30,996 nt of DNA, taken from contig PATE01000028.1 in assembly GCA_002712305.1 (NCBI GenBank), positions 11,159 through 42,154 on the forward strand, given 5' to 3'. Each line of letters begins with the position of its first letter. Within the stretch, counting starts at the first letter, position 1. This DNA is from Gemmatimonadota bacterium. Its GTDB lineage: Bacteria > Latescibacterota > UBA2968 > UBA8231. A model generated the notes under the pieces. That model did not search any database. It had not been told where the DNA came from and saw nothing but the letters and a program-made list of their open reading frames with translations. A program made the translations under genes and the position numbers. Of this stretch, positions 1-30,996 are shown one piece after another.

Positions 1-63
1 ACTCAGGGCATCATCGTCGGGCGAGGCGAGCGCATCGTCATCGGATCTGGGGGAATCGCTCAC
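1..63 (-). CDS. N-terminus of an unidentified protein, cut by the window edge
   Basis: A reading frame opens with GTG at 63-61, overlapping the TGA stop of the upstream GINT1-like gene in a GTGA arrangement, and stays open to the window edge. Only about 21 residues are visible. They are very acidic and contain a near-duplicate (DDDALAS followed by P and DDDALS). No function can be assigned. The overlap with the preceding gene matches the spacing elsewhere in this operon, which is the main reason to believe it is a real start. Confidence 0.45.
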   Translation of the reverse strand, partial: MSDSPRSDDDALASPDDDALS

Positions 64-1568
64 GGCCATCGGCGTCGATCACGATGCAGGTCGATGACCC
101 GTATCCACCGATCGGTGTTCAGCGTATGAAGTCGGTTGGCCCCAAAGGACCCCGGCTCAAGGCGCAGCAGGGGGCGCTCGCGAAATCGGCTCGTCGTCAA
201 CTCGGTCACCTCAAAGATCGTCAGTGCGCGGCCGTAACGATGACTGCAGTCCTGGGCGGGGCGGCACAACCTCTGACCCCAGAAGAACAAGCCACCCGCC
301 GGGCGCGCCCGACCGGGATCCGAGACCACAGGGTTGGCTGGGTGAGGTGTCCACGGTCCGAGAGGACTGTCACAGTAGAAGATATGGAGTTCATCATGAA
401 CAGATGTTTCTGGTTGTCCAAGATTGGTCCACATCCACCATCGATCGCCAATCTGCTCAACGGTTACGTCCACGGCATGCACCTGCTCCATCGCCACCGT
501 CTCTAACTCCCACTGCAGCGGATCGCCATTTTGCTGTCGATACACCTCAACCGTGCGATTCGATGAGGTCTCTGGAATCATGAAACGTTCACCGGACCAG
601 TTGAAGACATGCGGATGAGATAGGTGACCGTCGGTTTCAAGGCAGGTACCGAGGTGCTTGAAGCCGCCGTCCCGATTCACTTCCAGCACCGCAATCTGCC
701 CTCGCCCGACGGGGTCTTTCCACTCTTCCAGATAGATGTGGGCAATGTCATCGGAGATCACCACGGGGAAGGGGTCGGCCCAGAATCGATCACCTGGGGG
801 GTGCACGAAATGCAGGTCATCGGCATGCAGTTCAGGTGAGGCGGGCGGCTCAAACTGCACACCCAAGTACCATCCGTTCTTCCTCAAGGTGCGGCGGAGT
901 GCCGTGCGCAGTGCACGTACAGGGCGCCTGTGCTGTGCGACCGCCAGCGATGGCAGGTCGGGTTCGTTGGCGGGTAGATCGTCAGCGATCAGATCTCGCA
1001 ATCCGCGAACCGGCAGGTGTGACGCCCGCCACAGCAGACGCTGACGCGTGATCGCCGGAGAAAGGGTGTGGACCCGAACTCGGCTGGGTCGAAGGATCCG
1101 ATCTCCGCCGATCTGACGCAGACATACCGTCTCGGTGCCCAACCCGTCGATGGTGGCGCCACGACCCAGGTCGGCAGGCAGTTGGAGGTCCCAGATTCCC
1201 CATCGTGGAGAGGGGGGGACCGGTAGATTGTCCTGCTGGACATTGAGCGAGCCATCGATGTCGACACCGAGGCAGAAGACGATGTCCACCGCGTCCGGGG
1301 TTGGCCAAGGGGCTTGGCTGGCCTGCACGGGGAGGTCGACCGGTCGCTTCGCTTCGGCATTCGGGCCCGTGATCATCCGGCGATCAAGGGGGTCGAGGAT
1401 TCCCTTCCATGGGACGCGACGGGCACGCCGATGATGCAGGCTGACGATGTCGGAGCACTCTGCCAGCTTTTCCACCGCCGACACAATCCAGGCAGCAGGA
1501 TCGGTGTCAGGGAGCAAGACCCCGACACGAGGTCTGGTCTGGCCCGTCGTCGCCTCCAGGGTATTCAT
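60..1568 (-). CDS. GINT1-like protein: formyltransferase-like N-terminus plus beta-propeller
   Basis: A protein of about 502 aa. The N-terminal half (from RPRVGVLLPD) resembles the formyltransferase-like domain of bacterial proteins that carry a glucosamine inositolphosphorylceramide transferase 1 N-terminal domain, including the 'LDRRMITGPN...VDL' stretch. The C-terminal half (about residue 230 on) is that GH43-like propeller, with GDRFWADPFP, HLSHPHVF, RFMIPETSSN, HAVDVTV and SRPAGG-like blade motifs. The ATG at 1568 is chosen because GGAG lies about 8 nt upstream and similarity starts just after; an earlier ATG at 1697 would run into the sulfotransferase gene. The propeller probably recognises or modifies a glycan or glycolipid, but no bacterial activity is firmly known to me. 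It is the penultimate visible gene of the left operon. Confidence 0.7.
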   Translation of the reverse strand: MNTLEATTGQTRPRVGVLLPDTDPAAWIVSAVEKLAECSDIVSLHHRRARRVPWKGILDPLDRRMITGPNAEAKRPVDLPVQASQAPWPTPDAVDIVFCLGVDIDGSLNVQQDNLPVPPSPRWGIWDLQLPADLGRGATIDGLGTETVCLRQIGGDRILRPSRVRVHTLSPAITRQRLLWRASHLPVRGLRDLIADDLPANEPDLPSLAVAQHRRPVRALRTALRRTLRKNGWYLGVQFEPPASPELHADDLHFVHPPGDRFWADPFPVVISDDIAHIYLEEWKDPVGRGQIAVLEVNRDGGFKHLGTCLETDGHLSHPHVFNWSGERFMIPETSSNRTVEVYRQQNGDPLQWELETVAMEQVHAVDVTVEQIGDRWWMWTNLGQPETSVHDELHIFYCDSPLGPWTPHPANPVVSDPGRARPAGGLFFWGQRLCRPAQDCSHRYGRALTIFEVTELTTSRFRERPLLRLEPGSFGANRLHTLNTDRWIRVIDLHRDRRRWP

Positions 1569-1599
1569 CCCACGGCTCCAGCGAATCTCGCCTGAATCA

Positions 1600-2454
1600 T
1601 CAGGCCGGCTCGTAGCCAAATTGCTCAAGGGTGGGGCCGGCCTCGGCCCGGATGGTATCGACCTCGTCAGGGAGGAGGCGGGCGATCGACTCGGCATTCA
1701 TGTTGCGAATCGGAGACGCGACGCCGTGCACGTGGAATGTGTCCGACGTGGTTTCAGTACCCAGGGGAGGCAGTTGCAGGAATCCGGTGATCTCATTCAA
1801 GACATGGGCTGGACGATCCGTCAGCTCTTCGTAGGTCACCTGAAGGAATCGGTCCAGACCTGGTCGGTCGCCAGAGACCACCTCGTGGCTGACACGCCAC
1901 TGTTCTGCGCATAGATCGATGGGATAGCGGTCGCCGAACTCCTCGCGGCCATGCCGGCGAGGCTCGGTCTTGCGGCGGATTCCCTCGGCCACGGCATAAC
2001 CATTGCGCACCAGATAAATGAAGGACGCAGGCGCAAAGGCAGCCTGCAGGAAGGGGAGTCGAGTTGTGTTGGCAATGGACTTCTCCAACACACATTCCGC
2101 GGATGGGGGCAGGGCGAGAGACCACTGTCGACGAATCCGCTCGCTGAGGACGGGGGTGTTCTCGTCGACGGGAATCTGCATCTCGTCCCGGCAGCGAGAC
2201 CACATACGCTGCCAGCCGAAGGTCTCGGGCCGGGGGAGAGAATCGGTGAGACGAACGCCCTCCGAGGGCAACGAGCTGATCTGCGGATGTCGCCCCAGCA
2301 GATCGCGCAACAGGGTCGTTCCTGAGTTGTAACATCCGACGATGAAGATCCAACGATCCGGGGTAATCGCCGTCGCCCAGCGGCCACTCAGCCCCTGTAC
2401 CCAACGCTTCTTCAGCAGGCCCTTGTGAGCACGCTGCAACAAGGATGGGCTCAT
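1600..2454 (-). CDS. PAPS-dependent sulfotransferase family protein
   Basis: A protein of 284 aa. A 5'-phosphosulfate binding loop (IVGCYNSGTTLLRDLLG, about residues 38-53) and a 3'-phosphate motif (YLVRNGYAVAEGIRR, about 146-160) mark it as a sulfotransferase using 3'-phosphoadenylyl sulfate. It has no signal peptide, so it acts in the cytoplasm or at the inner membrane face. The ATG overlaps the stop of the GT4 glycosyltransferase gene (ATGA, 2451-2454), pointing to translational coupling. Placement between a glycosyltransferase and the GINT1-like protein suggests sulfation of a glycan or glycolipid; the acceptor is not visible from sequence. Confidence 0.85.
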   Translation of the reverse strand: MSPSLLQRAHKGLLKKRWVQGLSGRWATAITPDRWIFIVGCYNSGTTLLRDLLGRHPQISSLPSEGVRLTDSLPRPETFGWQRMWSRCRDEMQIPVDENTPVLSERIRRQWSLALPPSAECVLEKSIANTTRLPFLQAAFAPASFIYLVRNGYAVAEGIRRKTEPRRHGREEFGDRYPIDLCAEQWRVSHEVVSGDRPGLDRFLQVTYEELTDRPAHVLNEITGFLQLPPLGTETTSDTFHVHGVASPIRNMNAESIARLLPDEVDTIRAEAGPTLEQFGYEPA

Positions 2455-3662
2455 CCGGGCACCGCCGCTGGCTGCACATCAGCCACCGTGTCTTTGCCGG
2501 CGACGACTCTCTGCACCATCTCAAAACTCGCTTGCCCGAGAGATTCGATCGAGAAGTGATCCTCAACATGAGAGTGGGCCTGGGTTCCGAGTTGCTGGCG
2601 CAGTTCAGCGTCGGCGAGGAGTCGATCGAGAGCCTCGGCCAGGGCGTGCTGGTCGTCTGGAGGTACCAGGAGCCCCGTCTTCCCGTCGACTACGACCTCA
2701 GGCGTTCCACCATCATCGCAGCCGATGGCGGGCAGGCCAAAGGCCCCCGCCTCGATAAACACATTGCCCAGTCCCTCTCGGACACTGGGCAGGGCGAAGA
2801 TGCCGGCTCTCTCATACTGCTCGTACAACGCCGCCGAACGGGGCTCGATCGAGCCGACGAAGTCCACGTGCTCGTCGATGTGCAACTCAAAGGTCATTCT
2901 CTCGAGTCGATCCCTCTGCGGGCCTTCTCCAACCACGATGAGCCGTGCGGCGTCGTGACGCTGTCTCACCAGGGCCATGGCCCGCAGCAAGACATCGATC
3001 CGCTTCTGTCGCTGCAGTCGGGCGACGGTGAGGATCGTCGTCGGCGAACGCACAGCCTGCGCTCTCGCAGATGCGCTCTTCCTCAGATCGAAGGCCGGCG
3101 GGCTGACGAACAGTCGCTGGGCAGAAAGCCCCTTGGCGACGGCTACATCACACAATGCGCGACTGACGACGGCGATCGCGCTGGAGCGTGCATAACATCG
3201 TCGATGGAAAACGCTCTCCAGCCAACGGGCCGGGGTCCGGCCGGGGAGCCGCGAGGAAATATCGGTGCCGCGCACGCAGGATATCGTCGGCCATCGCGGT
3301 GCACCCAGTTTGGACACCAGACCCGCCACGCGGGTGCCCATGCCATTGGTCGTCCACAGGCAGTGGGGTTGAAAGCGAGCGATCTCCTGTACCAGTGCGG
3401 CACGACAGCGGACATAACGACGCACCGCTGAAGTGGTATAGGGGATCCACTGCACATCGATGTCGTCGTCTGTGACGGTCTGCGGAATGGCCACGTCGGA
3501 GGGCAAGGGCGCGGGACCGGTCAGCGACGGGGGAGCCTGCGTTAGCACCCGGACCTGAGCCCCCGATGCAGACAACCCGGTGGCAAGAGCATGGGTGTAG
3601 CTGGCCGTGCCCGCCGCAGAAGGGGGAAACTGCGTGCCGAAAAGCAAAACACGGAGACTCAC
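2451..3662 (-). CDS. GT4-family glycosyltransferase
   Basis: A protein of 403 aa with the GT-B layout. The N-terminal domain begins with LLFGTQFPPSAAGTASYTHA, as in GT4 enzymes that approach the acceptor with a flexible glycine/proline loop. The C-terminal domain has ILTVARLQRQKRIDVLLRA, VVGEGPQRDRLE and the EX7E donor-binding motif (EGLGNVFIE), followed by GGTPEVV and TGLLVPP. It should transfer a hexose or related sugar from a nucleotide sugar with retention. The start is GTG at 3662, overlapping the stop of the CDP-alcohol phosphotransferase gene (GTGA). No transmembrane segment is evident. Donor and acceptor are unknown. Confidence 0.88.
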   Translation of the reverse strand: MSLRVLLFGTQFPPSAAGTASYTHALATGLSASGAQVRVLTQAPPSLTGPAPLPSDVAIPQTVTDDDIDVQWIPYTTSAVRRYVRCRAALVQEIARFQPHCLWTTNGMGTRVAGLVSKLGAPRWPTISCVRGTDISSRLPGRTPARWLESVFHRRCYARSSAIAVVSRALCDVAVAKGLSAQRLFVSPPAFDLRKSASARAQAVRSPTTILTVARLQRQKRIDVLLRAMALVRQRHDAARLIVVGEGPQRDRLERMTFELHIDEHVDFVGSIEPRSAALYEQYERAGIFALPSVREGLGNVFIEAGAFGLPAIGCDDGGTPEVVVDGKTGLLVPPDDQHALAEALDRLLADAELRQQLGTQAHSHVEDHFSIESLGQASFEMVQRVVAGKDTVADVQPAAVPG

Positions 3663-4942
3663 GCCTCGGCTCTCCCGCGCACACCACCGGTCAGGTCTTC
3701 GCGCACACCGCCTGTCAGGCCGATCCAGGCAAATCGTAAGACGTGGATGGCGAGGGTCAGCACCATACCTGCCGCCATCGCGACAAAAGCGGACTCGACA
3801 AGGCCAGCGGCGACACCGATGGTGAGCACGAGCAGGTGCATGTTCCGTCGCACGGCGAACAGGTGGAAGAAGGCATCGAAGGGCCGTGCATCAAATAACT
3901 CCCGGCCAAATCGTCGGCGAAACTCACCCGACACCACCTTGTCGACGAGGAAACAAGCCACCGTCGTCCAACAGCTGAGCATCGCAACCGAGGGTGTCCA
4001 CAGATCGCCGTCCGTCAGATGCCAACCGATAGCGACAAACCACAGGCCGAGCCCGGGCATGGCTGACAGGTGTTCGATGGTCCCCATCGCATCCGACAGA
4101 TTCAGCGTCAGGCGTGCCAGTTTTCCGTCGATCGAGTCGAGCAGGACTCCCGCCCAGGCGCTGACACACCCCAACGCCACATGCCCTGTTGCGAAACAGG
4201 GGATGGCAAGCCAGATCCCGGCGATGGACAAGACGGTGAACAGATTCGGGCTCAGCGTCGTGCGACTCAGACAGCGTGTCAGAAGACGAACGAGGTGGTA
4301 GTAGCCATAACGCGCGATGGCGTCGATGACCCCCTTGAAGGTGCGTCGGTACAGCAGATGATCGACGTGGCGTAGCTGTGATCGTTCGGTAAGGCGGATC
4401 ATGAAGGCGGGCATGGTCAGGCGCAGTTCGGGGACATAGGTGTCCAGCTGCTCCACCGTCGTTGAGTTCAGTCCCTGCGCCAGTTGCCGCACACCGACGA
4501 ACTGCGCTGACGACTTCTCCAGCACGGCATGCCAATGCTGTGCAGAAAGCCAAACCAGGGTGGTCTCCGTCGCTGTCACGCAGTGGTCGGGTCCTGCCGC
4601 CAACAGATGATGCCAAAGGCGGTCGTCGTGAACGACATCACCATCGGCGACCAACAGCCCGCCTTCCAGGTCGGGCATGACGTCTGCTAACTGCTCTGCG
4701 CTCTGCACGACATCGATCTGCAGGGGGTGGATATCACGAAGATCTGGGCGCCAACGGTGTAGCTCCCATTCGACGTCGGATCCGACGTACACCACGACGT
4801 ATTCGATTCCACACAGCGAGGCCTGACGAAGTACCCGCTCGGCGATACTCATTCCCCACAGAGGCAGGTTCGATGCAGGACGGCTGCTGTCCACGAGCAG
4901 CACCCTTGGTGTTGCAGAGGATCGCAAGGCTGCTTCAGTCAC
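3659..4942 (-). CDS. Nucleotidyltransferase-like / CDP-alcohol phosphotransferase fusion with incomplete signature
   Basis: A protein of 427 aa. Residues 1 to about 200 resemble a sugar-nucleotidyltransferase fold (RVLLVDSS..., LLVADGDVVHDD, NSTTVEQLDTYVPE) but lack the glycine-rich GxGTRxxP nucleotide loop. Residues about 228-420 are a membrane-embedded CDP-alcohol phosphotransferase domain with several hydrophobic helices. Its signature starts correctly (D269 S I D272 G K L A R277), but the expected G-x3-D-x3-D is replaced by a stretch reading MGTIEHLSA, so the third and fourth metal/catalytic aspartates are not found. The layout recalls the inositol-phosphate cytidylyltransferase/phosphotransferase fusion. 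The GTG start overlaps the methyltransferase gene by 8 nt. It may be a variant or inactive enzyme of phospholipid headgroup synthesis. Confidence 0.78.
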   Translation of the reverse strand: MTEAALRSSATPRVLLVDSSRPASNLPLWGMSIAERVLRQASLCGIEYVVVYVGSDVEWELHRWRPDLRDIHPLQIDVVQSAEQLADVMPDLEGGLLVADGDVVHDDRLWHHLLAAGPDHCVTATETTLVWLSAQHWHAVLEKSSAQFVGVRQLAQGLNSTTVEQLDTYVPELRLTMPAFMIRLTERSQLRHVDHLLYRRTFKGVIDAIARYGYYHLVRLLTRCLSRTTLSPNLFTVLSIAGIWLAIPCFATGHVALGCVSAWAGVLLDSIDGKLARLTLNLSDAMGTIEHLSAMPGLGLWFVAIGWHLTDGDLWTPSVAMLSCWTTVACFLVDKVVSGEFRRRFGRELFDARPFDAFFHLFAVRRNMHLLVLTIGVAAGLVESAFVAMAAGMVLTLAIHVLRFAWIGLTGGVREDLTGGVRGRAEA

Positions 4943-5450
4943 CGGCGGGTTGTCGTCGCGATTTTCTAGAGACGCCGTCGTGGCCGCGCCACGGCTGACA
5001 GAGATTCGCGAAGTGTTTGAGCGACGCGCTCTTGATCACGATCGCCTCGGGTCGAAGAACGGTGGCATACATGGTGAGCAGAGATATCGTGTCGAGCAGC
5101 GATCGATAGCCGGACAGGCCAGACATGTCGATATAGATCTTGCTGAATCGCTCGATGTCGAGTTCGCTGGCAAGGTCTGCCGCGGCGCGCACATCAAAGG
5201 CGTCCAGGACGGCGAACTCGCACTCGGGGTGCTCGCGCCGGGCCCGGTCGATACAGTCGGCACTGACATCGGTACCGACGACACGTGAACAGGCGGGGGC
5301 AATCTGTACCGTCGTCGTCCCCCATTCGCACCCGATCTCCAGGACGGTATCGAGCTCGGAGACCCACGTCCCGATCGTCTGTCGGTATTCGTGAACATCG
5401 CGTGTACCGATGAATTTCGTCTTCAGCTTGAACTGCTGGTTGTTGGGCAA
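4935..5450 (-). CDS. Class I SAM-dependent methyltransferase
   Basis: A protein of 171 aa with a Rossmann-type SAM-binding motif (TVLEIGCEWGTTTVQIA, about residues 35-51), an acidic residue ending strand 2 (VVGTDVSADCIDRAR) and a strand-4 region with IYIDMSGLSG. The start used is TTG at 5450, preceded by a purine-rich GAGAG about 8 nt upstream and 15 nt after the stop of the DUF1961 gene; no ATG lies nearby in frame. The basic C-terminal tail overlaps the next gene by 8 nt. The substrate is unknown. Its position in the operon suggests modification of the product made by the neighbouring transferases, or a shared regulatory unit only. Confidence 0.75.
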   Translation of the reverse strand: MPNNQQFKLKTKFIGTRDVHEYRQTIGTWVSELDTVLEIGCEWGTTTVQIAPACSRVVGTDVSADCIDRARREHPECEFAVLDAFDVRAAADLASELDIERFSKIYIDMSGLSGYRSLLDTISLLTMYATVLRPEAIVIKSASLKHFANLCQPWRGHDGVSRKSRRQPAGD

Positions 5451-5465
5451 TTGTGGTGGCTCTCT

Positions 5466-6152
5466 TCAGGACAGCGGTTCGATGGCTTCGATACGAAGAT
5501 TCGCATATTCCGCGATCAGCGGCGCCATCTGTCGAAAACCGATCCGGCCCCCGGTGAGAATCGGGCCAAACTCGGTTTCAGGATCCTTCCACGAAAACAC
5601 GGTCAGATCCCGAATCTCAAAGTGCACGTGGGGACCCGATTTGACCAATGTCATGGCATAGGGTTCGTGAACATCGGCGATACCCGGCAGGGGGTCGGCG
5701 CCCTGCGCCACGAGATGGAACCCGTGACTCTTGCGCAGATTGCAGCGCTGGAAGGCACGTTCCGTGGGCGCCTTGCGCCGGAAGTAGGAGACGTGCAGCG
5801 CGTCGAGATCCCCGTGATGATACTGTTCGTAGGGTCCACTTCGCGGCTGCAGGGTCGGGTCGCAGAGGTCCTTTCCTCCATGTCCCACGGCAGAGAAAAA
5901 CAGAATCGCCAGACCCGGTTCGCGAATCGGTCGAAAGTCCCAGGTGATACGAACATGATCGGGAAAATTCTCGGGGCACCAGAATACGATGTTTGCCGCT
6001 TGGCCCTGCCCCGGATCGATCAGGTGATCGAGTCGCAGACAGCCCATGGGAAAACTGGGCACACCAGAACCCTCGAGGATGAAATCTTCAACCGAGGCCG
6101 GCCCATCCAGAGGATTCTCGTAGAGGGTTTCGCGAACCACGATATCGAACAC
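5466..6152 (-). CDS. DUF1961 family protein
   Basis: About 228 aa. The body (VRETLYENPLDGP, ITWDFRPIREPGLAILFF, GDLDALHVSYFRRK, GFRQMAPLIAEYANLRI) matches what I recall of DUF1961, predicted concanavalin-like beta-sandwich proteins often found near sulfatases and oxidoreductases in Planctomycetes and FCB bacteria. I chose GTG at 6152 because AAGGA lies 9 nt upstream and the family similarity starts there; the longer frame overlaps the 4-TM gene in another frame. It has no signal peptide in this form. It may bind or act on a carbohydrate; no activity is established. Confidence 0.8.
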   Translation of the reverse strand: MFDIVVRETLYENPLDGPASVEDFILEGSGVPSFPMGCLRLDHLIDPGQGQAANIVFWCPENFPDHVRITWDFRPIREPGLAILFFSAVGHGGKDLCDPTLQPRSGPYEQYHHGDLDALHVSYFRRKAPTERAFQRCNLRKSHGFHLVAQGADPLPGIADVHEPYAMTLVKSGPHVHFEIRDLTVFSWKDPETEFGPILTGGRIGFRQMAPLIAEYANLRIEAIEPLS

Positions 6153-6157
6153 GGTCT

Positions 6158-6490
6158 TCAGTCCTTGAAAACGCTCAGCACAAGGGATGTAACGGAAACG
6201 ACCAGACCGCCGAGGAAGGCTGCGGCGAAGGTGTCGATGACCAGACCCGCTGTGAACCACGCCGCCAATCCGAGCATGGCCGCATTGACGACAAGGGTGA
6301 ACAAGCCGAGCGTCAACAACAGCATCGGTAGGGAGAGAAGCAGAACGATCGGTTTGATCACCGCATTCACGAGTCCGAATACGAGGGCCACGATGGCGAC
6401 CTCAATGGGGTTTTCGGACAAATGCATCCCATCCACCAACCACGCGGCAAACCACAGCGCAAAAGCATTGATGAGAAGTTTGATCAGCAT
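6158..6490 (-). CDS. Small 4-TM membrane protein, phage-holin superfamily IV (YvlD-like)
   Basis: About 110 aa and almost entirely hydrophobic, with four predicted membrane helices (LLINAFALWFAAWLVDGM; VAIVALVFGLVNAVIKP; LLLSLPMLLLTLGLFTLVVNA; AFLGGLVVSVTSLVLSVF). The pattern FGLVNAVIKPIV...TLGLFTLVVNAAML is characteristic of the 'mycobacterial 4 TMS phage holin' family, which is mostly chromosomal and unrelated to lysis. ATG at 6490 is chosen over an upstream codon because GGGAGG lies 8 nt before it. It is the first gene of the left operon and diverges from the toroid gene. Function is unknown. Confidence 0.85.
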   Translation of the reverse strand: MLIKLLINAFALWFAAWLVDGMHLSENPIEVAIVALVFGLVNAVIKPIVLLLSLPMLLLTLGLFTLVVNAAMLGLAAWFTAGLVIDTFAAAFLGGLVVSVTSLVLSVFKD

Positions 6491-6504
6491 GTGGCGTCCC
6501 TCCC

Positions 6505-6526
6505 CCTGCAAAGCAGCGCTTGCAGG
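6505..6526. promoter_or_regulatory. Inverted repeat in the divergent intergenic region
   Basis: CCTGCAA and TTGCAGG form a perfect 7-bp inverted repeat separated by 8 bases, 15 bp upstream of the holin-like ATG and 100 bp upstream of the divergent toroid gene. It could be an operator for a dimeric regulator of both units or a small hairpin. No second copy was seen in the window. Confidence 0.3.
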
Positions 6527-6625
6527 TGGAGCCGGTCAAGCAGACAAAGACGAACACAGCACTGGCGAGCCACCAACGGCTGCCACGAAGAAACTCTCCG
6601 AGCCGCGCTTGAAAGGCGATAGACC

Positions 6626-8281
6626 GTGACGACCCAGTGGGCCCCAGAACCCGAACTCCTGCAGCATCTAGACGAAGCGGTGACCATGATCCTGACGACG
6701 CAGAAGGAGAACGGTCAATTCGGCTCCGAGCCCTGGATCTCCACAGACCAGAACGTTCTGTGGCCATTAACGGTGGCCTGGTCCCAGTCCGGGTCCCGCC
6801 ACTTCCACGACGAACCCGTACTGGACGCCATTGTCCGCGGCGGCCTTGCCCTGCAGGAGGCGCAGGATGAAAACGGCATGTGGATGTTCCGCAAGAAGGA
6901 CTACTCCGAATGGGGACCCATTCGCATGCCCTGGGCCTACAGCCGATGGATACGTGCTTTTGCCGTGATCAAGGACCAGATGCCCACCGATGCTCATCAG
7001 AAGTGGGCCGACGGTCTGCAACTCGGCTATGAGGGCATTGCCGAGCACCAGCTTACGCACATTCATAACATTCCGACCCATCACGCAATGGCCCTGTATT
7101 GCGCGGGCCAGGTCTTCGACCGACCCACGTGGTGCGAGCAGGCGGCAGACTTCCTTCGCGGTGTTGCCAGCGCCCAGTCTCCCCACGGCTGGTGGGCGGA
7201 GCACGAGGGTCCCGTCGTGGCGTACAACTTCGTGTATGCCGAGGCACTCGGCACCTACTTCGCCATGTCGGGTGACGAACAGGTCCTGCCCGCTCTGGAA
7301 CGCGCGGCGACCTATCATGCGACGTTCACCTATCCCGATGGCAGTTGCGTAGAGACCATTGACGGTCGCAATCCCTATCATGACGGCGTCCGTCTCGGCA
7401 ACGCAGGGCTTACGCGTTCTGCAGCGGGTCGCGGATGGACGGCGCAGCAACACCGGCTCTATCTAGCTCAGGGACAACGATTCGACGCGGACTATGCCGC
7501 TTCGATGCTCGCCGACGCCACATCAGGAGACGCCGAGATACCACCCGGAGCGCGGGACGTCCACACGCAACGGATGGGTGATCAGGCGCTCACACGGCGC
7601 CGCGCCCCCTGGTTCGCCTGCGTATCCGCCTATACAGTGGACATCCCACAGAATCGCTGGGGACTGGATCGACAGAGTTTCTTCAGTCTGTATCACGACG
7701 AGGCAGGGTTGATCGCCGGTGGCGGCAACAGCAAGCTCCAACCCCTGTGGAGCACCTTCACCCTCGGCAACACCGAGTTGTTGAAGCACACACCGGGCGA
7801 AGAGGACCCGGACTTTGCCGCCGTGGACGGCCTGATCCACTGTCCCCAATCGGCCAAACTCGGAGAGGACGATGAGACGGTCCTCGTCGACCTCCATTAT
7901 GGATCAGCGTTATGCACGGTGAGTCTGAAACTCGACGCTGAGTCTGCCGTGGCCACCTTCAGCGCCGCGGGTGAGATCACAGCAACCCTCGCCGCCCATG
8001 TGACCCTGCTTCCGCAGATCGGTGAATCCCTCCAAATAGGTGAGCAGTCGTGGGTGCTCGGCGATGAGGTGATCGATATGACGTTCGCCACATCGACGAC
8101 GATCTCCCACGGACGCTGGCAGATGAGTTGTGGGCCGGGCAGTCGTTTTCACTGGCCCGCCCTGCCGCACAATCCGTATCGGAAAGACGGCCACTCGACA
8201 TCCGAGGAAGGTCGGCTTGTGGTGACGTTGCCCCTGGCGTCCGATGCACCTGCCTCAGTGGGATTCCATCTCGCCGAGTGA
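6626..8281 (+). CDS. Toroid plus beta-sandwich protein, polysaccharide-lyase-like
   Basis: A protein of 551 aa. The first about 330 residues show regularly spaced helical, Trp/Tyr/His-rich segments (QKENGQFG, LQEAQDENGMWMFR, MPWAYSRWIRAFAV, HNIPTHHAMALYCAG, FVYAEALGTYFAMSG), typical of alpha/alpha toroids. The remainder is beta-rich (SFFSLYHDEAGLIAGGG onward), as in heparinase II/III-type lyases. I do not recognise a specific family and see no certain catalytic set, though His, Tyr and Arg residues in the toroid are candidates. There is no signal peptide, so it would act inside the cell. The GTG start at 6626 has AAAGG about 11 nt upstream. It runs divergently from the left operon and converges on the rhodanese gene with only 5 bp between stops. 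Confidence 0.6.
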   Translation: MTTQWAPEPELLQHLDEAVTMILTTQKENGQFGSEPWISTDQNVLWPLTVAWSQSGSRHFHDEPVLDAIVRGGLALQEAQDENGMWMFRKKDYSEWGPIRMPWAYSRWIRAFAVIKDQMPTDAHQKWADGLQLGYEGIAEHQLTHIHNIPTHHAMALYCAGQVFDRPTWCEQAADFLRGVASAQSPHGWWAEHEGPVVAYNFVYAEALGTYFAMSGDEQVLPALERAATYHATFTYPDGSCVETIDGRNPYHDGVRLGNAGLTRSAAGRGWTAQQHRLYLAQGQRFDADYAASMLADATSGDAEIPPGARDVHTQRMGDQALTRRRAPWFACVSAYTVDIPQNRWGLDRQSFFSLYHDEAGLIAGGGNSKLQPLWSTFTLGNTELLKHTPGEEDPDFAAVDGLIHCPQSAKLGEDDETVLVDLHYGSALCTVSLKLDAESAVATFSAAGEITATLAAHVTLLPQIGESLQIGEQSWVLGDEVIDMTFATSTTISHGRWQMSCGPGSRFHWPALPHNPYRKDGHSTSEEGRLVVTLPLASDAPASVGFHLAE

Positions 8282-8286
8282 CGGCG

Positions 8287-8829
8287 TCATTCACTCGACC
8301 GAAAGGGAGGATCCAGCAGACCCGAACAGGCCTCGTCGTAGGGATGAACGAGTGTCGTGGATCTGCCCTGTGCATCGACGAGGGGGCGAGATTCGTTGGC
8401 CCATGTGAACAGCGATCCTTCGAGGTTCACCACATTCGTGTAGCCGCGCTCCTGGAGCATCTCCGCCATCCGGGCAGATCGGTATCCCACCGAACAGTAG
8501 AGGACGATGGGCCTGTCGAGGGCGATGCCGCCTGCCAGTGGATCATCCTGCAGCGGCTCGTTCGGCAGCGCCTCGTCTTGTACCGGGGACATCTGTCGAG
8601 CGCCCCGAAGGTGTGAGATGGCGTATTCCTGCGTGGCTCTTACATCAAAGAGCAGAGGTTGGAGCGTATCCGGGTGGGCGAGCCACGACGCAAGTTGCGC
8701 CGTAGAGATCTGTCGCACCTGAGGGAAACGCAGACGAATCCCCTCTTTCACCATGGGCCAATCGTCTGCTTCGAGGGACAGGCTACAGCCAGCGACCACG
8801 GAGAGCACCAACCCCACGACGATCTTCAT
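8287..8829 (-). CDS. Rhodanese-domain lipoprotein
   Basis: About 180 aa. It starts with a lipoprotein signal (MKIVVGLVLSVVAGC; lipobox VAGC, so Cys15 would be lipidated) and continues with one rhodanese domain: the LFDVRATQEYAISHLRGAR entry motif and the catalytic loop CSVGYRSARMAEML with its cysteine present. The chosen ATG at 8829 gives an exact signal peptide; an upstream start would add 18 unrelated residues. It would be anchored on the periplasmic side, where it could handle sulfane sulfur or act as a thiol phosphatase-like domain. The gene stands alone, 86 bp downstream of the GAF sensor gene on the same strand. Confidence 0.85.
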   Translation of the reverse strand: MKIVVGLVLSVVAGCSLSLEADDWPMVKEGIRLRFPQVRQISTAQLASWLAHPDTLQPLLFDVRATQEYAISHLRGARQMSPVQDEALPNEPLQDDPLAGGIALDRPIVLYCSVGYRSARMAEMLQERGYTNVVNLEGSLFTWANESRPLVDAQGRSTTLVHPYDEACSGLLDPPFRSSE

Positions 8830-8915
8830 CGGACCCGATGGCTTGCCAACCGGCTCGACGGTTAGGCACGACAGGTTCGGCACGACATCTCGCTACACGC
8901 TGATCATGCGCGGAT

Positions 8916-10073
8916 TCAAGTGTCGAAACCCTCTTCCTCGACTTCCTCCTTCACGCCGCGCAACTGTTCGATGAGGGCAGCATAGTCGAGCCCCAGGGCG
9001 CTGTGTTCGGCGAACAGTGACAGCAAGCGTAACTCCTCATCCGGCATCAGGGGGGATCGGCGCACGAAGATCAGCAACAACCCCCACACGCGGCGTGTCG
9101 TGACAAGGGGGACGCCGATCAGCGCTTCACAGTCGAGTCCCGGTGCCAGACGTCGGCACGCCTCGCGTACTTCGCTGGCCCGATCCTCGACGAAGGGTCG
9201 CCGGAATCTCCAGTGTTCGGAGATCAGACTCTCGAAGGCGATGGGGCCCCCCACGAGTGCACGTTCGCCAAAGGCATCGAGCACCAGGCGCTGTCGATCA
9301 TCCTCCCAGCGGCAGATGGCCGCCGCCAAACCACCCACGGCGTGTCGCGATGTGCTGCACAGCCGCTCGAGGGCCGTACGCGAAGATTCACCCGGACTTC
9401 CTGCCGAAGAGCGGATGAAGTCGGACAGTTCGGCGTGTTGCCACGCACGAGACAGCCACACGGGTGTTGTGAAACCGAAGTAATACAGCGCCGCCATCAC
9501 GAGGGGGCCCGCCCGGTTGATCTCTGCCGCCGTCGACGCCAGGCTGTCGATCAATGCCGCCGTCACCTGCGCCGCCAGCAGCACTGCGAACACGAGTGCG
9601 CCACCGGCGATCAGCTTCATTCGCCGCTGGATCACACTCTGGCCTCGCTCGGCTGCTGATGCCAGCGCACCTGCCGAATAGAGCGTCAGCAGGGCGAACA
9701 CGGCCGTGACCGCCCATTCCCAGGAAGTGACGGTCACTTCTGGTGCAAACAGGAGGAATCCCCAGGCTGCCGCGACCAGCACCAGTGCCCCCCAGGACAC
9801 AAGACCTCGAATCGGGCGGAAGTGGTCCACGAGTCGCAGCAACAGATACGGGTGCGCCAGGCGAGCCAGCGGCTGCACCAGACTCAGCAGCCCCGGATCA
9901 ACGCCCAGGCGCGGCAGCAGCCGGGGGATGACATCGATCGCCAGCGCGACGAAGACGAGGGCGATATCGAGTCGGGCTCGATCTCGTACCCGGGCCAGAT
10001 CGATGCAGGTAAGGACGGTGATAACCAGTAGAAGGATCTCGCCGCAGAGTGCGAGAAAGTCGCCGACGGACAT
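8916..10073 (-). CDS. Seven-helix membrane protein with C-terminal GAF domain
   Basis: About 385 aa. Residues 1 to about 215 hold six to seven hydrophobic helices (for example LLLVITVLTCIDLA, IALVFVALAIDVIP, LVLVAAAWGFLLFA, GALVFAVLLAAQVTAA, VMAALYYFGFTTPVWL). Residues about 225-370 resemble a GAF domain (DCEALIGVPLVTTRRVWGLLLIF, LRLLSLFAEHSALGLDYAALIEQL). No histidine kinase, GGDEF or phosphatase domain follows; the protein ends in a short acidic tail. It may be a sensor that signals through a partner, or a truncated relative of sensor kinases. ATG at 10073 is preferred to an in-frame TTG 21 nt upstream. It is divergent from the TonB-receptor gene, so it might sense the same substrate; this is inference. 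Confidence 0.7.
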   Translation of the reverse strand: MSVGDFLALCGEILLLVITVLTCIDLARVRDRARLDIALVFVALAIDVIPRLLPRLGVDPGLLSLVQPLARLAHPYLLLRLVDHFRPIRGLVSWGALVLVAAAWGFLLFAPEVTVTSWEWAVTAVFALLTLYSAGALASAAERGQSVIQRRMKLIAGGALVFAVLLAAQVTAALIDSLASTAAEINRAGPLVMAALYYFGFTTPVWLSRAWQHAELSDFIRSSAGSPGESSRTALERLCSTSRHAVGGLAAAICRWEDDRQRLVLDAFGERALVGGPIAFESLISEHWRFRRPFVEDRASEVREACRRLAPGLDCEALIGVPLVTTRRVWGLLLIFVRRSPLMPDEELRLLSLFAEHSALGLDYAALIEQLRGVKEEVEEEGFDT

Positions 10074-10283
10074 GGCGTAAATCGATCCTGACAAGTGTGA
10101 GCGGCTGCGATCAATCTACGGCACGCAAGCACCCTGCGCTTCCAAAGAGCCGCAACCGCACCATTGACACCTCCCCATCGTTTGGCAGATTGCGCCTGGC
10201 AAGCACGACTCAGCGAGCAACGAACCACCAACTCGAGCGTCAGAAAAGCTGGCCCGTGAATCTCACCAGAACCCTGGATCCTG

Positions 10284-12521
10284 ATGATCAGAATTCTCGT
10301 TGTATTTCTCGTGTTCACAGTTCATGCGGAGGCGTCTACCATTGCCGGATACGTCCGCAGTGCGATCGACGGAGAGCAGGTCGGGTTGAGTGTCGTGGCG
10401 TTGCCGGATTTGCAGCTTGGAGGGTTGGCCAATGAGCGCGGGTATTTCGCCGTCCGCAAAGTTCCCGACGGTCGTCATCTGATCGTGGTTTCCCATATCG
10501 GTTATCAGAGCTATCGAGACACGATCGATGTCGCCGGAGAAGACGTACGCCTCGACATTCGGTTGCGAAGTGAGGCCATCGATGTGGGCGTCGAAACGGT
10601 GATCACCGCCGATCGCGACACGGAAGTGGAGCAGGAGCGAACGATCCAGACCAGCTTCCTCACGATCGAGCCACAGCTTCTGCAACAGCTGCCGGCCACG
10701 GGTGAGGCGGATCTGTTGCGAAGCCTGCAGCTGTTACCCGGAATTCAGTCGGCTTCTGACATCAGTAGCGGGTTGTACGTCCGAGGTGGCGGCCCGGACC
10801 AGACCCTGATTCTGCTCGATGACATTCCCCTCTACAATCCATCTCACGCCTTTGGCTTCTTTTCAACCTTCAATCCGGAGGCAGTGCGCGACATTCAGCT
10901 CTACAAAGGAGCGTATCCGGCCAACTATGGGGGCAATCTTGGCGCCGTGCTGGATGTGTCCAATCGCGATGGCAACCGTGAGCAATTCGCCCTGAGTGGG
11001 GGTGTGAGCCTCGTGTCCACGAGACTGCTGGCTGAGGGGCCTGCCGGCGATGGGTCGTGGATGGTTTCGGGTCGACGCACCTATCTGGACCCCGTGCTGG
11101 CCGCCATCCGCTCGGGTGGTACCGATGTGCCCGACTATTTCTTCTACGATCTGAATACGAAGATCACTCAGCCCATTGGCGAGGGTGGTGACCATCTGCT
11201 TCTGAGCGCCTATTTCGGTCGCGACGATCTCGACTTTGATCTCGGTGAAGCAGAGTCCTTCTTCAACATTCGGTGGGGGAACCGCGCCGCCATGGCGCGA
11301 TGGACTCACCTGTTCGATCCAGCTCTGTTCGGAGAACTGACCATCTCGTCGTCCGAGTACGAAAGCACCACCGATCTGAGTTTCTTCGACACACCCATCC
11401 TCTTCCAGAACCAGATCGAAGACCTGACACTCAACGCGGATCTCGAATACTTCCGCGGATCTCAGAACACGATCACCACCGGGCTGCGAGCGACGAAATA
11501 CAATTTCGAATTCGTCTCCAGTTTCAATCAGGTGCCCGGCGTCGATCTGCACGAATCACCGACGCTGCTCGAACTGTATCTGCAGGATGACGTGCAACTG
11601 TCGACCGGTACCCACCTGCGCCTCGGCGTGCGGGCCAGTCGTTTCTCCGAAGCCGATGACGTGGCCGTCATGCCACGTTTTTCTCTCAGCCAACCGGTGG
11701 CCGACGGATGGCGCGTGAAGCTGGGTGGAGGATTGTATCGTCAACACCTCCAACTGGTCACGACGGAAGGATTCAGTGGGGGGGACTTCTGGGTCCCCCT
11801 CGACGAAACCGTCGGACCTGCCTCCTCACGGCAGATTGTGGCTGGCCTCGAATGGGAACCGACGCGAAAGTACAAGGTGACGATGGAGGCCTACTATACC
11901 GATCTGGATGGATTGGTGATCATCGACAACAACAGCACCGTCGATAACAACAGTACCCGTTCAGAGGACGTGTTCAAATCGGATGGTCGAGGTCATGCGA
12001 CAGGCATCGAGTGGTTCGCCGAGAAACGAACCGGTCGCCTGCGTGGTTGGGTCGGCTACACGCTAGGTCGCACGCGACGCACCTTCGACGAAGTGGATGG
12101 CGGACGCTCCTTCGCACCGAAATACGACCGACGACACGATGTGTCGGTGGTGTCCTCTTATCGATTGGGGAGCAAGTGGCGCCTGAGTGGCAGTTTCGTT
12201 TATGCCACGGGCCAGGCGTTTACACCCGCCGCGGCGCGCTACACGCTGACCAACCCAGCGACGCAGGTCCGTGAGGATCTGGTCCTGGCGGCACGACGGA
12301 ACTCCGCCCGGCTGTTGCCCTACCATCGACTCGATCTCAGTGCGCGAAGGCAGATCGGGTTCTTCGATGGCGACGCCGAAGTCTACCTGCAGATCTTCAA
12401 CGTCTACAGCCGCCGCAATGAGTGGTTTGTCCAATACGACGCGGACAGTCCCGACACCGAACCCGAAGTGGTCAAGCAACTACCTGTGGTACCCACCTTT
12501 GGCCTGGAGTTCGCCTTTTGA
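10284..12521 (+). CDS. TonB-dependent outer-membrane receptor with carboxypeptidase-regulatory-like domain
   Basis: A protein of 745 aa. Order: signal peptide (1 to about 17), carboxypeptidase-regulatory-like beta-sandwich (about 19-95, IAGYVRSAIDGEQVGLSVV, VSHIGYQSYRDTI), TonB plug (about 100-240, LLRSLQLLPGIQSASDISSG, LYVRGGGPDQTLILLDD, VRDIQLYKGAYPANYGG) and a 22-strand-type beta-barrel ending in the C-terminal aromatic LEFAF seen in outer-membrane proteins. This layout is typical of FCB-group receptors. The substrate is not evident. The stop codon overlaps the TTG start of a downstream lipoprotein gene, so the two are probably translated together and act as a receptor/lipoprotein pair. 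Confidence 0.92.
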   Translation: MIRILVVFLVFTVHAEASTIAGYVRSAIDGEQVGLSVVALPDLQLGGLANERGYFAVRKVPDGRHLIVVSHIGYQSYRDTIDVAGEDVRLDIRLRSEAIDVGVETVITADRDTEVEQERTIQTSFLTIEPQLLQQLPATGEADLLRSLQLLPGIQSASDISSGLYVRGGGPDQTLILLDDIPLYNPSHAFGFFSTFNPEAVRDIQLYKGAYPANYGGNLGAVLDVSNRDGNREQFALSGGVSLVSTRLLAEGPAGDGSWMVSGRRTYLDPVLAAIRSGGTDVPDYFFYDLNTKITQPIGEGGDHLLLSAYFGRDDLDFDLGEAESFFNIRWGNRAAMARWTHLFDPALFGELTISSSEYESTTDLSFFDTPILFQNQIEDLTLNADLEYFRGSQNTITTGLRATKYNFEFVSSFNQVPGVDLHESPTLLELYLQDDVQLSTGTHLRLGVRASRFSEADDVAVMPRFSLSQPVADGWRVKLGGGLYRQHLQLVTTEGFSGGDFWVPLDETVGPASSRQIVAGLEWEPTRKYKVTMEAYYTDLDGLVIIDNNSTVDNNSTRSEDVFKSDGRGHATGIEWFAEKRTGRLRGWVGYTLGRTRRTFDEVDGGRSFAPKYDRRHDVSVVSSYRLGSKWRLSGSFVYATGQAFTPAAARYTLTNPATQVREDLVLAARRNSARLLPYHRLDLSARRQIGFFDGDAEVYLQIFNVYSRRNEWFVQYDADSPDTEPEVVKQLPVVPTFGLEFAF

Positions 12522-13462
12522 GATCTCTGCTGATTCTGCTCGTGCTGTCGGGTATCTGGGTCGGGTGCGGCGCAGACCGAGAACCGGGCGACCTGTTCGG
12601 ATCTATCGAGGAGGATGTGCTCGTTCTGGATGGCACACTGATCGTCGACCAGCCTCTGCCCTTCATCTACGTGCGGCGCACCGCTGATCCCGGGCAGGTG
12701 TACGATGAAGCCAGCTATGGGGTCACAGACGCTCGCGTCGAACTCACGGCCGGCGATACTCAATGGTCGTATGAGGCCGATCCAGCCTCTCCGGGACGGT
12801 ATCGACCACCGACTCCGACTCCGATGGTTGAGCCCTCCAAGGCATACCGCCTCGAGGTTCGTATCGATGGCGAGGTCGCAGGCGGCGTGACCACGACGCC
12901 AGGTCGTATGAACCTGCGGCGGACAGTCCTGCTCGACGAGAAAACGCTGGAAGTGGTGGACGTACTGGTTCCCTTTTCAGCCGGTGCCGACAGCTCCTTT
13001 GCGTCACCCACCAATCGATTGATCTACCGGGAAGGCGTACTGGAGATGCAGTTGGCGGAGCCCGTCGCCGGTGCCATCGCCTATCAGCTGTCACTGACCG
13101 GACTGGATCGTGATTCGGACTTCGTCATCGACGCTAATTTTCTCGAGGAGGAAGACTACGAGGAATTCGATCGCGAGGGTGCGTCGCCGCCACTGGAGGT
13201 CGACGAAGGACTGGCGCGCGTCCCGTGGTTCGCCGTCGCCTTCGAGGGGCGACATATTCTGCGTCTGTTCGCCATCGATGAGAACTGGTTCGACTTCATC
13301 CGAACGAATCTCAGCGACGACGATGGAGGTGGATTCGGTGGCCTTGCTGGCGATGCCTTCGAGCGACCGATCTTTCGGCTCGACGGGGCAATTGGCCTGT
13401 TCGGATCTGCCGCGGCCGACTCGGTGGGCATCGTGGTTCTGCCCAGACCCGATGGTGACTGA
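12518..13462 (+). CDS. DUF4249-like outer-membrane lipoprotein partner of the TonB receptor
   Basis: About 314 aa. Translating from TTG at 12518, which overlaps the receptor stop (TTGA), gives a clean lipoprotein signal (LLILLVLSGIWVGC, lipobox GIWVGC) and places GGAG (12506-12509) 8 nt upstream. The mature part begins with an Ig-like region (VLDGTLIVDQPLPFIYVRRT, VTDARVELTAGDTQWSYEA, SKAYRLEVRIDGEVAGG), as in DUF4249 proteins encoded beside TonB receptors in Bacteroidota. It probably sits on the outer membrane and helps capture the receptor's ligand. The coupling to the receptor gene is the strongest clue to role. Confidence 0.75.
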   Translation: MRSLLILLVLSGIWVGCGADREPGDLFGSIEEDVLVLDGTLIVDQPLPFIYVRRTADPGQVYDEASYGVTDARVELTAGDTQWSYEADPASPGRYRPPTPTPMVEPSKAYRLEVRIDGEVAGGVTTTPGRMNLRRTVLLDEKTLEVVDVLVPFSAGADSSFASPTNRLIYREGVLEMQLAEPVAGAIAYQLSLTGLDRDSDFVIDANFLEEEDYEEFDREGASPPLEVDEGLARVPWFAVAFEGRHILRLFAIDENWFDFIRTNLSDDDGGGFGGLAGDAFERPIFRLDGAIGLFGSAAADSVGIVVLPRPDGD

Positions 13463-13496
13463 CGAAGATGTCTGCGCCGACGGTCGCTGCCGAGGT

Positions 13497-14075
13497 CTAA
13501 TAGCTTTCCAAAGGCCCGTCGAGCAAGGCCAGGTGGGGTGAATTTGCGCCGATGCCATCCAGGGCCCCACGCCACCGAGCCGCGTGGGACTCATCGGTCA
13601 GCACGGGGACAAAACCGAGGCGTAGATACGTCTTGATGGCGGCGACGCGATGATCGTCCGTCAGCAGCCAAACTGCTGCACGCCGCTCTGACTGCGCCTG
13701 CTGCAACGCAGCCAACGACACTTCATATCCAAGTCGAAGACCGACGTGCTCCGGGTGCGTCCCCACCCAGTGGAGCACGGAGTGGTCGACGCCCGCCCTC
13801 TCGGTCACCCAACTCGAGGCTGTGGCCACCACCACCTCATCTGAGGTCACGACAACCTGCACTCTCTGTGGGAGAAAAGCGGGATCTCGTCGCATCATGC
13901 GATCGAAGTCGAACTCCGACAAGTCTCGCTCGAAAGCGGCAGCCAGAACCTGATTCCAGGACGTTTCGTCTCCATTGCGAAAGTCGCGGACCTGATACCC
14001 GGGTGCGATGGCCGCCTGCGGAAGTCGTCGCAGATGGGGACGGCGCATGACCAACTGCGGCAGGGACGGGCTCAT
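13497..14075 (-). CDS. GNAT-family N-acetyltransferase
   Basis: About 192 aa. The C-terminal half carries a GNAT core: VLHWVGTHPEHVGLRLGYEVSL (acetyl-CoA loop, here GLRLGY in place of the usual RGxGxG/A), WLLTDDHRVAAIKTYLRLGF and PVLTDESHAARW, resembling the mycothiol-synthase-like branch. The start at 14075 overlaps the stop of the Gfo/Idh/MocA gene (ATGA); a longer frame would read 28 unrelated residues inside that gene. It is the last gene of a four-gene operon beginning with the sulfatase. It may acetylate a small amine such as an amino sugar, but the substrate is not indicated. Confidence 0.8.
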   Translation of the reverse strand: MSPSLPQLVMRRPHLRRLPQAAIAPGYQVRDFRNGDETSWNQVLAAAFERDLSEFDFDRMMRRDPAFLPQRVQVVVTSDEVVVATASSWVTERAGVDHSVLHWVGTHPEHVGLRLGYEVSLAALQQAQSERRAAVWLLTDDHRVAAIKTYLRLGFVPVLTDESHAARWRGALDGIGANSPHLALLDGPLESY

Positions 14076-15202
14076 GCGGAGCCGGCACTCCAATTGCGGG
14101 AATCGGGTACGTCGAGCCAACTGCCCTGCTGTTCCATCGAGGTCTGGCTGATCAGGCAAGGCAGACTCATGTCCATGGCGCGGTCGATATCGATGGGGGG
14201 TGGTTCGTCATTCAGCACGGCATCGAGGAAGGCAAGACTCATCAGTGAATCGGTCCCTCCATGCCCCGCCTCGCCGACGGCGTTGAACATTTCGCGCCAC
14301 CGAGTCGGCAGATACTGTGACTCGAGGTCTTTGAGGAATCCCCATGTCTCGGGTCCCTCATGAATGGAGGACAGCCAGATACGATCCTGTTCGTCGGCTC
14401 GACGCGCCGATTCGAAACAGCCTTCGGTGCCCTGCAGTTGGTAGGTGGTGGTCACCGAAGGGCGTGAGGAGACCATGTCGAGACGAATCTTGATCAATCC
14501 GCCGCCTCCCGTCTGAGCGAGCATGACGTGGGTATCCTGGTGGTAATCGTCGCCACGGGGATCCTGGTAGTGGTGACCACTTCCGGCACAACACACACGC
14601 GTCACTCTTTCTCCAGGCATCCAGCTCAGCACCGGTCCCAGCGCGTGTGTGCCATAGGTGATACCGTCGATCCCCGTCTGCCAGCGCCGTCGCCAGCGAG
14701 TGCGCTCATTGAGGTCACGTACTTCGTGCAGATACTCTGACTCGGCGAAGTACGGCGTTCCGAACAGGCCCTGCCGTACCAGCTCTTCCACCAACAGAGA
14801 CTGCCGACGATAATTGCAGTTCTCGGCCAGCATGTAGTGACCTCGCGCTCGGCGAGCGGCGACCACGAGTTGGCGGCACTCTTCGATGCTGACGGCGGGT
14901 GTCACCTCACACAACACGTGCAGGCCCGCCTCCAGGGCCATGATCGACTGGGGCGCATGCAGGTGCATGGGCGTGGCGATCATCACCGCGTCGAGGGATC
15001 CCGCCTCAAGCATGTCTTCGTAGTCGGTGTAGGTCGCAGAGGCGCCGAACAATTCACCCGACGAGGCCAGGGCGCCGGTGTTCGTGTCACACACGGCCTG
15101 GACGCAGACCTGTTCCGAGCGTTGACCGAGCGCGGTGGCAAATGTCGATCCCCGACCACAGGCACCGACGATGCCGATGTGTAGGGCTTGGAGCCGGCTC
15201 AT
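14072..15202 (-). CDS. Gfo/Idh/MocA-family oxidoreductase
   Basis: A protein of 376 aa. The N-terminal Rossmann domain has HIGIVGACGRGSTFATAL for NAD(P) binding and LDAVMIATPMHLHAPQSIMAL. The usual EKP motif is replaced by CEVTPAVS, as in a sub-branch of the family. The C-terminal domain includes ENCNYRRQ, DGITYGTHALGPVLSW and a long beta-sheet region. It likely oxidises or reduces a sugar or cyclitol in the cytoplasm. ATG at 15202 overlaps the stop of the preceding zinc-ribbon gene by 4 nt. Operon partnership with a sulfatase suggests metabolism of a sulfated sugar; this is inference. Confidence 0.88.
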   Translation of the reverse strand: MSRLQALHIGIVGACGRGSTFATALGQRSEQVCVQAVCDTNTGALASSGELFGASATYTDYEDMLEAGSLDAVMIATPMHLHAPQSIMALEAGLHVLCEVTPAVSIEECRQLVVAARRARGHYMLAENCNYRRQSLLVEELVRQGLFGTPYFAESEYLHEVRDLNERTRWRRRWQTGIDGITYGTHALGPVLSWMPGERVTRVCCAGSGHHYQDPRGDDYHQDTHVMLAQTGGGGLIKIRLDMVSSRPSVTTTYQLQGTEGCFESARRADEQDRIWLSSIHEGPETWGFLKDLESQYLPTRWREMFNAVGEAGHGGTDSLMSLAFLDAVLNDEPPPIDIDRAMDMSLPCLISQTSMEQQGSWLDVPDSRNWSAGSA

Positions 15203-15540
15203 GGGCCAGCAGGATCACCTGATGACGGGTTCACACTTGGCATGGGCGAACACAAGGAGGTCTGCTCGCAGGAAGGACAACGCGTTCTCAGCCGACCAAA
15301 CCAGTTTTGGCCGATGAGATGGCGACTCGTTGACACGGCAAAGGTGTGGTTACAGGGGCCGCACGCGTACAAGGAACGGCGAGCCAGCCACGAGGCGGTG
15401 CCCACGCCGATAACGACACTTACAACGATCAATCCGGCGATGTACACCTGGGGGCCGACCTGTTCAACCAGTACGGGACGCACGAACCAGTAGACGATAC
15501 CGATCAGGAGCGTGCTGAAGGCAGGGCCTCTCCAGGACAT
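15199..15540 (-). CDS. Small membrane protein with zinc-ribbon-like cysteines
   Basis: A protein of 113 aa. Two hydrophobic helices (FSTLLIGIVYWFVRPVLV and VYIAGLIVVSVVIGVGTASWLA) are followed by a soluble tail with CGPC and, 33 residues later, CPSC, the spacing of a treble-clef or ribbon zinc site. No family was recognised. It lies 4 bp after the sulfatase stop and overlaps the Gfo/Idh/MocA start by 4 nt, so it is part of the same operon. The tail is presumably cytoplasmic. Confidence 0.65.
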   Translation of the reverse strand: MSWRGPAFSTLLIGIVYWFVRPVLVEQVGPQVYIAGLIVVSVVIGVGTASWLARRSLYACGPCNHTFAVSTSRHLIGQNWFGRLRTRCPSCEQTSLCSPMPSVNPSSGDPAGP

Positions 15541-15544
15541 GAGA

Positions 15545-16909
15545 TCAGGTGTGCGTCACAGGACGCGTTTGATGGGCGTCGGGGACGAATTCTCGCTCCC
15601 AGCGCTCTTCGATCTGAGCCCGCCAACCTTCGGCCGCCTCCTTGAGCTGCTGCGTGAGTCGCGGGTCTTCCAGCTTGAGATTCACTCGTTCTCCCGGATC
15701 ATCGGTAAGGTTGGACAGATGGATCTCGTCGTCCGTAGGGGCGCCTTCTACCAGTTGTCCTCGCAGCACCAGTTTCCAGTCGTCGCGACGGATCGCCGTC
15801 TGTTTGTTCATCTCCCACATCAGATCACGGCTCGGCCCACGGTCACCCCCGGTCAGATAAGGGAGCAGTGATCGACCGTCGAGTTCATAGTCATCGACGT
15901 TGCCACCGGCAGCACTCAGCGCTGTCGCAAAGATATCCATCGACGCGCAGGGCGCATCGAGCACCTGCCCCGCATCGATGCCACCCGGCCAGTGACACAG
16001 GGCAGGCATACGAATTCCACCTTCGTACAGACTGAACTTGTGCCCCTTCAGCGCACCGGCGCTGCCTCCGTAGTATGGGTCCTGAGTGCCATCGAGCCAG
16101 TTTCGGGTCTCGCGCGAGGGTCCATTGTCGGAGGTGAAGAAACTCAACGTGTTCTGACGCTGTCCCAGTCGTTCCGCCTCAGCCAGAATCTCTCCGACGC
16201 TGTCGTCGACAGCACTGATCATGGCCGCCATGATGCGACGATCCCAGGGCAAGTCGTCAAAACGTTCGACATACTCCGCAGGCGCGTGCATCGGGTAGTG
16301 GGGCGCGTTGTAGGGAACGTAGAGGAAGAACGGCTGATCCTTCGCCACGGCATCTCTCATGTAGAGGATGGCCCGCTCCGTGATCATCTCGGTGAAATAC
16401 TGGCCATCGTCCCAGATCTCTTCGTCATCTTCCCACAGATCATGTGTCGGATTGAGGCCAGGCCCGGGATGATTCATCCCCCAGTAGAAAATGTGCGAAT
16501 AGTAGTCGATGCAGCCGGCAAGGAATCCAAACCAACGATCAAATCCGTGCGCGTGGGGACGCGAGCCTGGGGCCAGACCCAGGTGCCATTTACCAGACAT
16601 GCCGGTGGCGTAGCCTCGTTGTTGCAGGGCCGTCGCCAGCGTCGGAACGTGTGCCGGGAGTCCCGTGGCGGTTCGATGGCCCGCCAGGATCGACCTCACG
16701 CCGGCATTTCCCGGGTACCGGCCGGTGAGCAGTGCGGCTCGTGACGGGCTGCAGACGGGACTGTTGCTGTACCAGTCGGTAAACCGAACGCCCTCGCGGG
16801 CCATCTGATCGAGGTGAGGCGTACGGAAATCCGTGCATCCCATGCACGAGAGATCACCGTATCCCTGATCGTCGGTGAGAAAGACGATGATGTTTGGCGC
16901 GTTGGCCAA
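15545..16909 (-). CDS. Arylsulfatase-family sulfatase, apparently cytoplasmic
   Basis: About 454 aa of the formylglycine sulfatase family: NIIVFLTDDQGYGDLSCMG (metal-binding Asp pair), the signature CSPSRAALLTGRYP in which the cysteine would be converted to formylglycine, GKWHLG, FFTSDNGP and a C-terminal FLYVPYNAPHYPMHAPAEYV region. I place the start at TTG 16909, because AGGAAAGG sits 7 nt upstream (16917-16924) and the family begins here; a GTG at 16969 has no such site. Neither start gives a signal peptide, unusual for this family, so the substrate may be taken up before desulfation. It heads an operon with the zinc-ribbon, Gfo/Idh/MocA and GNAT genes. Confidence 0.9.
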   Translation of the reverse strand: MANAPNIIVFLTDDQGYGDLSCMGCTDFRTPHLDQMAREGVRFTDWYSNSPVCSPSRAALLTGRYPGNAGVRSILAGHRTATGLPAHVPTLATALQQRGYATGMSGKWHLGLAPGSRPHAHGFDRWFGFLAGCIDYYSHIFYWGMNHPGPGLNPTHDLWEDDEEIWDDGQYFTEMITERAILYMRDAVAKDQPFFLYVPYNAPHYPMHAPAEYVERFDDLPWDRRIMAAMISAVDDSVGEILAEAERLGQRQNTLSFFTSDNGPSRETRNWLDGTQDPYYGGSAGALKGHKFSLYEGGIRMPALCHWPGGIDAGQVLDAPCASMDIFATALSAAGGNVDDYELDGRSLLPYLTGGDRGPSRDLMWEMNKQTAIRRDDWKLVLRGQLVEGAPTDDEIHLSNLTDDPGERVNLKLEDPRLTQQLKEAAEGWRAQIEERWEREFVPDAHQTRPVTHT

Positions 16910-17010
16910 CGTGGTGCCTTTCCTCTGAGTGAGATAAGGGTAGACACGGGCCGGGTTGGCGACAAACACGGTTGACGATGGGATTCGACCCGGTTACGTT
17001 CGTTTTCCTA

Positions 17011-17093
17011 ATCCGTTGGGGGTGGCCCGCCGTCGGGCCTGAGACCACACCCTTCGAACCTGACCTGGATGATGCCAGCGTAGGGAACACGGA
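17011..17093 (+). ncRNA. TPP (thiamine pyrophosphate) riboswitch, THI element
   Basis: The stretch holds the conserved THI-box order: P1 arms TCCGT (17012-17016) and ACGGA (17089-17093), a GGGGGT P2 arm, a perfect P3-type hairpin (GGCCCG-CCGT-CGGGCC), CTGAGA, ACCC closing P2, then CCTGACCTGGATGATGCC and AGCGTAGGGAA. These core bases bind the pyrimidine and pyrophosphate of TPP. It lies about 134 nt upstream of the TonB-receptor ATG and is the only notable element in the 317-bp gap after the sulfatase start. It should lower expression of the receptor and thiamine pyrophosphokinase genes when TPP is plentiful. Confidence 0.95.
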
Positions 17094-17097
17094 CTGC

Positions 17098-17215
17098 CTC
17101 GGTGATCGGCGGCTCTTCATGGTCGGCCTTTGCGGACCGTACCCCTGCTGGAACTCGGTTTCTGGCATTCGACTTCAGGGCATGCGGTCTTTGTCATTTT
17201 TGCACCATCACCGAG
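17098..17215 (+). promoter_or_regulatory. Candidate expression platform of the TPP riboswitch
   Basis: CTCGGTGAT (17098-17106), immediately after the aptamer, is perfectly complementary to ATCACCGAG (17207-17215). The second arm directly abuts GTGGAA, the likely ribosome-binding region of the receptor gene (ATG at 17227). The pairing could hide the translation start. No clear terminator hairpin with a following T-run was found, so translational control is the more likely mechanism. This is a reading of complementarity only. Confidence 0.4.
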
Positions 17216-17226
17216 TGGAATCTCTC

Positions 17227-19560
17227 ATGAGAGTAGTCTCCTTCCTTGCGTTGTGCGCAAGCTTGTTCGCGTTACCTCTGCGGCTGTCGGCCGATGGTCT
17301 TCATGGGCGAGTCGTCGACGATCTCACGGGCGATGCGATTGCCGGGGCCCTCGTGCGCACCGGCGAGTTATCAACCCTCACCGACAGTGCCGGGGTCTTT
17401 CGCCTGTCCTCTTCGGCGGACAGTCTCACCGTCAGCCATATCGGTTTTCACGACCTGCGAGTGGCATCCTCGATAGGGCTCATTGGTCTGAGAGCCCGCT
17501 TCTACACTGCGCCAGAGGTCATCGTCCACGCCGGGCTGACGAGTCAGCGATTGGCCGATCTCTCGGCCAGTGTGCACGTCATCGAGACCCAGCAGGTGGC
17601 GGCCCATCACCATCTTCAGGATCTGACAGATGGCATGGCCAATGTGCACTGGGCGGGCGGTACATCCAGGCCCCGCTATTTCCAGATCCGCGGGATCGGC
17701 GAGCGCAGCCAGTATGCTGGTGAGGGGCCACCCAGTTTCGCCGTTGGTTTCGTCGTCGATGACGTGGAGCTGTCCGGTCTGGGCACGACAGCCATGCTCT
17801 TTGATATGGATCAGGTCGAAATCTACCGGGGACCGCAGTCAACGGTGTTCGGGCCCAATGCCATGGCAGGGCTCATTTCCTTGAGATCCGCAGATCCGGG
17901 GGATCAGCAGCCGCAGTTGCAGGCAAGTCTAGGTGGAGATGGACTGGTCGAATTCGGCGCAGCCATGAATGTGCCTCTGACGCAGAAGTGGACTGCACGG
18001 CTGTCGTATGGCGGCCAGAGAGCAGATGGTTTCCGCGACAATGTCTACCTGGATGCGGACGACACCAATGGTCGCCGTGAGCAGACACTGCGTGCCAAGC
18101 TCCACTACGGCGAGGGAAATGGGGGGCGCCAAGCGAAGGTGACGCTCTTTCACAGCCGAGCCGACAATGGGTATGATGCCTGGGCGCCGGACAACAACGA
18201 GACTTTTCGAACCTACAGCGACAATCCCGGGCGGGATGAACAGGAGACCAGTGCCGTCTCCGTCCGATGGCAGGAGCCCATCGGCGCGGAGCTGGATCTG
18301 CTGAGTATCAGTTCCGCCTCCGTCACAGACGTGGACTACTCCTTCGACGGCGACTGGGGGAACAGCGACTTCTGGGCGGCGGCACCTTACCAATACGACT
18401 CGTTCGCCGTGGGTTATGCCTACCAATTCTTCGACCGCACCCTTCGTCAGCGCACGACGTGGACGCAGGAGATAAGACTACTCACCGACCATCTGCCCGG
18501 TCTCGGCGGGGACGGTGTCGTCGGGGTCTATGCGAAGCGTCTTACCGAGCAAGACGCTGCCACAGGTTATCTGTTCGGTGGTGACGCGGCGGTCCTCGAC
18601 AGCCAGTTCGATGTGAACAATCTGGCGCTCTACTCTCAATGGCAGCGTCCGCTGGCCGCAGGTCGACGCCTCTTGATCAATCTTCGTGCCGATCGCCACG
18701 GTACCGACTATGACGGATCGACGGACGCCGCACTCGAGGCCGTTCGTTTTTCGACCGACGGCTGGCTGCTGGGTGGGCGAATGGCGATTCATCAACCGAC
18801 GCGACTGGGTCAGCTGTTCGTGGCCGTCTCCCGCGGCTACCGTCCGGGGGGAATCAACCAGCATCCTCGCCTACAGGCGGCCAAGCGACCCTATGAGGCT
18901 GAAACCGTGTGGAATGTCGAAGCGGGCCTGCATGCAGCCGTCGAGGGTGGAAGGGCATCGATCACCCTCTTCCACGCCCGTCGTCGAGACCAGCAGGTGG
19001 AATTGTCCAGTCAATCCGACCCTGGCGACCCCAACAGTTTCGTGTTGTTGACGGCCAATGCGGGAGCTGGGTGGAACTCTGGTGCAGAGGTAGAGGCCAG
19101 CTATCGACTCCTGCAAAGCCTGAGACTGCGCACGACGGCAGGATTGCTCGCAACCCACACCGACCGATACAGCTTCGATACGGCCCAGGGACAGCGGCTC
19201 TGGTTGGGAGACCGTGAGTCAGCCCATGCGCCGACCTATTCGATTCGACTTGGCGCCGACTACGAACATCGAGCGGGATGGCTCGCGACGGTGACGCTCA
19301 GTGCCACCGACGGTTTCTTCTACTCCGATAGCCACAACAACCAAGCCGAGGCCCACCAACAGGTTCACGGTGGTGTCGGTTACAGAGCCGATCACTGGAC
19401 GTTGCAGTTGTGGGGACGAAACTTGCTGGACGACCGATTCACGACACGCGGGTTCTCGTTCGCGCTCGAGCCACCCGACTACCAGGAGCGCCTCTACGTG
19501 ACGCACGGTGATCCTCGGCAGATCGGCATCACTCTGCGTACGAGCCTGGGATCCCTCTAG
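17227..19560 (+). CDS. TPP-riboswitch-controlled TonB-dependent receptor, probable thiamine importer
   Basis: About 777 aa. Signal peptide (MRVVSFLALCASLFALPLRL, cut near LSADG), carboxypeptidase-regulatory-like domain (about 25-90, LHGRVVDDLTGDAIAGALVR, VSHIGFHDLRVAS), plug (about 95-225, IETQQVAAHHHLQDL, FQIRGIGERSQYAGEGPP, MDQVEIYRGPQSTVFGPNAM) and a beta-barrel to the end. ATG 17227 is chosen because the signal peptide begins there; the frame is open further upstream but crosses the riboswitch. The stop TAG overlaps the GTG of the thiamine pyrophosphokinase gene by one base. Riboswitch plus kinase imply the ligand is thiamine or a thiamine phosphate or precursor; the inner-membrane carrier (PnuT-like) is not in the window. 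Confidence 0.9.
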   Translation: MRVVSFLALCASLFALPLRLSADGLHGRVVDDLTGDAIAGALVRTGELSTLTDSAGVFRLSSSADSLTVSHIGFHDLRVASSIGLIGLRARFYTAPEVIVHAGLTSQRLADLSASVHVIETQQVAAHHHLQDLTDGMANVHWAGGTSRPRYFQIRGIGERSQYAGEGPPSFAVGFVVDDVELSGLGTTAMLFDMDQVEIYRGPQSTVFGPNAMAGLISLRSADPGDQQPQLQASLGGDGLVEFGAAMNVPLTQKWTARLSYGGQRADGFRDNVYLDADDTNGRREQTLRAKLHYGEGNGGRQAKVTLFHSRADNGYDAWAPDNNETFRTYSDNPGRDEQETSAVSVRWQEPIGAELDLLSISSASVTDVDYSFDGDWGNSDFWAAAPYQYDSFAVGYAYQFFDRTLRQRTTWTQEIRLLTDHLPGLGGDGVVGVYAKRLTEQDAATGYLFGGDAAVLDSQFDVNNLALYSQWQRPLAAGRRLLINLRADRHGTDYDGSTDAALEAVRFSTDGWLLGGRMAIHQPTRLGQLFVAVSRGYRPGGINQHPRLQAAKRPYEAETVWNVEAGLHAAVEGGRASITLFHARRRDQQVELSSQSDPGDPNSFVLLTANAGAGWNSGAEVEASYRLLQSLRLRTTAGLLATHTDRYSFDTAQGQRLWLGDRESAHAPTYSIRLGADYEHRAGWLATVTLSATDGFFYSDSHNNQAEAHQQVHGGVGYRADHWTLQLWGRNLLDDRFTTRGFSFALEPPDYQERLYVTHGDPRQIGITLRTSLGSL

Positions 19561-20237
19561 TGACTGACCACGCCGTCGTTGTCGGCAACGGTCCTGCCCC
19601 GTCGCGATCGCTGTTGGTGGGGCTGTTGGAGCAAGGTGGCTTGCTGCTATGCGCCGATGGCGGTGCCAATACGATCGCCGGATACGGTTTGGTTCCCGAT
19701 GCGGTCGTGGGTGACCTCGACTCGGTCGGCTCCTCGCTGCAACAGCGGTGGACGAAGACCGAATGGGTGAAGGTGGATGCCGACGACACGGGAACGGACC
19801 TGCAGAAGGTCCTGGATCACGCCCATCAGCGGCAGGTCCGTTCTGCCGTGCTCACAGGGGTCACCGGTGCGCGAACCGATCACACCCTATGGAATCTCAG
19901 CCTACTAGGCCGGTTTGCCGACAGGCTGGATTTGGCCATCGTCGACGACGATTGTCTGATTCGGCTCATCTCTGGGCTGGTTCGGTTTGAAGCGCCGTTG
20001 GGACTGAAACTGTCTTTGTGTCCGCTAGCTGGACCGGTCGACGGCATTACGACCCAAGGATTGCGCTGGTCTCTGAATGAGGATCGCCTCGTGCCTGGCG
20101 AACGGGACGGCATCAGTAACGAGACCGTCGATTCGACGGTGGAAATTCGAGTCGACGGCGCGGGACACCTGCTCTTGGTCGTTCAGTGGGCGGGGCAGAT
20201 CGATCTGTCCCTCATTCCCAGGACTGCGCCAGACTAG
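19560..20237 (+). CDS. thiN: Thiamine pyrophosphokinase
   Basis: A protein of 225 aa matching the family: LLLCADGGANTIAGYGLVPD, AVVGDLDSVGS (metal-binding DLDS), DDTGTDLQKVLDHA (motif with T/D/K contacting ATP), TGVTGARTDHTLWNLSLL and a C-terminal beta-domain ending in LSNE-like GISNETVDSTVEIRV. It transfers pyrophosphate from ATP to thiamine, giving TPP directly. The GTG start overlaps the receptor stop by one base, so both are under the upstream TPP riboswitch. This pairing couples capture of external thiamine to its activation. Confidence 0.93.
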   Translation: MTDHAVVVGNGPAPSRSLLVGLLEQGGLLLCADGGANTIAGYGLVPDAVVGDLDSVGSSLQQRWTKTEWVKVDADDTGTDLQKVLDHAHQRQVRSAVLTGVTGARTDHTLWNLSLLGRFADRLDLAIVDDDCLIRLISGLVRFEAPLGLKLSLCPLAGPVDGITTQGLRWSLNEDRLVPGERDGISNETVDSTVEIRVDGAGHLLLVVQWAGQIDLSLIPRTAPD

Positions 20238-20273
20238 AGACCCGATTCGGATGGCTCTGTCGACGTTGGACCG

Positions 20274-21011
20274 TCACTCCGCGGCAAGGCCCAGCCATAG
20301 GAGCAGATCGCTGAGTCTATCGATTTCGATCGTCGCCTTCGCCGATCCCGTCACGGGATCAGAGATCGCATTGAACCAGCAGCAGGGCATCCCAGCGGCG
20401 GCAGCGCCGACCACGTCGTTGCGATAGGAATCCCCCACATACAGACAGCGCGCCGGCTCAACCTGCAATTGCCGACATCCCTCCAGGAAGATCGAAGGAT
20501 CAGGTTTTCGCGCGCCGAACTCCTCCGACAGGAGGATGCAGGCAAAGGCGTCGTGCAGGCCGAGCGTTTCCAGCTTTCGATATTGGACATCGGGATAGGC
20601 GTTGGACAGGACACCGATGCAAAAAGCCTCCCCACATCGCTCTACCACATGGTGGGCGCCCTCTATGGGTGCTTCCACCACAGCGTACAAATCGAGGTAG
20701 GCATCGGTAATGGCCCCCGTACTTTCAGCGTCGGCCGGGCGGCCCAACTCTTCTAGCAGGATTCTCGAGCGGGTGTCGCGGGCAGCGCGCAGATCTCCGG
20801 CGTGAAACACGTGATCTTCCGTTGCCTTGTCGGACGCGGTCCAGGCTCGTGAGAGTTCCTCAGAAGACACGTGGCCTAACAGTGTCGGCAAACGTTGCTG
20901 CATCTGCACCAACACGAGCCGTTGTGCACGTCGTCGATCGAAGAGGGTTTCATCGACGTCGAAGAGAATGCCGTCGATCTCGACGCCCGGGGTTTGAGCG
21001 CCGCTACTCAC
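20274..21011 (-). CDS. HAD-superfamily phosphatase
   Basis: A protein of 245 aa with all four HAD motifs: GILFDVDETLFDRR (nucleophile Asp in DVDET), GVLSNAY (motif II), GARKPDPSIF (motif III Lys) and LYVGDSYRNDVVGAAAAGM (motif IV). The cap lies between motifs I and II and is helical, like YjjG/nucleotidase-type subclass I enzymes. It should hydrolyse a phosphomonoester in the cytoplasm; the substrate is not evident. The start is GTG at 21011, 17 bp after the pyrophosphatase C-terminal part, so it may be the last gene of the right operon. It converges on thiN with 36 bp between, where I see no strong terminator. Confidence 0.85.
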   Translation of the reverse strand: MSSGAQTPGVEIDGILFDVDETLFDRRRAQRLVLVQMQQRLPTLLGHVSSEELSRAWTASDKATEDHVFHAGDLRAARDTRSRILLEELGRPADAESTGAITDAYLDLYAVVEAPIEGAHHVVERCGEAFCIGVLSNAYPDVQYRKLETLGLHDAFACILLSEEFGARKPDPSIFLEGCRQLQVEPARCLYVGDSYRNDVVGAAAAGMPCCWFNAISDPVTGSAKATIEIDRLSDLLLWLGLAAE

Positions 21012-21028
21012 CGAAGGTGTCAGTGTAA

Positions 21029-21256
21029 TCAGCGATGGATGGCCTCGATGACACGGTGCGCATGCTCACGATCGTAGACCGCATCGATCGAGACGGAGGA
21101 CGCTTCGCCACCAACCATCTTGTAGGTGAGGAAGTAGTGGCGAAATCGTTCCACCAACAGAGGAGGAAGATCACTCATGTCGTGTACGTGTGACCAGAAT
21201 CCATCGTTGGCAACGACCGCCAGAATCTTATCGTCCGCCTCCCCATGGTCGATCAT
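21029..21256 (-). CDS. C-terminal part of a split family I inorganic pyrophosphatase
   Basis: 75 aa beginning [18 protein letters not shown], the conserved block with the Asp/Asp/Lys active-site residues of soluble family I pyrophosphatase, and continuing through [18 protein letters not shown] to [12 protein letters not shown] at the normal C-terminus. Its ATG overlaps the TGA that ends the N-terminal part (ATGA, 21253-21256). Reading upstream in this frame gives RVVGG, then TAG (21260-21262), then Q, so the family sequence continues past an amber codon before the frame is lost. It may be a broken gene or a coupled second subunit. Confidence 0.75.
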
Positions 21257-21597
21257 CTGCTATCCACCCACAACGCGGCCCTCGTGATCGGACGCTCACT
21301 GACGACGAAGATATCGAGAGGGTCACCATCGACCCCCTCAGACGCCGGGCAAAGATCATTGACACGGTTGCCGCAGTAGGTGCGCGGGATCAAGCCGAAG
21401 AGTGTCGGCGGCTGCGATGAGGTCTGTTGCGGGCGATCGACTCGCAGGTACCCCGTACCCTTATCGACTTCGTATTTCACCAGGTCGAAGGGTGTGATCT
21501 CGATGTAGGAGTGGACGATCTCAGGCGGCTTCTCGCCGATCTCGAGACCGTGCCAGGGGTGCGGACGCCATCGGTAGAAGGGGTTAGGAAACGCCAT
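21253..21597 (-). CDS. N-terminal part of a split family I inorganic pyrophosphatase
   Basis: 114 aa from [18 protein letters not shown] to [17 protein letters not shown]. It holds the first half of soluble pyrophosphatase: [30 protein letters not shown] and [18 protein letters not shown], including the GDPLD metal ligands. The family normally continues for about seven residues to RVVGG; here only two bases separate the ITR codons from the RVVGG codons in the other frame, implying a frameshifting deletion of about 19 nt. The last seven residues are off-frame. ATG 21597 is preceded by GGGAG and overlaps the Met-rich protein gene by 14 nt. Confidence 0.8.
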
Positions 21598-22075
21598 CGG
21601 TCGTTTCTCCCTCCTCCACGTCTGCGTCCTCTGTCGGGTCGGCGGGCGCTTCCTGGTCGTCACCGTCACGTCGTCGTTCATACACGACGACGGTTCGGGC
21701 CAGAAAGATCAGGTGTGTCGCCGCGTAGGCGGCCGCATACAGGAGGGTTGCTGTGAGACGGTGCCCGCCTGCGGTATCGGCGGCCCGCATGAGGGACAAT
21801 AGGATCAGGCACCACATGAGCAGCGGACGCGGATCATCCATCGGCCGTGAGCGCCAGATCCGCATGCCCAGTTGAGCCCGCGTCATCCAGGCCGTGTCAG
21901 AGATGGGTTTGCGGAACAGACGCGGCACCATCATCCAAGCCATCATGAGCATCATGGCGGCCATGGGTTGCCCAAACCACATGGGCACGAGCATCATGGG
22001 CAGAAGGACGAAGCGGAGCCAACCACACCAGGGATTGGCCGCACGAACCCAAGCATCAGGAGTCATCAGCATCAT
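21584..22075 (-). CDS. Methionine-rich membrane protein, DUF6653-like
   Basis: About 163 aa. The first about 100 residues hold roughly 18 methionines within hydrophobic helices (for example [19 protein letters not shown]), followed by two more hydrophobic segments ([34 protein letters not shown]) and a strongly acidic C-terminal tail. The motifs [18 protein letters not shown] and [15 protein letters not shown] resemble what I remember of DUF6653, which I hold tentatively. Several ATG codons could serve as start; 22075 is used. It lies 44 bp after the radical SAM gene and overlaps the pyrophosphatase start. Methionine clusters can bind soft metals, but that role is not shown. Confidence 0.6.
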
Positions 22076-22119
22076 GGGGTGCAAGCTACGACCCCGACAA
22101 CGCGATCGCCAGCGCCGGG

Positions 22120-23070
22120 TCAGGCGCTACAGGACGCGCCTCCCAATACGCAGAACTTCGCGCAGTGGGGATGATTGAGTTTCAACGGGGCTGACGCCTC
22201 GGCCAGAGATGTGCCCATCTCGAAGGCCTCATCGTAGGGCAGCAGCGTGCATGAGAGCACAACTGGAAGATCGGCTCCCTTGCGACGCACGACCATCCTC
22301 GACGAGGCGCACATCACATCGTCTGGGGACTGGTCGAGGATCCCCCAGCAGGCAGTGGTAATCTCCGGTATGTCCACCTGATCATCCAGCTCCGGAAACA
22401 ACACGAGTTGCGCCGGATGATCGGCATCGATGGCGATATCTTCGCTGACGAAGAGTCGACCATACCCCTGGCGCAGATCGGCTTTGTCATCTCCCCAGCG
22501 GGTACGACCGGCTGCGGCAATGTGGAAGCCGTGGTGGGACAACCACTTCAGTCCCTCGAGCATCGGCCCCCATGACCGCGGGCCCCTCTCCTCTTCGTGC
22601 AGCTGCTGCGTGTAGTGATCGACAGATACACGCAAGGTCAACTTCGCCCCATAGAGCTTGTGTAGTCGGAGCAACTCGTCAGTGCACTTGCTCATCGGTT
22701 TCATGGCATTGGTCAACACCAGGACTTCGAATCCTCGACGCAGGCTATCCTCCATCATGGGAATGATGTCGGGATTCATGAACGGTTCACCACCGGTGAA
22801 GCCGATTTCCCGCGTCTCCAAATTCTCCGATTCGATTTCGTCGAGATAGTAGGCGACCTCGTCCGCCGTCAGATACACGAGGCGATCGTTGCGCGGACTC
22901 GACTCGATGTAGCAGGTGACGCACTCGAGGTTGCACAACGTACCTGTGTTGAACCACAACGTATCGAGCTTTGTCAGCCCCACATGAGCACGTTCATCCC
23001 CGTCGGCGGTGAGATCGGGGTCGCAGAACTTGCGTGGGTCCAGAACCGATGTCGTCTCGGTTTGCGTCAT
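22120..23070 (-). CDS. Radical SAM enzyme with C-terminal cysteine cluster
   Basis: A protein of 316 aa. The CX3CX2C motif (C46-NLE-C50-VT-C53-Y) binds the [4Fe-4S] cluster that cleaves SAM; FTGGEPFMNPD (about 93-103) is the SAM-contacting GGE motif, and VLVLTNAMKPMSK and LTLRVSVDHY follow as in this barrel. The C-terminus has C303-AKF-C307-VLGGAS-C314 plus earlier cysteines, suggesting an auxiliary cluster. It is not the usual ArsS type by its motif. It lies 45 bp after the ArsM-type gene on the same strand, so the two probably act on the same compound. The product is unknown. Confidence 0.88.
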   Translation of the reverse strand: MTQTETTSVLDPRKFCDPDLTADGDERAHVGLTKLDTLWFNTGTLCNLECVTCYIESSPRNDRLVYLTADEVAYYLDEIESENLETREIGFTGGEPFMNPDIIPMMEDSLRRGFEVLVLTNAMKPMSKCTDELLRLHKLYGAKLTLRVSVDHYTQQLHEEERGPRSWGPMLEGLKWLSHHGFHIAAAGRTRWGDDKADLRQGYGRLFVSEDIAIDADHPAQLVLFPELDDQVDIPEITTACWGILDQSPDDVMCASSRMVVRRKGADLPVVLSCTLLPYDEAFEMGTSLAEASAPLKLNHPHCAKFCVLGGASCSA

Positions 23071-23115
23071 CGCTTCATATCTCGAAATCGTCGTCGAATT
23101 GTGTGCTCGACCATC

Positions 23116-24309
23116 TTAGCAGCAGTCATCCGGGCCACAGGCGGCATCGGTGGTGGCGTTGTAGCCCACACCCTTGGTCTCACGCGGATCTCTCACCGCC
23201 ACATGCCCGTTGCCCGCGGAATGTTCCACCGGCACACTGCAGTCGAAGGGTATCGGTTCTGTGACCGCTTCAAGAGGTTCGACGGCCTCGAAATAGGCGG
23301 CGTAAGGCTCCTTGGTCAGGATGTCGAAGGTTTTGCGACACACGGCCACCCGCTCGCCCCGGTGGTAAACATGACCATCGTCATCCCTGGCTTCGCTGAA
23401 CGGGCCGCGATAGATCACCGCTTCATTGTGATCCCAGCACGCGCCCTGCCTGCCCTTCCAGGCGGTGACGGTGACCGAACGGAATTCGATTCCCTCCACC
23501 GTGCGCCACGGTGTGGCGTCGCGCTTGACCATCTCCACGCCATAGAAACCCGCGTCGACGAAGGCCTGCAGGAAGGCGCTCTCTTCCATGGCCCCCGAGA
23601 TGCAGCCACTCCACAATTCGGGATCAGCTTTCAGGTGTTCAGGCACCGGTTCGTCGGCGACGATATCACTGATTGCAGCACGGCCACCTCGTCGAAGGAC
23701 CCGGAAGATCTCACCGAACAACTGTGTTTTTTCTGTATCGGAGACCAGATTCAGAACACAATTGCTCAAGACCAGATCGACGGCGTCGTCTTCCACGAGG
23801 GGGGTTTCCCGCCTCATGGCGGTGACCTGTGCCTCGTAACGCTCGAGGGAAGCCGAGTCGGTGACAGGATTGTTCAGCAGCCACTGTTCCAGGGCACCAC
23901 GATTCAGCCCCAGATCCTGAATACGTCCCTTGCGGAATTCCACATTGTCGTGCCCGATCGAGGCGGCCAGATCACTCTGGTGGCGACGGGCCAGTGCCAG
24001 CATGTCGTCGTTCATGTCGACTCCGATGACGCGGCCTTGAGCTCCAACGATCTGTGAGGCGATGTAGCAGATCTTTCCACCGCCCGAGCCAAGGTCGAGA
24101 ACGGTGTCGTCCTCCCGTGCGAAGGCAGATGGATCACCACAGCCGTAATCCTTCTCGAGAATCTCGTCGGGTAGAATCTTGAGATACTGCGGGTCATAGT
24201 CGACGGGACAGCACAATAGCGCCTCCGGCGCTTCGGCGGCGGCAGAGTATCGTTGCCGTACACTCTCGGTTACTGCAGAGACGTCATCGACAGGCAAAGT
24301 CGTCGTCAT
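23116..24309 (-). CDS. arsM: ArsM-type arsenite S-adenosylmethyltransferase
   Basis: 397 aa. SAM-binding motif VLDLGSGGGKICYIA (about 70-84) and VIGVDMNDDMLALAR. All three arsenite-binding cysteines of ArsM appear in their usual contexts: YGCGDP (C57), SNCVLNLV (C184) and LWSGCISGA (C236). Additional cysteines occur in LLCCPVDYDP and in the C-terminal CGPDDCC. The protein is longer than typical ArsM because of a C-terminal extension (about 270-397) with YRGPF and RGERVAVCRKTF. ATG 24309 has AGGA 7 nt upstream. It would methylate As(III) using SAM; a related metalloid or other thiophilic substrate is possible. It follows the PiT gene by 14 bp and precedes the radical SAM gene. Confidence 0.8.
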   Translation of the reverse strand: MTTTLPVDDVSAVTESVRQRYSAAAEAPEALLCCPVDYDPQYLKILPDEILEKDYGCGDPSAFAREDDTVLDLGSGGGKICYIASQIVGAQGRVIGVDMNDDMLALARRHQSDLAASIGHDNVEFRKGRIQDLGLNRGALEQWLLNNPVTDSASLERYEAQVTAMRRETPLVEDDAVDLVLSNCVLNLVSDTEKTQLFGEIFRVLRRGGRAAISDIVADEPVPEHLKADPELWSGCISGAMEESAFLQAFVDAGFYGVEMVKRDATPWRTVEGIEFRSVTVTAWKGRQGACWDHNEAVIYRGPFSEARDDDGHVYHRGERVAVCRKTFDILTKEPYAAYFEAVEPLEAVTEPIPFDCSVPVEHSAGNGHVAVRDPRETKGVGYNATTDAACGPDDCC

Positions 24310-24323
24310 GGGTATTCCTGTAG

Positions 24324-24821
24324 TCAGTTCGTTAGAAAAATCGTTGTCAGATGATAAATGATCACAGCGCACGCCGCACCGATGGGCAGGGTAATCAGCC
24401 AAGCGCCGAGGATGGCAAAGATCATACGAGCGTGTCCACCCCCGCTGCTGGCGCCGATGCCAAACAGAGCGCCGCAGGACAAATGGGTCGTCGAAACGGG
24501 AACACCAAACTTCGAGGCCCCCAGCACGAGGAAACTGGTCACCAGATTTGCCGCCAGGCCCTGTCCCTCGTTCAATTCGGTAATGTCCTTCGACATGACC
24601 CGCGCCACGCGGCGGGCGGAGAGCAGACCGCCTATGCCCATGACTGTGGCGATGGCGAGAATAAGCCACTGCTGATGGGTGACGGCCAGACTGGTGCCGA
24701 TCAGCAGGACGCCGGCGATCTTGGGTGTGTCGTTCATGCCTCGCGCGAAACTGACCAGCAGCCCGCTGAGACAGTGGAGTACACCGATCCCATCCACGGC
24801 AGAGATGCCGATCGTGGACAA
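24324..24821 (-). pseudogene. C-terminal half of a disrupted PiT-family phosphate transporter
   Basis: 165 aa containing the second PiT repeat: SFARGMNDTPKIAGVLLIG (signature GMNDTPK), GLAANLVTSFLVLGASKFGVPVSTTHLSCGAL and terminal membrane helices. It is in the same frame as the preceding fragment and separated from it only by the amber codon TAG at 24840-24842, seven codons before a possible TTG restart at 24821. The break falls in the soluble loop between the two homologous halves. It could be translated separately, reached by suppression, or be dead. Confidence 0.75.
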
Positions 24822-24839
24822 CGGCCCCGTCGCGCAGGA

Positions 24840-25430
24840 CTACTCACTGCCCACACGCAGACCAGCCACGGGGGCCCGGAATCCGCGCTGACTCGTGTTC
24901 TGTTCGGTGATCGTCGCGACCCGAGTTGCTCCGGCGGACCCGCGTCCTGGCTGGAGGGCCAGTTCAGCAGCCACTTCAGGATTAGGCTCAATACAGAGAC
25001 AGTCGTCAGCCTCCAACTGCCAATGTCGCCACAGAAAGCGACCGATGGTGTACAAGGCGGCGGCTAGACTCGTAGCCAGCAAGGGGCTGACTACCAGAGG
25101 AAGGGCGAAGGCTGTGCCCAGGCGTGCCGCGTCGATTGAACCGGCCGAGAGACCGCCACCCACGAGGGCACCGATCAAGGCATAGGTCGTCGAAATCGGC
25201 ACGCCAAGCCGAGTGGCCAGCAGAACGGTCAGGGCGGCGCCGCCGGCGACGGCGACGGGGAAAGTACCCATCGAAAGGACGGCCGGATCGACCAGACCCT
25301 TCCCGGAGAAGGCGCGAACCAACTGATCAGCGACGAAGATGGCGGCTATTGACCCTAACCAGGTCGCCGCCGTGGCGCCGATCAGCGCCGTCCGGTAAGA
25401 GAGGACGCCACTCCCATAGAGGGTAGCCAC
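24840..25430 (-). pseudogene. N-terminal half (main part) of a disrupted PiT-family phosphate transporter
   Basis: 196 aa starting VATLYGSGVLSYRTALIGAT, the sequence that follows NDNFK in PiT proteins, then FSGKGLVDPAV, LATRLGVPISTTYALIGALVGGG (the conserved PxSTThA region), two further helices and a basic/acidic central loop ending at TAG (24840-24842). The GTG that opens this frame at 25430 is really an internal codon: the signature just upstream lies in another frame. PiT proteins import phosphate with H+ or Na+ and can also carry arsenate. Confidence 0.75.
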
Positions 25431-25585
25431 TTCTTGAAGTTGTCGTTGGCCCCGTTGGCATAGGTGAGGAAAACCACACCGATGGCGACGGCTATGAAGA
25501 GCTCGGAGAGCGCGAAGTCTTCCTCACGGCGAGAGTCGGTTCCAGGCAGAAAGAAAGGACGGATGCTGCCACGGAGGGATGTCCG
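25430..25585 (-). pseudogene. 5' remnant of the PiT phosphate transporter in a shifted frame
   Basis: In the frame upstream of 25430 the sequence reads ELFIAVAIGVVFLTYANGANDNFKK, whose first helix and GANDNFK signature belong to the PiT N-terminus. The family then needs a shift of one base (one base lost near 25430-25435) to continue as VATLYGSG. No in-frame ATG, GTG or TTG is found between the RidA stop (25599) and the helix; only ATT, ATC or CTG codons are available, so the start is unclear or a further lesion lies here. Confidence 0.6.
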
Positions 25586-25598
25586 TGAAATACTCCCC

Positions 25599-25988
25599 TC
25601 AACTGCAGATGGCGTTGACCTCGACCTCGATCAGCATGGCTGGATCGATGAGGGCCGCCACTTCAACTATCGTCGTCGCCGGCGGATGGGCAGCGAACAC
25701 CTCAGCATGGGCGCGTCCAAAAGCCGACCACTGTGAGATGTCGGTGACATACATCCGGGTTCGCATGACGTCCGCCGCACCAGCGCCGAGCTCCTGCAGG
25801 GCAGACAGGGCGATTTCCAGACACCGCCTGGCCTGTTCGTAGCCATCTCCCGGCGCGTGAACCCCGCCGCCCTCCGCGACGGGGGCCGTGCCCGACACGC
25901 TGATGTGGTTTCCTGCACGAACCGCCCGGCAGTAGCCGACCTTGGACTCCCACTCAGCGCCACTGTGGACACGCCGGACTCCGCTCAA
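25599..25988 (-). CDS. RidA-family protein (imine/enamine deaminase-like)
   Basis: About 129 aa. It matches the Rid family from VHSGAEWESKVGYCRAVRAGNHISVSGTAPV through ALSALQELGAGAADVMRTRMYVTDISQW (with the substrate-binding Arg) to IEVEVNAICS. RidA proteins hydrolyse reactive enamines/imines made by amino-acid lyases and oxidases. The start is taken as TTG at 25988, overlapping the aldolase stop in a TTGA arrangement, since the residues just before VHSG have no other start codon. Neighbouring FAD amino-acid oxidase and aldolase genes fit a role in handling imine products. Confidence 0.85.
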   Translation of the reverse strand: MSGVRRVHSGAEWESKVGYCRAVRAGNHISVSGTAPVAEGGGVHAPGDGYEQARRCLEIALSALQELGAGAADVMRTRMYVTDISQWSAFGRAHAEVFAAHPPATTIVEVAALIDPAMLIEVEVNAICS

Positions 25989-26770
25989 CCCTCGATCTCT
26001 TTGCGCAGGGCTTCGCCGTTGTCCTTCCACCAATCGTGCAGAATGTTCACATCCGTGCCGATGCAGAAGTGGGTCACGCCCATATCGAGATAGTACTTCG
26101 CCTGGTCAGGGTGTCCGATCTCTGCCCGGGGTTGCACACCGGCGGCTAGGGATGCCTCGATGACGCGCTTCTCCACCGCTTTGACCTCTGGCGTTCCCCA
26201 TTCACCCGCCTTGCCGATACTCATCGAATAATCGGCCGGACCCCACTGAATCATGTCTACGCCGGGCACGGCAAGGATCTCGTCAAGCTGCTCCACGGCA
26301 CCCTTCTTCTCGATCATCAGCACGACGACGATATCTCGAAGGGCCTGCACATAGGCGGGTGAGCCGCCGTATCCCATATAGGTGAAGCGTCGGGTGGCCA
26401 CGCCGTAGGTGCCCTTGTCTTCCGGTGTTTCCGGTCGTGCAATGCCGACGCACTCCTTGGCGTCTTCCACGTGACGGCTGTCGGAGAACAGGACCGATTG
26501 AAAGCCAGACCCGATGGCGCGCGATGCGATCCAGGAGCGCGGCTCCTGTTCGACCTTGATCATCGTGCCCAGGTCATGGAGTTCAGCGGCGCGACAGAAA
26601 TCATCGAAGGAATACAGGTCATAGGCGCCATATTCGGCGACGAACTCGACGTAGTCGTAGCAGCCCGTCAGGGCGAGGGCCTCCACGACATTGGGCCAGG
26701 TCGTATGAACGTGTGTGCCGAGTGTCGGTTTTCCGGCATCTAGCAGTTGGCGAAGCTTGTTGGGTCGGAT
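25985..26770 (-). CDS. HpcH/HpaI-family aldolase with apparent ATC start
   Basis: About 261 aa if begun at ATC 26770-26768. Family motifs: GKPTLGTHVHTTWPNVVEAL, YVEFVAEYGAYDL, MIEKKGAVEQLDEI (metal-binding Glu), DMIQWGPADYSMSIG (metal-binding Asp) and a C-terminal GVTHFCIGTDVNIL. These class II aldolases reversibly cleave 2-keto-hydroxy acids to pyruvate and an aldehyde using a divalent metal. The frame has no ATG, GTG or TTG between the expected start and GTG 26686, which would remove about 28 residues including the conserved GTHVH region. The sequence reads IRPNKLRQLLDAGKPTLGT, where homologs usually begin M-R-x-N-K. It precedes and overlaps the RidA gene. Confidence 0.82.
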   Translation of the reverse strand: MRPNKLRQLLDAGKPTLGTHVHTTWPNVVEALALTGCYDYVEFVAEYGAYDLYSFDDFCRAAELHDLGTMIKVEQEPRSWIASRAIGSGFQSVLFSDSRHVEDAKECVGIARPETPEDKGTYGVATRRFTYMGYGGSPAYVQALRDIVVVLMIEKKGAVEQLDEILAVPGVDMIQWGPADYSMSIGKAGEWGTPEVKAVEKRVIEASLAAGVQPRAEIGHPDQAKYYLDMGVTHFCIGTDVNILHDWWKDNGEALRKEIEG

Positions 26771-26776
26771 GGGGTG

Positions 26777-26781
26777 TCTCC
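26777..26781 (-). promoter_or_regulatory. Ribosome-binding site before the ATC start of the aldolase
   Basis: On the minus strand GGAGA is followed by 6 bases and then ATC (26770-26768), exactly where the aldolase family normally starts with ATG. The spacing is what is expected of a functional Shine-Dalgarno site and supports initiation at or near this codon. Confidence 0.55.
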
Positions 26782-26818
26782 GTTCGTCACAATGGGTCGG
26801 GGTTGGAAAAACTGGTGA

Positions 26819-27874
26819 TCAGGTGGCCAGCATCTTGAGACACACGGGCGAGGGCGTCTCAAGGACATCGCCCGTGGCCGTGAGTCCACCATCGTCGCCG
26901 ATACGAAACACCGGCACCGTGTTGGAATTCTGGCCGCCTGCATAAAGCCAGGTGCCACTCGGATCGAGGGCGAAGTTCCGCGGTGTGGAGGGCACGGGCT
27001 GGTGTCCCTTTGCCGTCAGTTTCCCCGCTCCGTCGACGGCGTAGACCGCAATCGAATCATGTCCGCGATTCGATCCATACAATGTGTGGCCGTCGGGCGA
27101 GATGTGAAGGTCGGCCGTGTGGGTCGTCTCCAAATACCCCTCTGGGATCGTCGAGATCTCCTGGATCTCATTCAACGTCCCCGCCGACTCGTTCCAGTCG
27201 TAGACGGTGATCGTATTGCCCATTTCGTTGATGACATAGGCCGTTTCGCGAGAGGGATGCACGGCAAAATGTCGAGGACCGCCACCGGGGGTCACCGTTC
27301 CTGCGCCGTGGTCGACGAGTTTTCCGGCGTCGAGATCGAGTCGATAGATCAGAACCTTGTCGAGGCCGAGATCGGCGCAGAAGGCATAGCCGTTGGAGGG
27401 ATCGATGTTGATCGAGTGAGCATGGGGCTCTTTCTGGCGCGCCTCATCGACGCTGGATCCCTCGTGTTGTTTGAAGTCGGCCATCTCGCCCAGGGAACCA
27501 TCTTCGCTGATGGGATGCATGGCCACCGAACCGCCCCCATAGTTCGCACTCAGTACGAAACGGCCCGTGGCATCGACCGTATTGTGGCAGGGCGACCCCC
27601 CTGCGGGCTGCAGATTGATAAAGCTCAGATCACCTGAATCGTGATCGATGGAAAAGGCACTGACGGCGCCACCTCCATCGTGCGTGTTGGTCTCGGACAC
27701 GGCGTAGAGATACTCGCCCGAGGGGTGCAGACTCAGATAGGAAGGAGAGTCTTCGCAGGCCGTCTTGCCGAGGATCGAGACGGCACCGGACGCGACGTCG
27801 ATTTCGCCGTGGTAGATGGCGGCGTCCTCACCGCGTGTATAGTTGCCGATGTAGACGAGCAGACGCTCAGCCAT
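26819..27874 (-). CDS. Lactonase, 7-bladed beta-propeller (6-phosphogluconolactonase-type)
   Basis: A protein of 351 aa made of repeated propeller blades: LVYIGNYTRGEDAAIYHGEID, SPSYLSLHPSGEYLYAVSET, GSPCHNTVDATGRFVLSANYGGG, PHAHSINIDPSNGYAFCADLG, GPRHFAVHPSRETAYVINEM, HTADLHISPDGHTLYGSNRG and TPRNFALDPSGTWLYAGGQ. This is the YbhE/Pgl-type lactonase family, which hydrolyses sugar lactones. It has no signal peptide. ATG 27874 has AGGAG about 12 nt upstream. It is followed after 48 bp by the aldolase gene and may open a lactone that feeds it; this is inference. Confidence 0.9.
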   Translation of the reverse strand: MAERLLVYIGNYTRGEDAAIYHGEIDVASGAVSILGKTACEDSPSYLSLHPSGEYLYAVSETNTHDGGGAVSAFSIDHDSGDLSFINLQPAGGSPCHNTVDATGRFVLSANYGGGSVAMHPISEDGSLGEMADFKQHEGSSVDEARQKEPHAHSINIDPSNGYAFCADLGLDKVLIYRLDLDAGKLVDHGAGTVTPGGGPRHFAVHPSRETAYVINEMGNTITVYDWNESAGTLNEIQEISTIPEGYLETTHTADLHISPDGHTLYGSNRGHDSIAVYAVDGAGKLTAKGHQPVPSTPRNFALDPSGTWLYAGGQNSNTVPVFRIGDDGGLTATGDVLETPSPVCLKMLAT

Positions 27875-27977
27875 GGTGTCGATACACTCCTGATCGATGG
27901 GGAGTCAGTGGGCGGGGCAAAGTACGAAGCCCCCCCAGTAGCTACAAGCACCTGGAACTCCGGACAGGGGCTCGATT

Positions 27978-29273
27978 TCAGCCGAATCGGTCGGGATCAA
28001 GAAGTCGCAGATCATGAGGCTCGGTGGTGGCACCGGTCACCAGCTGGGCCGCCTTCTGTCCCGTCACCGCACCCAGGGAGATGCCGATCATGGCATGGCC
28101 CGCAGCGAGCACGAGATTCTGCCAGCGCTGCGGCCGCCCCAGCAGAGGCAAGCCGTCTGGTGTACACGGCCGCAAGCCCCGCCACACTTCCTCGACGATG
28201 AAGTCCTGTGGTTTCCACGAGGGCAGGTAGCGGGGAACAGATGCGGTCAAGGCATCCACACGGCGCTGGTTGATGGAGAAATCCATGCCCGCCAGTTCGA
28301 GGGTGCCGGCGAAGCGCACCCGCCGGGTCCCGTCGGGACCCGGTAGAGGCGTGACCCCCACGCGTGCTTCAGTCAGCATGAAGGGCACCTGTGGTGTATC
28401 GGTCGGCGCCTCGATGGTCACCGAATACCCCTTGGCAGGCTGAATAGGCACGGCCAGACCCAAGGCGGCCGTCAGCGCCGGCGTCCATGAGCCGGTGGCG
28501 ATGACGACTTCCCGCGGCTTGAACTGGCCGCGGGTGGTCCATACATCGCTGATTCGCTGACCGTCGAAGCGCCAATCCAACACCTCGGCGCCTTCGATGA
28601 TCGTCGCTCCTTCATCGCGGGCGGTCTTGCCGATGGCGGCCACACATTGAGCCGGTTCCAGATGACCATCGTCGGGGTAGTAGACGCCACCCACGACCTG
28701 GCAGTCCAAGCCACCGAGATGTTCTCGACACGCCGCCGGATCAAGGCGTTCGGTGAGCAGGCCCGCTTCGCCCACCTCCTCGGCTTCCTGACAGGCATCG
28801 GCGAATCCCTGTTCGGTCTCGCACAGCAAGACGCGCCCACGCTTGGCGTAGCCGAAGTCGAGTCCTTCTTCGGTCAGATCCGCATACAGGCTACGACTGC
28901 TCAGATGAAGATCACGCAGGACGGGGATGACCTGATGGACACGTTGGGGCGTTGCGGCACGCCAGAAGCGCCACAGCCAGCTTGCCAGTTCACGATCGAG
29001 GCGGGGTTTGATGTAGAAGGGACTCGCCGGATTGAACATCCATCGAAGGCCCTGCCGAATGGCGGCAGGTTCGGCGAGGGGCACCGAATGGGACGGTACG
29101 AGCAGCCCCGCATTGCCGTGAGAGCTGCCCGAGGCCAGGCGGTCCTTCTCCACGAGGGTGACCTCCACCCCCATGCGTCGAAGGTACAGGGCTGTGCAGA
29201 CACCCACGATCCCGCCTCCAACGACGAGTACGTCCGTGGACTGAGGTTGTCCGAGCAGATCGGTGCAACTCAT
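27978..29273 (-). CDS. FAD-dependent amino-acid oxidase/dehydrogenase (DadA-like)
   Basis: A protein of 431 aa. N-terminal dinucleotide fold STDVLVVGGGIVGVCTALYL (GxGxxG) with the acidic strand end TLVEKDRLASGSSHGNAG. The middle holds a substrate-binding sheet, and the C-terminus has EEVWRGLRPCTPDGLPLLGRP and NLVLAAGHAMIGISLGAVTG, hallmarks of DAO-fold D-amino-acid dehydrogenases and related glycine/hydroxyproline oxidases. It would oxidise an amino acid to an imino acid. ATG 29273 overlaps the upstream zinc-ribbon stop (ATGA). The 103-bp gap to the lactonase gene shows nothing notable. Confidence 0.88.
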   Translation of the reverse strand: MSCTDLLGQPQSTDVLVVGGGIVGVCTALYLRRMGVEVTLVEKDRLASGSSHGNAGLLVPSHSVPLAEPAAIRQGLRWMFNPASPFYIKPRLDRELASWLWRFWRAATPQRVHQVIPVLRDLHLSSRSLYADLTEEGLDFGYAKRGRVLLCETEQGFADACQEAEEVGEAGLLTERLDPAACREHLGGLDCQVVGGVYYPDDGHLEPAQCVAAIGKTARDEGATIIEGAEVLDWRFDGQRISDVWTTRGQFKPREVVIATGSWTPALTAALGLAVPIQPAKGYSVTIEAPTDTPQVPFMLTEARVGVTPLPGPDGTRRVRFAGTLELAGMDFSINQRRVDALTASVPRYLPSWKPQDFIVEEVWRGLRPCTPDGLPLLGRPQRWQNLVLAAGHAMIGISLGAVTGQKAAQLVTGATTEPHDLRLLDPDRFG

Positions 29274-29533
29274 TTTCGCCGCATCCCCCGCGTATAGAGC
29301 TTGCCGCCGATCACCTTGAAGGCCGGACCACCGCCCATCATCCGTTCACGGGCGAAGGTCTGACCGCATTTGGGGCAATCCAGAGCGCCTGCCGTGTGAT
29401 CCTCGGCGATTCGCTTCGGTCTAATCTTCACCAACGACCCCTCACCGCCCTTGTGGTATTTGTACAGAAGCCGGTTGCATCGGGCGCAGAAGATGGAGAT
29501 GGTGCGCACGTCGGCGGGCAGTCGTTCATTCAT
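29270..29533 (-). CDS. Small zinc-ribbon protein
   Basis: About 87 aa. FCARCNRLLYKYHKGGEGSL and LDCPKCGQTFARERMM supply two CxxC knuckles, as in zinc-ribbon proteins. The rest is basic (IRPKRIAEDH, KLYTRGMRRK). I do not recognise the family; it may bind nucleic acid or a protein partner. ATG 29533 is chosen because residues before it in the longer frame are unrelated and overlap the upstream membrane-protein gene. It overlaps the FAD oxidase start by 4 nt, an operon-like link that probably does not reflect shared function. Confidence 0.75.
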   Translation of the reverse strand: MNERLPADVRTISIFCARCNRLLYKYHKGGEGSLVKIRPKRIAEDHTAGALDCPKCGQTFARERMMGGGPAFKVIGGKLYTRGMRRK

Positions 29534-29541
29534 TTCCGCAA

Positions 29542-29940
29542 TCAGGATCCCGGTGTCGCCAATCGTGCACCGGCGTAGGCAGAAGGCAGAAACAGCAGGA
29601 TACCGATCACCGTGAACCACCATGGGTGAGGAACGGTGACGATATTCGAGACGCCACCCAGCATCATGACGCCACCTACCAGCAGACCATAGAACGGTCG
29701 TCCCACGATCCGCGCCGCCAGCCAGGCGCCAATGAAGGTGCCCATGGCCCAAGCGAGCAGGACCACGGCCAGGGCGCCCGTGGGCATCTGTTTCACAGCG
29801 ACGGCAAACCCCTCCGGGTCGCCATAGGGGTCGAGACCCTCGGGTGGGGGGTACATGGCGTGGCTGATCGACTCGAGCAAACCGATGGTGAGGGCGGAGA
29901 CGGCGATGCCGGCGATAACAGCCAGGAGGGCGCGAACCAT
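29542..29940 (-). CDS. Small four-helix membrane protein
   Basis: About 132 aa with four hydrophobic segments (ALLAVIAGIAVSALTIGLLES; ALAVVLLAWAMGTFIGAWLAA; FYGLLVGGVMMLGGVSNIVTV; WFTVIGILLFLPSAYAGARLA) and a polar first loop (MYPPPEGLDPYGDPEGF). ATG 29940 starts cleanly with the first helix; a longer frame upstream adds 30 unlikely residues. No known family was recognised. It is the first gene of the right block; the 202-bp gap upstream to the divergent epimerase holds no evident element beyond presumed promoters. Confidence 0.65.
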   Translation of the reverse strand: MVRALLAVIAGIAVSALTIGLLESISHAMYPPPEGLDPYGDPEGFAVAVKQMPTGALAVVLLAWAMGTFIGAWLAARIVGRPFYGLLVGGVMMLGGVSNIVTVPHPWWFTVIGILLFLPSAYAGARLATPGS

Positions 29941-30142
29941 GGGCGACTCACGGTGGATCAGTTGAGTGACGAGGGCGGCACACAGCGTACCGCCATGCGC
30001 GCAATCTACAACGGCCGGTGCGTCCGTCAACGACGAGGCTCAACGGTCCTCAGGCAGGTGGTCGTTGGGCCAGAATCTTTGAAGGCTTATCGTTTGACTC
30101 CATGACCCGAGATAAAGACCTCACGGCCCCGGCGACGTCGTC

Positions 30143-30988
30143 ATGAAGCGCGTCGTTGTGACCGGCGCTCAAGGCGGCACCGGTGGCAGTCTCGTTCGCG
30201 TGCTGCGCGACCATGGCTGGGATGTGACGGGTGTCGATCTGGCCATGCCCGGACCGACGGACTCCGGCTACAAGCGCGCCGATGTACTCGATGGCGTCGC
30301 TCTCAACGACCTGTTTGCCGGCGCTTATGGCGTTGTGCACTTCGGTAGTGTTCCGACAGACAACTTCACGTCGTGGACGGAGTGCTTCCGCAACGTGATG
30401 CAGGGCGGTTTCAACGTCCTGCAGGCCTGCGCCAATGTCGGTGTGGGACGCATCGTATTTGCCTCCAGCATGGAGGTTTACGGCGATCTCAAGCGTCAGC
30501 CTCGCCTGCCGATCACCGAAGGCAGCCCCCGCGTGCCTGGGTCAATCTACGGTTCGGCCAAGCGGATGCTTGAAGATCTGGCCGCCGACTACACCCGTTG
30601 GCACGGCATGGCCATTGCCGGTCTCCGTCTCGGTCGCATCATCTACGAGAATTCGTGGTCGTGGCGACTGCGTCCGCATACCGAGTCGCGCGCTGCCTGC
30701 GTGGATTGCTTGTGGAACTATGTCGATGCCCGCGACGTGGCCCGCGCCTGCCATCTGTGGCTCGCGTCAGAGCTTGAGGGCAGCCGTGTCTACAATCTGG
30801 CCGCCGACGATGTGTGCGTGGACGCGCCAGTGGCGGAGTTGCTCGCAGAGTTCTACCCGGATATGCCCATGGAAGAGAAACTGGACGAGTTCGAGACGCC
30901 GTTTCAGTCCAAAGCGATTCAGCGCGACCTGGGCTGGCATGCGCAGATCGGTTGGCGCGACATCCGCGCCGAGGCCGAAGGCCGGTGA
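30143..30988 (+). CDS. NAD-dependent epimerase/dehydratase
   Basis: A protein of 281 aa of the extended short-chain dehydrogenase type: VVVTGAQGGTGGSLVRVL (nucleotide-binding GxxGxxG), ASSMEVYG and the catalytic YGSAK (Tyr and Lys). The C-terminal region AGLRLGRIIY and YVDARDVARACHLWL resembles epimerases acting on nucleotide sugars and sugar-acid dehydrogenases (uronate-dehydrogenase-like). It should act in the cytoplasm with NAD. It lies alone on the plus strand at the right edge, followed by only 8 bases of window. Confidence 0.88.
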   Translation: MKRVVVTGAQGGTGGSLVRVLRDHGWDVTGVDLAMPGPTDSGYKRADVLDGVALNDLFAGAYGVVHFGSVPTDNFTSWTECFRNVMQGGFNVLQACANVGVGRIVFASSMEVYGDLKRQPRLPITEGSPRVPGSIYGSAKRMLEDLAADYTRWHGMAIAGLRLGRIIYENSWSWRLRPHTESRAACVDCLWNYVDARDVARACHLWLASELEGSRVYNLAADDVCVDAPVAELLAEFYPDMPMEEKLDEFETPFQSKAIQRDLGWHAQIGWRDIRAEAEGR

Positions 30989-30996
30989 ACATCACG

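Follow-up and report, generated by a model that had tools for sequence, protein, structure and literature searches.

What kind of molecule is made by a gene cluster that encodes a sulfotransferase, a glycosyltransferase, a CDP-alcohol phosphotransferase (CDP-AP) fusion protein and a relative of plant GINT1 side by side? The cluster is tightly packed on the minus strand of the window, the 30,996 nucleotide stretch of DNA that was analyzed, which is part of a 4.77 Mb MAG (G000). An earlier reading of the letters alone had proposed a sulfated phosphoglycolipid, possibly of the inositol type. The sulfated phosphoglycolipid remains the preferred reading, the order of the core genes being kept in five genomes, but the inositol type is not upheld. 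In our view, the conserved operon may well build, sulfate and flip a decorated, probably sulfated, anionic phosphoglycolipid in a diderm without LPS.

Organization of the cluster

The genes and motifs of the cluster are as follows:

1-69, minus strand: start of FLIP, a 539-aa flippase of the Polysacc_synt_3/MATE type, which continues off the window (full gene L002:9608-11227)
60-1568, minus strand: GINT1_N protein, 502 aa (GINT1_N E 3e-38), with a weakly supported formyltransferase-like N-terminal half and a GH43/GH117-like five-bladed propeller
1600-2454, minus strand: sulfotransferase (ST), Sulfotransfer_3 (E 1e-21), PAPS-loop motif GCYNSGTTLLRDLL
2451-3662, minus strand: GT4 family glycosyltransferase (E 6e-41)
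3659-4942, minus strand: CDPAP, a degenerate cytidylyltransferase-like domain joined to a CDP-alcohol phosphotransferase domain (NCBIfam PIP-synthase model 1e-7; folded like AF2299 and IPCT-DIPPS)
4112-4138, minus strand: first half of the CDP-AP signature, DSIDGKLAR, with D1, D2, G, A and R kept
4061-4075, minus strand: second half of the CDP-AP signature, EHLSA, with Glu290 at D3 and Ala294 at D4
4935-5450, minus strand: class I methyltransferase, accessory, in the window's genus only among the loci examined
5466-6152, minus strand: DUF1961 protein (E 3e-93), accessory, likewise in the window's genus only among the loci examined
6158-6493, minus strand: PF04020 four-TM membrane protein, upstream neighbour, also ahead of the cluster in G001, G012 and G009

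The families named in the sequence-only reading (sulfotransferase, GT4, CDP-AP fusion, methyltransferase, GINT1-like protein) are borne out by domain or fold matches. Its packed minus-strand run is also there, but 60-6152 holds six complete genes, and the eight that it counted are reached only with the PF04020 protein and the flippase. Overlaps of 4-8 nt, which it ascribed to most of the genes, are found at three junctions (methyltransferase/CDPAP, 8 nt; CDPAP/GT4 and GT4/ST, 4 nt each), whereas the GINT1_N and flippase genes overlap by 10 nt, and gaps of 5, 15 and 31 nt lie between PF04020 and DUF1961, DUF1961 and methyltransferase, and ST and GINT1_N, respectively. The sequence-only reading missed the flippase, the partner cytidylyltransferase and the genes for lipid export, the last two on another contig, and it took no account of the missing lipid A genes or of the changes in the active site of CDPAP. 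Two long proteins encoded in the window read, by inspection, as TonB-dependent receptors.

A conserved core of five genes

For CDPAP, GT4, ST and GINT1_N, the neighbours in related genomes do not differ at random. CDPAP, GT4, ST, GINT1_N and FLIP follow each other in this order in five genomes (G000, G001, G012, G009 and G005), although a contig end cuts CDPAP in G005 and G009 has its GINT1_N gene broken into two ORFs. Identity per gene is about 41-80% for the core of the other four genomes, and the retention of the order there argues that the grouping is not due to chance. Gene content is variable from CDPAP up to the upstream neighbours and, among the loci examined, DUF1961 and the methyltransferase were seen in the window's genus alone. 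The core therefore comes down to five genes, of which FLIP lies off the window; the DUF1961 and PF04020 proteins are not part of it, and neither is the methyltransferase, which had earlier been counted as a pathway member.

The profile for ST finds orthologues in 6 of the 64 genomes of the phylum, each time adjoining GT4 and the GINT1_N gene. In G003, the GT4-ST pair with the GINT1_N gene stands apart from CDPAP, and in G015, FLIP, GT4 and CDPAP are together without ST and GINT1_N. That modules are separate in some relatives and joined in others argues for a shared pathway. Most of the genomes compared are MAGs, and these co-occurrences reflect few evolutionary events.

Origin of CDPAP and the flippase from a lipid-headgroup locus

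Strong CDPAP orthologues were detected with a profile in 13 genomes of the family. In the sister genera g4 and g6 (L051-L055, L057), FLIP, a complete nucleotidyltransferase (NTase) and CDPAP are found together, without GT4, ST or GINT1_N. They adjoin genes for a divergent NTase2, for a second CDP-AP protein (CDPAP2) and for LPG_synthase_TM, with OEP, DUF3047, MlaC and MMPL further along. NTase adjoins CDPAP in G004, G006, G008, G011, G014, G017 and G003, in the last case at a place of the partner type but without FLIP. In genera g1 and g5, NTase is still at its conserved place, beside cytochrome c-like, UvrA-like and MetRS genes, but FLIP and CDPAP are gone from there and are now in an operon of the window type (in G009, the NTase place was not recovered). 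In G000, NTase is on contig C66, together with NTase2, CDPAP2, LPG_synthase_TM, OEP, DUF3047, MlaC and MMPL. Thus, the CDPAP fusion and the flippase derive from a lipid-headgroup locus, and the cytidylyltransferase stayed behind on C66 in G000.

Parts of the partner locus recur outside the family. In the complete genome G030, which belongs to another family, and in G038, MMPL, MlaC, CDPAP2 and OEP are again neighbours, and the nucleotidyltransferase loop of CDPAP2 is intact. The pairing of the MlaC, MMPL and LPG_synthase_TM families on C66 resembles the hopanoid RND/MlaC-type transport genes (HpnN, HpnM), but this locus, which is outside the window, is linked to genes for CDP-AP proteins and nucleotidyltransferases as well as to OEP and DUF3047. 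On plasmids, CDPAP has its nearest homologues in lipid clusters of Diaphorobacter and Roseomonas, in the company of an acyl-AMP ligase, the DAG kinase family, LptF/G-type permeases and cytidylyltransferases.

Fold and altered active site of CDPAP

The Pfam match of CDPAP (0.0023) is below the cut-off, but its predicted model (mean pLDDT 76.5) has the two-domain fold, cytidylyltransferase-like plus CDP-AP, of AF2299 and IPCT-DIPPS (PDB 4o6n, 4mnd). It aligns with AF2299 over 322 residues (Z 22.5, rmsd 4.3) and with IPCT-DIPPS 4mnd at a Z of 20.8 and a Foldseek E of 4e-13, both domains being covered. CDPAP has the six-TM CDP-AP fold, with the TM1 motif P(D/N)xx(T/S) in the form PNLFT at 232-236. 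Two features set CDPAP apart from these proteins. The loop of active cytidylyltransferases (GxGxR plus KP), which active IPCT has, is absent from CDPAP and its orthologues; CDPAP2 homologues from further families of the phylum have it intact. In addition, the signature of competent CDP-AP enzymes, D1xxD2GxxAR...GxxxD3xxxD4, is kept in its first half only, since D3 is Glu290 and D4 is Ala294.

Both residues are invariant in the 11 aligned orthologues (alignment A3), and the ungapped spacing puts them exactly at D3 and D4. The canonical motif is found in the outgroups L058, L065 and L066 of the phylum, in CDPAP2, and in the Diaphorobacter and Roseomonas homologues, whereas in L059-L063 Glu takes the place of D3 and D4 is retained. 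The flanks of the altered residues (EHxxAMPGLGLW) are very strongly conserved, which speaks against decay, and PNxxT in TM1 is kept as well. D4 is the proposed catalytic base of CDP-AP enzymes, and its exchange for Asn nearly abolished the activity of a mycobacterial PIP synthase (PMC4634129). Alanine at this position therefore predicts the loss of classical CDP-AP catalysis, and CDPAP may not run the reaction proposed for it below. This leaves two options for the protein, a role as a binding subunit or an enzyme that has been reworked.

The first of these options, which cuts across the other explanations, would make CDPAP a CDP-binding or scaffold subunit, for example of the canonical CDPAP2 of the same genome, and leave the chemistry to GT4, ST and the GINT1_N protein. 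We regard this as possible but rather doubtful. The invariant Glu and Ala amid an otherwise kept signature, the canonical motif of CDPAP2 and the mycobacterial D4N result point towards it. However, strong conservation extends over the altered motif and its flanks, as would also be expected of a reworked active site, and a complex of CDPAP with CDPAP2 is putative.

Sulfotransferase, GINT1_N protein and flippase

The PAPS loop of ST is invariant (GCYNSGTTLL), and the genome has APS kinase genes as a source of PAPS, one of them a CysN-CysC fusion. Among ten genomes tested, this second APS kinase is present in exactly the five with the full operon; G003 has ST but lacks the fusion.

The GINT1_N protein had been read as a formyltransferase joined to a beta-propeller. 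The GINT1_N match stands, but the formyltransferase half is weak, with no Pfam match here and one of E 0.005, below the cut-off, in a single distant relative, and we have discarded formyltransferase catalysis by this half. Low confidence in the model (mean pLDDT 57.5) reduces its propeller match to GH117/GH43 to a hint at the level of the fold. From the GINT1_N and flippase profiles, sequence-based searches of solved structures returned no useful match.

In plant GINT1 (glucosamine inositolphosphorylceramide transferase 1), GINT1_N forms the N-terminal domain, and catalysis belongs to the C-terminal GT64 domain. A plant-like pathway that glycosylates inositol-phospho-sphingolipids would account for the strong GINT1_N match, and the CDP-AP domain is, by sequence, weakly closest to PIP synthases. 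The link to plants made in the sequence-only reading is nevertheless not borne out, as only the non-catalytic domain is shared: Pfam finds GINT1_N alone and no GT64, the N-terminal half is different, and there is no sign of an inositol lipid. A single serine palmitoyltransferase query gave no match at E 1e-10 in G000, G012, G009, G005 and G006; the matches in G015, G003, G004, G011 and G001 could be other aminotransferases. Moreover, GINT1_N is widespread in bacteria and haloarchaea, and was outside lipid clusters in the cases examined. With no GT64 domain in the protein and, in G000, no match to the one serine palmitoyltransferase query, plant-type inositol sphingolipid glycosylation was rejected as very improbable.

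GINT1_N proteins are encoded on plasmids of many proteobacteria and haloarchaea, and the two examined (Caballeronia, Halorussus) lie amid exopolysaccharide-type genes. This would suit a cluster that makes and exports a short surface glycan, built on a polyprenyl carrier like the repeats of an O-antigen or capsule, with sulfation by ST, FLIP in the role of Wzx, and a phospho-alcohol substituent added by CDPAP. FLIP matches Polysacc_synt_3 in 8 of 10 orthologues (best 2.7e-15), as well as Polysacc_synt and MatE, and GT4 is closest to EPS enzymes, though far below the cut-off. However, the operon encodes a single glycosyltransferase, and its genes include no initiating phosphoglycosyltransferase, Wzy or chain-length regulator, so that the hallmarks of a Wzx/Wzy cluster are missing within it. 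In the sister genera, CDPAP and FLIP accompany a cytidylyltransferase and lipid-export genes instead of GT4, ST and GINT1_N. A surface glycan thus appears unlikely.

Cell envelope of the class

LpxC and LpxB are absent from 47 of 47 genomes of the window's class, four single-contig genomes included, whereas 16 of the 17 remaining genomes of the phylum encode LpxC. Omp85 was found in all 64. CDPAP2 (E at most 1e-30) is present in 47/47 genomes of the class and in 2/17 of the others, and like the Lpx contrast this rests on few evolutionary events rather than independent counts. LPS genes were reported in other Latescibacteria in 2015 (PMC4454575); no paper on LPS loss in the window's class was found in the literature searched.

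The distribution would allow a wider but tentative scheme, to which we give somewhat less than one chance in three. A two-locus system, made up of the class-wide CDPAP2 with its MlaC/MMPL/OEP export genes and, in some genera, the window operon, would make and export a phosphoglycolipid that replaces lipid A, here sulfated, by way of a CDP-AP protein in which a new, conserved active site has taken over from the catalytic aspartates.

A sulfated anionic phosphoglycolipid as the proposed product

The closest parallel in kind is the ceramide (di)phosphoglycerate of Caulobacter (CpgA-D), a lipid that supports survival without LPS. CpgD makes CDP-glycerate; also encoded in the locus are a CDP-AP protein, a candidate flippase and paralogues of LptF/G (PMC12275187, PMC11324152). 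In both systems, a cytidylyltransferase paired with a CDP-AP protein would build an anionic headgroup, and flippase and lipid-transport genes are nearby. In contrast to Caulobacter, the system described here has GT4, a sulfotransferase and GINT1_N in addition, no ceramide gene found with the one serine palmitoyltransferase query, FLIP and the MlaC/MMPL/OEP set in place of the LptF/G paralogues, and a CDPAP without D4. It is best read as a probable variant of this kind of pathway, a likeness drawn from the gene make-up. The Diaphorobacter and Roseomonas clusters are composed in a similar way; with a CDP-AP protein of the Diaphorobacter locus, CDPAP shares 27% identity over 402 aa.

In the phosphoglycolipid reading, which we prefer, the five core genes would make the lipid at the cytoplasmic face of the inner membrane and flip it outward. 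The cytidylyltransferase encoded on C66 would activate a phospho-alcohol with CTP, and CDPAP would handle the CDP-alcohol and join it to a lipid or lipid-linked acceptor. GT4 would add a sugar and ST a sulfate from PAPS, the GINT1_N propeller protein may tailor the glycan, and FLIP would translocate the product, which the MlaC/MMPL/OEP proteins of C66 may carry to the outer membrane. We infer every substrate, the order of the steps and the arrival of the product at the outer membrane.

Several lines of evidence argue for this reading: the gene order conserved in five genomes, with ST always beside GT4 and GINT1_N; an ancestral link between the cytidylyltransferase, CDPAP and FLIP, seen as FLIP-NTase-CDPAP beside NTase2-CDPAP2-LPG_synthase_TM in g4 and g6 and as a remnant NTase in g1 and g5; the fold of CDPAP and its homologues in lipid clusters; the CysN-CysC fusion confined to full-operon genomes among those tested; and the class-wide absence of LpxC and LpxB together with the presence of Omp85 and CDPAP2. 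Against it count the alanine at D4, a flippase family that also serves polysaccharides, the plasmid relatives of GINT1_N in exopolysaccharide clusters, the predominance of MAGs and the small number of evolutionary events.

A group of orthologues that is strongly conserved yet fixed for the loss of the catalytic base of CDP-AP enzymes poses a direct question for enzymology. For most lineages of outer-membrane bacteria without lipid A, an account of its replacement is needed. A defined gene set across a class without LPS, with sulfation added in some genera, offers specific genes for expression and points to the class of lipid that should be sought, and the cluster could help to explain what diderms without lipid A use instead.

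Genes around the operon

Upstream of the operon, the gene for the small PF04020 membrane protein (6158-6493, minus strand) has a divergently transcribed neighbor:
6626-8281, plus strand, 551-aa protein
This protein has no match above the cut-off in Pfam or NCBIfam, and its gene is kept adjoining the PF04020 gene in G001, G012 and G009. In the last of these genomes, the GINT1_N gene is present as two ORFs (L013:6771-8360), a split that is perhaps an assembly error.

Sulfate activation

A CysN-CysC fusion was found in five of ten genomes tested, exactly those five with the full operon (host genome contig C7, locus L096; L097-L100 elsewhere). By inspection, the window that holds the sulfotransferase operon also encodes a sulfatase-like protein (15545-16969, minus strand).

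Headgroup and export locus, and lipid A genes

Contig C66 of the host genome carries a lipid headgroup and export locus:
L087:9260-19294, NTase, NTase2, CDPAP2 (the second, canonical-motif CDP-alcohol phosphotransferase homologue), LPG_synthase_TM, OEP, DUF3047, MlaC, MMPL
Its gene order is kept in part in other families of the class (L111, L114), where the nucleotidyltransferase loop of CDPAP2 is intact. Genome G011 has an additional FLIP-NTase-CDPAP set (L065:1903-5869), in which the CDPAP has the canonical motif; the same genome also carries an altered-motif CDPAP.

In the phylum-wide search, neither LpxC nor LpxB was found in any of the 47 genomes from the class to which the window belongs, but Omp85 was retained in 47/47. 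CDPAP2 is present in every one of these 47 genomes and is almost missing from the LpxC-bearing remainder of the phylum.
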